The notes beneath the pieces are model-generated. The model did no database searches and was not told the DNA's origin. It was given only the letters and a program-made list of their open reading frames with translations. Positions 1-64,000 of a stretch of DNA of 64,000 bases are shown here, in pieces (positions within the stretch are counted from its first letter, which is position 1; every line of letters begins with the position of its first letter). A program made the position numbers and the translations under genes. Source of the DNA: Methanococcus vannielii SB (GTDB lineage: Archaea; AGJL01; Methanococci; Methanococcales; Methanococcaceae); the NCBI RefSeq assembly GCF_000017165.1, contig NC_009634.1:1472552-1536551 (forward strand). The letters run 5' to 3'.

Positions 1-136
1 CATCGCTTCTTAATACATTTTTTGACTCAAGGATGTAGTACTCACCTTCATTTTCAAACTTAAAGTTTTCTAAAACGTCAGCGAGTTTTGAAACGATTTC
101 TTCAGCCTGTTTTTGAATTTTTTCAATATCAATCAT
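1..136 (-). CDS. gatC: Archaeal-type GatC, Asp/Glu-tRNA amidotransferase subunit C (partial, 3' end outside window)
   Basis: Only the first 45 codons are present; the gene runs off the left edge. The visible N-terminus (MIDIEKIQKQAEEIVSKL, then a segment containing EGEYYILESKNVLRSD) has the helical start and the short tyrosine-rich 'YY.L...N..R.D' stretch I associate with the archaeal GatC family. GatC stabilises the GatAB enzyme that amidates Asp-tRNA(Asn) or Glu-tRNA(Gln). The gene lies 17 bp downstream of dapA on the same strand and probably ends the chorismate mutase-S17e-dapA transcript. The assignment is from recalled family resemblance of a fragment, so it is moderate. Confidence 0.55.
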   Translation of the reverse strand, partial: MIDIEKIQKQAEEIVSKLADVLENFKFENEGEYYILESKNVLRSD

Positions 137-153
137 ATTATCACAAACCGTGA

Positions 154-1023
154 TTATTTAAGTAATCCCAATGTATTTAATGCATTTTGCAATTTTAATT
201 TATTGCTTTGCGCCATTTCACAAAGGGGTAACCTTAACTCACCGGAAGGCATTCCAAGCATATTCATTGCGGTTTTTATGGGTATTGGATTTGTTTCAAT
301 GAACATTAGTTTCATTAGTGGGAATAATTTATAGTGAATTTCTTTTGCCTTATCAAACTTGCCCTTTTCAGCGAATTCAACCATCTGAACGAATTCCTTG
401 GGGGCAATATTTGCAATAACGCTTATAACTCCCTTTCCTCCAAGTGACATTATTGGTAAGGTTAATTCATCATTTCCTGACAAAACATCGATATTACATA
501 TATCCAATATTTCAGAAACCTGCGATAAATTTGGATTTGCTTCTTTAATGGCTGTAATGTTACTATATTCATCAAATAAGTATTTAATAGTATCTGGTTC
601 TATATTCAAGGCAGTTCTTGAAGGAACATTATATAGAACAATAGGAACGGTTATTGAGTTTGCTACTTCTCCAAAGTGTCGTTTCAAACCTTCCTGAGGT
701 GGTTTGTTATAGTAGGGAGTTATCAGTAGTACTCTATCAGCACCTACATCTTCAGCATATTGGGAAAATTCAAGTGCTTCCAAAGTAGAGTTTGAACCAG
801 TGCCTGCAATTACCTCGACTCTACCGTTTACGAAATCTACGACCTTTTCAATTACCTTTTCATGTTCTTTTGGAGTTAATGTAGGTGATTCACCTGTTGT
901 TCCAACTGGAACGACGCCCTTAACACCATTTTCAATTAAAAAGTCTATATTCTTTCGTAAACCTTCGAAATCTACGCTACCGTCTTTGAACGGGGTAACA
1001 ATTGCAGGATATACGCCTTGCAT
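154..1023 (-). CDS. dapA: 4-hydroxy-tetrahydrodipicolinate synthase
   Basis: Condenses pyruvate with aspartate semialdehyde in lysine biosynthesis; cytosolic TIM barrel. The 289-residue length is usual. Visible family marks are the GTTGESPT loop at about residues 41-48 (the two Thr of the catalytic triad), YNVPSR near 131 (catalytic Tyr), and the Schiff-base lysine in AIKEAN near 160. The ATG follows GGTGTAATTT. The stop codon of rps17e lies 10 bp upstream, so the two are co-transcribed. Nothing is unusual about the gene; placing it behind a ribosomal protein gene is typical of methanococci. Confidence 0.97.
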   Translation of the reverse strand: MQGVYPAIVTPFKDGSVDFEGLRKNIDFLIENGVKGVVPVGTTGESPTLTPKEHEKVIEKVVDFVNGRVEVIAGTGSNSTLEALEFSQYAEDVGADRVLLITPYYNKPPQEGLKRHFGEVANSITVPIVLYNVPSRTALNIEPDTIKYLFDEYSNITAIKEANPNLSQVSEILDICNIDVLSGNDELTLPIMSLGGKGVISVIANIAPKEFVQMVEFAEKGKFDKAKEIHYKLFPLMKLMFIETNPIPIKTAMNMLGMPSGELRLPLCEMAQSNKLKLQNALNTLGLLK

Positions 1024-1033
1024 AAATTACACC

Positions 1034-1225
1034 TTAAGCGTTCATTTTTTTTACTTTAGCAGTAATGTATCCTGCGATTCTGTTTCTCAATGTTTTTGTT
1101 GAGATTCTTGCAACTTCTTCAACAGCTTTCTTGTTTGCTTCAAAATCGCTTGTGAATTTACCAGCAAACTTCTCAATGAGTTCTTCACCAGTTCTTTTAA
1201 TAAATGTCTGTCTTATTCGTCCCAA
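1034..1225 (-). CDS. rps17e: 30S ribosomal protein S17e
   Basis: A 63-residue basic protein beginning [20 protein letters not shown], the conserved start of archaeal and eukaryotic S17e (absent from bacteria). It sits in the small ribosomal subunit. Length matches archaeal S17e. It is the middle gene of a minus-strand group, chorismate mutase then rps17e then dapA. A gap of about 70 bp separates it from chorismate mutase, so a separate promoter is possible. Confidence 0.95.
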
Positions 1226-1294
1226 TTTATCACCTTATTTAGCACGGGTTTGAATCTTTTTAGTCTTTAATGGTAATGTCTATTATTTATATAC

Positions 1295-1597
1295 CTATTT
1301 AGAGTCTACTTTTCGGAAAAACTCTGCCTGAACTTCTTTGTTGTATTCCATAAGAATCTTTATAATTTTTAAAGCCACACTGCATTCAATACAGTGTTCT
1401 TCACATAATATTCGTGTTTGTTCACAAATGTCCTGTTCTCTTTTAGAGTCAGTTACTGAAGCTCCAAGTGAATTTTTTAAAGACGCTATTTCGGGCGCAA
1501 AACCAGTTCTTTCGGCAATTAAGGTTATTAACTGCTCATCGATTTCGCTAATTCGCTTCCTAATTTCTTCAAGCCTTTTTTCCGAAGAAGATGACAT
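1295..1597 (-). CDS. Chorismate mutase, AroQ class (archaeal)
   Basis: A 100-residue all-helical protein starting MSSSSEKRLEEIRKRISEID, with the 'R..I..ID..L..L...R' pattern of the AroQ fold. It converts chorismate to prephenate for Phe and Tyr synthesis. The ATG is preceded by GGAGAT. Three cysteines cluster near residues 58-71 (CEQTRILCEEHCIEC), a detail I also associate with the methanococcal members. It leads the minus-strand group with rps17e and dapA. The stand-alone form, without a fused dehydratase or dehydrogenase, fits archaea. Confidence 0.85.
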   Translation of the reverse strand: MSSSSEKRLEEIRKRISEIDEQLITLIAERTGFAPEIASLKNSLGASVTDSKREQDICEQTRILCEEHCIECSVALKIIKILMEYNKEVQAEFFRKVDSK

Positions 1598-1696
1598 AAA
1601 ATATCTCCACGAGAATAATAAAAATTATCAAAACAAGTATTGAATATATATTATTTAAAGTTAACTGTGGGTTTTTAAAACATCCAAGTAACGTAC

Positions 1697-2416
1697 TTAG
1701 CCCATAAACCGAATTGGAGTTTTTCCATTTTCCTTAAGCCAATTTACAAGGGTTTCTGCATATTTTAACTTTTTAACTTTTATCGAATCAGCAATTTCAA
1801 CGTCTTTTTCAATATTTGGACGAGAATATTTGGTTACATAAATCCCAAAGTCCATTCCACAAAGAATCATTTGTTTAGCGCCAAATTCTTCGGCTAAAAA
1901 ACAACACCTATCTCCATCTGTAAACCCACCGTAATTTGACAGATTTTTAAATTTTTTTGGAACTTGGGTCGTTCCAAAGATATTTTTAAGGTTATTAACG
2001 TATTTTTCAAGTCTATCAATATTATCTCCATGGGCATGAACTACTACGATGGAGCCAAATAAATTACTTTTAAGAATATACTCCATATCTCCATCTAAAT
2101 CAGATACTATAATGTCCGGAATGATATTTTCTTCCAATAATGCTTTTGTAGCCCCATCTGCGGTAATTACTACTTTTTCAATATTATCATTTAATTTTTT
2201 AAACTCCATTACGTGTTTTTTTAATGAAGGGCCGGCACCAAAAATATATGCATCCTTTCCAGCTATTTTTTTTGAAATTTCATTCGATGCAACATTATTT
2301 TTATAAATTTCAATCATTTTTTCAAGTACTTCTGAACTTAAAATATCCCCTTTAATCCCGTACCCAAAATCGTGAATTATTTTTTCATAAAATTTTTTCC
2401 AGACAAAAATATCCAT
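1697..2416 (-). CDS. mptE: 6-hydroxymethyl-7,8-dihydropterin pyrophosphokinase, MptE type
   Basis: A 239-residue protein of the archaeal DUF115/MptE family. MptE diphosphorylates 6-hydroxymethyl-dihydropterin on the path to methanopterin. The nucleotide-binding-like YIFGAGPSLKKH lies at about 57-68; VITADGATKALLEENIIPDIIVSDLDGD follows, which carries the acidic residues that fit metal and pyrophosphate binding. ATG after GGGGTAAAAT. The window also holds an unrelated metallo-beta-lactamase gene and a radical SAM gene on either side, with no clear pathway link. Confidence 0.85.
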   Translation of the reverse strand: MDIFVWKKFYEKIIHDFGYGIKGDILSSEVLEKMIEIYKNNVASNEISKKIAGKDAYIFGAGPSLKKHVMEFKKLNDNIEKVVITADGATKALLEENIIPDIIVSDLDGDMEYILKSNLFGSIVVVHAHGDNIDRLEKYVNNLKNIFGTTQVPKKFKNLSNYGGFTDGDRCCFLAEEFGAKQMILCGMDFGIYVTKYSRPNIEKDVEIADSIKVKKLKYAETLVNWLKENGKTPIRFMG

Positions 2417-2482
2417 ATTTTACCCCGATTTCAATAATTCTTTATTTAAAGGTTCTTATTTAGGCCCGTACTATATTATTCA

Positions 2483-3193
2483 TTATTTTATTGATATTTC
2501 GTTTACAAAAGTCCTTACAATCACGTTTTTTACATGCTCTTTAGCTATTTTTCCAAGTTCCATCATTTCTACATCGCTTAATGGCTTAATTTTCTGCATT
2601 TCTTCAGAATGGGCATGTTCAGAATCATATTTTTGTATTGAATATAAATCACAATCTTTTACGGTTTTTGAAATTTCTGTAATGTCTAATTTATCCATTA
2701 ATCCCGGAATAAATGTAGTTCTGCATTCTATGAATATTCCTTCTTTTTTACATGCACTTATTATTTCAAGGATTTTTTCATTGATTTTTGTAGTATACCC
2801 CGTAATTTGGCCATATTTTTCAAAAGAACACTTTACATCAAGTGCAACATAGTCTATTAATTTTTCTGAAACAAGTTTTTTGATAACCTCCGGATTTGTG
2901 CCATTTGTATCTAGTTTTACTGGAAAATTTTTTTCTTTTGCTAATTTACATAGCTCTTTAACGGCTTCTGGTTGAAGTGTAGGTTCTCCGCCACTAATTA
3001 CGAGGGCATCCGCAAACATTAAATCCATGCTCTCAAAAACTTCTTTTGCACTCATTTCAGAAATGTTTTTTGTAATAAATTCGTAATTTTGACAGTAACC
3101 GCAATACATGTTACATTCTGCTAAAAATACAACAGCAGATGCATGTTTTGGATAATCTATCGTGGATAATTCTACAATTCCTGATACCTTCAT
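2483..3193 (-). CDS. Anaerobic ribonucleotide reductase activating protein (radical SAM)
   Basis: A 236-residue radical SAM enzyme with the canonical CxxxCxxC iron-sulfur motif as CNMYCGYC (Cys27, Cys31, Cys34) and a SAM-binding SGGEPTLQ at about 67-74. It resembles the NrdG2 group that installs the glycyl radical on class III ribonucleoside triphosphate reductase in strict anaerobes. The partner NrdD is not in this window, so a role with another glycyl radical enzyme is not excluded. ATG follows GGTGAAAAA. Confidence 0.85.
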   Translation of the reverse strand: MKVSGIVELSTIDYPKHASAVVFLAECNMYCGYCQNYEFITKNISEMSAKEVFESMDLMFADALVISGGEPTLQPEAVKELCKLAKEKNFPVKLDTNGTNPEVIKKLVSEKLIDYVALDVKCSFEKYGQITGYTTKINEKILEIISACKKEGIFIECRTTFIPGLMDKLDITEISKTVKDCDLYSIQKYDSEHAHSEEMQKIKPLSDVEMMELGKIAKEHVKNVIVRTFVNEISIK

Positions 3194-3237
3194 TTTTTCA
3201 CCTTCTGCTTAACGTAGAGATTGATTTTTAATTAAAT

Positions 3238-4581
3238 CTAAAATCCAAGGATTTTGCTTGCAATGTAGAAATATATTAAAATTCCTCCAAGGTCTGCAAC
3301 GGTCGTTATAAGTGGCCCAGACATTAGTGCGGGGTCAATTTTTAACATTTTACCTAAAAACGGAAGCATAGCTCCTACAATATTTGCAAAGACTATGATT
3401 ATCAATACTGAAATACCTGCAGCCAAATTTACAAACATGTCCGAAGAAATGAGGAATCCACGTATAAATAATATGATTCCAAGCACCAGTCCAAGAATTA
3501 ACCCGATATATAGCTCCTTAAGAAATACTCTCCACCAGTCTTCTAAATCAACTTCACCTAATGCAAGACTTCTTATTAACATGGTGCTACTTTGACCGCC
3601 CGTGTTACCGCCTGCATCCACCATGGTGACCATGAATGCTGCTAGTATCGGTATTGTTGTTAAAATATCTTCATAACCTTGAACAATAAATGAACTTAAA
3701 CTCTGCACCAAAAGTAAACCAACAAGCCACGGTAATCTATTTTTTATAAATGAAAATGGCGATGTATGGAAATAAGATGTTTTTATCGTGCTTATACCTG
3801 CCATTTTATGAATGTCTTCCGTAAACTCTTCTTCAATAACATCTACTATATCATCAATAGTAATAACACCAACAAGCCTAAAATCATTATCTACTGTTGC
3901 AATAGCATTTAAATCAAGCTTTTTCATAATAGTTGCAACATCTTCTTGGTCAGTAGTGGTTCTTACATAAGGAGAATTTGGCGTATATATCTCTTCAATA
4001 AATGTTTTTGGCTCTGCAAAAAGAAGTTCCTCTAAATTAATTGTTCCAATTAGAGTACGGTTTCCTTCAGTAACAAAAATCGTATATACCATATCAACGT
4101 CTTTTCCATACCTTCTAATTTTTTCTAAAGCCCCTTCAACAGTCATATTTCGTGTAACATAAACAAAATTCGGAGACATTATTCTTCCAGCAGAATCCTC
4201 TGGATAATTTAGTATTTCAAGAGTCTTTTCTCTGACATCTTTTGGCAGAAGTGTCAATATTCTTATTACTACATTGTCAGGTAATTCATCTAGGAGTTCT
4301 GCACGGTCTGAAGGATCCATATCTCTTATAATGGACTTTACTTCCTCATCAGTAAAAAGTTCAACAAGTTCAAGTTGTTCATCTGGTTCAAGCATTGAAA
4401 AAATTTCTGCTGCAACTGATTTTAAAAGTAACCGGAAAATAACGACTTTTTCTGCGGCCTTAAGTTCTTTAATGGTTTCGTAAATAATGACGGGGTCTTG
4501 GTCCTCTAGTAAGTGTTTAAGTGTTTTAAGATCCCCATTTTTTATGTATTTCCTAACATCAATCTGTAATTCTATAATCAT
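3238..4581 (-). CDS. mgtE: MgtE-type magnesium transporter
   Basis: A 447-residue MgtE. Order: N-terminal acidic superhelical regulatory domain (about 1-125), a pair of CBS domains (about 130-250), then five membrane helices. The pore-domain signature MVDAGGNTGGQSSTMLIRSLALG is intact. I start it at the second Met of the open frame because GGAGGAAGGG lies 9 bp upstream of it, while the earlier ATG (4599) has no such site. I see no M-box-like leader in the roughly 180 bp upstream. Confidence 0.94.
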   Translation of the reverse strand: MIIELQIDVRKYIKNGDLKTLKHLLEDQDPVIIYETIKELKAAEKVVIFRLLLKSVAAEIFSMLEPDEQLELVELFTDEEVKSIIRDMDPSDRAELLDELPDNVVIRILTLLPKDVREKTLEILNYPEDSAGRIMSPNFVYVTRNMTVEGALEKIRRYGKDVDMVYTIFVTEGNRTLIGTINLEELLFAEPKTFIEEIYTPNSPYVRTTTDQEDVATIMKKLDLNAIATVDNDFRLVGVITIDDIVDVIEEEFTEDIHKMAGISTIKTSYFHTSPFSFIKNRLPWLVGLLLVQSLSSFIVQGYEDILTTIPILAAFMVTMVDAGGNTGGQSSTMLIRSLALGEVDLEDWWRVFLKELYIGLILGLVLGIILFIRGFLISSDMFVNLAAGISVLIIIVFANIVGAMLPFLGKMLKIDPALMSGPLITTVADLGGILIYFYIASKILGF

Positions 4582-4763
4582 AATCCCTTCCTCCGTCATT
4601 TTTTAGAATTATGGCGGTTTATAGATGTAACACACTAAAAAACACCTTTAAATTGTTTGATTTTTCGTTATTTTTATCAGTAATTTTACAAATAATACCA
4701 TTATTTATGAATAAACTAAATGTAATTTAGAATATAATACTATAAAAAAATATTAGTGAGAGT

Positions 4764-5546
4764 ATGGAAGTTAAAATTTTAGTTGACAATACTGCAAGTT
4801 CTAAATATCTTGCACAATCAGGATTTTCTGCAATTATTAAAGATGAGGGCCAAAAAATACTATTTGATGCAGGACAAAGTAAATACGTACTTAAAAAAAA
4901 TCTAGAACTAATGAATGAAAACGATAAATTTGATTCGATAATATTTAGTCACGGGCACTACGACCATACTGACGGTTTTAACTATTTTATTGAAAAATAT
5001 GGGAAAAACATGGATATTCCCGTATATATTCATAAAGATGCTTTCAAAAGCCCATTTATTGATGATAGGTATATTGGAATTGATGAAAAAATTAAAGAAT
5101 TTTTAAGACGCTATGAAAATACAGTATATGTTGAAAAAAAAGTAAAGATTTCAAAAAATCTGATTATTTCTGGAAGTGTTGAAAGAAACTTTATTTATGA
5201 AAAAGAAAAGTTTTACACGATTGAAAATGGCGAAAAAACTGAAGATGTAGTTTTAGATGACATGTTTTTAGTTGCAAATAACACCATAATTACTGGATGC
5301 TCCCATAGTGGAATTATAAACTGCATTGAGAATGGAAAATCGATTAAAGATATATTTGGAGTTATAGGTGGATTTCACATGCATAGTGCATCTGAAAATT
5401 ACTTAAAAAAAGTTAAAGAATACATTTCAAAACAGAACTTTAAGCTAATTTCGCCAATGCACTGTACAGGTTTTAATACCACAAAAGAATTGAGTAGTTT
5501 AAAAGGATTTAAGTTTGGAATGGTTGGAACAGTATTTAAAATATAA
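4764..5546 (+). CDS. Metallo-beta-lactamase-fold hydrolase (COG1237-like)
   Basis: A 260-residue protein with a full metal-binding HxHxDH motif in FSHGHYDHTDG (about residues 61-71). GCSHSG near 174-179 and MHCTG near 231-235 supply later metal ligands. The pattern matches COG1237, whose members include proteins annotated as RFAP-synthase-related or phosphodiesterase-like. True RFAP synthase (beta-ribofuranosylaminobenzene phosphate synthase) cannot be claimed from sequence alone. It is transcribed alone, between the divergent mgtE and the convergent valS. Confidence 0.75.
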   Translation: MEVKILVDNTASSKYLAQSGFSAIIKDEGQKILFDAGQSKYVLKKNLELMNENDKFDSIIFSHGHYDHTDGFNYFIEKYGKNMDIPVYIHKDAFKSPFIDDRYIGIDEKIKEFLRRYENTVYVEKKVKISKNLIISGSVERNFIYEKEKFYTIENGEKTEDVVLDDMFLVANNTIITGCSHSGIINCIENGKSIKDIFGVIGGFHMHSASENYLKKVKEYISKQNFKLISPMHCTGFNTTKELSSLKGFKFGMVGTVFKI

Positions 5547-5588
5547 GTTAGAATAATTTAAAATTTTAGTATTTTAAAATTAAATAGA

Positions 5589-8249
5589 TTACTGGATTAT
5601 TGCAATAGTATCCATTAAACTATCGATATCTATTGTTTCAACGATTTCTCCATTACTAAATACGGCTCTTTTTACTTCTTTTATATGTTCCTTATTTAAT
5701 CTTCCAAATTCAGTTTCAATTCCCGTATCGAGTATTTTTTCAATCATTTCAGAATCGGCATCTTTAATAAATGCAGTTACCTTTCCAGCGTTTTGTTTAA
5801 ATTCTGGCCCAATTCTGGACTTGTTTGGAACCACTTCTGCAATTTTTTGTTCAAGTGAAGGCTTTCCAATTATTACTTCAAATTCCTTGATTTTCATTGA
5901 GCCTTTTACATCGTTTAAAACATTCAAAAGTGCATTAAAATCTTTTTCGCTACCTACATACATTTTTACATTATTTATTTCTGCGTTAAGTGGCATTCCT
6001 TTATTTGATTTATATCTCCTGATTGAAGCAACCGTATTTTTAGCAACTTCTCCAATAAATTCATTTTCCAAATTTATAAAGCTTTCATTTATTGTAGGCC
6101 ATGAGGTATTTAAGTCATCTACTTCATAAATTTCCCCGACAATTTCTGCAAAATGAGGCGTAAATGGGGCTATTAGTTTTAAAGTTTCAGTTATTACCTT
6201 ATAAAGTGAATATTGGGCCATTAGCTTGTCTTTTTTTGCAGATTCTGAAGTTTCTTTTGAATAAAGTCTGTGTTTTACCATTTCAATGTAGTTATCGCAG
6301 AATTCATGCCATAAGAATTTTTGAATTTCTACAACGGTATTTATCCTGTAATTTTCTAAATCCGTTGAAACTCTTTTAATTAAATCGTTTAATTTACTTA
6401 ATATCCATAAATCAATTGGATTTTCAATTTCAAAGTTTTCAATAGATTTTAAATTTGAAATTACTTCATCGGGAATGTTCATTTTAGCAAATTTGCATGC
6501 ATTCCATATTTTTCTTAAAAATCTGCTTCCATATTCTACTTCTTTCCATGCAAATGGAACGTCTTTTCCAATCGTACTGTTTGAAGCCCAAAGCCTCAAT
6601 GCATCAGCGCCATAAGTTTTTGTAATTTCTCCCGGTTCTACAACGTTTCCACGGCTTTTACTCATTTTAAATCCATCTTCACCAAATACCATTCCGTTAA
6701 CAACGATTTCATTCCATGGTTTTTCAGAAGTAAGTGCTAAAGACCTGATAATCGTGTAAAATGCCCACGTCCTAATAATGTCATGCCCTTGAGGCCTTAA
6801 TTGTACGGGATAGTGTTTTTCAAAGAATTTTTCGTCTTTTAGCCATCCTGCAACAACCATTGGAGTAATTGAGGAGTCCATCCAAGTATCCAAAACGTCA
6901 GTTTCAGGAGTGAGATTTAAATTTCCACACGCACATGTATATGGACTTTCCTTTGTAGGGTCGATAGGTAAGTCTTCTTCTTTTGCAACGATAATATTTC
7001 CACATATTTTACAATGCCATACTGGAATAGGTGTTGCAAATATCCTTTGCCTTGAAATACACCAGTCCCAGCCCATATCTTCAATCCACTTTAAAAGCCT
7101 TGATTTCATATGTTCCGGAACCCAATTTATTTCATGAGATGCTTTTTCAACGTCATTTAATAATTTTCTAACGTTTACAAACCACTGGTCCCCCACAATT
7201 ATTTCTATTGGCGTTTTACATCTCCAGCATGAGCCAACGTTTTGTTCAAGCGGGTCTTGTTTTATCATGTAATTTTCAATAATTAAATCTGAAATAATTT
7301 CATTTCTAGCATCATCAGACTTTTTACCGCTATATTTACCGCAAATAGTTGTAAGGAGCCCTTTTTCATCAATTGCTTTTTTAACTTCTAAATCGTGCCT
7401 GTTTACCCATATAACATCTGTTTTATCCCCAAATGTACATACCATTACTACTCCGGTACCAAATTCTTTTTCAACGTCAAAATCAGGGAATACTTTAACC
7501 TCATGATTAAATAATGGAACTTTAACGGCCTTTCCAATAACGTCACTATATCGTTCGTCTTCAGGATGTACCACTATCCCAACACATGCAGCCATTAATT
7601 CAGGCCTTGACGTTGCAATTTCAAGATATTTGTCACTGTTTTCAGCGTAAGGGAATTTTATATAATTTAATTTAGATTTTCGCTCTTGGTACTCTACTTC
7701 TGCAAATGCAATTGCAGTTTCACACCTAGGACACCAGTTTACAGGATGTTTCCCCCTATAAATTAATCCCTTTTTATACATTCGCAAAAATGCAGTTTGT
7801 GATTTTTTAACATATTCTGGCATCATTGTAATGTATTCTTGGTCCCAGTCAATTGAAATTCCAAGGGATTTTACTTGATTCCTCATTTTTTCCACGTTTT
7901 CTTCAGTTAATTCAACGCAGAGTTTTCTAAATTCATGCCTATTTATATCGGATTTTGTGATATTATTTACCTCTTCAACCTTAACTTCAGTTGGAAGGCC
8001 GTGGCAATCCCATCCTTGAGGAAATAACACATCATACCCATTCATTCTTTTAAATCTTGCAATAATATCCATATATGTCCAGTTTAATCCATGCCCAAGG
8101 TGCATTTTTCCAGTAGGATATGGTGGAGGCGTATCTATAATATATGGTGGCCTTTTTTCGTCTTCTAAAAATTTGAATATTTTTTCATTTTCCCATTTTT
8201 TTTGAACTTTAGATTCAAGTTCTATCGAATATTCCTCTTTTATTTCCAT
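5589..8249 (-). CDS. valS: Valyl-tRNA synthetase
   Basis: A class I synthetase of about 886 residues. PTGKMHLGH near residues 42-50 is the HIGH signature and KMSKSRGN near 550 the KMSKS loop. HCKICGN and CACGN are zinc-ribbon cysteines typical of archaeal ValRS, and the editing domain lies between the two halves of the Rossmann fold. The open frame extends 10 codons further (ATG at 8279). I prefer the ATG at 8249 because GAGGG stands 5-6 bp upstream of it and homologues start close to MEIKEEY. Confidence 0.96.
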   Translation of the reverse strand: MEIKEEYSIELESKVQKKWENEKIFKFLEDEKRPPYIIDTPPPYPTGKMHLGHGLNWTYMDIIARFKRMNGYDVLFPQGWDCHGLPTEVKVEEVNNITKSDINRHEFRKLCVELTEENVEKMRNQVKSLGISIDWDQEYITMMPEYVKKSQTAFLRMYKKGLIYRGKHPVNWCPRCETAIAFAEVEYQERKSKLNYIKFPYAENSDKYLEIATSRPELMAACVGIVVHPEDERYSDVIGKAVKVPLFNHEVKVFPDFDVEKEFGTGVVMVCTFGDKTDVIWVNRHDLEVKKAIDEKGLLTTICGKYSGKKSDDARNEIISDLIIENYMIKQDPLEQNVGSCWRCKTPIEIIVGDQWFVNVRKLLNDVEKASHEINWVPEHMKSRLLKWIEDMGWDWCISRQRIFATPIPVWHCKICGNIIVAKEEDLPIDPTKESPYTCACGNLNLTPETDVLDTWMDSSITPMVVAGWLKDEKFFEKHYPVQLRPQGHDIIRTWAFYTIIRSLALTSEKPWNEIVVNGMVFGEDGFKMSKSRGNVVEPGEITKTYGADALRLWASNSTIGKDVPFAWKEVEYGSRFLRKIWNACKFAKMNIPDEVISNLKSIENFEIENPIDLWILSKLNDLIKRVSTDLENYRINTVVEIQKFLWHEFCDNYIEMVKHRLYSKETSESAKKDKLMAQYSLYKVITETLKLIAPFTPHFAEIVGEIYEVDDLNTSWPTINESFINLENEFIGEVAKNTVASIRRYKSNKGMPLNAEINNVKMYVGSEKDFNALLNVLNDVKGSMKIKEFEVIIGKPSLEQKIAEVVPNKSRIGPEFKQNAGKVTAFIKDADSEMIEKILDTGIETEFGRLNKEHIKEVKRAVFSNGEIVETIDIDSLMDTIAIIQ

Positions 8250-8389
8250 TATTTCCCTCATCAAACTAGTCTTTAACATTTCAAACGCTAATATACTCGG
8301 TATTATTTTAAATTGCTAATACATTTACTAATACATGTTAAATTGAATATTATATTAAAACTAAAAGCCTTAGAAGTGTTTTAAAAAAG

Positions 8390-8466
8390 AAATGGATTCA
8401 GCTATTTAGAAATATCGTCATTAAACACACGTTTTTAGATAACCCTCTTTTCATCATTATCCATTT
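8390..8466 (-). ncRNA. Box C/D guide RNA candidate 1
   Basis: Read on the minus strand: 8-nt stem AAATGGAT, box C ATGATGA (8451-8457), a 12-nt guide, D' CTAA (8435-8438), a 13-nt spacer that folds as AAAC-GTGT-GTTT, C' ATGACGA (8415-8421), a 13-nt guide (8402-8414), box D CTGA (8398-8401), then ATCCATTT pairing perfectly with the 5' stem. A T6 run (8383-8388) follows, and a TATA-like TTTTATATAT lies upstream at about 8492-8501. These are all the parts of an archaeal box C/D sRNA. The D guide predicts methylation of the U in CUAUU; the D' guide, of the C in AUAAC. I could not place the targets with certainty. Confidence 0.72.
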
Positions 8467-8491
8467 ATTTTTTTATAGATTTTAATCGTTG

Positions 8492-8501
8492 ACATATATA
8501 A
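8492..8501 (-). promoter_or_regulatory. TATA box candidate for guide RNA 1
   Basis: Minus-strand TTTTATATAT is about 26 bp from the 5' stem of the guide RNA, close to the usual archaeal TATA-to-start spacing. No other minus-strand gene starts here; valS begins 240 bp further on. Confidence 0.4.
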
Positions 8502-8567
8502 AAGTAATTTCTAAGACTTAATATATTTCTATTGTTTAATTCCTATTGTATAATTAGAATAAATAGT

Positions 8568-8579
8568 AATATATATACT
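8568..8579 (+). promoter_or_regulatory. TATA box candidate for uspA
   Basis: AATATATATACT lies about 40 bp before the uspA ATG, which would give a 5' leader of roughly 15-20 nt that includes the GGGGTGA ribosome binding site. Confidence 0.45.
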
Positions 8580-8617
8580 AAAAATTAATATTATTTTAAT
8601 TATAACGGGGTGAATTC

Positions 8618-9055
8618 ATGGTTTATAAAAAAATTGTGATACCAACAGATGGATCAAACATCTCTATTGAAGCAGCAGAAACCGCAATAGAAATTGCAAA
8701 GTGTTCGGGCGGTAGAGTTTATGGAATATATGTAATAGATATAGTTCCATTTGTAGGCCTTCCTACTGAAGGTCTTTGGGAGAGTATGAAAGAAATTTTG
8801 GAAAAAGAAGGGCAAACGGCACTCAAAAAAATAGCCGATATTGCAAAAGAAAAAGGTGTTGATATAAGGACTGAAATTTTGGAAGGCACTCCTGCAAAAG
8901 AAATAGTTGATTACGCAGAATCAAAAAATGCAGATCTTATTTCTATGGGGACAACTGGAAAAACAGGACTTGATAAATTGCTTTTAGGTAGCGTTGCAGA
9001 ACGTGTTTTAAAGAAGACAAATTGTCCAGTACTTTTGGTAAAAAGTAAGGAATAA
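8618..9055 (+). CDS. Universal stress protein, UspA family
   Basis: A 145-residue single-domain Usp starting VYKKIVIPTDGSNISIEA. The ATP-binding signature G-2x-G-9x-G-S is present as GTTGKTGLDKLLLGSVAE (about 112-129), so it should be the nucleotide-binding type. Cytosolic dimers are usual. It is a monocistronic gene behind its own TATA box, and the converging glycosylase gene ends 44 bp downstream. The specific stress or partner cannot be read from sequence. Confidence 0.9.
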   Translation: MVYKKIVIPTDGSNISIEAAETAIEIAKCSGGRVYGIYVIDIVPFVGLPTEGLWESMKEILEKEGQTALKKIADIAKEKGVDIRTEILEGTPAKEIVDYAESKNADLISMGTTGKTGLDKLLLGSVAERVLKKTNCPVLLVKSKE

Positions 9056-9098
9056 CTTTTAAAAATAAATTGGCACTATTTTAAAAAGCTAATAACCA

Positions 9099-9797
9099 TT
9101 AAATTATTTTTAAAAGAGGGCATTTTGAATAATTTTCTTTTTTCTTATAATAATTTTTACCGTGCTCCACTAAAAGTGCATGGTATTCTTGATAAATTTC
9201 AAGGCTTTTTGGAAGACTATTTTCAAATAATTCCTTTATGTCGTTATATTTTGCATTTTCGTTAATTAACTTTAAATTAAGCAATATTCTTTTAGTGTAT
9301 GCATCAACCACAAAATTTGGTATTTTAAACCCGTAAAGAAGCATTGAATCAGCAGTTTCAGGCCCGATTCCTTTTATAGATAGAAGTTCGTTTCTAGTGG
9401 GGGTTAGTTTACAGTCGATAAAAAACTCTGAAAATATCTTTAAATATTCTGATTTTTGATTGTAATAGCCACTTGGTTTAATTGCTCTTTTTAACAGGTT
9501 AATATCTAAATTAAGCATATTTTCAGGAGTAATTTCCATTAATTCGTTTATATTTTGTATTGATTTCTCAACAGAGGTGTAAACGGTATTTTGGGTTAAA
9601 ATTGCACATATACATATCTCAAAACACTGATTTCTTGTTTTAGGATATGAATAATCATTTGGATGGTACCTTGTTACTGAACCAGTTTTAGTTAAATTTA
9701 TACTATTGACACTTAAAATTGGCCACCACCCTTGAGGCCCATATTTGGCATATAAATGTTTATAAATTTCAAAAATTAAAGTTTTCATATTAACCAT
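9099..9797 (-). CDS. HhH-GPD DNA glycosylase, MagIII-like
   Basis: A base-excision repair glycosylase of about 232 residues. The helix-hairpin-helix is KGIGPETADSMLLYG (about 141-155) and the catalytic Asp is in VVDAYTKR (about 160-167). Endonuclease III has a Lys inside its hairpin (GVGRKTA); here that position is Glu, so lyase activity is unlikely. The C-terminus has a single Cys and lacks the four-Cys iron-sulfur loop. The motif RPSG(Y/F)YNQK and the C-terminal H-G-K region resemble bacterial 3-methyladenine glycosylase MagIII. The ATG at 9788 is a possible alternative start. Confidence 0.75.
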   Translation of the reverse strand: MVNMKTLIFEIYKHLYAKYGPQGWWPILSVNSINLTKTGSVTRYHPNDYSYPKTRNQCFEICICAILTQNTVYTSVEKSIQNINELMEITPENMLNLDINLLKRAIKPSGYYNQKSEYLKIFSEFFIDCKLTPTRNELLSIKGIGPETADSMLLYGFKIPNFVVDAYTKRILLNLKLINENAKYNDIKELFENSLPKSLEIYQEYHALLVEHGKNYYKKKENYSKCPLLKII

Positions 9798-9951
9798 GCA
9801 ATTATATTGGTATTTATGCTAGGGTTTAGGGAGAATAAAGAAAGTACTATAAAAAATAAAAAATAACTATCCCTATCTACACCATCAGTACTTAAGTATA
9901 AATTATTGTAAACTGTTATCTGTTATATTTGTATTTATTAAAGGTGAAAAT

Positions 9952-10719
9952 ATGCTTGTAATGGCAGGTCTTGGACTTTACGATGAATTAGATGTTACCC
10001 TTAAAACAGTTGAATTTGCAAAGAAAGTTGATAAAATTTACGCTGAATTTTACACCGCAATTCTAACTGGAACAACGATTGAAAAGATAGAAAAAACGCT
10101 TCAAAAGGAAATTACTGTTTTAAACAGGGAAAAAGTTGAGTACGAAACAAATAAATTAATTGAAGAGGCAAAAGAAAAAGATATAATGTTTTTAACTGCT
10201 GGAGACCCCATGGTTGCAACAACTCATGTTGATATCGCAGTTGAAGCAAGAAAAAAAGGAATTGAGGTTATAATTTTAAATGCACCGTCAATTTATTCTG
10301 CAATAGGAATTACTGGTTTACAACTCTATAAATTTGGAAAAACAACGTCAATTGTATTTCCAGAGCCGAATTATTTTCCAGAAACTCCTTATGATGTAAT
10401 AAAAGATAATTTAAGTTTGGGATACCACACATTGTGTCTTTTGGACATTCAGACCGACAAACAGAAATTCATGACCGCAAACGAAGGTTTATCTGTACTT
10501 TTAGAAATCGAGGAGAAAAGAAAAGAAAAAATAATAGATGAAAATACGAAAGTATTAGTTGTTGCAAGGGCAGGAAGTATTAAACCAGGGCTTTTTTATG
10601 GTAAAATTAAAGATTTAATAAAACACGACTTTGGAACTCCACTACACTGTGTTATTATCCTTGGAAAACTTCATTTCATGGAAACTGATGCTTTAAAATA
10701 TTTATTTGAAAATATTTAA
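9952..10719 (+). CDS. dphB: Diphthine synthase
   Basis: A 255-residue SAM-dependent methyltransferase of the tetrapyrrole-methylase fold that trimethylates the modified histidine of elongation factor 2 (diphthamide pathway). Visible are MLVMAGLGLYDELDVTLK at the start, the glycine-rich FLTAGDPMVATTH near 83-95, and GYHTLCLLDIQ near 161-171, all typical of archaeal DphB. ATG follows GGTGAAAAT. It is single, followed by a 470-bp gap that holds guide RNA 2 on the opposite strand. Confidence 0.95.
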   Translation: MLVMAGLGLYDELDVTLKTVEFAKKVDKIYAEFYTAILTGTTIEKIEKTLQKEITVLNREKVEYETNKLIEEAKEKDIMFLTAGDPMVATTHVDIAVEARKKGIEVIILNAPSIYSAIGITGLQLYKFGKTTSIVFPEPNYFPETPYDVIKDNLSLGYHTLCLLDIQTDKQKFMTANEGLSVLLEIEEKRKEKIIDENTKVLVVARAGSIKPGLFYGKIKDLIKHDFGTPLHCVIILGKLHFMETDALKYLFENI

Positions 10720-11000
10720 CCATGTTTCATAAATTTCCCAATTTCAGAAGAGGTTATACATAAATAATCTCTATTAGTAAGTGCTAAGATGTAAAAAAAG
10801 TGCATAAGGTATTTTACGTTTGAATCAACGTTTAAATAATATTTAAAAGATAATTTAACACCTAAATGGTAAATGTTATCATTAGTAGATAGACAATTTT
10901 AATATGCTCTTTCATTTTTTCTAAAAACCTATCTTTTTTCTTTATATAATTCTTATTTTTAAAGTTAATAAAAAAATCTGTTTTTAGACAAATGTTTTAA

Positions 11001-11017
11001 AAATTCAAAAGAATTTT
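11001..11017 (-). terminator. Hairpin/T-run after guide RNA 2
   Basis: On the minus strand AAAAATTC-TTTT-GAATTTTT immediately follows the terminal stem of the guide RNA and ends in a T-rich stretch, a plausible archaeal termination site. Confidence 0.45.
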
Positions 11018-11094
11018 TCAGTCTCAGAGCTCATACGGTTCGTCATTATTGAATCGAGTTCAATTCGGAGCTGGTTATTTTCATCATCGACTGA
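11018..11094 (-). ncRNA. Box C/D guide RNA candidate 2, fits tRNA(CAU) targets
   Basis: Read on the minus strand: TCAGTC stem (11089-11094), box C ATGATGA (11081-11087), 12-nt guide AAATAACCAGCT (11069-11080), D' CCGA (11065-11068), an 18-nt spacer containing the hairpin ATTGAA-CTCGA-TTCAAT, C' ATGACGA (11040-11046), 12-nt guide ACCGTATGAGCT (11028-11039), box D CTGA (11024-11027), and GACTGA (11018-11023), which pairs perfectly with the 5' stem. By the fifth-nucleotide rule the D guide marks the C of AGCUCAUACGGU and the D' guide the second-block G of AGCUGGUUAUUU. The first contains CUCAUA, the start of a CAU anticodon loop with the marked base at position 34; the second contains a common tRNA D-loop with the mark at G18. 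Targets are inferred. Confidence 0.78.
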
Positions 11095-11131
11095 GATATT
11101 AAAACAATCAAAATAATTTAAAATACCTCTT

Positions 11132-11144
11132 TTATATATTTAAT
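11132..11144 (-). promoter_or_regulatory. TATA box candidate for guide RNA 2
   Basis: Minus-strand AAATATATAAAAGAG lies about 40 bp from the 5' stem of guide RNA 2. The same stretch could also contribute to a plus-strand promoter (TTTTATATATTT) for the radical SAM gene at 11190. Confidence 0.4.
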
Positions 11145-11189
11145 TTAAACATATGCATTATAAGTTAAAATTTTAATTTAGTGATTTTT

Positions 11190-12719
11190 ATGAAATTTTT
11201 AATTCTTGATGGATACACTGATGAACCCGCAGGACTTGGGGTACCCCCATACATTGGCACGTATCCAAGATATACTGCAGGAGTGCTTTATAAATTTAAA
11301 CATGAAGTAGATTATATAACAATCGATAAAATAAGAAAAGAAGTTAAAACTGGATATGATTTCAATAGATACGACTGTGTAATTGCAATTTGTGGGTTTC
11401 ATACTCCGGGAAAATATTTGAATGCAAATCCTGCAACTTTAAGAGAATTCGTATCTTTACTTTACAACTTCAAAGGTTTAAAAATTTTAGGAGGCCCCGT
11501 TGCAACTAAATTTGGTTCATCCCTTGAAGGCGGGAAAATAAAAGATGAATCCAATTTAAAGTATTTCTTTGACGTGGTATCTGAAGGGGATTTAGAAGCA
11601 GTACTACATGATTTAGCACTAAATAATTTTAATCCTGAAAAAATCGATAATAAAAGGCTTAGAACTTATGAAGAACTTGATGATTTCATAAAATACGGGA
11701 CGAAAATTGTAAAACTTCACCCCAATTACCCAAATATTATTGCAGAAATAGAAACTGCAAGGGGTTGTTCTCGTGCACATAGTGGTGGATGCAGTTTTTG
11801 TACCGAACCAAAACGATATGGAACTCCAAAATTTAGAAATTCTGAAAATATAATTTTTGAAGTGAAAAACCTTTATGAAAATGGTATAGAATATTTTAGA
11901 ATCGGAAGACAGCCGTGTATATTTTCATATATGGCAAAAGATGATAGTGAAGAGATTCCTAAACCAAATGTATTTGAAATTGAAAAATTATTTAGGGGAA
12001 TAAATGCAGTTTCAAAGCCAAAAGTTCTACATATTGATAATGCAAACCCTTCTGTTATTTCAAGACATGAAAAGGAAGGAAGGGAAATTGCAAAAATTTT
12101 AGTAAGATACTGTACTCCAGGAAATGTTGCAGCATTTGGCGTTGAAAGCTTTGATGAACGAGTAATTTTGAAAAATAATCTTTTAACTGAACCAGAGGAT
12201 ATTTTAAATGCAGTTAACATTTTAAATGAAATTGGTGGAATGCGTGGAGAAAACGGTATGCCATATTTGCTTCCTGGAATAAACCTACTTTTTGGATTAA
12301 AGGGCGAATCAAACGAAACTTTTGAAATAAACTATAATTATTTAAAAGAAATATATAACTCTAAAAATTTAATTCGAAGAATAAATATAAGGCAGGCAGT
12401 TCCATTTTTTGGAACTGATTTAAATCTAAAAGACATTGAAAAAGCAAAAAAAAGAAAGAATCTCTTTGTAAAATTTAAAGAAAGAATAAGAACTGAAATT
12501 GATAATCCGATGTTAAAACGAGTACTTTTTGAAGGTACGGTTTTAAAGGATGTATTTATCGAATTAAAAGAAAAAGAAAATCTGTATTTTGGAAGGCAGT
12601 TTGGAAGCTACCCAATATTAGTTGGAATCACTGAAAAAAACTTGGAAATTGGAAATTTTGTTGACATTAGGGTAACTGGCTATGGTAGGCGCTCAATAAC
12701 TGGAAAAGTTGTAAAATAG
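11190..12719 (+). CDS. Radical SAM protein with atypical CxxxxxxxCxxC cluster motif (COG1031-like)
   Basis: About 509 residues. The ATG at 11190 is chosen because GTGAT lies just upstream; the frame also has a GTG at 11181. After an N-terminal region that resembles a cobalamin-binding-like Rossmann domain (about 1-150), the cluster motif reads RGCSRAHSGGCSFCTEP (about 193-209). The first two cysteines are therefore seven residues apart instead of three. This spacing is seen in the conserved archaeal COG1031 group, whose members are described as having a C-terminal helix-hairpin-helix. The reaction is unknown. It converges on a GT2 gene only 3 bp away. Confidence 0.8.
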   Translation: MKFLILDGYTDEPAGLGVPPYIGTYPRYTAGVLYKFKHEVDYITIDKIRKEVKTGYDFNRYDCVIAICGFHTPGKYLNANPATLREFVSLLYNFKGLKILGGPVATKFGSSLEGGKIKDESNLKYFFDVVSEGDLEAVLHDLALNNFNPEKIDNKRLRTYEELDDFIKYGTKIVKLHPNYPNIIAEIETARGCSRAHSGGCSFCTEPKRYGTPKFRNSENIIFEVKNLYENGIEYFRIGRQPCIFSYMAKDDSEEIPKPNVFEIEKLFRGINAVSKPKVLHIDNANPSVISRHEKEGREIAKILVRYCTPGNVAAFGVESFDERVILKNNLLTEPEDILNAVNILNEIGGMRGENGMPYLLPGINLLFGLKGESNETFEINYNYLKEIYNSKNLIRRINIRQAVPFFGTDLNLKDIEKAKKRKNLFVKFKERIRTEIDNPMLKRVLFEGTVLKDVFIELKEKENLYFGRQFGSYPILVGITEKNLEIGNFVDIRVTGYGRRSITGKVVK

Positions 12720-12722
12720 GGT

Positions 12723-13424
12723 TTATTTATTTTTTTTATTGAATATATATTTTACAACCTCTTTCATCACGTCAATAATTTTTTTTGTTGTGATATATGA
12801 TATTGCATTTTGGTGATAGTCAATTGATACATATTCTTCAGCGATTTTTGCATTTTTCTGGGCAAGCTGTAGTGCAACTAAATGTTCTACACTGTATCCT
12901 TCCCCAAAATAAATTCCGTGCAAGAAGCTACTTTTTATTACTCTAAATCCGCACTGTATGTCTTTGAAGATATGGGCCCTTCTAGAAAATGCTGAAACTG
13001 TAAGTGACATTATAAAACTTGCTAAAAAATTTGAAAACTGCCTATGAAGTGGAATGTTTTTATATTTTCTAACTCCAAAAACAGCATCAGCATTTTCAGT
13101 TTCCATTTTTTTAATTAGTAACGGAATGTCTTTTGGCTTATGCTGGTAATCCCCATCCATATAAATTATTGTATCATATCCTAACCTAATTGCATAATTA
13201 GTCCCCTCTTCAAGAGCTTTAGACTTTCCTTCATTTTTTCTTTTATATATTGGAAAAATTTTATTTTTAAATTCGTTTTTTTCTAAAAATTCTTCAATTA
13301 TTTTTCTTGTTTTATCCAAACTTCCATCGTCTACAACAACTGTATCAATATCTAAATTACTTAGTTCCTTTAAAACAGAAATAATGTTTTTTTCTTCGTT
13401 ATATGCTGGAATGACCGCAATCAT
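12723..13424 (-). CDS. Family 2 glycosyltransferase, dolichyl-phosphate sugar transferase-like
   Basis: A 233-residue GT2/GT-A domain. It starts MIAVIPAYNEEKNIISVL, with the nucleotide-binding VVDDGSLDKT (about 33-42) and metal-binding YMDGDYQHKP (about 91-100). The C-terminus has no long membrane segment. This resembles DPM1-type enzymes that load a sugar on dolichyl phosphate. It is the last gene of the MinD-ATPase operon (27 bp after the previous gene), so it may act on surface glycans, but substrate and acceptor are unknown. Confidence 0.8.
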   Translation of the reverse strand: MIAVIPAYNEEKNIISVLKELSNLDIDTVVVDDGSLDKTRKIIEEFLEKNEFKNKIFPIYKRKNEGKSKALEEGTNYAIRLGYDTIIYMDGDYQHKPKDIPLLIKKMETENADAVFGVRKYKNIPLHRQFSNFLASFIMSLTVSAFSRRAHIFKDIQCGFRVIKSSFLHGIYFGEGYSVEHLVALQLAQKNAKIAEEYVSIDYHQNAISYITTKKIIDVMKEVVKYIFNKKNK

Positions 13425-13451
13425 CTTATCACATTAAAAAAGTAAAAATAA

Positions 13452-14090
13452 TTAATCTTTTGCGTATGCAATAACTGCACCAAATACTATACCGAGAATA
13501 AGCCCCCCTAGTATATAATATATACTACCATGCCTTATTAGTGGCTTTTTTGCAGTCTTTTCTAAAACTTCAGTACTATTTTTGTCGATTAAATTATTCA
13601 GTGGATCGGATGTTTCATTTTTTAATATCTCAATAATTGTTTCATTCTGAATTTCAACTGAGTTTACTTCTTTTTGAATTTCTTTTGAAGTGACGTTTTG
13701 AATTACTATTTTTTCAATTATCCTAACTCCCGCATCAGGAACTACGGATATTTCAAAAATTTCAACTGAACCAATCAATTGCCCGTTTTGGAAGTGTCTT
13801 TTTAATAGTTGAATTTGGTAATTTCCAACTTCTGTTGCAGTACCCTTAAAAACTTTGAAAATGGATTCCCCTTTTTTTATACTACTTAAATTATATTTGT
13901 AGCTATCAAAAACTATTTTATCATCTGAAAGTATGTTTGTACTGAAATTTTCGACATTTTCAGGGGCAGTCCACTGAAATATCAAGTATACGCTATCATT
14001 TACTCTAATTTCACTAGGTATTAATTCTGAAGCACAAACGTTCATAACCATTATTAAAAAAAGTACTGAAAAGGTAATTATTTTTTTCAT
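13452..14090 (-). CDS. Secreted, C-terminally anchored hypothetical protein
   Basis: 212 residues, no family recognised. A signal peptide (MKKIITFSVLFLIMVMNVCA) opens it. An extracellular beta-rich domain of about 110 residues follows, then a Ser/Thr/Glu/Asn-rich stalk (about 125-180). A single membrane helix (YYILGGLILGIVFGAVIAYA) closes it, with only KD behind it. The layout is that of a type I surface protein. RBS GAGGGGG is strong. The gene lies 9 bp after the 60-residue membrane protein and shares its operon with the MinD-type ATPase and the GT2 gene. Confidence 0.7.
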   Translation of the reverse strand: MKKIITFSVLFLIMVMNVCASELIPSEIRVNDSVYLIFQWTAPENVENFSTNILSDDKIVFDSYKYNLSSIKKGESIFKVFKGTATEVGNYQIQLLKRHFQNGQLIGSVEIFEISVVPDAGVRIIEKIVIQNVTSKEIQKEVNSVEIQNETIIEILKNETSDPLNNLIDKNSTEVLEKTAKKPLIRHGSIYYILGGLILGIVFGAVIAYAKD

Positions 14091-14099
14091 AGTCCCCCT

Positions 14100-14282
14100 C
14101 TACTGCGTTTTGATTTTCTTGAGTCGCTCTTGTAATTTGCTGACTTCATCGCTAGTTAACCGGGTTGATTGCCTAATACCTTCAAGTTCAGTCTTTAAAA
14201 CAACGAGTTTCATGAACAAAAAAACGTTTAGAACAATGCTCAATAAAACTAAAATTGTTAGTACTGCGGGATCTAAAATCAT
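14100..14282 (-). CDS. Small single-membrane-helix coiled-coil protein
   Basis: 60 residues: a membrane helix at about 7-27 (LTILVLLSIVLNVFLFMKLVV), then an amphipathic coiled coil rich in K, E, L and Q (about 30-58). No family recognised. Its ATG overlaps the stop of the MinD-type gene by 4 bp (ATGA), which implies translational coupling. A membrane-tethered coil coded with a MinD-type ATPase could be its membrane partner; this is inference from position and shape alone. Confidence 0.7.
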   Translation of the reverse strand: MILDPAVLTILVLLSIVLNVFLFMKLVVLKTELEGIRQSTRLTSDEVSKLQERLKKIKTQ

Positions 14283-15064
14283 TTTTTCCGGCCTCCAAAT
14301 ACGCCTTTAAAGAATTTTTTAACAAAAGACTCTTTAGCTTTCTTTTCGGGAATATATTTTTTACCAACCAGTTTTGCAGCAAGTTCAATTATCGCTTGTG
14401 ATGCTATTGAATCGCTATGTTTTAAAATAATTGGGACTCCAAAGGCAGAACTTCTTCTAACATTTGGATCTTCAGGCACTATGCCAATGATTGGAACTTC
14501 TAAAATTGTTTCAATAGACCTTGCACTTAATTCTGAACTATCTTCAGTAACTCTATTTACAATTGCACCTAAAACATTAGTTTCAACACGGTTTGCTATA
14601 GATACGACTTTTAACGCATCAGATATTGATGAAATTTCAGGGTTAACAACGATTATTAGCTGTTCTGCCGCAGAAATTGCGGTTAACGCTTCTTTTCCAA
14701 TTCCAGCAGGGCAGTCAATTAAAAGTATTTCACACTCTTCTTCTAACTTACTAAGTACTTCAAGAAGTCTTTCAGGTCTTGCTTTTTTAAATGAATCAAG
14801 GGAAACTCCGGCAGGGACTACTTTTACGCCTGCAGGGCCCTCATAAATAGCACTTTTAATGTCATGAGTTCCTGCAAGAACGTCATTTAATGTAATTGGT
14901 CGCCCTTCTATACCCATTACAAGTTCTAGATTGGCCATTGAAATATCCGCATCAATTACGGTTACTTCCTTACCAAATTGGGATAGTGCAACAGCTAAAT
15001 TTGCACAGGTTGTTGTTTTTCCAGTTCCCCCTTTCCCTGACGCTACTGCAATAGTTATTGCCAT
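14279..15064 (-). CDS. minD: MinD/ParA-type ATPase
   Basis: A 261-residue deviant Walker ATPase. The signature-lysine P-loop GKGGTGKTT is at about 10-18, Walker A' ITVIDADISMAN at about 35-45, and Walker B LLIDCPAG at about 113-120. The C-terminal 20 residues (KKAKESFVKKFFKGVFGGRKK) form a basic amphipathic helix suited to membrane targeting, as in bacterial MinD. It heads a four-gene operon with two membrane proteins and a glycosyltransferase. MinE or MinC partners are not evident, so division-site selection is not implied. Confidence 0.9.
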   Translation of the reverse strand: MAITIAVASGKGGTGKTTTCANLAVALSQFGKEVTVIDADISMANLELVMGIEGRPITLNDVLAGTHDIKSAIYEGPAGVKVVPAGVSLDSFKKARPERLLEVLSKLEEECEILLIDCPAGIGKEALTAISAAEQLIIVVNPEISSISDALKVVSIANRVETNVLGAIVNRVTEDSSELSARSIETILEVPIIGIVPEDPNVRRSSAFGVPIILKHSDSIASQAIIELAAKLVGKKYIPEKKAKESFVKKFFKGVFGGRKK

Positions 15065-15141
15065 GCTTTCACAACCTTTAAATTAATCTTTCTTTAGTTA
15101 TAATAGCTTAAAACATTATATATGACATACTATATACGTTT

Positions 15142-15717
15142 TTATGTTTTATTAGGATGTATATTATTTAACGAATTTAAAATCGACAAATATCTATCTT
15201 CAATGCGTTCAACAGTACTTAAACCATATTTATGTGTTTTCAAAACAATTTTTAAGTCAAAATTTGAGGCATTTTTTAAATTTAAATCATAATCTGGAAC
15301 AATTAATATATTTTTTTCAAAAGGGTATCTATTAAATCCTAAGTCATTGATTATTTTTTCAATAAATTTTGAATTTGAAGTTACATTATATCCAAAATTT
15401 AAAATAAAATCTCGATTTTTAGTTTTTAAATCTAAATCTTTCTTTTTTAAGTAATTTATGGATTCATCAATCGTTTTTAAATCTCCGATTTCTAACCTTT
15501 TAAAATTTTCAAGAGTTTCAATTAATTCTAAAAATGTGGCAGATTTTACTTCCATTATTTCTGAATCCGGATTAAATAATCTAACTTTATCAAAATAGCC
15601 GTTCGATATAATTAAAATATCACTATTACAGTAATTATTATATGGTTCTACTATTTTAAAATCAGAAATTCCTAAAAAATTAGGAATATCAAAATACATT
15701 TTAGAAACTCCAATCAT
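15142..15717 (-). CDS. Hypothetical protein
   Basis: 191 residues, not recognised. It is soluble in character, with no signal peptide or membrane helix. Two beta-rich stretches (LIISNGYFDKVRLFNPDSEI at about 34-53 and ILIVPDYDLNLKN near 141-153) flank a helical part. Composition is very Lys, Asn and Ile rich, like the rest of the genome. The ATG at 15717 follows GGTGTGG; an ATG six codons later has GGAG and is a possible alternative. It lies upstream of the MinD operon with a 77-bp gap and may or may not belong to it. Confidence 0.6.
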   Translation of the reverse strand: MIGVSKMYFDIPNFLGISDFKIVEPYNNYCNSDILIISNGYFDKVRLFNPDSEIMEVKSATFLELIETLENFKRLEIGDLKTIDESINYLKKKDLDLKTKNRDFILNFGYNVTSNSKFIEKIINDLGFNRYPFEKNILIVPDYDLNLKNASNFDLKIVLKTHKYGLSTVERIEDRYLSILNSLNNIHPNKT

Positions 15718-15932
15718 TTACCACACCAGGCAATGTTTTACATTAATCAATATACTAAATAAAACTAAATAACTATTAGTGTTTATTAAATATCTACTAA
15801 GTTATAATATTTCTGATTTTATTAAAAATACAAAATGGCAAATTCAAGTTTTAATATGGATATAATAAGTTAAATCTCAAATTAATTTTATACCTTTTAA
15901 ATTACGGATTTTATTGACACAAAGGGGCTAAA

Positions 15933-17243
15933 ATGGTTCAAAGTTTCCATAGTTTTGAGAAAATAGTGGCATCTTTTGTAATAATATTCCTTATTGGATT
16001 TTTAATGCTGCGGACAAAGCAATCAAAAACGCCAGTATGGGTAGTAATGGCTTTATCATCTTCAATAATGGTTTTTTCAAATTTAGTTCCACCGGACGAG
16101 ATAATAAATTCAATAGACTTTGAAGTGATTTTATTTTTATTAGGGATGTTTTCAATTGTTGCAGTTATTGAACAAAGCGGGCTTTTAGCTTATTCAATAT
16201 CAAAAATCATCAAATTTGCAAAAAATAATTCAGTATATAAAATTTCGATATTTTTATCATTGGGAGTTGGAATTTTCTCCGCATTTTTAATTAACGATAC
16301 ACTTGCATTTATGGGGGCACCAATAATTTTTGCACTAGCAAGAGTAATTAAAATTGACCCAAAGCCATTATTTTTCGTAATGGCATTTGCAATAACGATA
16401 GGTTCAGTAATGAGCCCAATTGGAAACCCTCAAAATATGCTGATTACAACACAATCTGGTTTAAAAGCTCCATTTTTAGAATTCTTTTTATATCTTGGAA
16501 TTCCAACACTATTGAACCTTTTAATAACTCCGATTATTATTCTAAGAAGTTACCGTATAAAAAATGATAAAAAAGTAGAATATTTAAACACTTTTGAAGG
16601 AGAGATTAAAAATAAAAATGATGCTGTTTTAGGCGTTTTAGCGCTTTTGGGAATTATAACTGCTCTTATCGTAAACGATATTTTAAGTATTGGTGGAAAT
16701 ATTTTATTTTCAAATCGGGGCGTTATACCGTTTGTTGTTGCAACTTTAACATATTTCTTCCTTTCAAATCCTAGAAACGTACTAAGGGGAATTGATTTTG
16801 GTGCAATAATATTTTTCATTACAATGTTTATTACAATGAACGGCGTTTGGAAAAGTGGATTGTTTCAAGGACTTTTTAACACGCTGGTTCCCGGCCCAGA
16901 AAACGTTTTTGAAAGCTATTTTGCAATAGTATTTTTATCATTGACAGTAAGCCAATTTATAAGTAACGTTCCATTTACGAAACTTTTTACAAGCTACCTA
17001 ATTTTGGCAGGTTACACATCAAATCACACTTATGCATGGCTTAGTCTTTCAATGGCAAGTACTATTGCAGGAAATTTGACGATTCTTGGTGCCGCATCAA
17101 ATATAATAATTCTTGAAGGGTTAGAATCAAGATACCGGTTTACAACTTCATTTTTTGAATTTTTAAAACTTGGAGTAGTTGTTACACTGGTTAATTTGGC
17201 AATATATTCTCCATTTTTAATTTTTGGAGCGTATATCAGTTGA
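15933..17243 (+). CDS. Ion transporter of the ArsB/NhaD (IT) superfamily
   Basis: 436 residues with about 11 hydrophobic segments. The conserved FLINDTLAFMGAPI (about 111-124), SPIGNPQNMLI (about 164-174) and ISNVPFTKLF (about 341-350) loops are the re-entrant anion/ion-binding elements of the family (SPxGNPxN and SNxP). The substrate could be Na+/H+, arsenite or an organic anion; sequence does not decide. ATG follows GGGGCTAAA. It stands alone and converges on SepSecS with an AAAT microsatellite in between. Confidence 0.82.
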   Translation: MVQSFHSFEKIVASFVIIFLIGFLMLRTKQSKTPVWVVMALSSSIMVFSNLVPPDEIINSIDFEVILFLLGMFSIVAVIEQSGLLAYSISKIIKFAKNNSVYKISIFLSLGVGIFSAFLINDTLAFMGAPIIFALARVIKIDPKPLFFVMAFAITIGSVMSPIGNPQNMLITTQSGLKAPFLEFFLYLGIPTLLNLLITPIIILRSYRIKNDKKVEYLNTFEGEIKNKNDAVLGVLALLGIITALIVNDILSIGGNILFSNRGVIPFVVATLTYFFLSNPRNVLRGIDFGAIIFFITMFITMNGVWKSGLFQGLFNTLVPGPENVFESYFAIVFLSLTVSQFISNVPFTKLFTSYLILAGYTSNHTYAWLSLSMASTIAGNLTILGAASNIIILEGLESRYRFTTSFFEFLKLGVVVTLVNLAIYSPFLIFGAYIS

Positions 17244-17302
17244 ATTTTTAATTTAATGGCTATCCAATAACCATTATTTAAAATAATTTTGGATAAAAAT
17301 AA

Positions 17303-17371
<69 letters not shown>

Positions 17372-17416
17372 ACTTTTAAATTTTTCGAGTTTAATATATT
17401 TCAAAACATATACTCA

Positions 17417-18727
17417 TTATAAAATTATTTTTTCAAGTTTATCGACTGCATTTACTACATCTTCTGTTTTTACACCTATTGCAGCATTCATTACAATATA
17501 ATCATAGATGTAGTTTCCAGTATAGCAATTTCCAAATTTGTCTGTTTTTGTTACGCCTCTTGGGCCCGTTACTCTTAAATTATATAGTTTTGCAGCAATT
17601 TCTACGGGGTTAGAATTTACTGAAATACATGACGCAATTGGGCTTTCTGAATCTAACAATTTATTCCCTGTTTTTTTTGATAAATCATACAATAAATCGT
17701 CCAATAGCTTTTTACTGCTTTTTTGATTTTTCATAAGTTCGATATAATTTTTAGATCCTATCGAAAGTAGTGAAACTAGGGTACTTACAATTGGCGTTGC
17801 AGATGCCCTTCCAGGATAGCAGTGAGAAATTTCTTTTAAAAAGTCCTGATTTTTTGAAAATATAATTCCTCCGCCAATTGGGGTAAGTAAGTTTTTATCA
17901 CTCGAACTTACAACTGCATCGATTCGGTATTTAAATGCTTTTTTCAGCTTTTCGATGTAAAAATTATTCTGTAAAGCGTAAGCCCCATTAACTATATGGG
18001 GAATGTCATAAATTTCGCAAATTTTTGATATTTCTAAAATATCATCGCTATTTCTTGGCGGAAAAAATGTAAGTGTACTTAAAATGCAAGGATTATTCCC
18101 TAGCTCAATTTCTTTTTTAACCGCACTTTCTATCTCCTCAACCGGAACATATACTTTATCTCCATCTAAAACCGTTTCAACAAGTCTCATCTTCATACCT
18201 GCAAATGAAACGGCTTTTATTGGACTTTTATGTGCAGCATAAGGATAAATTACAACATTTGATGCATATTTTTTTCTAGCTGCACATAAACATAGTGAAA
18301 TAGACATTCCAGTAGATACCGGTGTTGAAATTCCATATACGTCTATTCCAAGCGTTTTTAAGAAGCTTTCAAGGATTTTATTTGTAAGCGAATACATTAT
18401 ACTTGCACCGGGTGCTTTTGGCTGAGGATCTATTAAATTTCCGCTTCTACCAACCCCGTGACAGAATCCATATGATAGTTCATCATGAACACTTGAAACA
18501 ATTCTAGCTTCTCTTTCACCAATTCTAATAGATTTTGGGTCTTTATCTGTATCCATCATTGAAAGAAACCGTAAAAAAAGTCTTATTTTTTCATTGCTAA
18601 GCCCATTTTCCGGAATTTTTCGATGGTTAAATATATCTTCAATTTCCTTTAAATTTTCGGAAAATACCAATTCCCCTCTTTTTTCCATATTTTTTGGAAT
18701 CAATCCGCTAACATTAAAATCAAGCAT
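17417..18727 (-). CDS. spcS: O-phosphoseryl-tRNA(Sec):selenocysteinyl-tRNA synthase
   Basis: A 436-residue PLP enzyme that turns phosphoseryl-tRNA(Sec) into Sec-tRNA(Sec) using selenophosphate. Marks are the phosphate-binding GVGRSGNLIDPQPKAPGAS (about 91-109), the PLP lysine in SSSDKNLLTPIGGG (about 275-288), and RGVTKTDKFGNCYTGNY near the C-terminus. The archaeal length fits SepSecS rather than SepCysS. It implies that in-frame UGA may be read as Sec in this genome, but I found no gene in the window that requires it. Confidence 0.93.
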   Translation of the reverse strand: MLDFNVSGLIPKNMEKRGELVFSENLKEIEDIFNHRKIPENGLSNEKIRLFLRFLSMMDTDKDPKSIRIGEREARIVSSVHDELSYGFCHGVGRSGNLIDPQPKAPGASIMYSLTNKILESFLKTLGIDVYGISTPVSTGMSISLCLCAARKKYASNVVIYPYAAHKSPIKAVSFAGMKMRLVETVLDGDKVYVPVEEIESAVKKEIELGNNPCILSTLTFFPPRNSDDILEISKICEIYDIPHIVNGAYALQNNFYIEKLKKAFKYRIDAVVSSSDKNLLTPIGGGIIFSKNQDFLKEISHCYPGRASATPIVSTLVSLLSIGSKNYIELMKNQKSSKKLLDDLLYDLSKKTGNKLLDSESPIASCISVNSNPVEIAAKLYNLRVTGPRGVTKTDKFGNCYTGNYIYDYIVMNAAIGVKTEDVVNAVDKLEKIIL

Positions 18728-18861
18728 TCTATCACTTTTTAAATTAACTGAGTAATTAATATATCCCTTAGCGATTTTTTCGATTGTAATTAGTATTAAA
18801 TACCCGAATGATTAAATAGTTTTAGATTAACTACAAGTTTAAAATTACATTTTTTTATGGA

Positions 18862-18870
18862 TTTATATAA
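18862..18870 (+). promoter_or_regulatory. TATA box for nop5-flpA
   Basis: TTTATATAA lies about 20 bp before the Nop5 ATG at 18887. That spacing leaves almost no leader if the usual offset holds, though a GGTGAT site is present in between. Confidence 0.4.
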
Positions 18871-18886
18871 TTTTTCAGGTGATTTT

Positions 18887-20359
18887 ATGTTGTTCATTGC
18901 CTTTGCACCCTTTGGAGCATTTGCATTTGAGGAAACTTCGAAAAACGGCGAATACTCAATAGAAGATATTAAATACTATAAAATATTTGATAATGTCGAA
19001 ATTCCAAAAATTATGTATGATTTTAGGCAGGCTAATTTCGAAATTATTGGTGAAATAAAAAAAGAATGGGAAATTGAAGAAGTAGATGTGAATGTTGAAT
19101 ACACTAGTTCAAAAATAAATCCTACGGGGGAGTTTATTAGGAACAACCTATTTGAAATTGGGAAACATTACGGGATTTTTGAAGATAATGAAGACTTTTT
19201 AATAAAAATGAATGAATGGGGAACCCAATTTACAAAGTTAATGATGAAAAAATCATCGGAACAAAAAGATAAATTGATAGTACAGACAGTAAATGCTCTT
19301 GATAACCTTGATGAAACATTAAACTTGTTTTCTGAAAGACTTAGGGAATGGTATTCACTGTATTTTCCAGAAATGGATAGTTTAATTAAAAAACACGATA
19401 TTTACGTTAAATTAGTTTCTGAATATGGTGACAAGGAAGAATACACGAGAACAAGTCTTAAAAAAACAATGCCTTCAAATATTGCAAGAACGATTTCTCT
19501 TGCGGCAAAAGAGTCAATGGGGGCAGACGTATCAGAATACGACCTTGAAATAATGAAAAACCTTGCAAATGAAATAAATGGAATGTATGAATACCGTGAA
19601 AAGTTACAAGAGTACTTAGAAGCTTCAATGAAGGAAATTGCGCCGAATTTAACTAAACTTGCAGGTGCTTCAATTGGTGCAAGATTAATAAGCCTTGCTG
19701 GGGGAATGGAACGGCTTATAAAACTTCCAGCGTCAACTATTCAGGTAATTGGTGCAGAAAAAGCATTATTTGCACACTTAAGGGAAAGAGCAGCACCTCC
19801 AAAACATGGTATAATATTCCAACACCCCCTTATTCAGGGAAATCCGTGGTGGATTCATGGAAAAGTTGCAAGGGCAATTTCATGTAAAATTTCTATTGCA
19901 ATAAGGGCGGACGTTTTTGGAAATGACATTTCAGAAATGCTTTTTGAAGATATGAATAAAAAAGTTGAAATGATAAAGGAAAAATTCCCAGAACCGACCA
20001 AAAAGAGAAGACCAAGGCCTGACACAAGAGACTTTAAAGGTAAAGGCGGGCCTAAAAGAGATGATGGAAGGCCAAGAGATGGAAAGCCATTTAATAAGCC
20101 AAAAAGTGGTGAAAAAGATGGAAAACCACGAGATGGAAAACCACGGGGAAATAAGCCGTTTGGTGAAAAGCCAAGGGGAGATCGGAAAAAAGATGATGGA
20201 AGGCCAAGAGATGGAAAGCCATTTAATAAGCCAAAAAGTGGTGAAAAAGATGGAAATAGGCCAAAACCACAAAATGAAAGAACAGGCGAAAAAAGAGGCG
20301 GACCGCCAAAACCTAAAATGGAAAGAAAAGTAATTGGAAAAACTTCTTCACAAAATTAA
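18887..20359 (+). CDS. Box C/D sRNP core protein Nop5/Nop56/58
   Basis: About 490 residues. It scaffolds the rRNA/tRNA 2'-O-methylation complex between L7Ae-bound guide RNA and fibrillarin. The Nop domain has IQVIGAEKALFAHLRERAAPPKHGIIFQHPLIQ (about 278-310), the RNP-binding signature; a coiled coil precedes it. I use the ATG after GGTGATTTT, 10 codons inside the open frame. The C-terminal 110 residues are a Lys/Arg/Gly/Asp/Pro-rich tail that contains an in-frame duplicated segment. flpA follows 18 bp later. Confidence 0.96.
   Translation: MLFIAFAPFGAFAFEETSKNGEYSIEDIKYYKIFDNVEIPKIMYDFRQANFEIIGEIKKEWEIEEVDVNVEYTSSKINPTGEFIRNNLFEIGKHYGIFEDNEDFLIKMNEWGTQFTKLMMKKSSEQKDKLIVQTVNALDNLDETLNLFSERLREWYSLYFPEMDSLIKKHDIYVKLVSEYGDKEEYTRTSLKKTMPSNIARTISLAAKESMGADVSEYDLEIMKNLANEINGMYEYREKLQEYLEASMKEIAPNLTKLAGASIGARLISLAGGMERLIKLPASTIQVIGAEKALFAHLRERAAPPKHGIIFQHPLIQGNPWWIHGKVARAISCKISIAIRADVFGNDISEMLFEDMNKKVEMIKEKFPEPTKKRRPRPDTRDFKGKGGPKRDDGRPRDGKPFNKPKSGEKDGKPRDGKPRGNKPFGEKPRGDRKKDDGRPRDGKPFNKPKSGEKDGNRPKPQNERTGEKRGGPPKPKMERKVIGKTSSQN
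20060..20256 (+). repeat. 65-bp direct repeat in the nop5 tail
   Basis: Two identical 65-bp copies at 20060-20124 and 20192-20256, offset by 132 bp (44 codons), so the frame is kept. Each encodes DDGRPRDGKPFNKPKSGEKDG. Such a repeat could recombine and change tail length between strains without disrupting the reading frame. Confidence 0.95.
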
Positions 20360-20377
20360 GAACTGGTGGTGAATTAA

Positions 20378-21070
20378 ATGGAAAAAATAAAAGTAAAAGA
20401 AATATTTAGTAACGTTTACGGCGTAGACCTTGGAGACGGATTAAAAAGAATTGCTACAAAATCTTTAGCTCCTGGAAAACGAGTTTACGGGGAAAAATTA
20501 ATTTATTCTGAAAATAAAGAATATAGGATATGGAACCCAAATAAAAGTAAGCTTGGAGCGGCAATAATAAATGGTTTAAAAAAAATGCCTATAAAAAAAG
20601 GAACAAAAGTGCTGTATTTGGGGGCTTCTGCAGGAACTACTCCTTCACACGTTTCAGACATTTCTGAAGATACAATAGTTTATGCAGTAGAATTTGCACC
20701 AAGAATAATGAGAGAATTTATAGATTCATGTAATGAGAGAATAAATTTAATTCCTATTTTAGGGGATGCAAATAGGCCTTTTGAATATTCGAATATCGTT
20801 GGAAAAGTAGATGTAATATTTGAAGATGTTGCCCAGCCAAATCAGGCAGAAATTTTAGTTAAAAATGCAAAATGGTTTTTAAATAAAGATGGATATGCAA
20901 TGATATCAATTAAGGCAAGAAGTATAGATGTTACTAAAAATCCAAAAGAAATATTTTTAGAACAAAAAAAGATACTGATTGAAGGCGGATTTGATATAGT
21001 TGATGAAATAAACATTGAACCCTTTGAAAAAGACCATATAATGTTTGTTGGAATCTGGAAAGGAAATTAA
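20378..21070 (+). CDS. flpA: Fibrillarin-like rRNA/tRNA 2'-O-methyltransferase
   Basis: A 230-residue SAM-dependent methyltransferase, catalytic subunit of the box C/D sRNP. The SAM site is VLYLGASAGTTPSHVSDI (about 75-92), and VDVIFEDVAQPNQAEIL (about 146-162) matches the fibrillarin D.AQ..Q signature. The catalytic Lys is in ISIKARSID (about 181-189). It is coupled to nop5. Together with the two guide RNAs at 8.4 and 11.05 kb, the window holds most of a methylation machine; L7Ae is elsewhere. Confidence 0.97.
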   Translation: MEKIKVKEIFSNVYGVDLGDGLKRIATKSLAPGKRVYGEKLIYSENKEYRIWNPNKSKLGAAIINGLKKMPIKKGTKVLYLGASAGTTPSHVSDISEDTIVYAVEFAPRIMREFIDSCNERINLIPILGDANRPFEYSNIVGKVDVIFEDVAQPNQAEILVKNAKWFLNKDGYAMISIKARSIDVTKNPKEIFLEQKKILIEGGFDIVDEINIEPFEKDHIMFVGIWKGN

Positions 21071-21235
21071 TATTTTAATACCTATTTTTTTAAAATTTTT
21101 TTACAGTTATTTTTTAACGCTATTAAAAATTTCTTTTTTAATCAATATATAGATAATCTATCAGTTCTTTATTTTTAGCTTTATATAGTTAGATATTAAT
21201 AAATTATAATATTGACATAATTGGGGCGTGGAATT

Positions 21236-22525
21236 TTGAAAACTATAGTATTATCACTCGATGGACTTTTAGATGATGTTTACGAAGAATTGGGGAATAA
21301 GACGCCATTGGAATATGCAAATACTAAAAATTTAGATAAAATACTGCAAAATGGTTCGTGCGGATTGATGAATTCTTACATGGCAGGAGTTCCAAAAATT
21401 TCGTATGAAGATACGTTCGTAATTTCTGGATATCCTAAGGAATTATTTCCAGGTATGGGCGTTATAAAGGCACTTGGGGAAGATTTAGAAATTAAAGATA
21501 ATACTATATATATGGAATGTTTTTTTGTACCTGTTTTAAAGGATGAAGATGGATTTAGAGTTATTAATCGGGTTAATAATGATATTTTAGAAGACGACCT
21601 CAATAAAATTAGGGACTGTATTCCAAATTACTACGAAGGATACGAATTTCACTTACAAAAATGCAAAAATAGCACTTGTGTAATTTCAATGTCAGACAAA
21701 AGTGGCTGGATATCGGATAAAATTTCTGATAGTGACCCGTATTTTCAAGGCAGGCACGTACAAAAAATAGTTCCAGTTAAGGAATTATGCAGTACTGAAC
21801 CAGAATACCGCCGTGCAGAAAGTACTGCAAATGCTTTAAATAAATTTTTATTAAGAATACATAAACTGCTTGACTCAAACGAAGTAAATGAAAAAAGAAA
21901 AAGACGTGGAAAATACCCAATAAACTTTATGCTTACAAAATTTGCAGGTAAGCAAGTTGAACTTCCTTCGTTTCAAGAAAAAACAGGAATGAAAACAATT
22001 TCAATTTCCGACTTTAGTCAGGCAAAAGGTTTTTCAAAACTTTTAAAATGGGATTATTTAATTGTAAATGATTCAAAAGAAGTTTTTCAAAACTCTATTA
22101 AATATTTAGAATATTATGACCTTATTTATGCAAAAACAACATATTTAAAAGACTCTTGTTTAAAATATGCTCCTTTTGAAAAAGTTTCCGAAATAGAAAA
22201 ACTCGATTCATATCTTGAGCCATTTACTAACCTTGAGAATGTATTAATTATTATAACTTCAAATAAAGTTTATCCATTTTTAGGAACACTTGTAAATTCT
22301 GGTGACCCTTATTCCATAATAGTTTCTGGGAAAAATGTAAGGCGGGACGATACTCCAACTTTTAATGAAAAGAATTGTTATAAAGGTAATTTAAGAATAA
22401 AATATGATGAATTATTGAATATAATATTAAATTATACCAATAAGGCACTACTAAATGGCCTTAGGCCTGGCCCAAATTTAATAAAATATATACCAAATGA
22501 TGAAGATTTAGAGCACTTACAGTGA
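21236..22525 (+). CDS. Divergent homologue of archaeal phosphoglycerate mutase (ApgM), probably catalytically altered
   Basis: About 429 residues, TTG start after GGGGCGTGG. Its order of conserved blocks follows ApgM: TIVLSLDGLLDD at the start (ApgM: DGLGD), NKTPLEYANTKNLDKI, GSCGLMNSY, and near the end GDPYSIIVSGKNVRRDD. The key ligands are changed. The TGDHSTP metal-binding motif is TSNKVYP; the central D..(A/G)H motif is not found; and the nucleophile block SDTA reads SYED. The fold is retained but the two-metal site appears lost. It could be a binding or regulatory paralogue. It lies downstream of flpA with a 165-bp gap. Confidence 0.7.
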   Translation: MKTIVLSLDGLLDDVYEELGNKTPLEYANTKNLDKILQNGSCGLMNSYMAGVPKISYEDTFVISGYPKELFPGMGVIKALGEDLEIKDNTIYMECFFVPVLKDEDGFRVINRVNNDILEDDLNKIRDCIPNYYEGYEFHLQKCKNSTCVISMSDKSGWISDKISDSDPYFQGRHVQKIVPVKELCSTEPEYRRAESTANALNKFLLRIHKLLDSNEVNEKRKRRGKYPINFMLTKFAGKQVELPSFQEKTGMKTISISDFSQAKGFSKLLKWDYLIVNDSKEVFQNSIKYLEYYDLIYAKTTYLKDSCLKYAPFEKVSEIEKLDSYLEPFTNLENVLIIITSNKVYPFLGTLVNSGDPYSIIVSGKNVRRDDTPTFNEKNCYKGNLRIKYDELLNIILNYTNKALLNGLRPGPNLIKYIPNDEDLEHLQ

Positions 22526-22527
22526 CC

Positions 22528-23277
22528 TTAATTAAATTTTTTTAAATAATTTATCAAATCTTCCACTTTTTCAAATTTTAACGGGTAATCAATTTTTGGA
22601 CGGTTTACAATTATTGGGATTGCCCCTGCTAGCAGTGCACCAGAAACTTTTTCATAAATTCCGCCAGTTTTACCGCTATCCTTAGTTATAATTACATCAC
22701 AATTATAATCCTTTATTAAATTATAATTTAGTTCTTTAGAAAATACGCCTTGCATTGCAACTATATTTTTTGAAGGAACAATTTTTAAAGCATCAATTAT
22801 CGATACAGGCAGTATTCTAACAATTAATCTTTCTAAAGGGATTAATTTTGAAATCGATTCTAAATTTTTTATTCCTGCCATATAAAATATATTTTTTTTA
22901 GAAATACTTAACGCTAATTTAGATGCTTTTTCAAAACTATCCACATAATATGCGTTTTCAAAAGTTTCAACGGGTCTTTCATAACGAATATATGGAATAT
23001 TTAATTCTTTGGAAACATTTATGCCCGTTTCACTTGCATTCACTGAAAAAGGGTGCGTTGCATCCAAAAAAATAGATATTTCGTTTTCAACAAGCATTTT
23101 TTTTAAATTTTCACGAGTCATTTTTTCTGAAATTACGTAATCAGCATAACTTTTCGCAATTTCCCCGCCAAGTTCTGTTGTTGTTGTAACGATTAAAAAT
23201 ACATTTTTAAAATTTCTTTTAATTTCTTTTGAAATTTTTTCTGCATCGCTCGTTCCGCCTCGAATCCATATCTTCAT
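22528..23277 (-). CDS. cbiJ: Precorrin-6A reductase (CbiJ/CobK)
   Basis: About 249 residues, opening KIWIRGGTSDAEKISKEI, the NAD(P)H-binding start of the family (GGT.(D/E)). ATHPFSVNASE near 77-87, IPYIRYERP near 96-104 and TKDSGKTGGIYEKVSGA near 199-215 are family blocks. It acts in adenosylcobamide synthesis, needed for methanogen corrinoid methyltransferases. The start is the ATG at 23277 (GTGAA upstream) rather than the in-frame GTG at 23286. It converges 3 bp from the ApgM-like gene. Confidence 0.88.
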   Translation of the reverse strand: MKIWIRGGTSDAEKISKEIKRNFKNVFLIVTTTTELGGEIAKSYADYVISEKMTRENLKKMLVENEISIFLDATHPFSVNASETGINVSKELNIPYIRYERPVETFENAYYVDSFEKASKLALSISKKNIFYMAGIKNLESISKLIPLERLIVRILPVSIIDALKIVPSKNIVAMQGVFSKELNYNLIKDYNCDVIITKDSGKTGGIYEKVSGALLAGAIPIIVNRPKIDYPLKFEKVEDLINYLKKFN

Positions 23278-23316
23278 GATTTTCACGTAAAATACTTTAA
23301 TATTTTAGTATGACTT

Positions 23317-24000
23317 TCAAATTTCAACAATACTAATACTCCCATCAGCATTATTTATTAGTGTATAATATACTGAACCGCCACCACCTGCTTTAATAAG
23401 TGTTATATTTACATCATTGCCTTTAAAATCAACTAATAATTGTGAAGAGCTTGGATTTTTAGAATCCTTTGAAACACTGTATTTTATTGGATTTTTTTCA
23501 GGATTATTTGCCGATATTATAAATTTGTTAATGTATTGTGGGATTGGTACTTCAGTTCCCGTATTTAATAATAATGAATTAAGATTACTTGTCCTAAATG
23601 TAACTTCGCTAGCGTATCCAGTAACTGGATCGGGATAAACACTTACATGCGTACTTTTAGTTCCATTTATAAGTATTAGTCCTTTATCGCCTTTTTCAAT
23701 ATTGTACCTATATTCGATGTCTTTTCTTGTGTCATTTATATGAAGTTCAAAGTTTTGAATAGATCCTGTTGGGGTAATACTAAGCCCTGAAATATTTAAT
23801 GAAAATCCAAATTTTTCATCTTCAGTAGTAACTCCCCCAATAGTAATTGCTCCAAAAACGTTTTTTCTAACTTCATTTATTGGACTTGATTCAAAAGTAG
23901 ATTTGGTCATTTGAACAGAAACAAGAGTTCCAACAAGTAAAACTGCCATCAATAAAATAATAAATTCTATGGAAATTTGGCCCCTTAAAAGTTTTGCCAT
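23317..24000 (-). CDS. Class III signal-peptide (pilin/archaellin-like) protein
   Basis: 227 residues. The N-terminus MAKLLRGQISIEFIILLMAVLLVG is a class III signal peptide: basic start, RG/Q cut site for the EppA prepilin peptidase, then the QxSxEF(I/L) hydrophobic assembly helix. The rest is beta-rich and Gly/Ser/Thr-rich. It is therefore probably a pilus or other surface-filament subunit. A second protein of the same class lies directly upstream (84 bp), so they may form a filament pair. No known Epd name can be assigned with confidence. Confidence 0.8.
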   Translation of the reverse strand: MAKLLRGQISIEFIILLMAVLLVGTLVSVQMTKSTFESSPINEVRKNVFGAITIGGVTTEDEKFGFSLNISGLSITPTGSIQNFELHINDTRKDIEYRYNIEKGDKGLILINGTKSTHVSVYPDPVTGYASEVTFRTSNLNSLLLNTGTEVPIPQYINKFIISANNPEKNPIKYSVSKDSKNPSSSQLLVDFKGNDVNITLIKAGGGGSVYYTLINNADGSISIVEI

Positions 24001-24084
24001 ATAAATCCCCTCTTTAAAATTAAAATAATATCCCGTATAAAAATAGAATTTTAAAGAATAAATATTTAATTAAAAGAATTTTAG

Positions 24085-25164
24085 TTATTGAAAAGTAATA
24101 TCTACATTATTTGTTGTAGCACCATATCCTGTAGTTCCTGCACCTGCATCATAATGAATAGTAATTTTATATCCAGAATTTTTACTTCCGGAAACCAAAA
24201 ATCGTATACCTTGAGGAATGTTTGAAACAATTTTAATTTGTTTATTTGCCATTTCAACTGGAACTTTTGAGTATATCGTTTCTGAAAGGTTAGATGTTCT
24301 TAATAAAAAATGACTAAAATGGTAGTCTAATGGGGTACTATCGCCAATAAATTCAATTTCTTTTGCGTCATACCAAGTATCGGTCTTAGGATTGTTTATT
24401 TTTTTTCCAGAAATATCTAATCCTGTAATATCTTTTATATCTGTAATTTTTAAGTTATCGACATATATATTTACACTCGAATAGGTATCTTCATCATTAT
24501 CGTCATCTTCATCAACGTTTATTTTAACTCCTGTCGCATTAAGTTCAATATTAAAATTGTTTCCATTGTCTCTTCTAATTTTTATCAGCATTGGGGAAAT
24601 TTCTTTAACTTCTACCGTGAATTTTTTACTATTTTTATCAACAGGTGTTTCATTTACCAATAAAGTTGTTTGTGAAGGTTGTTTTATTCGTATAATTAAT
24701 TTTGTTATATTAAATTCAACGGTATTCCCCCTAATAATTGGGTAATCTTCACCGCCAATATACAGCCCCTTGTCAGAACCTTTCTTTTTTAATTCAATTA
24801 CTCTTCCATCTTCTAAAACTGCACTAAACTTGTTATTTTTTTCAGAACCCGTGGGATTTACCGGTGCATTAATATATATTCTAGTATATTTTAAAGATTC
24901 ATCTTCCCCAGTATCTTCTTCTTCTTCTTCGGATTCATCTTCATTACCCTCTTCTTCAGTATTTTCATTATTTCCAGATTCTGAAGTTACCGTACCTTCC
25001 GAATTTATAAATGCAGAAAATGTAGATTTTTTTACATTTGAAATTTCATTATACTCCCCACTATCCGAAAGCATGTTTGAAGTAAGAAGTGCGCCTCCAA
25101 GAAGTACTGCAAAAATTAGTACTATAAGCTCAATTGAAAGCTGGGCTCTTTTTTTAAATGGCAT
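24085..25164 (-). CDS. Large class III signal-peptide protein with acidic linker
   Basis: About 359 residues. PFKKRAQLSIELIVLIFAVLLGG carries the basic start, A/Q cut site and QxSxEL motif of EppA-processed pilins. Residues about 47-82 are an acidic low-complexity run of Glu, Asp, Gly and Asn. A second acidic patch (DEDDDNDED) sits near 217-225. The remaining sequence is beta-rich. Most methanococcal pilins are far shorter, so this could be a tip or adhesin-like subunit; that is inference. Start chosen at the ATG after GGATGATAATT; the frame extends to 25185. Confidence 0.75.
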   Translation of the reverse strand: MPFKKRAQLSIELIVLIFAVLLGGALLTSNMLSDSGEYNEISNVKKSTFSAFINSEGTVTSESGNNENTEEEGNEDESEEEEEDTGEDESLKYTRIYINAPVNPTGSEKNNKFSAVLEDGRVIELKKKGSDKGLYIGGEDYPIIRGNTVEFNITKLIIRIKQPSQTTLLVNETPVDKNSKKFTVEVKEISPMLIKIRRDNGNNFNIELNATGVKINVDEDDDNDEDTYSSVNIYVDNLKITDIKDITGLDISGKKINNPKTDTWYDAKEIEFIGDSTPLDYHFSHFLLRTSNLSETIYSKVPVEMANKQIKIVSNIPQGIRFLVSGSKNSGYKITIHYDAGAGTTGYGATTNNVDITFQ

Positions 25165-25282
25165 AATTATCATCCTAAAAAACATTTTTAAAATTTCAAC
25201 ACCCTTATTAAATTACTATTCTATACTAAATATATGTTTTCAAAAATATAAAAATGTTATGTGGCAATTTATTAAAAAAAAG

Positions 25283-25930
25283 CTAAAATGTTGATATTTG
25301 CATTTTATAATTTTTAGCACTTTCTTTTGGATTTTCACTTTCATATATTGCTCGTCCAATAATAACATAGTCATTTTCATCTAAAACATTTAAAACTTCT
25401 TTTAAATCTCCACCCTGTGCACCAACGCCCGGAGAAATTATAAATAAATCTCCAACAATTTTTTTAAGCTCTTTTAACCTTTCTACTCTTGTTGAAGGTG
25501 CAACAATTCCATCAACCTTTAAATTCTTTGCCATATCTGCCATATCATTTGCTACGTTTTTTAAATATTCAGTAGCTCCCGGATGCGACATTTCAGTTAC
25601 AACTATTACTTTTTTATTTTTTTTCCTTGCAATGTTTAAAATTGCAGAAACGCTATCTTTACCAACAAAACCCTGACATATTATCCCGTCAGCGTAATTT
25701 AGAGTCAATTCTGCTATTTTTTCATTTGTTGAAGGAATATCCGCAACTTTAAAATCGCAGATTACTTCTTTACCTGTAAGATTTTTTATTTTTTCAATAA
25801 TTTTTAAATCAGTACCTAAAACTAATGGATACCCTATTTTTATTGAATCGATATATTCACAAGTTTCTTCTGCAATTTTTAATGCGTTTTTTTCATCTAA
25901 TACATCGAGTGCGAGCATTAACTTTATCAA
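25283..25930 (-). CDS. pyrF: Orotidine 5'-phosphate decarboxylase
   Basis: 215 residues. The catalytic D-x-K-x-x-D is DFKVADIP (about 58-65), the early Asp is LALDVLDE (about 6-13), and GVGAQGG near 168-174 is the phosphate loop. It forms UMP in pyrimidine synthesis. The start is TTG, because GGTGG ends 4 bp upstream and archaeal homologues begin 'PKLMLALD'; an ATG four codons later has no site at suitable distance. Confidence 0.94.
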   Translation of the reverse strand: MIKLMLALDVLDEKNALKIAEETCEYIDSIKIGYPLVLGTDLKIIEKIKNLTGKEVICDFKVADIPSTNEKIAELTLNYADGIICQGFVGKDSVSAILNIARKKNKKVIVVTEMSHPGATEYLKNVANDMADMAKNLKVDGIVAPSTRVERLKELKKIVGDLFIISPGVGAQGGDLKEVLNVLDENDYVIIGRAIYESENPKESAKNYKMQISTF

Positions 25931-26085
25931 ATTACCACCGCCATAATTAAGTATATAAATGATTAATACGTCATTACTATAAAAAGATTTAAATTCAAAA
26001 ACGAATTTTCGTTTTACGTTTTTCTTTTGATTTATTAATATTTTATCAACTAGTTTTTCAAAATTATCAAAAATAGGTGAGAGCT

Positions 26086-26391
26086 ATGCAAGAACAAGAA
26101 GTAACTCAAACAAGAGTAAGAGTGCCAAGAGAGTCAGATAATGAAATTTTAGGCGTAATTGAACAAATGCTTGGTGCAAGTAGGGTTAGAGTAAGATGTA
26201 TGGATGGGCATCTTAGAATGGGAAGAATTCCTGGAAAATTAAAGAGAAAAATCTGGGTAAGGGAAGACGATGTTGTAATTGTAACCCCTTGGGAAGTTCA
26301 AAGTGACGAAAAATGTGACATTATATGGAGATATACAAAAGGACAGGTTGATTGGTTAGCTAAGAAAGGGTACCTTGACTTCATGCGTTAG
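26086..26391 (+). CDS. eif1a: Translation initiation factor 1A
   Basis: A 101-residue OB-fold protein starting [26 protein letters not shown]-type core, [21 protein letters not shown] and the C-terminal [10 protein letters not shown] match archaeal aIF1A. It binds the small subunit A site in initiation. ATG follows GGTGAGAGCT. It leads an operon with rio1 (9 bp gap) and the KH protein, a conserved archaeal ribosome-biogenesis arrangement. Confidence 0.96.
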
Positions 26392-26400
26392 GGATAAAAT

Positions 26401-27222
26401 ATGAAAGACGTCCTTAAAATGGATTTAGCTAAACGAGAAAAACAGCTCGACCAAGAATTTCAAAAAAAGATTGTAGAACGGAAAAAAAAGTTTTTAGAAT
26501 CTTTGAAAACTGAAAATGAAGTTTTTGATCAGAGAACTCTCCTAAATATGTATAATTTACTGGTTGGAAAACACGTGGATGAAATTTCAGGGGTAGTTAA
26601 TTCTGGAAAGGAAGCAGTAGTATTTTCTGCCCATAAAGACGATGAATATTTCGCTTTAAAAGTATATAGGGTTTCTACATGTGATTTTAAAACTATGTGG
26701 AAATATATTCAGGGGGACCCAAGATTTCACTTAAGGAGAAGCAGTACTCGGCAGATTGTTACCGCATGGGTTGAAAAGGAATACCGAAACCTTTTAAGGG
26801 CGGGAGACTATATAACAACGCCTGAAGCAATTTTAAAGCGAGAAAATATACTTTTAATGGAATTAGTACATGAAGATGGAATTCCTTCTCCAAGATTAAA
26901 GGATGTTGAAGTAGATTTTAAAGAATTTTATGAAATGATTCGGGAAGATATGAAAATACTTTACCAAGAAGCAAATCTTGTACATGGCGACCTTTCAGAG
27001 TATAACATACTGGTAAATGACGATGAACCAGTATATATCGACTTTTCGCAAGGCGTTGTATCACAGCATCCTTTATCTAAAACACTTCTTATTAGGGACG
27101 TTAAAAATGTATGCGGTTTCTTTAAACGCAAAGGAATTAAAACCGACTATAAAGAATTTTATAAATTCGTTTCAGGAGAAGAATTAGACTTAATTGATGA
27201 AGAAATGGCCAAGTCATATTAA
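26401..27222 (+). CDS. rio1: RIO1-type protein kinase
   Basis: 273 residues. The flexible loop and ATP lysine (SGKEAVVFSAHKDDEYFALKVY) lie near residues 62-83. The catalytic loop is LVHGDLSEYNILV (about 196-208) and the metal-binding motif is YIDFSQGV (about 214-221), all diagnostic of RIO kinases. Rio1 acts as an ATPase/kinase in final 40S/30S maturation. It follows eIF1A by 9 bp; the KH protein is 110 bp downstream. Confidence 0.95.
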   Translation: MKDVLKMDLAKREKQLDQEFQKKIVERKKKFLESLKTENEVFDQRTLLNMYNLLVGKHVDEISGVVNSGKEAVVFSAHKDDEYFALKVYRVSTCDFKTMWKYIQGDPRFHLRRSSTRQIVTAWVEKEYRNLLRAGDYITTPEAILKRENILLMELVHEDGIPSPRLKDVEVDFKEFYEMIREDMKILYQEANLVHGDLSEYNILVNDDEPVYIDFSQGVVSQHPLSKTLLIRDVKNVCGFFKRKGIKTDYKEFYKFVSGEELDLIDEEMAKSY

Positions 27223-27332
27223 GGGACTAATTAATGGAATATATAAATTACATTTAACCATATATTTTTAATAGCAGTTTAATATTTTTTTAATAACTAC
27301 AAAATCCTAATTTACAAGTTTGGTGAGACTTT

Positions 27333-27887
27333 ATGTATGAGAACGTGGAAGTAGTGAAGATTCCAAAAGAGAGAACAGGGGCACTTATCGGAACTCACGG
27401 CGAAGTACGGAAAAAAATCGAGGCCGACCTTGGAGTTGAACTTGAAATTGACTCTGAAGGAGAAGTTACGATATATTCAACAGAAGAACAAAAAGATGCA
27501 CTTGCACTCTGGAAAGCAAGGGATATTGTAAAGGCAGTTGGTAGGGGTTTTAGTCCCGAAAAAGCTTTAAAACTGCTTTCTGATGAACATTCCTTTGAAA
27601 CTATTGACATTACAGAATATGCAAGTTCTGATAAAGCTCTACAAAGGTTAAAGGGTAGAATTATAGGGAGTTCTGGAAAATCAAGACGTTACATTGAGGA
27701 ACTTACTGGAACACACGTTTCAGTTTACGGGAAAACAGTTTCAATTCTTGGGGAAATAGAACCAGTTCAAATTGCAAAAGATGCAATAGAAATGCTTTTA
27801 AGGGGAACATCACACTCAAAAATGTACAAATTCCTTGAAAGGCATAGGCAAGATGTTAAAAGAAGTGAATTACGACTTTGGAAATAA
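27333..27887 (+). CDS. Dim2/Pno1-like KH-domain RNA-binding protein
   Basis: 184 residues with two KH domains. The first has GALIGTHGEVRKKIE (about 16-30), the GxxG loop being GTHG. The second has GRIIGSSGKSRRYIE (about 108-122) with GSSG. This fits the archaeal homologue of Pno1/Dim2 (Krr1-like), which holds the 3' end of pre-16S rRNA and works with Rio kinases and Nob1. The neighbours support that role. The roughly 110-bp T-rich spacer before it contains a possible separate TATA box. Confidence 0.92.
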   Translation: MYENVEVVKIPKERTGALIGTHGEVRKKIEADLGVELEIDSEGEVTIYSTEEQKDALALWKARDIVKAVGRGFSPEKALKLLSDEHSFETIDITEYASSDKALQRLKGRIIGSSGKSRRYIEELTGTHVSVYGKTVSILGEIEPVQIAKDAIEMLLRGTSHSKMYKFLERHRQDVKRSELRLWK

Positions 27888-28005
27888 TTAATTTTATTTT
27901 TTTATTCTTTTTTATTTTGAAATTTATTTATTTGAATTTTTAACAACTTTGTTTTCTTTAAATTTTAAAAATATTGGTTTTAAAAATATTAGATTTTAAG
28001 GGCAA

Positions 28006-28785
28006 TTAATCTTTTTTAGCCCTCAATTGTTTTATTTTTTTAATAATCATACCTGTATCTTCATCTGAAATATTTTTACGAAGACTTAAGGCGGATTCTT
28101 CTCGTTTCAATTCGTCTTGCGGCTTTAAAAGTTTTACAATGTCTGACTTTGATTTCATGTTAAATTTTTTACCATTATAGTGCTTTGCAATTACGTAAAC
28201 TTCCGCACTTTCTTCCCTTGAAGCCCTCGGTTTTGTTGTAAATGCTTTATCAAAGTATTCTGAAACTAATTCTACATATTTATAGAATAAATCACCTTGA
28301 AAAACCTTAACTACAAAATTTCCCCCTTTTTTAAGCATTTTTGTAGCCGTCATCAGTGCCATTGTTGTAAGTTCAAGAGACCTTGTATGGTCAACATCCC
28401 ATACTCCACTAATATTTGGTGATGCATCGCATATAATGACATCAGGCTTTTCAGGAAGTATGTCTTGAATCTTTTTTAAAGTTTCTTCATCAGTCATATC
28501 GCCTTTAACTGCAATAACATTTTCATAAGGAAGGGGTTTGATCTGCTGTAAATCAATTCCAACAATAAATCCTTCTTCACCCGTCATGTCTCTTGCTGCT
28601 TGGAGCCAACCTCCGGGCGCACAGCCTAAATCTACCACGACATTTTTTTCTTTAATTATATTAAATTTTTCATTTAACTGGAATAACTTATATGTTGCTC
28701 TTGAACGGTAATTTTTCCGCTTAGCTAAATTATAATAAGGGTCTTTTTTTCTTTGAAGAACCCATCTTTTATCCTTTTTTCCCAT
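28006..28785 (-). CDS. rlmE: FtsJ/RlmE-type rRNA 2'-O-methyltransferase
   Basis: 259 residues. The SAM site is [15 protein letters not shown] (about 49-63). The K-D-K-E catalytic set is visible as [10 protein letters not shown] (Lys about 32), [10 protein letters not shown] (Asp about 115-124), VVKVFQGD (Lys) and EVYVIAKH (Glu). It methylates the 2'-O of a uridine in the 23S A-loop. The C-terminal 50 residues are a Lys-rich extension beyond bacterial RrmJ, often seen in archaea. RBS AGGAGAT. Confidence 0.93.
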
Positions 28786-28816
28786 TTTATCTCCTTAAAC
28801 TAAATATCTAATTAAT

Positions 28817-30427
28817 TTAAATTTCTTCATAATTTGTAAGATTTGAGTAATCCATTGATTTGTGCAGCGTTTTTACTTCAATGGGTATACCAAGGCTGTT
28901 CACGTTTGAAAAAGGATTAACTCCTCCAATTGTTGTAATTCCAAACATGCATTTTTCAACCCTTACGCCACAAATGTCATTATTTGGCCTCCCAATTTCA
29001 ATAACTGAGTTCCAATTAAGTTTTTCAGTAATTGCTCTAAACTGTTCATTTGCAGAAAGTGGAACTTTACTTATGCCTGCTAAAATGTATTTTTTACCGT
29101 CACCTTTATTAAAAAATACTTCATGAGGATTAAGTGATGTACCTTCATATGCGATTGCTTCAATAAATCGATTTTTATCCGGTTTTATCTCTAAAACTCC
29201 ACCATAATATGGAATTACAGGAATTTTGTTTTTCAAAAATACTCCATTAACTGTAAGGGAGCATATTGTATAAATATTCATGAATTCACTATCATATTCT
29301 ATTTTTAAAACGTTGGAAATTGCAAGCTTTTTTTCATAACTTTCTTTCAATGCATTAATTGTTTCTTCCCGATACCTTATTGGAACCTTTGCACCGTTTA
29401 CTATAACGTTTCCACTATGACTTTCCATATCGTAATTTACAACTTGCATTAAAGATAGCATTTTTGATAATACGGGAGTTACGCTGTAATTTCCCTTCTT
29501 ATTTTTTGGAGTTAAGTATCCTTTTGCCCGAGTATCAAGAGTAGACATATCTTTAATAGTAGTTGCTTCGGCAATATGCATCGGATACCCTAATTCATAA
29601 GGTATGCAAAGCGGAGTTAGTCCTCCAACCAATACGACCCCTATTTCATCCTGATTTAAGCCCATACCAAGAACATTTTCAGTATCATATGCTAAAACTG
29701 AATTTAACATGTTATTTTTTACAATTCTTTCAAATTTTTCCTCGCATGATTTGGGAATTGCCCTAAAATTTGCAGGAACAAATCCTTCTCCGTTTTCAAT
29801 TACTCCTAAAACATTGGTTTTTTTCTGGGTGATAAACGCAACTAAAGGGTCAATTGATGAACTTCTAAAGTCTATTATTCCTTCAAAGTTTACTGGCTCA
29901 TAATCTTCAAATTTTACAATTCCCCCATATTTTGGAAGTGATATTATACCGTTTTTAAGAAGAAAATTGTCAAAGTTAACACTGCATAGGGTTTCTACAG
30001 ATGTGGAATCTCCTTTTTTCTTAATTGTAAGGTAGTCCCCAACACAGTAGCCTGCTTCAAAAGATTTATAAATTAATTCTTTTATTTTTTTATATTCTCC
30101 TTGGTACGTTGCAGTGTTTATTATAACTTTTGATGGAAAATCTGAAATGTAAATCATATCAAGAACGTGAGAAAATGTTGAACCGATTCTATACGAAATA
30201 TTCGCTTTTTCAAGCTCCTCAATTCCTTTTTCAGTAATTTCTCTTCCAGAATAGCCTAATCTAATAGTAAGGTTATTTTCATCGAGTGTTTGCAGGTGGT
30301 AACGGACTGCACGTTCGCCTATATCGTAACCTCTCTGTTTGAGCATGTTTGCAATTATTTTTGCCCCAACAGGTTCAGATGATTCTGAAAGAATAGTTAA
30401 TATTTCAATATCAATATCTTTGTCCAT
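28817..30427 (-). CDS. nrpR: NrpR, global nitrogen repressor
   Basis: 536 residues. An N-terminal winged helix (about 1-70, with RAVRYHLQTLDENNL) is followed by two tandem NrpR effector domains (about 80-310 and 320-530). In M. maripaludis this protein represses nif and glnA by binding GGAA-N6-TTCC and is released by 2-oxoglutarate. The single-polypeptide form with both domains fits Methanococcus. I did not find a GGAA-N6-TTCC site in its own upstream region, so autoregulation by that operator is not evident. Confidence 0.95.
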   Translation of the reverse strand: MDKDIDIEILTILSESSEPVGAKIIANMLKQRGYDIGERAVRYHLQTLDENNLTIRLGYSGREITEKGIEELEKANISYRIGSTFSHVLDMIYISDFPSKVIINTATYQGEYKKIKELIYKSFEAGYCVGDYLTIKKKGDSTSVETLCSVNFDNFLLKNGIISLPKYGGIVKFEDYEPVNFEGIIDFRSSSIDPLVAFITQKKTNVLGVIENGEGFVPANFRAIPKSCEEKFERIVKNNMLNSVLAYDTENVLGMGLNQDEIGVVLVGGLTPLCIPYELGYPMHIAEATTIKDMSTLDTRAKGYLTPKNKKGNYSVTPVLSKMLSLMQVVNYDMESHSGNVIVNGAKVPIRYREETINALKESYEKKLAISNVLKIEYDSEFMNIYTICSLTVNGVFLKNKIPVIPYYGGVLEIKPDKNRFIEAIAYEGTSLNPHEVFFNKGDGKKYILAGISKVPLSANEQFRAITEKLNWNSVIEIGRPNNDICGVRVEKCMFGITTIGGVNPFSNVNSLGIPIEVKTLHKSMDYSNLTNYEEI

Positions 30428-30516
30428 AACGCCACCTTTAACTTAAAAATCGCCATAAAGACTGCAAAAATTTATTTTTAGCTATATTAAATCGTTAAAA
30501 TTATTGGATTTACTCG

Positions 30517-31758
30517 TTAAATTTTATTTTTAAGGTTTCTATATCCTGAAGAAATTAAAGCAGCCCCAACAGCACCAATGTATTGCGAATACTTTGGAAC
30601 TATTATTGTTTTTCCTAAAATTTCTTCTAGTGCCATTACCATTCCTTTTAAAAGACTACTTCCACCAACTAGTATTAAAGGGTCTCTTACATCGACTTCT
30701 TGAAGTTGTTGTTCGTAAATTTGTTCGGCAACAGAGTGTGCAGCAGCTGCTGCAACGTCGTTTGGAGTCGCCCCTCCAGCAAGGCCTGTTACTAAATCCT
30801 GAATACCGAATACGATACAGTAACTATTCATCATCACGTTTCTCCAGTTCCCTTCAGCTGCAATATCTCCTAATTCCTGTATTGTTACACCAAGCCTTTT
30901 TGCAGTTATTTCGAAAAATCTACCGCTAGCTCCAGCACAAATTCCGCCCATTGTAAAGCCGTCAGGTATTGCATTATTTAATGAAATTGCCTTGTTATCC
31001 ATTCCGCCAATATCAATTACGGTTGCTTCCCCATTTTGAGTGCCGGCTAAAAATGCAGCTCCTTTTGAGTTTACCGTTAATTCTTCCTGAATTAAATCCG
31101 CATTAAAGTGATTTCCAAGGGTTCTTCTACCGTAACCAGTAGTACCTATTGTTTCAATATCTTCCATTTTTAGTCCAGATTCTTTTAAAGCATTGTCAAG
31201 AGCTTCCTGGGCTGATGAAATAACGTCTTTAGTATATACCCAACCAGTTCCAACTATTTCGTTATCTCTCATTATAATGGCTTTTGTAGTGGTTGAACCA
31301 CTATCAAGTCCAAGGCTTATTCCCTCCTGTTTTTTTCTTGCAAGAAGTGCTTTTTTGTCAACAATAGTAACAAGAGCTTCCATTCTTGTAAGAAGTTCGG
31401 ATGCCTTTGTTCTTTCAGTAAATGAGTACATTACAACAGGTAAATCTGTATTTTGCTGTAGCAATCTTCTTACTTCATTTCTTACAAGGGCCCCTTCTGC
31501 ACACCTAAAACATGTTGCAATAAAAACCGCTTCAGCATCAGTATTTCCTTCTATAATCGACATGGCTCGTGCAAACATTAATTTTAAATTAGCAGATGCA
31601 ACTTCAAAACCTAAATAGTCGTTTACTTTGTCAATATATTCTAAATCGACTTCTGGAAATACTATTTCTCCACCGACCTGCTTTGCAGCTTTTTCAATTT
31701 CGGCCTGCACACCACTATACTCTGCCCCACATGTAAGCTCTGCAATTTTAACAGCCAT
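30517..31758 (-). CDS. Methanogenesis marker protein 15 (ASKHA-type ATPase)
   Basis: About 413 residues. An N-terminal 140-residue region with CFRCAEG (about 83-89) precedes an ASKHA ATPase domain of the 2-hydroxyacyl-CoA dehydratase activator type: [15 protein letters not shown] (about 149-163), [10 protein letters not shown] (about 247-256), [14 protein letters not shown] (about 269-282) and NSYCIVFG (about 312-319). In HgdC-type activators the two Cys hold a 4Fe-4S cluster between subunits; both are present here. It may drive an energy-demanding reduction in cofactor maturation, but no reaction is proven. ATG follows GGTGATACGC. Confidence 0.88.
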
Positions 31759-31957
31759 GCGTATCACCAAGGTAAATCAAAATCCTAAATTATAATTTAT
31801 CAAAAAAATACCGTTATTACTCTATTTATACGATTTTCCAGTATTTATTAATAGTGATTGATATTTAAAAAACAGGCAATCTAAAAATTTTTATAACTAT
31901 GTTTTTCTTATATTTTCTTATAATTACGTTTTTTAAATATTTTAAAGTTTAAGGATT

Positions 31958-32308
31958 TTAAAGTAATTTTAGATTTTTCGTTACTTTTGAAATCTTATCT
32001 TCTTTTTCAGGGCCAATTCCAACAGCAGTCAGGCTTCCCGGTTCAATCTGGGTCTTTCCAGCATCCCTTATCAAACTGCAGGGTAATCCATCTATATTTA
32101 CATCCCTAAATATTTCTAGGAGTTCTTTTTCAGAATTTACTTTTAGCACTACTTTTTTTTGCCCTTCATTCATCCAATACATAACTGCACTCGGGCTTAT
32201 TTTTTGAGCATGTAAATATGCTTGAATAGATGCATGACAGGCCTGTGCCGCCATTTTTCCCTTTCCCATCTTCAAGTCATTTCTTATAACAATAGCCTGT
32301 TCATACAT
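31958..32308 (-). CDS. pth2: Peptidyl-tRNA hydrolase, Pth2 type
   Basis: About 116 residues, the normal archaeal length. [26 protein letters not shown] has the conserved Lys and QxxHA of Pth2; [15 protein letters not shown] and [11 protein letters not shown] close the active site. It releases tRNA from peptidyl-tRNA. The ATG at 32308 gives the expected length; the frame extends to a TTG at 32323. Confidence 0.95.
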
Positions 32309-32491
32309 AATTCTGCCATCCAAAAATATTTTAATCAGAATCTCTTTTTATATTTGTAATACTAGTAAATGCTTATTGCTATTTTAATATTATTGTCACT
32401 TCAAATTATCGATTTAAATACGGGTTTTATTGACTCTAATTTTAAGTAAATTAATGAAAAAATCATTGAAGTTATTAATCCGGGTGAGAAA

Positions 32492-34441
32492 ATGTTTGAG
32501 ATAAAGGCTAGAGATGCAATGGGGCGACTTGGACTCATAAAAATTAACGGGAAAAAAATTGAAACTCCTACAATAATGCCAGTAGTCCACCCAAATCCTA
32601 AAAAACAAACAGTATCAATTGATTTGATAAATAAACTTTCAGATGTAATTATAACGAACTCTTATATTACTTATACAACGCCCGAACTAAGAGAAATTGC
32701 TGAAAATAAGGGAATTCATCATTTAACTGGTTTTAAAAACGTTGTTGTAACAGATAGCGGTTCATTTCAGCTAAGTGTTTATGGAAATGTTAACGTTGAA
32801 CCAATGGAAATAATCGATTTTCAGGAAAAAATTGGCGTAGATGTTGGAACAATTTTAGACATTCCAACTGCACCTGATGTATCAAGAGAAAAAGCTGAAA
32901 AGGAACTTTTAGAAACATTTAAACGTGCAGAAGATTCAATTCAAAGAAGAAACGATAGAAATTACAAATTAGCTTTAAATGGGACTGTTCAAGGGTCAAC
33001 GCACCTTGATTTAAGACGTAAAAGTGCAGAAGTAATGGGAAAAATGGACTTTGAAATTTACCCAATAGGTGCGGTAGTCCCTTTAATGGAGGATTATCGA
33101 TATAGGGAAGTTTCCGAAATTATAATAAACTCAAAAATGCACCTTCCAACAAATAAGCCAGTACATTTATTTGGTTGCGGACACCCGATGTTATTTGCGC
33201 TTTCAGTTGCACTTGGCTGTGATTTATTTGATAGTGCTGCATACGCACTTTATGCCAAAAATGGTAGGTATTTAACGGAAAATGGAACTCTCCACCTTGA
33301 TGAACTAAAGGATTTGAAAAATTTCCCATGTTCCTGTAAGGTTTGTAGTGAATACACTCCAAAACAGCTTCAAAATATGAAAGAAAAAGAAAGAGAACGT
33401 TTACTTGCAGAACACAATCTTTACGTTACATTTGAAGAAATTGATAGGATTAAAAATGCTATAAAAGATGGAAATCTTTGGGAACTTGTTGAAGAGCGAT
33501 GTAGGAGCCATCCTAAACTTTTAAACGGTTTAAGGGTAATTTCAAAATATATGGACTTTATTGAAAAATATGATCCAGTATCTAAAAAGTCAGGATTTTT
33601 TTATACAGGATACGAAAGTATGGCAAGACCTGAAATTTATCGGCATAAACAGAGATTAAATCGGTTAAAATTTGATAAAATATACGTTACAAGTATTTCT
33701 GAAAAAATAAACACTCCATATAGTGAAAATTTAAATAATATCCCTTGCGATGTTGATGTACTTATAAAAGATAGTGTATTTGGGTTAGTTCCGTTAAATA
33801 TTGATACTATGTATCCATTATCCCAAAATGAAATCCCTGATCTTTATGACTTTGAAAAAAATTACAATAATGACTTTATTTCGGAATTTTTAGAAAATAA
33901 TGCGGAAAAAGTTCTCGATATTTCAACATATAATTACTATATAAGTCATTATAATTCAAAAAAAGAATGCGAAAAAATAAATCCTGATCTTTTAAGGATT
34001 TCAAGAATGCTTGAATACCAGTATGGTGCAAAAATAATTGATAATGATTTTGAAAAACTTTCAGTTCGGAGGAGCAAAACAAGTGGTAGGATTAGAAACG
34101 TTCTTTTAGATAAGGAAGTTGTTTTCACGGTTCGTGCAAGCGATAACTTTTTAATCCCTGCAAAACTTGGTGCAGAAATGCTCCATAAAAAGCTTGAATT
34201 TCCAAAATATAGAGTAATTGTGGATAAAAGTGTTGAAGAATTTGCAAGAGCTGGAAAATCAGTATACTCTAAATTCGTAATAAACTGCGATAAAGAATTA
34301 AGGCCCTTTGAAGAAGTTCTGGTTGTAAATGAAAACGATGATTTGTTAGCATACGGAACAAACTTATTAAATAGTCAAGAATTAATGGAATTTGACTATG
34401 GGGTTGCAGTAAATATAAGGGGCGGCTTAAAGCTTGAATAA
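32492..34441 (+). CDS. tgtA: Archaeosine tRNA-guanine transglycosylase with PUA domain
   Basis: 649 residues. The TIM-barrel catalytic part has VVTDSGSFQLS (nucleophile Asp near 89) and PIGAVVPLMEDYRY; the zinc site is CSCKVC (about 278-283) with a downstream His. C-terminal C1-C2-PUA domains (about 370-649, with PAKLGAEMLHKK and RGGLKLE) place the enzyme at G15 in the D-loop. It exchanges G15 for preQ0 on the way to archaeosine. ATG follows GGGTGAGAAA. Confidence 0.95.
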   Translation: MFEIKARDAMGRLGLIKINGKKIETPTIMPVVHPNPKKQTVSIDLINKLSDVIITNSYITYTTPELREIAENKGIHHLTGFKNVVVTDSGSFQLSVYGNVNVEPMEIIDFQEKIGVDVGTILDIPTAPDVSREKAEKELLETFKRAEDSIQRRNDRNYKLALNGTVQGSTHLDLRRKSAEVMGKMDFEIYPIGAVVPLMEDYRYREVSEIIINSKMHLPTNKPVHLFGCGHPMLFALSVALGCDLFDSAAYALYAKNGRYLTENGTLHLDELKDLKNFPCSCKVCSEYTPKQLQNMKEKERERLLAEHNLYVTFEEIDRIKNAIKDGNLWELVEERCRSHPKLLNGLRVISKYMDFIEKYDPVSKKSGFFYTGYESMARPEIYRHKQRLNRLKFDKIYVTSISEKINTPYSENLNNIPCDVDVLIKDSVFGLVPLNIDTMYPLSQNEIPDLYDFEKNYNNDFISEFLENNAEKVLDISTYNYYISHYNSKKECEKINPDLLRISRMLEYQYGAKIIDNDFEKLSVRRSKTSGRIRNVLLDKEVVFTVRASDNFLIPAKLGAEMLHKKLEFPKYRVIVDKSVEEFARAGKSVYSKFVINCDKELRPFEEVLVVNENDDLLAYGTNLLNSQELMEFDYGVAVNIRGGLKLE

Positions 34442-34537
34442 TTAGAAAAGTAAATAATAAATAAGCTCTAAATAATTTACTTAACTTTAACTTGGATTTT
34501 CTAATCTGTTCGTTTAAACTTACTGGGTGATGATTTT

Positions 34538-35086
34538 TTGCTTAGAATGCTTTATAATGGCAGTATAATTTATATTGATGAAAAAAATGAAATATGGGCA
34601 TCCCCCTGTTCATCGTCTACATACGTGGAAACAAAAAAGCATAAAATCGTCATTGATACCTCGAAAAAGGAAAAAATGAAGGTTATAATCTCTAATTTAA
34701 ATAAGTTAGATGTAAGGTTAAAAGATATTGATTACGTAATAAATACCCACAATCACATAAGCCATACTGAAAATAACGACATCTTTAAAAATGCAGATAT
34801 TTTAAAGTATTCTGACGGTTCACTAGATAATTTTAACGATTCAGAAATAGAAGTCTTATTAACGCCCGGACACACTTTTGACAGCATTTCTTTGATATAT
34901 GACGATTATGTAATAGCCCCTGCTGCTGTAAACTCTAAAAGAAACATAATTGATGAAAAAATTGTAATTTCTGCAATAGACGATGAACTTGCAAGAAAAT
35001 CAATTTTAAAAATAAAAAGCTTAAAAAAGCATATAGTAACTGCACACGAGGGTATACTTTATAATTATGAATACATTAAGCCCTAA
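34538..35086 (+). CDS. Metallo-beta-lactamase-fold protein with altered metal motif
   Basis: 182 residues, TTG start favoured because GGGTGATGA lies 7 bp upstream. The usual HxHxDH reads HNHISH in INTHNHISHTE (about 68-78), so the Asp of the second metal site is Ser. Later ligands look kept: LLTPGHTFDSISL (about 108-120) and TAHEGIL near the end. It could be a one-metal or non-hydrolytic member; function is unknown. It converges on thpR (8 bp). Confidence 0.7.
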   Translation: MLRMLYNGSIIYIDEKNEIWASPCSSSTYVETKKHKIVIDTSKKEKMKVIISNLNKLDVRLKDIDYVINTHNHISHTENNDIFKNADILKYSDGSLDNFNDSEIEVLLTPGHTFDSISLIYDDYVIAPAAVNSKRNIIDEKIVISAIDDELARKSILKIKSLKKHIVTAHEGILYNYEYIKP

Positions 35087-35094
35087 ATTTTCAG

Positions 35095-35616
35095 CTACCA
35101 TTTTTTTATAACTTCATATTTTGGCCCATTAGGCGTTAAAATGCTTTTCATTAATGAAATAGAGTTTATTTCAATTTTTCCAAAATCAACGTAACTATTT
35201 TTATTAATTATTTCTCTTAAATTTTCTTTTAAATCATTTTCAAGATATTTAACTCTTCCAATAGTGATATGCGGTTCATAAGTTTTCTCCTTTTTAAAAC
35301 CTAAATTAAAAAGCTTGTTATCAATATTACTCATGGTTTTTTGAAGATTTGTTGAACCAACCCATATAACTTTTACATATTCACTATTTGGAAAAGTCCC
35401 AATTCCTTTTATTTCTGAAAAAACTTTATTAATGCTTAAATCTGAATTAATTACCTTTTCAAGGGTTTTATCGTCAATATCTCCTAAAAATTTAACAGTT
35501 ATATGTAAATTTTCAGTTTCAACGAGTTTTATACCTTTAAAATTGAAATTACTTTTTAAACCGTTTAACTTTTCTTTTAACTCATTTGGAAGTTCAAATG
35601 CTAAAAAACACCGCAT
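35095..35616 (-). CDS. thpR: RNA 2',3'-cyclic phosphodiesterase (2H ligase-like)
   Basis: 173 residues with both HxTx motifs of the 2H phosphoesterases: LHITVKFLGD (about 42-51) and PHITIGRVKY (about 125-134). This is the ThpR/LigT family, which opens 2',3'-cyclic phosphates and joins tRNA halves in vitro. The 48-residue zinc-ribbon ORF ends 8 bp upstream, so the two form an operon. Confidence 0.92.
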   Translation of the reverse strand: MRCFLAFELPNELKEKLNGLKSNFNFKGIKLVETENLHITVKFLGDIDDKTLEKVINSDLSINKVFSEIKGIGTFPNSEYVKVIWVGSTNLQKTMSNIDNKLFNLGFKKEKTYEPHITIGRVKYLENDLKENLREIINKNSYVDFGKIEINSISLMKSILTPNGPKYEVIKKW

Positions 35617-35624
35617 AATTTTCC

Positions 35625-35771
35625 CTATTCTTCTAAAAATACCAAAATGTTATTTTCAACTTTATAATTTTTTTTACATACCTTACAGGTAATTTTTTTA
35701 ATCCCTATTTCAAAATTACCTCCGCAAATCGGACATTTTAATATATCTTTTAATTTTTCAATCCATTCCAT
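35625..35771 (-). CDS. 48-residue zinc-ribbon (Trm112-like) protein
   Basis: A short gene: MEWIEKLKDILKCPICGG, then a spacer, CKVCKKNYKV and an acidic end (FLEE). Two CxxC knuckles (Cys13, Cys16, Cys29, Cys32) make a four-Cys zinc ribbon, with the LKCPICGG and YKVENNILVFL pattern of the Trm112/UPF0434 group. Trm112 proteins activate several methyltransferases, but this is a resemblance only. ATG follows AGGTGTAAGTT. It is co-directional with thpR and 8 bp ahead of it. Confidence 0.75.
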   Translation of the reverse strand: MEWIEKLKDILKCPICGGNFEIGIKKITCKVCKKNYKVENNILVFLEE

Positions 35772-35844
35772 AACTTACACCTAAATCGTTTATTATTTAT
35801 AATATTTTAATTATACGTATTTTCGTTTAATACAGGTGATTACT

Positions 35845-36645
35845 ATGAACATATTTGTAAAATTTTTAATGGTAATAATGGTGTTATTTTCAGGATGTAT
35901 TGATACGAACGATAATTCTGTTTTGGAAGTTAATTCAGAACAATTTTCAGATGTTTTATATCAGGTATCTACGATAAATGCGTTGATGGAAGGCCTTTAT
36001 GATGGATTTATTCCTGTAAGTGATCTTTTAACCCATGGAGATTTTGGAATAGGGACTTTTGATAAACTCGACGGAGAAATGGTTGTTTTAGATGGAATAT
36101 GTTACCAAATTAAGGCAGATGGTGTAGCGTACACTGTTGAAAATGTAACAACTCCTTTTGCGGTAGTTACCTGGTTTGAAAACGATGAAACGTATTATTT
36201 AAATGATATGAATATTTCAGAGTTTGAATCATACTTTGAATCTAAATTCCCTTCAAAAAACATGATTTATGCAGTGAAATTAACAGGAAATTTCTCAAAA
36301 ATAAAAACAAGAAGTGTTTCACCCCAAGAAAAAACTTACGAAAAACTTGCAGATGTTGTAAAAAATCAGTCAATATTTGAATTTGAAAATGTTTCTGGAA
36401 CTTGTGTTGGGTTTTGGATTCCCGATTTCATGTCTGGTTTAAATGTTCCTTTGTACCACTTACATTTCATAACTGATGATAGGACTGCAGGAGGTCACAT
36501 TCTTGATTTTGAAATAAATTCTGTTGAAGCTTCATTTGATATAACACCAGAATTTTATGTGATATTGCCAACTTCTGAAGAATATTATGGCATGGAATTT
36601 TCAGATAATCTTGAAAATGATATAAAAATCGTAGAAAAACAATAA
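35845..36645 (+). CDS. Alpha-acetolactate decarboxylase, predicted lipoprotein
   Basis: About 266 residues. A lipoprotein signal (KFLMVIMVLFSGC, lipobox LFSG-Cys) opens the protein; the start is the ATG after GGTGATTACT. The enzyme domain follows: ALMEGLYDGFIPVSDLLTHGDFGIGTFD, MVVLDGICYQI, and the zinc-binding YHLHFITDDRTAGGH (His-x-His and the later His), all typical of BudA. It decarboxylates acetolactate to acetoin. An exported form is odd because acetolactate is made inside the cell for valine synthesis. Confidence 0.9.
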   Translation: MNIFVKFLMVIMVLFSGCIDTNDNSVLEVNSEQFSDVLYQVSTINALMEGLYDGFIPVSDLLTHGDFGIGTFDKLDGEMVVLDGICYQIKADGVAYTVENVTTPFAVVTWFENDETYYLNDMNISEFESYFESKFPSKNMIYAVKLTGNFSKIKTRSVSPQEKTYEKLADVVKNQSIFEFENVSGTCVGFWIPDFMSGLNVPLYHLHFITDDRTAGGHILDFEINSVEASFDITPEFYVILPTSEEYYGMEFSDNLENDIKIVEKQ

Positions 36646-36746
36646 ATCTTTTTTAAACCTTTTTTAGTAAATTCAGGTAAACATGCAAAAATATATCATT
36701 TCTCAAAATCATAAAATTAAACATGGATATTTTTGAGGGTGAGATA

Positions 36747-37319
36747 TTGAAAGTAGTTGCATTTAATGGCAGTCCAAGATTGGACGGAAATACTTCAATT
36801 TTAATTGAAAAAGTTCTAAAGGAACTTAAAAATGAGGGAATTAAAACAGAGCACGTACACGTTGCAAGAGAAAAAATGCGAGGATGTACGGCATGTTATA
36901 AATGTTTTGAAACAAAAGATAACAAATGTGTCATACTTGGAGATATTTTAAACAGTTTTATTGAAAAAATGGTTGAATCAGATGGAATAATCCTTGGCTC
37001 CCCAACTTATTTTACGGATGTCACTACTGAAATGAAGGCATTAATTGATAGGGCAGGATTTGTTGCAAAAGCAAATGGAGATATATTAAAAAGAAAAATT
37101 GGTGCCGCAGTTGTTTCTTTTAGGCGAGCAGGTTCTATTCATACATTTGATACTTTAAACCACTTTTTTTCAATAAATCAAATGATAACGGTTAATTCAA
37201 GCTATTGGAATGTTGGAATGGGCCTTAAAAAGGGCGAAGTAAATAACGATTCTGAAGGACTTCACACGATGGAAGTATTGGGACAAAATATGGCGTGGGT
37301 TTTGAATAAACTTAAATAA
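36747..37319 (+). CDS. Flavodoxin-fold NADPH-dependent FMN reductase / iron-sulfur flavoprotein-like
   Basis: About 190 residues from a TTG preceded by GGTGAGATA. LKVVAFNGSPRLDGNTS is the FMN-phosphate loop, ILGSPTYFTDVT the second flavin loop. The cysteines GCTACYKCFETKDNKC (C-x2-C-x2-C-xn-C) match the compact motif of iron-sulfur flavoproteins (Isf), which bind a 4Fe-4S cluster and transfer electrons in methanogens. A role as a redox carrier or detoxification reductase is possible. Confidence 0.85.
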   Translation: MKVVAFNGSPRLDGNTSILIEKVLKELKNEGIKTEHVHVAREKMRGCTACYKCFETKDNKCVILGDILNSFIEKMVESDGIILGSPTYFTDVTTEMKALIDRAGFVAKANGDILKRKIGAAVVSFRRAGSIHTFDTLNHFFSINQMITVNSSYWNVGMGLKKGEVNNDSEGLHTMEVLGQNMAWVLNKLK

Positions 37320-37415
37320 CGTTTAAAATAACATTGAATTTGAAAATCTAAAAATTTATATTTACTGAACTACTTTTATTTTTAAATTCATTTAAAATTT
37401 AAACATTTTTAGAAA

Positions 37416-37504
37416 AGCAGGAAAATATATCTACCTTTGGAAAACCCAGTTTTCATAGATTCCGAACGGATACTCAAAAAGGCCGCCTTGTAGGTAGAAC
37501 TGCT
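37416..37504. ncRNA. Structured candidate ncRNA, strand uncertain (minus favoured)
   Basis: A GC-richer island between two convergent genes. Closing stems AGCAG/CTGCT (37416-37420 with 37500-37504) and CTACCT/AGGTAG (37431-37436 with 37492-37497) enclose three local hairpins: GAAAAC-CCA-GTTTTC (37440-37454), TCC-GAAC-GGA (37461-37470) and AAGG-CCG-CCTT (37479-37489). Together they make a multi-branched junction. On the minus strand a strong TATA-like TATATATAAT (37551-37560) lies upstream and T-rich sequence follows, so minus is favoured. No known family is recognised; an H/ACA-type guide RNA is one possibility because AUA directly follows the lower stem on that strand. Confidence 0.45.
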
Positions 37505-37550
37505 AAATACAGTATCATTAAAATCAACTGCAAAATAAATTAGTCTTGTT

Positions 37551-37560
37551 ATTATATATA
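37551..37560 (-). promoter_or_regulatory. TATA box for the candidate ncRNA
   Basis: Minus-strand TATATATAAT. It would place a start near 37525, just before the structured element, and no protein gene on this strand begins nearby, which argues that it serves an RNA gene. Confidence 0.45.
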
Positions 37561-37566
37561 GTTATT

Positions 37567-38859
37567 TTAACCTAAATTTCCAGTAAATTCCCTAGTTACA
37601 ATCGTTGCATAATTTCCCCGCTCTAATTTAAAGCTTAAAGTAAGCACTTTTTCCTTAAATTCGCTTTTAAAGTCGTAAACTGGGGTAATTAATTTTCGTC
37701 TTGTCCCATAGAAATTTCCAAAATCTTCTATTTTAAATTTTTTTAAGTCAATGTTTTCACGATTAAATATTTCTTTTTCAATTTCGCCCTGAATTCCTTT
37801 ACCAAATTCTGTATTGTAACCAATTAATGCCCCAGTTGGTATATTATCTTCTAAAATATCTCCCGTAAGTGGTTCAAATCCAAAGTTATACCTTTCATTT
37901 ACCATTTCATTAAAAAGATATGCTTGGTAAGCATTTACAAACATACTATTTAATTGCGGAGGAAGTGCGGTAAACGCCATTTTAAAGTCCTTATATTTAA
38001 AATACTGTTGAATTAATCTTTTTTCATATTCATTTCCTTTGGAAAATAGTTTTAATGCGCCCTTAAAATTTCCTGAATCAACAAGTTCCCGTGCCTCCTT
38101 TTCATCACCCGTTTCACTTATTGGGGTTCCGCAGTATGTGTAAAATGCACTTTCAAAATCTCTCTCATATATAAATTTTCCAACTATATGGGTAATAGGC
38201 CTTTTAAGCCCAAAACGCTGTATTCCAAAATAATTTAAAACATGGTCAAGTTTAAGATCTGAAAGGTTTTCTAATTCCATATATTTTTTTTCAATATCTC
38301 TTATGTTTATCGTAAACCGGTTTCCAAAGAGGTCCCCCATTCTAAGCTTTTTATTAGACTTTTGAATATCTTTTATTATTATTTCAGGAATTTTAACGCT
38401 TTCAAGCTGTTCTTTTTTAAGCCCAAAACATCCCATTCTCTGAGTAGTTACTGCAAATTTGTCTTTTGTTCCAGCAAATCCAAAATTTTTCCGTTTAGTT
38501 TTAGTCGCCCTTACAATTGCACTTAATGCATCCATAGTGTTCCAATTTCGTTTTTCAAGGGTAAAATGGATAAATGAACCGTTCCAAGGAGTTTCATCTA
38601 AAAAATCAATTTCTTTTCCAACTTCTAAAACTGTTCCATCAGGCATTATTTCTTCTACAATAAAGTCTTCAGGATATTTTTTTAAAGTTCCCCCAAATCT
38701 ATTCGTTTTAAGTATATATTTTTCAATATTTAACGGCATTTCTTTTAGTTTACCATCTATTTTATTTTTTCTAAATTTTAAGGATATATTTTTTCTAAAA
38801 TCCGACATAATATCATTAGTTTCTTTTTTTCTTGCTTCCTGAATAAATTTAAAGTTCAT
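37567..38859 (-). CDS. truD: tRNA pseudouridine synthase TruD
   Basis: 430 residues. GFAGTKDKFAVTTQRMG (about 134-150) holds the catalytic Asp, and NYFGIQRFG (about 209-217) is the family hallmark, followed by the inserted TRUD domain. It makes pseudouridine 13 (and 35 in archaeal cases) in tRNA. The N-terminus is about 40 residues longer than I expect before the first conserved block (KYILKTNRFGGTLKKYPEDF), so a later start is conceivable; only the first ATG has a GGGAAG site near it. Confidence 0.93.
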   Translation of the reverse strand: MNFKFIQEARKKETNDIMSDFRKNISLKFRKNKIDGKLKEMPLNIEKYILKTNRFGGTLKKYPEDFIVEEIMPDGTVLEVGKEIDFLDETPWNGSFIHFTLEKRNWNTMDALSAIVRATKTKRKNFGFAGTKDKFAVTTQRMGCFGLKKEQLESVKIPEIIIKDIQKSNKKLRMGDLFGNRFTINIRDIEKKYMELENLSDLKLDHVLNYFGIQRFGLKRPITHIVGKFIYERDFESAFYTYCGTPISETGDEKEARELVDSGNFKGALKLFSKGNEYEKRLIQQYFKYKDFKMAFTALPPQLNSMFVNAYQAYLFNEMVNERYNFGFEPLTGDILEDNIPTGALIGYNTEFGKGIQGEIEKEIFNRENIDLKKFKIEDFGNFYGTRRKLITPVYDFKSEFKEKVLTLSFKLERGNYATIVTREFTGNLG

Positions 38860-38971
38860 GCTACTTCCCCGTTTAAAATTAGTTTTATATAACTTGATTA
38901 CTATGTTTACATAAAAAAGTATTTAGTAATGCCTCTATTTTACTATGTCCTACCGATTTTAAGTGATAATT

Positions 38972-40255
38972 ATGTACATTGGAATTGATGATACAGATAG
39001 CCTAGAAAACTACTGCACAACATATATTGGAACAATATTGATGGAAGAACTTCAAAAAAACTATGTATTGGATATCCCTAAATTAATACGAATGAACCCG
39101 ATGGTAAAATATAAAACAAGGGGAAATGGAGGGATTTCCTTACACATAGTTGAAAAAAATAATGAACTTTCAGATTCTGATATTAATATAATAAAAAAAA
39201 CAGTTGTAAAAACAGTTGAAAAATTTAGTGATTTTAAATGCGACAATACAAATCCTGGAATCGTATTTTTAAGTGAAGAAAGTTATAGTAAAAATGAAAA
39301 AAAACTTGAAAACTATTATAAATCTGTTTTATACGATATTTTATCAGTAGATTATACCGAAAAGCTTTTAAATGAAATAAATGCGGAATTTATTAAATAT
39401 AAGAACGGATATGGAATTATTGGGGCCCTTGGTGCAATTTCTTCAAAACCGCCGTTTACATATGAACTTCTAACTTATCGTGAAGAATCCGTTTGGGGAA
39501 CAAAGCGAGAAATAGACGATTTTTCAGTAGTCAATATGAATGAAAAAACTTTTCCATATACTTTTAACAATTTAGATGGAAAAAAACCAATTATTACCCC
39601 CCATACGCCATGTCCGGTATTATATGGAATTAGGGGAATTTCTAAAACTGTATTAAATAACGCTAAAAATATAATAAAATCCGAAAGAATTTTAAAATCT
39701 CAAATATTTGTCACAAATCAGGGAACTGATGCCCATTTGCGTTTTATGAAAATAAAAGATATGTACCCAGATACGGGCGTGATTTCTTACGGCCAAGTAG
39801 TCCAAAAACCAATTGAAATTACTGGTGGCCATGTTTTATTTAAAATAAAGGACGATACTGGGGAAATTAACTGTATTTCTTATGAGCCTACGAAAGAATT
39901 TAGGAATATTATTCGAAAACTTGATATTGGGGATTTAGTTGGTGTTTACGGAACTGTTCGAAAAAATCCCTTTGAAATAAATATCGAAAAATTAAAAATA
40001 GTTTCACTTAAAAAACAATACGATAAAAATAAAAAGTGCGAATGCGGCGGAACATTAAAATCAAAAGGTTTAAAAAGCGGTTACAAGTGTAATTTATGTA
40101 GTAGAAAAATTGATTATGATAAAATATCTACTTTTGAGATAAAAAGGGATATTTTTGAAGGGTTTTACGAAGTAATTCCTTCTGCAAGAAGACACCTTAG
40201 TAAACCAGTTCAACTGTACGATTTTGACTTGCAAGTAATTGATAAGTACGATTAA
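38972..40255 (+). CDS. tiaS: tRNA(Ile2) 2-agmatinylcytidine synthetase
   Basis: About 427 residues. The kinase-like catalytic start is MYIGIDDTDSLENYCTTYIG; an OB-fold (ITGGHVLFKIKDDTGEINC, about 286-304) and a C-terminal four-Cys zinc ribbon (CECGG...CNLCSRK, about 354-380) follow. TiaS attaches agmatine to C34 of the CAU anticodon so that tRNA(Ile2) reads AUA. Start is the ATG after GTGATAATT. Divergent from truD; RadB follows 133 bp later. Confidence 0.95.
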   Translation: MYIGIDDTDSLENYCTTYIGTILMEELQKNYVLDIPKLIRMNPMVKYKTRGNGGISLHIVEKNNELSDSDINIIKKTVVKTVEKFSDFKCDNTNPGIVFLSEESYSKNEKKLENYYKSVLYDILSVDYTEKLLNEINAEFIKYKNGYGIIGALGAISSKPPFTYELLTYREESVWGTKREIDDFSVVNMNEKTFPYTFNNLDGKKPIITPHTPCPVLYGIRGISKTVLNNAKNIIKSERILKSQIFVTNQGTDAHLRFMKIKDMYPDTGVISYGQVVQKPIEITGGHVLFKIKDDTGEINCISYEPTKEFRNIIRKLDIGDLVGVYGTVRKNPFEINIEKLKIVSLKKQYDKNKKCECGGTLKSKGLKSGYKCNLCSRKIDYDKISTFEIKRDIFEGFYEVIPSARRHLSKPVQLYDFDLQVIDKYD

Positions 40256-40388
40256 AAACAAATGTTTGGAAGAAATAGGTACTCCATAAACAGTTAAAAA
40301 TAATTAGTAATAGCAATATTAATTGCTAACTAAAAATAATTAATAAATACATTAAAATTTTATTTTAAGTTTAAGTTTAAGTGATTTT

Positions 40389-41030
40389 ATGCTTGAAGAA
40401 ATTTTAAATGGTAACATCGAAAAAAAGACCATAACTCAAATTTACGGGCCCCCGGGCGTTGGAAAAACTAATATATGTATAATTTCAATGATAAAAACAA
40501 TAGAGCAGGGTAAAAAGGTAGTTTATATTGATACTGAAGGAGGTTTATCTATTGAACGGGTAAAACAAATATTTAAAGAAGATTTTAACACACTACTTAA
40601 AAATATCCTACTCTATGAGCCTTCAACATTTGAAGAACAGACAAAAGTGCTTGAAAAGATACTGCTTCTTGAAAATATCGGACTTATAATTATTGACGGC
40701 ATTGTTTCACTTTACAGGCTAGAACTTTGTGACGATATAGTCGAAAACACGAAATTAAATCGTATTCTTGGAAAACAGATATCCACGCTTTTAAAAATTT
40801 CAAGAAAAAAAGATTCAGGAATATTAATTACAAATCAAGTAAAAGATTCATTATCTGGATTTGAACCTGCGGGAGGAAGACTTTTAGAATATTGGAGTAA
40901 ATCAATTATTCGTGCTGAAAAAAAGGACACGTATAGAAAACTCACGCTTGAAAAACACCGATGTTTTAAAGAAGGAGAAATTTTGAAATTCATAATTATT
41001 GAAAATGGAATTGAAATATTAAAAAATTAG
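40389..41030 (+). CDS. radB: RadB recombinase paralogue
   Basis: 213 residues, lacking the N-terminal HhH domain of RadA. Walker A is YGPPGVGKTN (about 20-29) and Walker B is LGLIIIDGIVSLYRLEL-like (IGLIIIDGIVS, about 97-107). It is a RecA-fold protein that assists archaeal recombination and repair. ATG follows GTGATTTT. The gene appears monocistronic. Confidence 0.93.
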   Translation: MLEEILNGNIEKKTITQIYGPPGVGKTNICIISMIKTIEQGKKVVYIDTEGGLSIERVKQIFKEDFNTLLKNILLYEPSTFEEQTKVLEKILLLENIGLIIIDGIVSLYRLELCDDIVENTKLNRILGKQISTLLKISRKKDSGILITNQVKDSLSGFEPAGGRLLEYWSKSIIRAEKKDTYRKLTLEKHRCFKEGEILKFIIIENGIEILKN

Positions 41031-41101
41031 TACTAGTATTATTTTAAAGGATTTTTAAAGGATTTTATATTTTATATCGTTTTTTAACCCATTTTAAAAA
41101 A

Positions 41102-41134
41102 ATTATATATACCATGTTTTACACATATGTGTAA
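41102..41134 (+). promoter_or_regulatory. TATA box with perfect palindromic operator, MJ1244-like/DUF134/atwA operon
   Basis: ATTATATATACC (41102-41112 region) is a strong TATA box. The perfect 16-bp palindrome TTACACATATGTGTAA (41119-41134) sits just after it, where it would cover the predicted transcription start. Such a position suits a dimeric repressor. The second gene of the operon encodes an HTH protein that is a natural candidate. Confidence 0.65.
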
Positions 41135-41157
41135 GTAGATTATTAACGGGGGATTTT

Positions 41158-41487
41158 ATGAAAATATTGTTAAAGCTGTTTGTAGAAAGCCAAAACCTTG
41201 GAAAAGCGATAAATGCATTATCTGAGGGGGGAATATCTGGATTTTATTTAAAAGAGTATCAGGGAATGTCTCCAAAAGATTGGAGGGGTTTTTTGCTTGC
41301 AGAAGAACCTGAAATGGCAATAAAGATTGTAAACGAATTGTCCCAAGATACTGTAGTTATAAATTCGATAGTGGGTATTGAGGGCCTTGTTAAAATAAAA
41401 GAAATGATTCGAAAGAAGCTTGAAAATGAGAAATACACATTAATAGAACTTCCCGTCTTAGGTATGGAAGTAAATTCACCTGAATAA
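41158..41487 (+). CDS. MJ1244-family protein (small alpha/beta, PII-like)
   Basis: 109 residues beginning MKILLKLFVESQNLGKAINAL. Two beta-alpha-beta halves (about 1-55 and 56-105) suggest a ferredoxin-like fold as in PII or ACT proteins, but no effector motif is seen. I recall the same gene beside DUF134 and component A2 genes in M. jannaschii, so the family name rests on memory and gene order. It leads the operon; DUF134 starts 8 bp after its stop. Confidence 0.7.
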   Translation: MKILLKLFVESQNLGKAINALSEGGISGFYLKEYQGMSPKDWRGFLLAEEPEMAIKIVNELSQDTVVINSIVGIEGLVKIKEMIRKKLENEKYTLIELPVLGMEVNSPE

Positions 41488-41495
41488 GTGATTTT

Positions 41496-41888
41496 ATGCA
41501 ATTTAGAAAAGGAAGGCCCAAAATACTTCGACTAATATCTGAAGAGCCAAAATTTAATATTTTTAAACCTGTAGGAATTCCAAAAAACGAGCTTGAATCA
41601 GTTGTTTTAACTTTAGAGGAGTTAGAGTCATTAAGGCTTGTTGATTATGTTGGACAGTCTCATGAAGATGCTGCAGACTCCATGGGAATTTCAAGAAGGG
41701 TATTTTGGAATATATTAAAATCTGCTCGAAAAAAAGTATCAGATGCCCTGATAAATGGAAAAATGATAGATATTGGTGGCGGATACTACCAGATAAGAAA
41801 ATGCAATGAACAAGAGTGTCAAGGAATGCCGTGTAGATTTGGATTATCAAACTGTTTTAAAAATAAAAATAAAGATAACGAATTGTAA
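41496..41888 (+). CDS. DUF134/UPF0251 helix-turn-helix protein
   Basis: 130 residues: a GRPKI(L/I)R start, then VVLTLEELESLRLVDYVGQSHEDAADSMGISRRVFWNIL (about 43-81), a sigma-like HTH, then a cysteine-rich end (CNEQECQGMPCRFGLSNC). This matches the UPF0251 family, which probably binds DNA and perhaps metal. As the HTH of the operon it could bind the palindrome at 41119. ATG follows GTGATTTT. Confidence 0.85.
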   Translation: MQFRKGRPKILRLISEEPKFNIFKPVGIPKNELESVVLTLEELESLRLVDYVGQSHEDAADSMGISRRVFWNILKSARKKVSDALINGKMIDIGGGYYQIRKCNEQECQGMPCRFGLSNCFKNKNKDNEL

Positions 41889-41912
41889 TTATGTATCCCT
41901 TAGGTGATAGCA

Positions 41913-43508
41913 ATGCTGCTTTTAGAAGTTAAAAATGTTTCAAAAAAGTTTGGAGATACAACTGTATTAAAAAATATAAACTTTAATTTAAATGAGGGGG
42001 AAGTTTTAGGAGTTCTTGGAAGAAGCGGTGCTGGTAAATCCGTATTACTCCATATGTTAAGAGGCATGGAAGGATATGAACCTACAACTGGCCAGATAAT
42101 TTACCACGTTTCGGTATGCCCTAGATGTGACCATGTTGATGTCCCATCAATGGTTGGAAAAAAATGTAACTGCGGAAAAGAATATATCTTAAAATCAGTA
42201 GACTTTTGGAATCAAAATGAATTTATATACCCTTTAAAGAAAAAAATTGCAATAATGCTTCAGAGAACCTTTGCACTATACGGTGAAAGGACTGTTGGGG
42301 AAAATATAATGGAATCACTTACTTCTGCAGGGTATGATGGAAAAGAAGCAACGGAATCTGCGTTAAGTCTTATAAAAATGGTAAAATTGGAGCATAGGGT
42401 TGCACATATTTCAAGAGATTTAAGTGGCGGGGAAAAACAAAGGGTAGTATTGGCAAGACAAATTGCAAAAAATCCTGTTATATTTCTTGCTGATGAACCC
42501 ACTGGAACGCTTGACCCAAAAACTGCAAAATTTGTACATTCAGCACTTACTGAAACAGTAATTAAGCATAAAATAGCAATGATAATAACTTCACACTGGC
42601 ATGAAGTTATAGAAGAACTTTCTCAAAAAGCATTATGGCTTGAAAGTGGCGAAGTAAAAATGTTTGGTGAAAGTAAAGAAGTAGTTTCTGAGTTTGTAAA
42701 AACTATTGATTCTATGAGAAAATTTGAAGATGTGGAATTAAAAGATGAAATTTTAAAAATAGAAAATGTTGAAAAAAGATATGTTTCAGTAGACCGTGGA
42801 ATTGTTAAAGCAGTTGATGGAATCGATATTTCTGTAAAAGAAAAGGAAATTTTTGGACTTGTTGGAATTAGTGGTGCGGGAAAAACAACGCTTTCAAAAA
42901 TTATTGCAGCCGTATTGCCTTCATCAAAAGGAACTTATGAATTTAGGCTAGGTGATGAATGGATAGATATGACTAAAGTTGGCCCAGCATTTAGGGGTCG
43001 TGCAAAAAGGTATGTTGGAATGTTATTTCAAGAGTACAGTCTTTACCCCCATCGTACAATACTTTACAATCTTACAGAATCAATCGGTCTTGAAATGCCT
43101 GGCGAATTTGCTAAAATGAAGGCAGAGCACACTCTCGTTTCCGTAGGTTTTGGTGAAAAAGAAGCCGAAAATATGCTCGAAAAGTATCCTAATGAGCTTA
43201 GTGTTGGTGAAAAGCATAGGGTTGCACTTGCACAAGTTTTGATACGTGAACCTCACCTTGTACTTTTGGACGAGCCTACTGGAACAATGGATCCCATAAC
43301 AAGAAATCAAGTTGCAGAATCTATTCAAAAATCAAGAAGCGAATTGGAGCAGACTTATATTATTGTTTCACATGACATGGACTTTGTTTTAAATGTTTGT
43401 GACAGAGCCGCACTTATGAGGGGCGGAAAAATCGTAAAAATGGGAAAACCTGATGAAATCATAAAAATTCTTTCACAAGAAGAAAAAGAGGAAATGCTTT
43501 CAAACTAA
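41913..43508 (+). CDS. atwA: Methyl-coenzyme M reductase activation component A2 (AtwA)
   Basis: About 531 residues with two ABC ATPase cassettes. The first has GRSGAGKSV (about 35-43) and a DLSGGEKQR signature near 170; a zinc-like insert CPRCDHVDVPSMVGKKCNCG lies between them in the first cassette. The second has GISGAGKTT (about 317-325) and LSVGEKHR. ATP-dependent A2 helps reduce the nickel of F430 in methyl-CoM reductase. Start is the ATG after GGTGATAGCA. Third gene of the palindrome-controlled operon. Confidence 0.92.
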   Translation: MLLLEVKNVSKKFGDTTVLKNINFNLNEGEVLGVLGRSGAGKSVLLHMLRGMEGYEPTTGQIIYHVSVCPRCDHVDVPSMVGKKCNCGKEYILKSVDFWNQNEFIYPLKKKIAIMLQRTFALYGERTVGENIMESLTSAGYDGKEATESALSLIKMVKLEHRVAHISRDLSGGEKQRVVLARQIAKNPVIFLADEPTGTLDPKTAKFVHSALTETVIKHKIAMIITSHWHEVIEELSQKALWLESGEVKMFGESKEVVSEFVKTIDSMRKFEDVELKDEILKIENVEKRYVSVDRGIVKAVDGIDISVKEKEIFGLVGISGAGKTTLSKIIAAVLPSSKGTYEFRLGDEWIDMTKVGPAFRGRAKRYVGMLFQEYSLYPHRTILYNLTESIGLEMPGEFAKMKAEHTLVSVGFGEKEAENMLEKYPNELSVGEKHRVALAQVLIREPHLVLLDEPTGTMDPITRNQVAESIQKSRSELEQTYIIVSHDMDFVLNVCDRAALMRGGKIVKMGKPDEIIKILSQEEKEEMLSN

Positions 43509-43542
43509 ATTTTTTTAGTTTCAAATAAATCTTCTTAAGGAA

Positions 43543-44352
43543 TTATTCTAACATTTTTTCAATATACGATACTTCATTAACTAAAATTTCAATTTTTTCA
43601 AATTTAGATAAAGTTTTTTTATAAATTAAATCGTTTAATTCAAGATTTAACACTCCATTATATTTATATTTGTATAAAAGATCGTTTAATGGCTTTGAAA
43701 AATCTATTTTTGAACTGGATATAGGGTAGTGGTCTTTTCCATTAACTCCTGAAATATGTACATTTTTTATGTACTTATAAAGCACTTTAACAAAATCCGT
43801 TGAATCTCCCCTTGCATGTGCAAAATCAAGGGTTAAGTTTAGATTTTTAAAATTTTCAAGTGTTTTTTCCATCTCACATACTAAATAGCAGATATGGTTT
43901 ACTTTTTTTGTAGAATTTTCAAGGCATAGCGATATATCGTTTATTAAAGCATATTCTTCACACTTTTTTAAATATTCATAAAAATTTACGTATTCTTCAA
44001 GGGTTGGCACTCTTTTTGTTGGCCGTTTGCCTGCATGAATTGTAACGAACTTTGAATTTAGGAGTTTTGAAAGCTCAATTGCCCAAAGTGTTTCTTTAAG
44101 CGTTATTTCTCTTATATTTTCATTATTTGATGAAGGATTTAATTCAATATATGGGGAATGAACCGTAATATTTAACTTTGAAAGAATCTTTTTTACGTTT
44201 AAAACATAATCTAAATCATTTCGTTTTTTCCAAAATGCCGGATTTTCTGGAACAAATTCCATGTACTTTAGCCCGATATCATTATAAATATCAACTATTT
44301 CATCAAACTCATATTCCCAAAAAAACAATGAAGAGCAACCTATCTTTACCAT
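43543..44352 (-). CDS. Xylose isomerase-like TIM barrel (AP endonuclease 2 / sugar epimerase family)
   Basis: 269 residues. MVKIGCSSLFFWEYEFDEIV, the HSPYIELNPSS loop, SKFVTIHAGKR, SLCLENSTKK, LTLDFAHARGD and NVHISGVNGKDHYPI give the His/Glu/Asp metal ligands of COG1082 barrels. They act as sugar-phosphate isomerases or as endonuclease IV relatives; the sequence does not decide. It is divergent from the ADP-ribosylglycohydrolase gene with only 44 bp between starts. Confidence 0.75.
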   Translation of the reverse strand: MVKIGCSSLFFWEYEFDEIVDIYNDIGLKYMEFVPENPAFWKKRNDLDYVLNVKKILSKLNITVHSPYIELNPSSNNENIREITLKETLWAIELSKLLNSKFVTIHAGKRPTKRVPTLEEYVNFYEYLKKCEEYALINDISLCLENSTKKVNHICYLVCEMEKTLENFKNLNLTLDFAHARGDSTDFVKVLYKYIKNVHISGVNGKDHYPISSSKIDFSKPLNDLLYKYKYNGVLNLELNDLIYKKTLSKFEKIEILVNEVSYIEKMLE

Positions 44353-44396
44353 GCTTTTTAATATTTTTATTTACATATAAAAAATTGAGGGATAAA

Positions 44397-45305
44397 ATGG
44401 ACAAAATGTTAGAAAAATTTCAAGGAAGTATTTTTGGACTTGCAATTGGCGATGCACTTGGAATGCCTTCAGAATGGCTCACAAGTGAAGAAATTAAGGA
44501 AAAATATGGCGTTATTGACGACTTTTTAGAACCAAGGAATAAATTTGAGGGTATTTTAAAAGCAGGCACCTATACTGACGATACTGACCAAATGATAGCA
44601 ATTTTAAAATCATTTGATGATTCAGGATTTAACAATGAGATATTTATTCAGGAATTGATTAAGTGGTATAAACGAAATCCAATTGGCATTGGTTCAACAA
44701 GTAAAAAAGCAATTCAAAAGTTAATTGAGGGCGATAAAACTGGCTGTAATTCTAGTTCTTCAGGTTCTGCAATGCGAGTTGGCCCTCTTGGTCTTTACTA
44801 TTATGATAACTATGGTAAATTAAAAGAAACAACGATTGAAGCAACAAAACTTACCCATAATAGCCCCGAAGCAATAGCTGCTGCACTTTCAGTTGCATTT
44901 TTTGTTGCAGAATCGATTAACGGTGAAAAATCTGAAAAATCAGTTGAAAAATGTTCAAAATTTATTGAAGATATTTCATTGACATTTTCTGAAAAAATAA
45001 TGTCGATAGCAAATTTAAGTTCGCCAAAAGAAGCATATGACTTTTTTAAAACAGGACTTGATGCAACAGAATGTGTTCCGTCAGCAATTTCAGGCTTTGT
45101 TCTTACAAATAGTTTTAAAGAAGGGATGATTAGTGTAGTAAACGCAGGAGGGGATACAGATAGCATGGGTAGTATGTATGGCGCAATTTCTGGAGCTTAT
45201 TATGGAATTAAAGATATTCCAAATAATTGGACTTTTAGAATAAAGGATAAAGAGCTTTTTTATGAGCTTTCAAAAAAATTGCACCATTTAAAGTTTGAAA
45301 AATAA
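44397..45305 (+). CDS. ADP-ribosylglycohydrolase (DraG family)
   Basis: About 302 residues. MLEKFQGSIFGLAIGDALGMPSE (start), AGTYTDDTDQM (about 56-66), SSSGSAMRVGPLGL and the C-terminal VNAGGDTDSMGSM (about 247-259) supply the Asp/Thr ligands of the two Mg ions. It removes ADP-ribose from proteins or RNA/DNA ends; in diazotrophs DraG reactivates nitrogenase reductase, but no DraT or nif gene is in this window. Start is the ATG after GAGGGATAAA, inside a longer open frame. Confidence 0.88.
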   Translation: MDKMLEKFQGSIFGLAIGDALGMPSEWLTSEEIKEKYGVIDDFLEPRNKFEGILKAGTYTDDTDQMIAILKSFDDSGFNNEIFIQELIKWYKRNPIGIGSTSKKAIQKLIEGDKTGCNSSSSGSAMRVGPLGLYYYDNYGKLKETTIEATKLTHNSPEAIAAALSVAFFVAESINGEKSEKSVEKCSKFIEDISLTFSEKIMSIANLSSPKEAYDFFKTGLDATECVPSAISGFVLTNSFKEGMISVVNAGGDTDSMGSMYGAISGAYYGIKDIPNNWTFRIKDKELFYELSKKLHHLKFEK

Positions 45306-45378
45306 TATAATGTTGAATCAAATAAGAAAATATATAATCAAAGCGTTAAATAATATATATAAAAATCATGGTGAAAAA

Positions 45379-46044
45379 ATGTCAGAATATGATTTTGAAA
45401 TAATATGTAAACCTTCATATTCCCTTTTAAAATTTAAATTAAATAACCAAGAAATAATGACTGAAACAGGGTCAATGGTTTATATGGATCCTAAAATAAG
45501 CATCGAAACATCTGCAAAAGGCGGCGTTTTAGGCGTTTTAAAAAGAGCAGTTGTTGGCGAAAGTGTATTTATGAATAAGTTAAAAGGAAATGGGGTGTTA
45601 GCACTTGCTCCAGCATGTTCTGGGGATATAGCGCATCATGAACTTAATGGTACATTATATGCAAGTAGCGGAGCTTACTTAGCATCATCACCTCATCTTT
45701 CAATAGACACAAAATTTGGTGGCACTAAAACATTTTTTGGCGGTCAAGGCTTATTTTTAATGAAAATTGAAGGAAAAGGAGATGTTTTTTTATCCGCATA
45801 TGGGGCACTTGAAGAAATCGAGTTAAATAATGAATCAATAATTGTTGATAATGGCCACTTAGTTGCATTTACCAGTGGGCTTGAATACTCCTTAGGAAAA
45901 CTTGGCGGCCTTAAATCAGCATTACTCGGTGGAGAAGGTTTAGTATATACGTTTAAAGGTACTGGTAAAGTTTATATTCAAACAAGAAACATTCAAAGTT
46001 TTGTTGGATTTATAAGTCCGTATTTGCCAAAAACTAGTCAATAA
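45379..46044 (+). CDS. TIGR00266/AIM24 family protein
   Basis: About 221 residues, with start at the ATG after GGTGAAAAA. A double-stranded beta-helix repeat with many Gly (GGVLGVLKRAVVGESVFMNKL, HELNGTLYASSGAYLASS, GGQGLFLMKIEGKGD) is typical of TIGR00266. Members are widespread and poorly understood. An upstream TATA (TAATATATATAA, about 45348-45359) indicates a separate promoter behind the ADP-ribosylglycohydrolase gene. Confidence 0.85.
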   Translation: MSEYDFEIICKPSYSLLKFKLNNQEIMTETGSMVYMDPKISIETSAKGGVLGVLKRAVVGESVFMNKLKGNGVLALAPACSGDIAHHELNGTLYASSGAYLASSPHLSIDTKFGGTKTFFGGQGLFLMKIEGKGDVFLSAYGALEEIELNNESIIVDNGHLVAFTSGLEYSLGKLGGLKSALLGGEGLVYTFKGTGKVYIQTRNIQSFVGFISPYLPKTSQ

Positions 46045-46102
46045 TCGTTATTTTTAAATATCAGTAATTTTTAATTTTTATTATATCTATAGGGGTAAAA
46101 TT

Positions 46103-46504
46103 ATGGTAAAACTAACAGAAGAAATGAAAAGTGCATTAACAGGCCTCTTATTTTTAGCAACCTCTTCAAAAGATGGCATTCCAAACGTTGCTCCAATGGG
46201 GGCAAACCAGTTTGTCGGCGATAAATTGGTAATTTCGGATAATTTCATGAAAAAAACACTTGAAAATGTAAAAGAAAATCCCGTTGTTGCAATTAACCTT
46301 TTAAATTGTAGGGAACATCCTTATCAATATAAGGGAAAAGCAGAAATTGTAACGAGTGGAGAATACTTTGAAAAAGCAAAAGAATTAAATGCAGTAAAAA
46401 TTCCAGGTATAAATGCAAAAGGGGCCCTCGTAATAACAATTACAAGTATATACAGTATAAAACCCGGAGCTGAAGCTGGAAACTTAATTGAAACAGATGA
46501 TTAA
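46103..46504 (+). CDS. Pyridoxamine 5'-phosphate oxidase-like FMN-binding protein
   Basis: 133 residues: a split-barrel flavin-binding domain with LFLATSSKDGIPNVAPMGANQF near the N-terminus, MKKTLENVKENPVVAINL and GKAEIVTSGEYFEKAKEL. It probably binds FMN or F420 and acts as an oxidoreductase. Monocistronic. ATG follows GGGGTAAAATT. Confidence 0.85.
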   Translation: MVKLTEEMKSALTGLLFLATSSKDGIPNVAPMGANQFVGDKLVISDNFMKKTLENVKENPVVAINLLNCREHPYQYKGKAEIVTSGEYFEKAKELNAVKIPGINAKGALVITITSIYSIKPGAEAGNLIETDD

Positions 46505-46607
46505 TTGAAATTTTGAGCTTTAATTCTTTTAATCATTTAATCTTTTAAAATTTAATACTTAGATGTTATTTTTTAAATTAAATTTAAAATTATAACTTAA
46601 ACAACTT

Positions 46608-46652
46608 AAAAAAGAATAAAAAGAGCAGATGCTAAATTCAGCACCTGAATTT
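46608..46652 (-). terminator. Terminator hairpin and T-runs after rpl14e
   Basis: On the minus strand AAATTCA-GGTGC-TGAATTT (46634-46652) forms a perfect 7-bp stem, followed by AGCA-TC-TGCT and T-rich runs to about 46608. It directly follows the rpl14e stop and ends the operon. Confidence 0.6.
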
Positions 46653-46658
46653 TTGGAG

Positions 46659-46892
46659 TTATAATAAGCCTGCCGCATCTAAGGATAACTTAACCTCTTC
46701 TGTTGAAGCTCCTTTTTCTAATTCGACTTTTTTGTCAGTTGGTTCAACGTGTTTTACGTTGCATCTTCTTCTTTTAACGTTACCGTCTACAACTATGTAG
46801 TTTTTGTCTAATACTTCAACTATAACGCAGACGTTTCCTGCTTCTCTACCTAAGGTTTTGATGCAAACTCTTCCTACTTCAATTGCTGCCAT
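46659..46892 (-). CDS. rpl14e: 50S ribosomal protein L14e
   Basis: 77 residues starting MAAIEVGRVCIKTLGREAGN, an archaeal/eukaryotic L14e. The KOW-like barrel (VIVEVLDKNYIVVDG) and KRRRCNVKHVEP follow. It belongs to the large subunit. It is the last gene of a minus-strand operon after rpl34e and cmk. ATG follows GAGGTAGTAATT. The 89-bp gap behind cmk is free of other features. Confidence 0.96.
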   Translation of the reverse strand: MAAIEVGRVCIKTLGREAGNVCVIVEVLDKNYIVVDGNVKRRRCNVKHVEPTDKKVELEKGASTEEVKLSLDAAGLL

Positions 46893-46981
46893 AATTACTA
46901 CCTCGTCTTATTTTTTGTTAATGTGATTGTCGCCAATCGCACGTCATTCTTCAAACAGAGAGATTTACTATCATCAGTAAT

Positions 46982-47506
46982 CTATTTTATTGCCTTTTCG
47001 ATGATATTAAATACCCCAGTTGCGCCCCATTTTGAGGACTCGATTACTAAATCGTATATTGATAAATCATCAATTTCAATATTATATATTTCTTTGTATC
47101 TTTTCTTTTCACTGGCTTCTCGTAAAAGCATTTTTTCAAGTGCTAAATCAACGTTTTCGTGTTCACGTTCGCTGATTCTTTTACATCTTACCATTGGATC
47201 TGCTTTAAGCCAAATGCTTAAGTCGGGCACCATGTCATTCTTTTTCAGTATCCATCCGGCAAGTCTACCTTCAAGAATTAAATTTCCAGATTTTGCAGCC
47301 TCAACCTGACGCCGGTCGATTTCATTATCTACTCCTGAATTTTTTTCAGCATAATTGCTAAATTCCTGAAGAGTCATGTTATTTTCTTTAGCCATATCTC
47401 TAAAGATGAATCCGGCGCAAACATGGCTTAGACCGTATTTTTCTGAAAGCAATTTTGAAATTGTTGTAGTTCCGGTTCCAGGTAAACCACCAATGGTAAT
47501 TATCAT
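46982..47506 (-). CDS. cmk: Cytidylate kinase (archaeal type)
   Basis: 174 residues. The P-loop is [18 protein letters not shown] (about 1-18), followed by a [12 protein letters not shown]-type NMP-binding part and LEGRLAGWI (about 78-86). It phosphorylates CMP/dCMP. The start ATG overlaps no stop but lies 9 bp behind rpl34e; this rpl34e-cmk-rpl14e order is conserved in archaea. Confidence 0.94.
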
Positions 47507-47515
47507 TTTAGCACC

Positions 47516-47785
47516 TTAGTAGTTTCTAGCTTTTACAACCATCATTTTTTTAACACATTTTGGGCACAATGCGCCACCAAATGCTCTTTCCGGTCTTCTC
47601 TGTGTTTTAGACAATTTTGAAACCTGAACTGTCCTTAAACTTGGCACTCCATTTAATAAAGCACCGCAAGCACCGCATTTTGCACTTGACTGTTTTTTTC
47701 TTCTAATGTGTAAAACTCTTCTGTTTCCAGGAGCTCTCTTATACACTTTTTTAGCTGAACCTGACTTGTATCTTGGGGCAGGCAT
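47516..47785 (-). CDS. rpl34e: 50S ribosomal protein L34e
   Basis: 89 residues, very basic: MPAPRYKSGSAKKVYKRAPG, two zinc knuckles (CGAC and CPKC, about 37-40 and 79-82) and the RPERAFGG block. It is typical of archaeal L34e. Strong RBS GGAGGTAATAAT. It leads the operon with cmk and rpl14e. Confidence 0.96.
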   Translation of the reverse strand: MPAPRYKSGSAKKVYKRAPGNRRVLHIRRKKQSSAKCGACGALLNGVPSLRTVQVSKLSKTQRRPERAFGGALCPKCVKKMMVVKARNY

Positions 47786-48098
47786 ATTATTACCTCCACA
47801 TGGTTTTCCATGATGTATTCTATTTAAAACTATATAAATCTTAGGTACATTAGGGTATTTTTTGACATGGCTTCAACCGATATTTTTGAACCAGTTAATT
47901 TAAAAATAACTTTTCTCTGCATGTTTAATTTTTTAAAAAAGTTGCAAAGAATAGTAAAATTTAGGTAATGTCCAAATTATCTCTGTACCATATCTCTCTT
48001 AATTGTCCTGACGGTATATATATTTTTTCCAAAAAAAGTATCTAAAAAAATAGGAAAGGATATATTGCCCTTAAAAATATATAATATGGGGTGAAAAT
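47786..48098. other. Intergenic region, 313 bp, divergent promoters
   Basis: Between rpl34e (minus) and mop (plus). A short hairpin CATGG-TTTT-CCATG lies at about 47802-47815, inside the rpl34e leader. TATA-like ACTATATAAAT (about 47830) suits rpl34e on the minus strand, and GGTATATATATT (about 48014) or AAAATATATAATA suits mop. No RNA gene was recognised. Confidence 0.4.
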
Positions 48099-48305
48099 AT
48101 GAAACTTAGTGTACGAAATCAATTTAAAGGAAAAATTGTTGATATTTCAGAAGGAGATGTAGTTGTAAAGGTTACCGTCGATATTGGGGGCGGAAATAAA
48201 ATAGTTTCAGTAATTACAAAAGATGCTGAAAATGACCTAGGATTAAAAGTAGGGGATAGCGTCACAGCATTAGTTAAATCAACATCCGTAATGATTGAAA
48301 AATAA
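48099..48305 (+). CDS. Molybdenum-binding Mop/TOBE-domain protein
   Basis: 68 residues, MKLSVRNQFKGKIVDISEGDVVVKV then ISVITKDAENDLGLKVGDSVTALVKSTSV: one complete molbindin domain. Single-domain Mops assemble to hexamers that store molybdate or tungstate, used for formylmethanofuran and formate dehydrogenases. ATG follows GGGGTGAAAAT. It stands alone, upstream of a small winged-helix gene. Confidence 0.93.
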   Translation: MKLSVRNQFKGKIVDISEGDVVVKVTVDIGGGNKIVSVITKDAENDLGLKVGDSVTALVKSTSVMIEK

Positions 48306-48387
48306 CCAACATTATATATCATTACTTTTTTTAATAGGGGATATTAGTGATTAATAGTACTTTACTATATATAGTGTGAGTGATAAC

Positions 48388-48447
48388 ATGGTTTCAAGGT
48401 CACTGTTTTTATATAACTATTTACCTAAAATCAAAATTCTAATTTAA
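48388..48447 (+). CDS. Possible 19-residue leader/micro-ORF
   Basis: ATG after GAGTGATAAC opens MVSRSLFLYNYLPKIKILI and stops 26 bp before the winged-helix gene. A TATA-like ACTATATATAG precedes by only about 20 bp, so the transcript could begin at or near this ATG. Length is too short for statistical support; treat as tentative. Confidence 0.25.
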   Translation: MVSRSLFLYNYLPKIKILI

Positions 48448-48473
48448 AATTAAATAATTCATACGGTGTAAAT

Positions 48474-48869
48474 ATGAAAACTATTGAAGATATAGATAAA
48501 AAACTTATTGGAAATATTTCTTCGCTTCTTTCAAGCGAAGTTAGGGCTAAAATTTACATGTTTTTGAGAAAATATCCAAACAGTACCGTTGACGAAATTG
48601 CTGATGGAACAGGAATATATCCTTCAACAATCCGTGAGTCAATTTTTGAAATGTACAACGAAAATTACGTGCTAAGGAAAAAAATGGAAAGAGAAGGTCT
48701 TGGTAAAAAACCATACCTTTATTCAGCAATAGCGCCTTCTGAAATGGTAAAAATTATTTCAGACGCCATACTTGTAAAATTAAATGATTTAGCGTTATTA
48801 GATGAGAAAATTAACGGTGAAGATGTCACCGAAGTTTCAAAAGTATCTATCGAGCTAAAATCAAACTAA
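48474..48869 (+). CDS. Winged-helix transcriptional regulator (TrmB/ArsR-like)
   Basis: 131 residues. The wHTH is LLSSEVRAKIYMFLRKYPNSTVDEIADGTGIYPSTIRESIFEMYNENYVLRKK (about 17-70), followed by a short C-terminal helical region with no effector domain. It is likely a dimeric DNA-binding regulator. ATG follows GGTGTAAAT. Targets cannot be assigned. Confidence 0.82.
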   Translation: MKTIEDIDKKLIGNISSLLSSEVRAKIYMFLRKYPNSTVDEIADGTGIYPSTIRESIFEMYNENYVLRKKMEREGLGKKPYLYSAIAPSEMVKIISDAILVKLNDLALLDEKINGEDVTEVSKVSIELKSN

Positions 48870-48893
48870 TTTTTTTCTTTTTTTAAACTATAT

Positions 48894-49499
48894 TTATTTT
48901 AACTGGGTATCTGTAATATGCTTTTCTTTAAATGGGAAATTTTTTTCAAAAATAGTTAATTCTTCTTCTAAAATTTTAAATGAAGAACTTTCATGGAATT
49001 TTCCAGAAATTTTTTCTAAAGAATCTTGATTCAAACATAAAACCATGAATTCTTCAAAATTCATTCCATTAGATGTAGTTATGCCGTATTTTTGGGCATT
49101 TTCAAAGCCAAAATTATGATAGTATTTTGGATTACCAAATGTGACTATACAAGAATAGTTTAACATTTTAGCAGCATTTATTGAATGATTTAAAAGCAAT
49201 GAACCGATTCCTTTACATTGGTAATTCGGAACTACTGAAATTGGCCCCATGCAAAGAACTTCATGTTCAATATTGTTATTGATTACTTTTGCTTTTGAAT
49301 ATATTATATGTCCCAATATATTGTTTCCATCTACTGCAACAAAGCTTAATTCTTTTATAAATTCGCTACTCTGCCTTAGTTTATGAAGAATTAAATGTTC
49401 ATCGCAACCGGGCTTATAAACGTCCCAAAATGCTTCTCTAGTAATATTTTCAACTTCATTATAATCGTTTTGATTTTCTACCCTAACTGATATATTCAT
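48894..49499 (-). CDS. GNAT-family N-acetyltransferase
   Basis: 201 residues. The acetyl-CoA loop QCKGIGSLLLNHSI (about 108-121, [RQ]xxGxG/A form), PISVVPNYQ before it and FGNPKYYHNFGFENA (about 134-148) match the COG3153 acetyltransferase group. Substrate unknown. A C-terminal extension of about 40 residues follows the core. ATG follows GGGGATAATCA. Confidence 0.83.
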   Translation of the reverse strand: MNISVRVENQNDYNEVENITREAFWDVYKPGCDEHLILHKLRQSSEFIKELSFVAVDGNNILGHIIYSKAKVINNNIEHEVLCMGPISVVPNYQCKGIGSLLLNHSINAAKMLNYSCIVTFGNPKYYHNFGFENAQKYGITTSNGMNFEEFMVLCLNQDSLEKISGKFHESSSFKILEEELTIFEKNFPFKEKHITDTQLK

Positions 49500-49686
49500 T
49501 GATTATCCCCTTATGACTATAATAATTGATTTAATAAGTCATTTAATTATTAATCAATGATTTAAAAGTTATTATTTAATTTTTTAAATTTTATTAAACG
49601 TTAGAAGAATTACTTGGTAATTTTAAAATTTTTAAAGTTTAAAATTCTTGAAAAAAAGTTCAACAGTCATTTTAAATTATAGGCAA

Positions 49687-49884
49687 CTATGCACTTTCCA
49701 TTGTTATTTTATATGCCTTATCTGCCCAAAAGTCCATAACTAATTTTACTTTTCTTTTTCCAGACTTTTTAGCAGCCATTTTTTTTAACTGAATAATAGT
49801 TTCATGCATTTCGCTTTTATCCATTAACGGTGCGTTTATTAAAAGTTCAATTGCCATTTTATCCAAGTTTGAATTAATCTTCAT
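49687..49884 (-). CDS. Small hypothetical protein, 65 residues
   Basis: MKINSNLDKMAIELLINAPLM, then a helical Lys-rich body (IIQLKKMAAKKSGKRKVKLVMDFWADKA). No family recognised; possibly DNA- or RNA-binding from its charge. Start is the ATG after GGTGATTTT; the frame runs three codons further. It heads a stretch of small minus-strand ORFs. Confidence 0.6.
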   Translation of the reverse strand: MKINSNLDKMAIELLINAPLMDKSEMHETIIQLKKMAAKKSGKRKVKLVMDFWADKAYKITMESA

Positions 49885-49971
49885 AAAAATCACCTTTGAA
49901 ATTAGTTTTACGAATTAATATCTAAATAGCGCTTCAATAATGTATATAACATTTTATCTACGGTTAACATT

Positions 49972-50100
49972 TTATTTCCTATACTGCATATCATTTCCAC
50001 AACAGCCATTTTTATTAGGGCAGTTTGAACACGATGATTTTATTATTGACTTTGAAAGTTTTTCAAGTAATTTTCCAACTAATGAGTTATTTTTTTTGAT
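49972..50100 (-). CDS. 42-residue Cys-rich protein with apparent ATC start
   Basis: The frame has no ATG, GTG or TTG in the plausible region. The strong site AAGGTGG is followed 4 bp later by ATC-AAA-AAA. The product, counting the start as Met, ends KSSCSNCPNKNGCCGNDMQYRK with four cysteines in CxxC and CC, and begins with a basic amphipathic helix (KKNNSLVGKLLEKLSKSII). The sequence looks coding. Either the ATC is used as a start or the gene has lost its start codon. The same GGTGGTACTATCAA sequence starts tpiA. Confidence 0.55.
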   Translation of the reverse strand: MKKNNSLVGKLLEKLSKSIIKSSCSNCPNKNGCCGNDMQYRK

Positions 50101-50399
50101 AGTACCACCTTCAAATTTAATACTACTTATTTAACAGATTTTTTTCTAAAATGTACATCAAATTATTTTGCCATACTGACTCTAAATTTTTATTTAACAA
50201 GGTTAAAATATTTAATCTAAATTAAACTACTCTATTTGGTAAATTTTTTTAAAAATTAATTTTAAAACTTTATATCTAATGCAATTTTTTAATGTTTAAA
50301 TAATGGAAATTTGGTATTTGATTTTTAATATTTGCATTTAATTTTAGAAATTTTATTTAAATAAATCTCATTCTAAATCCAAATTTTGATATAACTAAG
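50101..50399. other. AT-rich intergenic stretch, 299 bp
   Basis: Very AT-rich with long T and A runs. No supported gene, RNA or repeat was recognised between the Cys-rich ORF and the 28-residue ORF. The minus-strand promoter of the Cys-rich ORF may lie here; TTTATATCTAA near 50270-50282 is one TATA-like candidate on the plus strand only. Confidence 0.3.
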
Positions 50400-50486
50400 T
50401 TATTCATCAAAACACCCTTCTAAGTACATTTTGTAGAATGAATAGCCCTTTTTTTTATTTCCACTAATTCCGTTTTTTGATCCCAT
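50400..50486 (-). CDS. 28-residue micro-ORF with strong RBS
   Basis: MGSKNGISGNKKKGYSFYKM then YLEGCFDE. The ATG follows GGTGAGTGTT, an excellent methanococcal site, and the gene has its own TATA (50584-50596 region, minus strand) and an inverted-repeat operator. These three together favour a real microprotein, basic at the start and with one Cys near the end. Function unknown. Confidence 0.55.
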   Translation of the reverse strand: MGSKNGISGNKKKGYSFYKMYLEGCFDE

Positions 50487-50531
50487 AACACTCACCTTTT
50501 TGTTTTAACATTTACCTAATAACATATTTAC

Positions 50532-50564
50532 TTAAGCATTCTTAAAATATTTAAGTATGCTTAA
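50532..50564 (-). promoter_or_regulatory. 33-bp inverted repeat, likely operator of the 28-residue ORF
   Basis: TTAAGCATTCTTAAA (50532-50546), a 3-bp spacer ATA, then TTTAAGTATGCTTAA (50550-50564): 14 of 15 positions pair. It lies between the minus-strand TATA-like GATTTATATATTTTA (about 50583-50597) and the ORF, where a repressor would block initiation. Confidence 0.6.
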
Positions 50565-50637
50565 ATATTATAAATACATTTAAAATATATAAATCTTTCT
50601 GTATGGTTCATTCATACTTTACCAAAACTATCTTAAA

Positions 50638-50667
50638 AAAATAAAATAAAATAAAATAAAATAAAAT
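50638..50667. repeat. AAAAT pentanucleotide repeat, 6 units
   Basis: Six copies of AAAAT directly after the tpiA stop codon. On the tpiA strand this reads as repeated T4 runs and may serve as its terminator. Confidence 0.85.
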
Positions 50668-50672
50668 AAAAA

Positions 50673-51338
50673 TTAAATTTTAGTAATTAATTCTCTGATT
50701 GCGTCTTCCACGTTTTTAGCCCTTACAATTCCCGATGCAAGTAAAACACCGTTTGTTCCAAGTTCGATTGCAGCTTTTAAATCTTCACCTTTAGATATTC
50801 CTGCACCACAAAGAATTTCAACGCTTTTATTTATGCTCCGAACTTCTAAAACAGTACCTGATACTATTTCGGGGTTTGCTTTTGAAACAGGAATTCCGCT
50901 CCCAATTAATTCTGGAGGTTCAACTGCAATTGAAGTTGGATTTAATGCAGAAACAGCTTTTGAAACAGGGATATTATTTGTACATACAACCGTTTTTAAA
51001 TCAAGTTTATTTGAAATTTCTATACACTTTTCAATGTCAAAAAGTTGCATTCTTTTTTCAGAATGGTTTAAAAGGGTTCCAAAAACACCGGCATCTTTTA
51101 ATGATTCTGAGGATATATGTCCAGTACTACTTCCAGAAACTACTGGATCCATGTGTTGAGCATATACTGGAATACTTACTTCGTTTAAAATCGTTTTTAA
51201 ATCTAAAAACTGAGGTGCTACAGCAATAGTGATTCCAGATTCATCTGATACTTTTTCTGCAGCTTTTGCAATTTTTAAGCCGTTTTTTCCAGTGCTTTCA
51301 GAATATGTTTTATAATTTATTATAATATTTGGATTGAT
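50673..51338 (-). CDS. tpiA: Triosephosphate isomerase with apparent ATC start
   Basis: 221 residues if translation starts at ATC 51336-51338, matching the length of the short archaeal TIM. The N-terminal INYKTYS holds the catalytic Lys, so the protein must begin well upstream of the first in-frame ATG (51152). Later blocks are AQHMDPVVSGSSTGHIS, LLNHSEKRM (catalytic His), AVEPPELIG (catalytic Glu) and CGAGISKGEDL. Upstream the frame reads TAA AAG GGC GGT GGT ACT ATC AAT; no ATG, GTG or TTG occurs. The GGCGGTGG site lies 4-5 bp before ATC. Confidence 0.93.
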   Translation of the reverse strand: MNPNIIINYKTYSESTGKNGLKIAKAAEKVSDESGITIAVAPQFLDLKTILNEVSIPVYAQHMDPVVSGSSTGHISSESLKDAGVFGTLLNHSEKRMQLFDIEKCIEISNKLDLKTVVCTNNIPVSKAVSALNPTSIAVEPPELIGSGIPVSKANPEIVSGTVLEVRSINKSVEILCGAGISKGEDLKAAIELGTNGVLLASGIVRAKNVEDAIRELITKI

Positions 51339-51427
51339 AGTACCACCGCCCTTTTAATTATTATCAATATGTAACTTTTAAAAAAATAATATTTATAAAT
51401 AACCTTAAAAAAGAAACGGGAAAGTTA

Positions 51428-52246
51428 TTAAATTTTTATTTCATTTAAAGCTTCTTTTACTTCTACATCTTCATGAACTATTTTACAAATTGCACTAGTT
51501 ATTCCCCTAACATCCTTATGTTGGAATACGTTTCTTCCTGATGCCACACCTGCACTACCTGCATGCATTGCATCTTTTACCATCTGTAAAAACTCTTCAT
51601 CAGTGTTTGTTTTTGGGCCTCCTGCAATAACGATTGGTGCAGGGCATCCTTTTACAACGTCTTTAAACGAATCAATATCTCCCGTATAGTTTGTTTTGAT
51701 AATATCCGCACCAAGTTCTGCACCAAGCCTTGCTGCATGAGCTACAACTTCAGGATCTCTTTCATCTTTAATTTTCGGGCCTCTTGGGTACATCATGGCA
51801 ATTAATGGCATTCCCCAGTATTCACAAGTTTCTGAAATTAGCCCTAAATCTCGGTACATCTCAAAATCAGTTTCTGCACCTACATTAACATGCAGAGAAA
51901 CTGCATCAGCACCCATTCTTAGGGCATCTTCAACCGTCGTTACAATTACCTTTTTATTCGGATCTGGCGAAATCGAAGTTCCAGCTGACATGTGAACAAT
52001 TAAACCGATATCTCTTCCGTAACCCCTGTGTCCGTGTCTTACAAGGCCTTTATGCCCCAAAACTGCATTTGCACCCCCATCTGCAACAGCATTTGTGGCA
52101 ATTCGCATGTCTTTTATTCCCTCCAACGGTCCAGATGAAACACCGTGATCCATTGGTATAATAACCGTTTTTTCACTTTTTTTATCGAATATTCGTTCAA
52201 GTCTTATTAATTTTCCCACATTTTTAATATTATCAAACATTTTCAT
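51428..52246 (-). CDS. 2-amino-3,7-dideoxy-D-threo-hept-6-ulosonate synthase (ADH synthase)
   Basis: About 272 residues, class I aldolase barrel. [44 protein letters not shown] (Schiff-base Lys region) and VIAGGPKT are the family blocks. The enzyme starts the archaeal route to 3-dehydroquinate in aromatic amino acid synthesis, with AroB' elsewhere. This fits the stand-alone chorismate mutase at 1.3 kb. Start: ATG after GGTGAGTTTT. Confidence 0.92.
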
Positions 52247-52649
52247 AAAACTCACCTAAATGGATAATAGAATTATATTTATTATATTAGAGTATTTGTT
52301 TATACTCCATAATATTGACAAATAACTTATAAAATACTATAAAATACCGCTTCGTAAACTTATATTACGAATAAACAGTAACAGGTTAAACTCTAAACTA
52401 ATCTCAGCAGTTAATAATACCACTGGTATGAAAAAAACAAACTAAACCCTAATACGCCACATAATTTATTTACATTGCATAAACTTTCCGAAATAGACAT
52501 GGACTCTATCATACGAGTATCCCTCTTTTTTCAATTTTTTTATATTACAAATTTTCATCTGGATATCGCAGTATATATATTTTTCGAAATATGATTCAAA
52601 TTAGTGGTTAAAAAAGTTGGTTAAAAATAGTATATTGTGGTAAAATCTA
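52247..52649. other. Intergenic region, 403 bp
   Basis: Contains a 13-bp palindrome ATACCACTGGTAT (52417-52429) and the slightly GC-richer stretch 52430-52540. I looked for box C/D elements and a tRNA cloverleaf on both strands and found none that held together. A TATA for the ADH synthase gene may be near 52286 (minus strand TATTAT/AATATA). Confidence 0.3.
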
Positions 52650-53273
52650 TTATTCTATCCGATAAATATCTACTGGGATATTTAATGCGTTTTTTTTGTG
52701 GAATTCATAAATTGCAGGTATCCTAAAATTTGCTTGAAAAATATTTGTAATTTTACGGTTTTTTCGTTGTATATAATTGGTTAAGAAGTCCCTAGTTGCA
52801 GTATTGTGAATCGTGTATACCACATCCCCAACTTCAAGAGCTTTATCTAAAAATATTCTATCAGCATACTTTTTTTGAGCTCCAAACGGCGGATTTTGAA
52901 TAATTACTTTCTTGGAATTTTTAAAGTATTCATACCTTTCTTCAAAAAAGTTTGAATTAACGTCTTTTATGTCTAATTTAAAAAAATCAACACTTGTATT
53001 AAGACTTTCTGCATTTTTTTTCGCAGTTTCAACAGTTTCAAAGTCAATGTCAATCCCTACTGCAAATTTTGCACCCAATAATTTGGCCCCAATTGAAAAT
53101 CGGCCTGTACCACACCCGAAATCTATTAAAAAACTATTTTTGATATCTGGTTCTGCAAATAATAAAAGTTCACTTGCAAGATTTCCTTCAGTAGAATACT
53201 GTTCAAGATGGGCTTTTGGATTTGGATGAGGTTTTAATTCGTCTAGGAGTATTTCAAGATGCCTTTTTTTCAT
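52650..53273 (-). CDS. METTL5-like RNA adenine N6-methyltransferase (COG2263)
   Basis: 207 residues. SAM motif I is DFGCGTGRFSIGA (about 48-60), AVGIDIDFETVETAKKNA is motif II, and IQNPPFGAQ (about 126-134) is the NPPF catalytic motif of N6-adenine methylases. The METTL5-like start KKRHLEILLDEL and the QYSTEG element fit archaeal COG2263. The rRNA target is inferred. ATG follows GTGATTTTTT. Confidence 0.88.
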   Translation of the reverse strand: MKKRHLEILLDELKPHPNPKAHLEQYSTEGNLASELLLFAEPDIKNSFLIDFGCGTGRFSIGAKLLGAKFAVGIDIDFETVETAKKNAESLNTSVDFFKLDIKDVNSNFFEERYEYFKNSKKVIIQNPPFGAQKKYADRIFLDKALEVGDVVYTIHNTATRDFLTNYIQRKNRKITNIFQANFRIPAIYEFHKKNALNIPVDIYRIE

Positions 53274-53518
53274 AAAAAATCACTAAAAAAATTGTAAACT
53301 TTAAGTTTAATAACCCTTAATTTTAAAATTTTAGATAGGTAATTTTATGATTTATTATAATTTTTTATAGACTTTATAACGTTACTATTTAAAAAAGAAT
53401 GTTCCAATATAAAAAAATAAAAATAAAAATAAAAAAGACTTTTAACAAATTTAAAATTATAAATTACTTAGATTTAATTTTAAGCATTTTAAAATACTTA
53501 ATTTAAAATTAGTTTTAA

Positions 53519-53983
53519 TTATTCAATATCAATTCCAGTTCTAAGGGACTTTTCAGTCTTTGGAAGAGCTATAGTTAGTATTCCATTTTCAAATTTTGCA
53601 GAGGACTTACCTTCCTTAACGTGTGCAGGTAATTTTATTGTTTTATATATTTCTTCATCTTCCGCAACTTCTGAATATATAATTTTTTCAGACTCCATTA
53701 TTGCAAGAGGGGCTTTTTTAGCCCTTAATTCAAGAGTGTCGCCAACGGCATTTATCACAATGTCTGATTTATTTACTCCTGGAATTAATGCAATTATTTT
53801 TATTGATTCGTCTCCTTCAATTATTGTTAGTGGCATGTATCCTTTTCCACTTATCTCCAAACCTGCGGTACCCATTTGAAACATGGTTCTCGTCATTGGG
53901 CCTCCAAATCCTTCCATTGGAAAACTCATTCCAAACATTTTAAATATTTCTGAAAAAGGATCTTTTGGATCTCTACCTATCAT
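53519..53983 (-). CDS. Small heat shock protein (Hsp20/alpha-crystallin)
   Basis: About 154 residues. The alpha-crystallin domain runs from about 55 to 140 and ends with [18 protein letters not shown], holding the GILT(I/V) edge strand; the C-terminal (I/V)x(I/V)-like GIDIE follows. It forms oligomers that hold unfolded proteins. Start is the ATG after GGTGATACAT. A TATA-like AAGTATATATAG lies about 40 bp upstream (54021-54033, minus strand). Confidence 0.93.
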
Positions 53984-54237
53984 ATGTATCACCCCGTTTC
54001 TAATTAAAATTACTTTGAAATTCTATATATACTTTTCTACCGTGTTTTTATATGAATAGATAATTAAATATGATGAACGTTATAAATTTATTAAATTTGG
54101 CAACAATATTTTTGAGGTTTTAATAAAAATTTGGATCTATCAGTAATATTAAATATGCTATCTGAATATGATTTTGATAATTTAGACGATTAAATAGTTA
54201 CTCATGGACCTGTTAATTGCAATTTAGGTGTAAAATA

Positions 54238-55440
54238 ATGTTTGGAAGCTTAAAAGATAAGTTAAATAAGACCATTTCAAAATTAACGGAAAAAATATAT
54301 TCAAAAGGTGATTCAATTGAATCAACCCAACTAAATAGTGAAATAAACAATGAAAACATTCTATCTGAAAAAATATCTGAAAAAAAAGAAGAAAAAACTA
54401 ACGAAACTGAAAAACATGATTCATTGATACATGAAAGCATGAAAGAAAGCGGTTCTGAAGAACTAATGATTGAAAATTTCGAAAAAAAAGAAAAATTAGG
54501 ATTTTTCGATAAATTATCTATTGCAAAAAGTATTAAAAAAGTACTTGGAAAAGATGTGATTTTAACAGATGACGATATAGAAGAAGTTCTTTTAGAAATG
54601 GAGGTTGAACTTTTAGAAGCTGATGTGGCCTATGAAGTTGTTGAAAAAATTATTGAATCTTTAAAAAACCAGCTTGTAGGGATTAAAATTTCTTCAAAAG
54701 ACAATCCTGAAGAAATTACGTTTAAAGCACTTAAAAAATCAATTAAAGAAATACTTTCTCAAGATAAAATTGATGTATTTAAAATTATTGACGAAAAAAA
54801 GGCAAAAAAAGAACCTGCTGTACTTCTCTTTGTAGGGATAAATGGTACTGGAAAAACAACGTCAATATCAAAACTTGGATATATATTGAAAGAAAAGGGT
54901 TATTCCGCAGTAATGGCTGCAGGAGATACATTTAGGGCAGGTGCAATTGAACAACTAGATGAACACGGTAAAAATACCGGAATACGGGTTATAAAGCACC
55001 AAAAAGGAGCAGATAGTGCTGCAGTAATTTATGATGCAATAGAACACGCTAAAGCAAGGGGTATAAATGTAGTTTTAGCAGATACTGCTGGAAGGCAGAC
55101 TACAAATATAAACTTAATGGACGAGATAAAAAAAGTTGTAAGGGTTACAAAGCCGGATTTAGTAATTTTCGTTGGTGATTCGCTCGCTGGAAACGATGCA
55201 ATTTCTCAAGCTATGGAATTTAACGATGCAGTAAATATTAATGGGGCAATACTTACAAAAACAGATGCAGATGCAAAAGGTGGGGCTGCTCTTTCGATTG
55301 CATATTCAATTAAAAAACCAATATTATTCATGGGGGTTGGCCAAAAATATTCGGATTTACAGAAATTTGATGTCGAATGGATGATTAAAAAGTTATTTTC
55401 AGAAGACGAACCTGAAAAATCCTTTGGCCGTCAATTTTAA
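54238..55440 (+). CDS. ftsY: Signal recognition particle receptor FtsY
   Basis: About 400 residues: an acidic, charged N-terminal region (about 1-85), the helical N domain, then the SRP GTPase. G1 is [16 protein letters not shown] (about 199-214), G2 DTFRAGA, G3 ADTAGRQ and G4 [10 protein letters not shown]. It docks ribosome-SRP complexes at the membrane. Start is ATG with AGGTG upstream, seven codons inside the frame. A hydrophobic tail is absent, so membrane contact is via the N-terminal part. Confidence 0.96.
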
Positions 55441-55541
55441 GGTATATTTATTATTATTTTTATTTTTTAACGGATTTAATTCAAAAATTATATATCGTTA
55501 GAATACGTAATTTTTTTGGATTAATTAACTGGTGATATTAA

Positions 55542-56108
55542 TTGTCTAAAAAATTAACTTACTTTGTAGCTGTTTTTGGAATATTATTAAATATTTTAGG
55601 GGGCATTGTTTCTAAATTTTATAATTTACCCGTATTTTTAGATAATTTTGGCACAATTCTAAGTGCTTTTTTATTGGGCCCTGCTGGAGGGGTAATTACT
55701 GGTCTTTTCACCAATTTAATTTTAGGTGTTACTATTGACCCAATATATATTCCATTTACAATAGTAAATGTTGTAATCGGGTTTGTTTTTGGATATGTTG
55801 CAATAAAACACGGTAGAAACTTTACTTCAATGATAATTCACTCATTTTTAATAACAATAATTGCACTTTCATTAATCGTCCCAATTAAGATTTATTTTTT
55901 CGGAGGCCCTATAGATCCAGTAATAAGTCTCATAGCTTTAACTTATGTTGATAATCGGGGAATTGATTTATTTTTAGCGACATATATTGCTGAATTTCCA
56001 TTAATTCTTGCAGAAATAATGCTTTCAGCACTATGGGGGTATTTAATTTTGATGATACTTCCAAAAAAGATGCTTAAAGCTTTAAAGGTAGACACTGATG
56101 AAATTTAA
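55542..56108 (+). CDS. ECF transporter substrate-binding (S) component
   Basis: 188 residues, about six hydrophobic segments. LDNFGTILSAFLLGPAGGVITGLFTNLI and VNVVIGFVFGYVAIKHGR match the S-component fold. It would bind a vitamin or related small molecule and share an EcfAAT module coded elsewhere. Start is TTG, preceded by GGTGATATTAA. Located before uraA, but the opposing small gene makes co-transcription unlikely. Confidence 0.8.
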   Translation: MSKKLTYFVAVFGILLNILGGIVSKFYNLPVFLDNFGTILSAFLLGPAGGVITGLFTNLILGVTIDPIYIPFTIVNVVIGFVFGYVAIKHGRNFTSMIIHSFLITIIALSLIVPIKIYFFGGPIDPVISLIALTYVDNRGIDLFLATYIAEFPLILAEIMLSALWGYLILMILPKKMLKALKVDTDEI

Positions 56109-56199
56109 CTGATTTAGCAGTTTCAAAAAACTTATTTTTATTTTTAACGTTTTATTTTTATTTTTATTTTTAAATGTGGTAATCATAAAGTATGAAAAA

Positions 56200-56391
56200 C
56201 TAAGTATGTACTTTAGATAACCTTAACTGACTTAAATAACACCCCATACAAAGTAGGGCAACTAAAAATATGATTATAGCAGTAATTCGTACGTAAATAC
56301 CTCCATTTATTAAATATTTAATCAAAACAGAATATCCAAGTAAAGTTACTAATTTGCATAGTTTAAGATGCAATTTAGGACAGTGTATCAT
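56200..56391 (-). CDS. Small membrane protein, 63 residues
   Basis: MIHCPKLHLKLCKLVTLLGY, with one clear helix near 37-56 (ITAIIIFLVALLCMGCYL) and a basic C-terminus. Four cysteines. ATG follows GGCGGTAAAA, a fair site. It lies on the opposite strand between two plus-strand genes. No family recognised; a real gene is likelier than not but not certain. Confidence 0.5.
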   Translation of the reverse strand: MIHCPKLHLKLCKLVTLLGYSVLIKYLINGGIYVRITAIIIFLVALLCMGCYLSQLRLSKVHT

Positions 56392-56408
56392 TTTTACCGC
56401 CAAGGTTT

Positions 56409-56458
56409 ATTGTGTTAATTATCTAAATCCTTAATTGTGTTAATTATCTAAATCCTTA
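56409..56458. repeat. 25-bp tandem duplication
   Basis: Two exact copies of ATTGTGTTAATTATCTAAATCCTTA, 56409-56433 and 56434-56458, just upstream of the minus-strand 63-residue gene and about 190 bp before uraA. A recent slip or a double regulator site could explain it. Confidence 0.95.
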
Positions 56459-56502
56459 AAGTCATTAAATTGAGACCTTATTAATATAATTTAAGTTTCA
56501 GT

Positions 56503-56520
56503 ATTATAAATATTTATAAT
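56503..56520. promoter_or_regulatory. 18-bp perfect palindrome upstream of uraA
   Basis: ATTATAAATATTTATAAT lies about 130 bp before the uraA ATG. In such AT-rich DNA a palindrome is not strong evidence, but it could be an operator or a TATA region serving both strands. Confidence 0.35.
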
Positions 56521-56647
56521 AGTATTATATTTATTTTTGAATAATTCCTTTTAAATCGCATTTATATAATATCCTTAAAATAACTAATAACGAATATACT
56601 GTTAAACTTTTGTTTTTAGATTTTTCAAATATCGGAGGACTGACACT

Positions 56648-57889
56648 ATGAAAAGAATAGTATTGGGTTTTCAACATGTTTTGGCCATGTTTGGTGCTAC
56701 TGTAACAGTTCCACTGGTTGTTGGGTATGCAATAGGGCTTCAATTTTCAGAAATTGCGTTTTTGATTCAGGCAGTATTACTTGCAATGGGTATTGCTACA
56801 TTATTACAGACATTTATCGGTTCAAAACTACCGATTGTTCAAGGTTCGAGTTTTGCATTTATTCCTGGATTAATTGCAATAGGTTCGAGTTTGGGCCTTG
56901 CAGCAGTTCAGGGTGCTTTAATTATTGGAGGACTTTTAGAGGCATTTATGGGGTCTTTTGGGCTTATTGGGCGACTAAAAAAGCTATTTTCACCGATAGT
57001 TACTGGCGTTACAATAATGCTTATTGGTTTTAGCCTTGCAAACGTTGCAGTAAAATATTCTTTCAACTTCTTCAACGACCCGACAGGTTCTTCAATTTTA
57101 ACATCTGCAATTGTAGCATTTTTAACGTTTCTTACAACAATTTTAATTGCGTTAAATGCAAAGGGAACATTAAAAGCAATGCCTGTTGTAATTGGTGCGG
57201 TTGTCGGTTACGTTTTAAGTATTTTTTTAGGGCTTGTTGATTTTTCAATGATTACTAGCCTTCCAATGTTTAGTATTCCAAAATTAATGCCCTGGGGCAC
57301 ACCGATATTTGATACGAATGCAATAGCAATATTATTATTTGCATTTATGGTAAGTATTATTGAAAGTGTTGGTGACTACCATGCAATTTCAACTATTGCC
57401 GATTTACCTATTGATAACAATAAGATAAATAGGGGTATTGCTTCAGAAGGATTTTCATGCACATTAGCAGGTCTTTTAGGTGCATGCGGTACTACAAGTT
57501 ACTCTGAAAACATCGGTTTAGTTGCACTTACAAAAGTTTCAAGTGTTCAGGTTGTTCAAATTGGGGCAGTAATTTTAATACTTCTTTCCTTAATCCCGAA
57601 ATTTGCGGGAGTTTTAGCATCAATCCCAGCTCCAGTTTTGGGCGGCCTTACAACAGCACTTTATGGTATGATAAGTATTACCGGACTTAAGTTGGTAAAA
57701 GATAAGGTTGAATTAAATGATAGAAACACACTGATACTTGCAAGTTCATTAATATTGGGGCTTGGTGCACCGCAACTTCCAGCTGAATTTTTGCAAATTT
57801 TCCCAAAAATCATTGCAAGTATTTTAGAATCTGGAATGGCAGTTGGTGCAATTACTGCAATATTGATGGATCAGATATTAAAAAAATAA
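56648..57889 (+). CDS. uraA: Uracil permease (NCS2 family)
   Basis: 413 residues with about 12-14 membrane segments. The family signature QGSSFAFIPG (about 78-87) and ESVGDYHAIS (about 238-247, with the substrate Glu) are present, plus the NIG-like AGLLGACGTTSYSENIG. It imports uracil or xanthine with protons; the following upp gene makes uracil likely. Strong GGAGG RBS. First gene of uraA-upp-nhaC. Confidence 0.93.
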   Translation: MKRIVLGFQHVLAMFGATVTVPLVVGYAIGLQFSEIAFLIQAVLLAMGIATLLQTFIGSKLPIVQGSSFAFIPGLIAIGSSLGLAAVQGALIIGGLLEAFMGSFGLIGRLKKLFSPIVTGVTIMLIGFSLANVAVKYSFNFFNDPTGSSILTSAIVAFLTFLTTILIALNAKGTLKAMPVVIGAVVGYVLSIFLGLVDFSMITSLPMFSIPKLMPWGTPIFDTNAIAILLFAFMVSIIESVGDYHAISTIADLPIDNNKINRGIASEGFSCTLAGLLGACGTTSYSENIGLVALTKVSSVQVVQIGAVILILLSLIPKFAGVLASIPAPVLGGLTTALYGMISITGLKLVKDKVELNDRNTLILASSLILGLGAPQLPAEFLQIFPKIIASILESGMAVGAITAILMDQILKK

Positions 57890-57963
57890 CTAAAAAAACA
57901 TATTTATTAAACTATTAAGTCATTATTTAAATATTATAATTTATTTTTATGGAGGCTATTTTT

Positions 57964-58662
57964 ATGATCAGAGATGAACGCTGGTTTGGAGTTTATTCTT
58001 TTGAAGATACTCCGTTTTTAATGGAAACTTTAACCGATTTACGTAATATTAATACAGACAATATCTCATTTAGGAAAGGCCTAGTACGACTTGGCCGCTA
58101 CATGGGGTACGAGTTAACAAAAACCATGGAATTTGAAAAAATCAACATAACTACGCCTTTAGAAAAAACTGAAGGAATTATTTCAAAAGACCGGAAAAAT
58201 GTTGTAATTATTACAATATTAAGAGCAGCATTTCCTTTAATGGAAGGATTAATTAAAACGCTAGAATCTGCAAAAGTAGGAATAATTTCTGCATCAAGGG
58301 GACACGCACCAAAATTTAATATCGAAATGAATTATGTAAAAGTACCAAGAGTTACTGAAAACGACACAATAATAATAGCTGATCCAATGATAGCAACCGG
58401 TTCAACCCTTATAAATGTGCTTACCGAACTTAAAAAGTCTGAAAAATCTAAAAGAATAGTTATTCTTGGTGTTTTAGCAGCTCCAGAGGGAATTGATTCC
58501 ATAAAAAAAGCTTTTCCAGACGTTGAAATATTCGTAACCAAAATTGATAGGGAACTAAATAAAGATGGGTATATTGTACCAGGTTTAGGGGATGCAGGAG
58601 ATCGGGCATTTGGGGAGCCTTTTAAAGTATCATTACTACCACAGATGCATAATTTGGAATAA
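57964..58662 (+). CDS. upp: Uracil phosphoribosyltransferase
   Basis: About 232 residues. The ribose-phosphate loop [18 protein letters not shown] (about 133-150) is the PRPP-binding signature, [12 protein letters not shown] the other half. It converts uracil plus PRPP to UMP. ATG after GGAGGCTATTT. It is 74 bp behind uraA and probably shares its mRNA, making an uptake-and-salvage pair. Confidence 0.95.
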
Positions 58663-58753
58663 TCCTTATATAATTTTCTATTTCTTCTTTTAAGTAATTT
58701 ATATATAGGATTTGCAAGTAATATATTAAAATAGGCGTTTTGGAGGTATTATT

Positions 58754-60358
58754 ATGGATTTTGGGGCGTTATCATTACTACCACCGATTGTAGCAATTGG
58801 ACTTGCACTTCTTACAAAAAGGGTGTATACGTCTCTTTTTTTAGGCATTTTAACAGGTTCTCTGATATATAATAATGGAAGTATTGTTTCAACTGTTTTT
58901 CACATAATCAATACAGTACTAGACAGCATCGAGCTAACTGCAATTACTGGAATTTCTTCATTTACTGAAGCTGGAAACCTATGGAATTTATTAATTTTAC
59001 TGTTCTTGGTAATTTTAGGCATTTTAATTGCAATGATTACTAGGGCCGGCGGCGCTTTAGCGTATGGTAACTTGGCAACTAACAAAATTAAGTCAAAAGA
59101 AGGAGCATGTCTTTCAACGTCTTTACTTGGCTTACTGTTATTCGTTGATGATTATTTTAACTGTTTAACTGTTGGAACAGTAATGCGTCCAATTACTGAT
59201 AAATTTAAAGTTTCAAGGGCAAAACTTGCTTACATTATTGATTCTACTGCAGCTCCTGTATGTATATTAATGCCGGTTTCAAGCTGGTTTGCAGCGGTCG
59301 TTGGAAATTTAAGTGAATCAGGAATTGGAAGCGATTCTTTATCATCAATGAGCCCGTCAGATGTATTTATTTCTTCAATTTTATACAATTCCTATGCTTT
59401 AATTGCTTTATTCATGGTTTTAGTGATAATATCATTTAAAAAATGGGATTTTGGCCCGATGAAAGTCCATGAAAAAGTTGCAGAAGAAACAGGAGACCTT
59501 TTTAATGGAAATATGGGTTCTTCATCATTAGAATCAGAAATTAAGCCGTTAAATACGGGAAAAATATCGTATCTAGTACTTCCACTTGTACTTTTAATAA
59601 CTGCAATAATATCTGCATTTTTGATTTCGGGAGGATTATTAGGTGGCGTAGGAATTATCGAAGCATTTCAGGCAATGGATGCATCATGGGGGCTTTTCTG
59701 GGGTGGGCTAATAACACTAGTCATTACAACATTATATTTTATAATTTCAAAAGCTATTTTGGTAAGCGATATTCCTAAAATGATTACAAAGGGAACTAAA
59801 CTTATGATTCCTGCAATTTCAATATTAATACTTGCATGGTCTCTTGGCTCAATTATTAAAGGAGACCTTGGAACTGGTTCATACCTTGCAGGCCTTATCC
59901 AAAATAATTTACCAGTTCAACTGCTGCCCGCAATATTATTTGCACTTTCAGGATTCATGGCGTTTGCAACGGGAACTTCATGGGGTACTTTTGGAATAAT
60001 GCTTCCAATTGCAATTCCACTCGCAGTTGCGTTAGGAATGCCTGAATTTGTAGTTCCATTTGTTGCAGCAGTTTTAGGTGGTGCAATATATGGGGATCAC
60101 TCATCCCCAATATCTGATACAACAATTATGAGTTCAACTGGAGCGGGAGTAAAACATATAGACCACGTACAGACACAGCTTCCATATACCACCTTAATCG
60201 GAGTTATGGCATTTATCGGGTATATTTTGGTAGGTTACACGATAAACTTTGGCTACTGGGTAAGTGGAATACTAAATTTATTATTTGTTGGCTTATCAGT
60301 ATTTTTTATATCAAGTTTTATTTCTAAAAAAATGTGTTTAAAATGCGCTTCAAATTAA
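58754..60358 (+). CDS. NhaC-type Na+/H+ antiporter
   Basis: 534 residues with about 11-12 helices. LFVDDYFNCLTVGTVMRPITDKF (about 126-148), GTSWGTFGIMLPIAIPLA (about 406-423) and YGDHSSPISDTTIMSS (about 443-458) are the conserved NhaC loops. Sodium/proton or small-acid exchange is possible. It follows upp by 91 bp with a perfect GGAGG RBS. No obvious link to uracil; it may have its own promoter. Confidence 0.85.
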   Translation: MDFGALSLLPPIVAIGLALLTKRVYTSLFLGILTGSLIYNNGSIVSTVFHIINTVLDSIELTAITGISSFTEAGNLWNLLILLFLVILGILIAMITRAGGALAYGNLATNKIKSKEGACLSTSLLGLLLFVDDYFNCLTVGTVMRPITDKFKVSRAKLAYIIDSTAAPVCILMPVSSWFAAVVGNLSESGIGSDSLSSMSPSDVFISSILYNSYALIALFMVLVIISFKKWDFGPMKVHEKVAEETGDLFNGNMGSSSLESEIKPLNTGKISYLVLPLVLLITAIISAFLISGGLLGGVGIIEAFQAMDASWGLFWGGLITLVITTLYFIISKAILVSDIPKMITKGTKLMIPAISILILAWSLGSIIKGDLGTGSYLAGLIQNNLPVQLLPAILFALSGFMAFATGTSWGTFGIMLPIAIPLAVALGMPEFVVPFVAAVLGGAIYGDHSSPISDTTIMSSTGAGVKHIDHVQTQLPYTTLIGVMAFIGYILVGYTINFGYWVSGILNLLFVGLSVFFISSFISKKMCLKCASN

Positions 60359-60376
60359 TTAATTAATTAATTAATT
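60353..60376. repeat. AATT repeat, 6 units
   Basis: Six AATT units overlap the stop codon of the nhaC-type gene. The run is self-complementary and may form a hairpin at the 3' end. Confidence 0.85.
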
Positions 60377-60460
60377 AAGTATTAATAAAAAAACTTTTTT
60401 ATTTATTTTAAGTAAATTTGAAGTTTAAAAAATATTTTATTTAAAAATTTTTAAATTTAA

Positions 60461-61444
60461 TTAAATATCCTTTGATTTCTTTCTTTTTTCTATAAAATCA
60501 ATTAAATCTACAGTATCGCCCATTTTTTCAAGTTCCCTTATACTCATACTCATTATCTTCTTATCTTCATTTTTCCTAGTTTCAAGAATTAATAACGAGT
60601 GACTGTTAAATATCTTTGAAATTTCGTCAACAATTATTGCTTTTTTTCTTATTTCTTCATTTTCAGTCTCCTGAATATTGGTAAAAAGCACGTTATGTAC
60701 TTCATCGCCTTTATTCTTAGACTCCTCTGCAACGGCATCAAAAGGAGCTTTTGTAGTTTCAAGTAGGTTAAATCCCATGTCACCAAGTATCTCTATAACT
60801 TTTACTTTGAAGTCTTCTCCTTCCTTTAATATTTTTTCAAAAGCTTCTTCACGGCTTTTAGGTAAGTTTACTCCTTCAAAATAATCAGTTATATTTATTC
60901 CCTTAATTAATGGAACATCAAGATACTCTTCAATTTTAATTGCAACTTCTGCTGAAGGATTGGCTTCATTTTGTTCATATTTATATATTGTTTTTCTTGA
61001 AACCCTCGAAAACTCTGCAAGTTCACCAACAGAGATATTTAATTTTTCACGAGTTTCTTTTAAGGCTTTTCCATCGATATTTACAAAAAAACCGCCACGG
61101 TTTGCGTAAACAACTGGGGGTATTCCACGTACTTGTTCTTGAAATGTCAAAAAAGTAACTGCTTTTATTCCAAATCTTTCGTAAACGGCTCCTTCTTCCA
61201 TTACTGAATTTCTAGTTCGTGATCCAATAATTAAGGGTACGGCTTGAAGAATCCTTGCAATATTTAAAAGTTCTTCGGACTGTTCAGTACTTAAACTATC
61301 GATATTTTTTAAAATCTTAATTAATAATTTTAAATCTGCTTTTTTTGCAATTAAATCAAAACATGACCTTCCGAAAGGCTTTGATATTACAAAATTTGAT
61401 TCATAAAGCAGATTCATGCATTCAGAAAGCATTACTTCTCTCAT
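60461..61444 (-). CDS. Archaeal HTH regulator, COG1395 family
   Basis: 327 residues. N-terminal alpha/beta domain (about 1-120, with VPLIIGSRTRNSVMEEGAVYERFGIKAV), a central XRE-type HTH (ETREKLNISVGELAEFSRVSRKTIYKYEQNEANPS, about 130-164), and a C-terminal helical domain. This long form is a conserved archaeal protein annotated as a putative transcriptional regulator. No target sites are evident. ATG after GGTAAAAT. Confidence 0.88.
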   Translation of the reverse strand: MREVMLSECMNLLYESNFVISKPFGRSCFDLIAKKADLKLLIKILKNIDSLSTEQSEELLNIARILQAVPLIIGSRTRNSVMEEGAVYERFGIKAVTFLTFQEQVRGIPPVVYANRGGFFVNIDGKALKETREKLNISVGELAEFSRVSRKTIYKYEQNEANPSAEVAIKIEEYLDVPLIKGINITDYFEGVNLPKSREEAFEKILKEGEDFKVKVIEILGDMGFNLLETTKAPFDAVAEESKNKGDEVHNVLFTNIQETENEEIRKKAIIVDEISKIFNSHSLLILETRKNEDKKIMSMSIRELEKMGDTVDLIDFIEKRKKSKDI

Positions 61445-61554
61445 ATTTTACCAGATTTTACAATTTATATATTCTAAGTCTAATCCGCCAAATATATATT
61501 TCTTACGGAAAAGTATTAATATGTACAAAAATAGTTTAAGGTAAGGGTGATTTA

Positions 61555-62034
61555 ATGAAAAAAATAGCGGAAGATAAAGGAATTTCTTTTCAATTAAGGC
61601 AATTTAAAAGTCTAGTTTTAGAATTTAAATCTGATAACATACTTTATACTGGTTCAAAAGGAGTATGTATGCCTTTTGCACTTTTAAATGCATATGCTGT
61701 TAGAAACGTTTCAAACCAGTATTTTTGTGCAGATGCAAAACTTGAAGAAATATCGAAATTAGAACAGGGTTCTTTAGGTTACACGTATAATTTAGTGAAA
61801 TATGACTTTATATTAAACCCGGACTTACTTGTTTTATTTGGCGGAATTGCAATGCATCATTCTAAGGTAACAACAAAAGATGTTAATACTCTTATAGGTG
61901 AGTTAAACCCTAAAAAAATAGTAGGAGTATGTTTTTCAAGCATATTTCAAAAAATGAATTGGGATAAAGAAATAAGTTTTGATATGATAATTGATAGCCA
62001 GTTAGAGCCTGTAGAAATATATGAAAAGATATAA
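61555..62034 (+). CDS. DUF2124-family protein
   Basis: 159 residues. SKGVCMPFALLNAYAVRN (about 34-51) and NPDLLVLFGGIAMHHSKVT (about 82-100) resemble the methanogen-centred DUF2124 family as I recall it; function unknown. No membrane helix or signal. ATG after GGGTGATTTA. Its last codons and stop are part of a 15-bp triplication. Confidence 0.65.
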   Translation: MKKIAEDKGISFQLRQFKSLVLEFKSDNILYTGSKGVCMPFALLNAYAVRNVSNQYFCADAKLEEISKLEQGSLGYTYNLVKYDFILNPDLLVLFGGIAMHHSKVTTKDVNTLIGELNPKKIVGVCFSSIFQKMNWDKEISFDMIIDSQLEPVEIYEKI

Positions 62035-62065
62035 TATGAAAAGATATAATATGAAAAGATATAAT
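62021..62065 (+). repeat. 15-bp tandem repeat x3 over the DUF2124 stop
   Basis: Three exact ATGAAAAGATATAAT units. The stop TAA of the DUF2124 gene is inside the first unit, so added copies leave the protein unchanged. Confidence 0.95.
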
Positions 62066-62092
62066 TTGGATTAGTTTAGGCAGATATTATAA

Positions 62093-62357
62093 GAACCTAC
62101 GTTTTGTATTGATACAAAAGAAATACTAAAAAGCGAAATTAAGCAGGTTTTAAATGAATTAAACAGGCTTAATATTTACGGGGGCATTTTATATAGAATT
62201 ATTTTAAAATTAAGAACAGTGTTTTTTTTACTTTTAAATGATGAATCAAATAATTTAGAATTGAAAAATATATTTTGAAATGGTTAATGAACTTACAATA
62301 AATGCGCTAAAATTGGTAATAAATCAAAATGGAATTTTAGGCAGAACTACACGGTAA
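62093..62357 (+). pseudogene. Frameshifted gene remnant without start codon
   Basis: An open frame from 62093 reads CIDTKEILKSEIKQVLNELN then RLNIYGGILYRIILKL and ends at TGA 62276-62278, just after a T4 run. Deleting one T joins it smoothly to a second frame reading FEMVNELTINALKLVINQNG and ending at 62355-62357. There is no in-frame start codon and an upstream TAA closes the frame. The helical composition looks protein-like, but no parent family is recognised. Confidence 0.5.
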
Positions 62358-62367
62358 TTTGTAAACT

Positions 62368-62434
62368 ATTCTGTCGGGAAATTAATTATTATCTCATTTA
62401 AAAATTTTTATTATTTTAAATTCCCTACAGTATT
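62368..62434. repeat. Imperfect 16-bp inverted repeat
   Basis: ATTCTGTCGGGAAATT (62368-62383) and AAATTCCCTACAGTAT (62419-62434) pair at 13 of 16 positions with a 35-bp spacer. It follows the gene remnant; it may be a terminator arm pair or a scar. Confidence 0.45.
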
Positions 62435-62445
62435 TTTCTCTTATT

Positions 62446-62516
62446 TTACAGTTGTAAATATTTATATATGTAAAGTTTTAGTAACATTATATATAATTAT
62501 AATTACATAATGTAAA
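62446..62516 (+). promoter_or_regulatory. Promoter with repeated TGTAAA operators, DUF2178/XRE pair
   Basis: A perfect palindrome TTTACAGTTGTAAA (62446-62459) lies upstream of a TATA box TTATATATAA (62488-62497). A second, TTACATAATGTAA (62503-62515), lies just after it. A further half-site TGTAAA is at 62469-62474. The downstream palindrome would block initiation, fitting autoregulation by the XRE protein of the operon. Confidence 0.6.
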
Positions 62517-62541
62517 ATTTTATGAACAAGGTGTGTTAAAT

Positions 62542-62916
62542 ATGGATTTAAAAACATACAAGAAATATATTAAAATGTTAGTTATAATAATCGCAATTTT
62601 AGTAAGCATTGCGGTATCCACGGGAAATGGCTATTTTGCAGTTTTAGTAGTTACATTTGGAATTTTAGCCAAAATAAACCTTAGAAAAAAAATTGATGAC
62701 GTTTTTGAGGACGAACTTGTTTTAAAAGTCGCTGAAAAAGCATCATACATGACAATACAAGTTGTATGCTTACTTTTTGCACTTTTAAGCGTGTTTTTAA
62801 CAACTTTTGGAGAATACATGTTAGTTGGAAACTTACTTGCTTATTCAACGTTATTTATACTATTGGTAAATATCTTATTTAGGTACATGTACAGCAGAAA
62901 ATACGGATTAATGTAA
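62542..62916 (+). CDS. DUF2178-like membrane protein
   Basis: About 124 residues with four hydrophobic segments (two at about 12-45, two at about 70-115); KINLRKKIDDVFEDELVLKVAEKASYMT is the loop in between. It resembles DUF2178 proteins, which are often coded next to a small XRE regulator. Start is the ATG after GGTGTGTTAAAT. XRE follows 14 bp later. Confidence 0.75.
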   Translation: MDLKTYKKYIKMLVIIIAILVSIAVSTGNGYFAVLVVTFGILAKINLRKKIDDVFEDELVLKVAEKASYMTIQVVCLLFALLSVFLTTFGEYMLVGNLLAYSTLFILLVNILFRYMYSRKYGLM

Positions 62917-62930
62917 GTTAGGGGAGTATT

Positions 62931-63152
62931 ATGAAAAATAGGATAAAAATACTTCGTGCAGTGCATAATCTAACACAAGAGATGCTTGCAAAAAAATTAA
63001 ACGTAACAAGACAAACTATAATTGCAATAGAGCGGGAAAAATACGACCCTTCATTGGAACTGGCATTTAAAATAGCAGAGGTTTTTAACGTAAAAATTGA
63101 GGATATTTTTATATATGAAAACACGAATTTTACAAGTTTTAAGGAAAAATAA
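62931..63152 (+). CDS. Small XRE-family HTH regulator
   Basis: 73 residues: KNRIKILRAVHNLTQEMLAKKLNVTRQTIIAIEREKYDPSLELAFKIAEVFNVKIEDIF is a complete COG1476-type HTH with no extra domain. Coded with the DUF2178 membrane protein, it probably represses its own promoter at the TGTAAA palindromes and might be released by a membrane signal. RBS GGGGAG. Confidence 0.92.
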   Translation: MKNRIKILRAVHNLTQEMLAKKLNVTRQTIIAIEREKYDPSLELAFKIAEVFNVKIEDIFIYENTNFTSFKEK

Positions 63153-63429
63153 TTTTAAATCAATATGTATAACTTATATTATCTTAAAACTTTACATTAA
63201 ACGCCAATCTTAAACCTTTATTTTACGCTTTTTTAATTTTTTAAATCACTTTTTAATTGTTATTTTTTAAAAATAAGATAAAATGCCTTTAAAACCATAT
63301 AATTTTGAGTTTTAGATAATATTTACTTAAAATTGAGGATATTTATTTGATAAAGTTAATATCAGGTTATAATTATAGAATAATTTAGAAAATGAGGATT
63401 AAAATCATTATTTACTTAAGGGGGCGTAA

Positions 63430-64000
63430 ATGATGAAATTGTTTATAATATACTTAGTTGTATCTTCCTTTTTACTAACGGTGCCTTTAATGGAAGATTC
63501 AACAAACTATGTTGAAATTGCAGATAGATACTATATGCAAAAAGACTATGAAAATGCAGTTTTATATTATAATGCAGCAATAAATCAGAATCCTAACAAT
63601 GCAAATGCTTATGATGGTATTGCAATAATTTTTTTAGAACAGGGATTTTACGAAAATGCAACAGAATTCTTTGAAAAAAGCTTATTACTAGATGATTCAG
63701 TTGGTAGCACGTGGTTTTATAATGGTAAGTGTTTAAAAGAAATTGGTGATTATGATGGCGCATTTAAATGTTTTGATCATGCTACTGGGGATTATTACGA
63801 AATAGTTTCATCTTGGAATGAATTAGGTTATTTATATTTCGATGAAGGCGATTATGAGAAAGCACTTAAGTGTTTTGAAAAAGCATTGACGTTAAACAAA
63901 AATTTTGAGTACGCGTGGAATGGTAAGGGGCTTTGTTATGAAAAAAAAGGTAAAAACGATTTAGCATTTAAGTGTTTTGAAAAAGCAACTTTTATAAATC
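63430..64000 (+). CDS. TPR-repeat protein, exported (partial, 3' end outside window)
   Basis: Two ATG codons in a row (63430, 63433) follow GGGGGCGTAA. A signal peptide (KLFIIYLVVSSFLLTVPLM) is followed by at least five 34-residue TPR units, e.g. YMQKDYENAVLYYNAAINQNP and DYEKALKCFEKALTLNK. The repeats are acidic, with the A..Y/F...A pattern of archaeal TPRs. A protein-binding scaffold outside the membrane is likely. The frame is still open at position 64000. Confidence 0.88.
   Translation, partial: MMKLFIIYLVVSSFLLTVPLMEDSTNYVEIADRYYMQKDYENAVLYYNAAINQNPNNANAYDGIAIIFLEQGFYENATEFFEKSLLLDDSVGSTWFYNGKCLKEIGDYDGAFKCFDHATGDYYEIVSSWNELGYLYFDEGDYEKALKCFEKALTLNKNFEYAWNGKGLCYEKKGKNDLAFKCFEKATFIN

Follow-up and report, generated by a model that had tools for sequence, protein, structure and literature searches.

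The window (i.e., the whole 64,000-nucleotide stretch analysed, from a 1.72-Mb archaeal genome in a single contig) contains a box C/D small RNA (sRNA) between dphB and a gene for a radical SAM/B12-like protein (Table 1). Along the minus strand from 11094 to 11018 it reads UCAGUC-G-AUGAUGA-AAAUAACCAGCU-CCGA-AUUGAACUCGAUUCAAU-AAUGACGA-ACCGUAUGAGCU-CUGA-GACUGA, with boxes and stem evident directly from the letters. The initial annotation had described a C, D', C', D set with two 12-nt guides and a perfect 6-bp terminal stem between these two neighbours, and all of this was recovered. The D' (CCGA) and C' (AAUGACGA) boxes are off consensus here and near or at consensus in relatives, with CUGA and AAUGAAGA, respectively, in three genomes of the same genus. 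The putative TATA element upstream of the sRNA could alternatively serve the divergent radical SAM gene.

Table 1. Features of the sRNA locus and of its protein partners, in window coordinates.
Feature	Position	Strand	Basis or remark
Whole box C/D sRNA, 77 nt	11018-11094	-	boxes and stem visible in the sequence; conserved in place in three further genomes of the genus
Terminal stem, 5' half, UCAGUC	11089-11094	-	pairs with 11018-11023; A-U to G-C in one relative
C box, AUGAUGA	11081-11087	-	matches RUGAUGA
D' guide, AAAUAACCAGCU, 12 nt; predicted target G18 of elongator tRNA-Met	11069-11080	-	pairing; identical in four genomes
D' box, CCGA (CUGA in relatives)	11065-11068	-	comparison of four genomes
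D'-C' linker hairpin, AUUGAA-CUCGA-UUCAAU, 17 nt	11048-11064	-	two-sided pair change between genomes
C' box, AAUGACGA (AAUGAAGA in relatives)	11040-11047	-	comparison of four genomes
D guide, ACCGUAUGAGCU, 12 nt; predicted target C34 of unspliced elongator pre-tRNA-Met	11028-11039	-	pairing and intron covariation
D box, CUGA	11024-11027	-	read directly
Terminal stem, 3' half, GACUGA	11018-11023	-	read directly; perfect 6-bp stem
Possible TATA element, UAUAUAAAAG, upstream of sRNA	11129-11138	-	identical in four genomes; putative function
dphB, diphthine synthase	9952-10719	+	TIGR00522; neighbour of sRNA
Radical SAM/B12-like protein	11190-12719	+	neighbour on the other side of the sRNA
Nop5/Nop56-type protein (aNOP56), required partner of box C/D RNAs	18857-20359	+	NF011121 above cut-off
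Fibrillarin-like 2'-O-methyltransferase, enzyme guided by box C/D RNAs	20378-21070	+	PF01269; NF003279 above cut-off

The fibrillarin and Nop5 genes lie approximately 8-10 kb from the sRNA, within the same window. The Nop5 protein bears a long, charged C-terminal tail with GRPRDGKPFNKPKSGEKD-like repeats, outside of the matched domain (residues 11-403 of 500). Adjoining the Nop5-fibrillarin pair (18857-21070) is a gene for O-phosphoseryl-tRNA(Sec) selenium transferase (SpcS; 17417-18727, minus strand), which points to an archaeon that makes selenoproteins.

With the present genome included, the same sRNA stands beside dphB in four genomes of the genus, where both guides are identical at 12 of 12 positions and the linker and flanks vary. 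One pair of the linker hairpin is G-C here and A-U in the other three genomes, both sides having changed, while an A-U pair of the terminal stem has become G-C in one relative. In a wider search, the core of the D guide joined to the D box (TATGAGC-N-CTGA) was located in 38 of 41 archaeal genomes, at roughly one copy apiece, with nearly zero sites for the reversed control. By this search, RNAs carrying the same D guide are spread across the Methanococcales, and nearly all matches within that order have a C' box at the correct distance; the few extra matches without boxes are chance. Because the guides stay identical while linker and flanks drift, and because the D-guide pattern recurs about once per genome against about zero in the control, the sRNA is more than a chance arrangement. 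A fortuitous assembly of boxes in an AT-rich intergenic region, from which no sRNA is transcribed, would fit the off-consensus D' and C' boxes of this genome; however, it would have to account for a locus kept in four genomes, for two-sided changes in two helices, and for roughly one such sequence per genome across the Methanococcales with controls near zero, and we regard it as extremely improbable. In relatives, the D and D' guides share their final eight letters, AGCTCTGA, when the adjoining box is counted in (11024-11031 and 11065-11072 on the minus strand of the window), a possible sign that one half of the sRNA derives from a copy of the other.

In an Rfam cmscan at relaxed threshold, the top model by score was the haloarchaeal sR-tMet (RF02163), aligned over its full length (31.2 bits, E 2.8e-4). 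No Rfam family reached its cut-off for the sRNA, the gathering score of sR-tMet being 50; since 31.2 bits falls below this value, the sRNA is a relative of sR-tMet by function and layout and no formal member of RF02163. As described in the passage of PMC4033218 citing Joardar et al. (2011), sR-tMet is likewise free-standing, with a D guide for C34 of the intron-containing elongator tRNA-Met, and both RNAs possess a D'-C' hairpin. They differ in that the Rfam consensus guide has CCC where the present guide has CCG (intron CGG), and in that the D' guide of sR-tMet is unrelated to the present one, which fits the D-loop of the same tRNA. A similar likeness holds for sR49 of Pyrococcus (Clouet d'Orval et al. 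2001, as described in PMC2584109 and PMC7994747), a separate sRNA predicted to guide Cm34 formation on elongator tRNA-Met; there, passages of PMC2584109 state that part of the intron pairs and that methylation comes before splicing, as we propose here. This comparison is one of descriptions and not of sequences, and a D-loop guide is not mentioned in those two descriptions of sR49. The initial annotation had likewise named a box C/D guide for C34 of elongator tRNA-Met as known from other archaea. We consider that the present sRNA, more probably than not, acts in trans as an archaeal box C/D guide of the kind represented by sR49 and sR-tMet.

Both guides were scanned against all ~36-37 tRNAs of the genome and one rRNA operon. 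Four of these tRNA genes have the anticodon CAU, falling into three kinds, i.e., two identical initiators (L013 and L014), an Ile-type tRNA (L007), and an intron-bearing elongator (L029). Archaea possess three kinds of CAU tRNA (PMC2584109), and L007 was assigned as tRNA-Ile(CAU) from this rule and from its missing intron. The elongator tRNA-Met gene begins with GCCGAGGTGGCTTAGGCTGGTTATAGCGCTCGGCTCATA, followed across the exon-intron junction by CGGAAATTCC; its identity and intron were set by hand from anticodon-stem pairing. ARAGORN labels it (L029:1501-1615) as tRNA-Ser(CGA) and assigns it an incorrect intron; the automatic annotation of the genome may therefore have no elongator tRNA-Met at all.

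Positions 2-11 of the D guide form 10 of 10 Watson-Crick pairs with GCUCAUACGG of pre-tRNA-Met, the best target in the scan, reading GCUCAUA/CGG across the exon-intron junction (slash). Seven exon bases (G31 to A37) and intron bases 1-3 thus make up the duplex, with C34 opposite position 5, the fifth base counted from the box, as the initial annotation had anticipated for a CAU tRNA; position 1 is a G-U pair and position 12 a mismatch. The same annotation had made a match of C38-G39 to the actual tRNA a requirement. The CGG is indeed matched, but it constitutes intron bases 1-3 and is absent from the mature tRNA. Also as envisaged there, the best targets of both guides lie in one CAU tRNA, namely elongator pre-tRNA-Met (10 pairs for D, 9 for D'), although the full 12-nt matches it supposed shrink to 10 nt (D) and 9 nt (D'), each extended by a G-U at position 1.

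Other candidate targets of the D guide were set aside. Spliced tRNA-Met, the initiator, and the Ile-type CAU tRNA each offer only 7 pairs in the 2-11 window, and mature CAU tRNAs were accordingly rejected against 10/10 on the precursor. Both tRNA-Gly(GCC), with 8 pairs at positions 4-11 and none at 2-3, and rRNA, with a best run of 7 pairs, are weaker. By pairing, the D guide very probably directs Cm34 formation on the unspliced elongator pre-tRNA-Met. Guidance at C34 of elongator tRNA-Met is an already known kind of guiding, of which this D half is a new, well-supported instance.

Guide positions 9, 10, and 11 pair with intron bases 1-3 in 58 of 58 archaeal genomes, which are related, such that independent changes are far fewer than 58, and which include only those in which an intron-bearing elongator tRNA was found. 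Three pair types occur at each of positions 9 and 11; positions 2-8 were fixed by the search patterns and carry no covariation information. Every Methanococcales elongator tRNA-Met gene read has an intron starting CGG (guide CCG), while in outgroups the guide has CCC, ACT, or GCT and the intron of the same genome has GGG, AGT, or AGC. These four guide classes mean that guide and intron have changed together at least three times. Outside of this window, position 1 pairs in 0 of 36 cases and position 12 in 18 of 58, in line with the duplex of 8-10 bp for high activity attributed to Yang et al. (2016) in PMC7089733. Since positions 9-11 pair with the intron without exception, and guide and intron change jointly at 9 and 11, C34 would be read on the unspliced pre-tRNA. 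From 18 candidates, Grosjean et al. (2008; PMC2584109) had concluded that the C34 guide pairs with part of the intron and that methylation has to come before splicing; with 58 genomes, the covariation carries this conclusion further and adds the edges of the window.

The D guide could instead act on all CAU tRNAs, or on spliced tRNA-Met, through the seven exon pairs, with intron pairing being incidental. GCUCAUA is common to initiator and elongator, and the text of Wolff et al. (PMC7668247) reports Cm34 in the initiator tRNA-Met of M. maripaludis and P. furiosus. Yet pairing in 58 of 58 genomes despite changing intron bases, the sharp end at position 12, and a seven-pair duplex that is shorter than the 8-10 bp cited in PMC7089733 for high activity render such a broad specificity highly improbable, and we retain the unspliced elongator precursor as the target of the D guide.

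A few genomes fall outside of the 58. The tRNA-Met genes of Methanofastidiosum genomes (guide GCT) were searched, and an intron-bearing elongator tRNA was not found among them. Two Altiarchaeales genomes (G041 and G045) were left out; there, the intron starts AGA where the guide expects AGC (2 of 3 matching). The CAU tRNA in question (G041:C8:11338-11400 and G045:C38:530-576) has the 3' part of an initiator tRNA together with the intron starting AGA, and thus looks, from its sequence, like an intron-bearing initiator. The Thermococcus-like genome G040 was also left out; its intron starts GGG, and its guide was not found by the pattern.

For the D' guide, the best target in the scan of tRNAs and one rRNA operon is GCUGGUUAU, the D-loop of elongator tRNA-Met, which would mark G18, the nucleotide originally named. 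The claim for this site draws on the base pairing, on how seldom shuffled guides match it, and on the retention of the guide in four genomes, with a 23S match competing. Nine consecutive Watson-Crick pairs form within the 2-11 window, plus a G-U at position 1. The runners-up are the Ile-type tRNA with 8 pairs and 23S AGCUGGUU (L307:2782) with 7, or 8 if position 1 is counted; a dual guide ought to have at least 8 pairs around G18 and to fit better there than at other tRNA or rRNA sites, and the values obtained are 9 versus 8 and 7. Among 60,000 shuffled D' guides, at least 9 pairs on this pre-tRNA arise with P ~0.0005. Of 1,000 shuffled guides, ~19% found a site with at least 8 pairs when pre-tRNA-Met and the rRNA operon were both open to them; a match somewhere is therefore unremarkable, while a 9-pair match to this particular tRNA is not.

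Among homologues, the G18-type D' guide is confined to the four Methanococcus-type genomes, in which it is invariant, as is the tRNA-Met D-loop GGCTGGTTAT. The D' guides of Methanocaldococcaceae-type genomes instead fit 23S at L307:2759, 23 nt upstream of L307:2782, and those of the G036 type fit 23S at L307:4507; most others fit nothing convincing. To judge by these sequences, the D' half is replaced quickly, and the G18 guide is of recent and local origin.

Such turnover bears on two further explanations of the D' guide. The sRNA might be an ordinary tRNA/rRNA double guide, with its D guide on C34 of pre-tRNA-Met and its D' guide on 23S AGCUGGUU. This would agree with the eight Watson-Crick pairs at L307:2782 (position 1 included) and with the aim of the Methanocaldococcaceae homologues at L307:2759, but the 2-11 window holds 7 pairs there versus 9 on tRNA-Met, with positions 9 and 10 fitting the tRNA and not the rRNA, and we judge an rRNA target unlikely. 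Slightly less unlikely, though still doubtful, is an orphan D' guide whose D-loop match is coincidental, leaving the C34 guide alone functional. Fast turnover among homologues, most of them without a convincing target, is compatible with an orphan guide, as are the ~19% of shuffles with at least 8 pairs and the observation that tRNA-targeting sRNAs of Pyrobaculum usually have one guide without a target (PMC7994747); Gm18 is also not named for M. maripaludis in the main text of PMC7668247. Against coincidence stand the retention of all 12 guide bases in four genomes while the linker drifts, and the 9-pair match itself (P ~0.0005). On this balance of pairing and conservation, methylation of G18 on the same elongator tRNA-Met is about an even bet, and more probable than any single rival.

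The published modification data temper this estimate. We found no report of Gm18 in Methanococcus, and the main text of PMC7668247 (Wolff et al. 2020) names none for the tRNA-Met of M. maripaludis. For mature tRNA-Met of that organism, the same text names Cm34 for the initiator and not for the elongator, and it judges guided methylation in M. maripaludis to be unlikely. This text is the strongest contrary point, because of which we hold the G18 claim near one half. If the assignment by Wolff et al. holds, then initiator C34 is methylated by some other activity, unless the text covers only part of the data.

Several homologues have features of their own. Archaeal D'-C' linkers are usually a few nt long; those of L122, L123, and L135 (genomes G005, G002, and G008) span 39-46 nt and resemble an extended hairpin. 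In L122 and L123, the 5' D-arm of tRNA-Lys, GTAGCTTAGT, is a possible target of the D' guide ATTAAGCTAC (10 pairs with one G-U), a tRNA D-arm other than the one matched by the sRNA of the window. A D' guide near ATGATGGGCGAT, conserved in L139, L195, L201, and L209, fits 23S TTCGCCCATT (L307:4507), as in a tRNA/rRNA double guide. In L154, L155, and other Methanobrevibacter/Methanosphaera loci among L154-L273, the C34 guide comes directly after the first box, followed a few nt on by a D/D'-type box and TGATGA; this order suggests that the C34 guide occupies the D' position in an RNA located just behind a gene end.

From the anatomy, the pairings, the intron covariation, and the conservation, we infer the following course of events. 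Upon transcription, the sRNA would assemble with L7Ae, Nop5, and fibrillarin. The resulting RNP would meet pre-tRNA-Met before intron removal and probably before the tRNA has folded fully, since G18 is buried in the elbow of the mature molecule. The D guide would displace a helix predicted to form between the anticodon side and the intron, and the wobble base C34 would receive its 2'-O-methyl group; the D' guide, as present here and in the three sister genomes, would serve G18 in the D-loop of the same precursor. As only seven bases separate the two target stretches, G18 and C34 would probably be served one after the other. The intron would thus function as an identity tag, given that the other CAU tRNAs and the spliced tRNA match at only seven positions, ensuring that the right CAU tRNA is methylated, and before splicing. 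Taken as a whole, i.e., one free-standing sRNA that methylates a single tRNA at both G18 and C34 and acts on the unspliced precursor alone, with the intron kept as an identity tag that fixes the order of methylation then splicing, this reading has a probability of roughly 0.4 in our estimation.

The intronic box C/D RNA of pre-tRNA-Trp (sR50 / H. volcanii) directs two guides at one pre-tRNA, in which C34 and U39 are methylated in sequence, across the exon-intron borders (PMC7994747); there, however, the guide is the intron itself, whereas the present guide RNA has its own gene and a predicted second site in the D-loop. For tRNA-Gln of S. acidocaldarius, box C/D-guided methylation at wobble U34 and at G18 is reported as observed (Ziesche et al. 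2004, as cited in PMC7668247); this is a different tRNA in a different phylum. The C34 half of the present sRNA is of a known kind, while a G18 guide, as second guide on the same tRNA, is a probable new variant.

Ultimately, these comparisons offer a concrete reason for the fixed first intron bases of tRNA-Met, in that the guide would rely on them to distinguish the three kinds of CAU tRNA. The covariation widens the earlier statement to the Methanococcales, Methanobacteriales, Thermococcales, and several uncultured lineages. From the side of evolution, the unpaired positions 1 and 12 independently confirm the reading window of 10 nt that had been measured in vitro. Should the D' half hold, there would be guided Gm18 formation in a mesophilic methanogen genus, for which the main text of the PMC7668247 survey judged guided methylation to be unlikely, and both guides of one free RNA would act on one tRNA, as opposed to the one-guide pattern in Pyrobaculum (PMC7994747).
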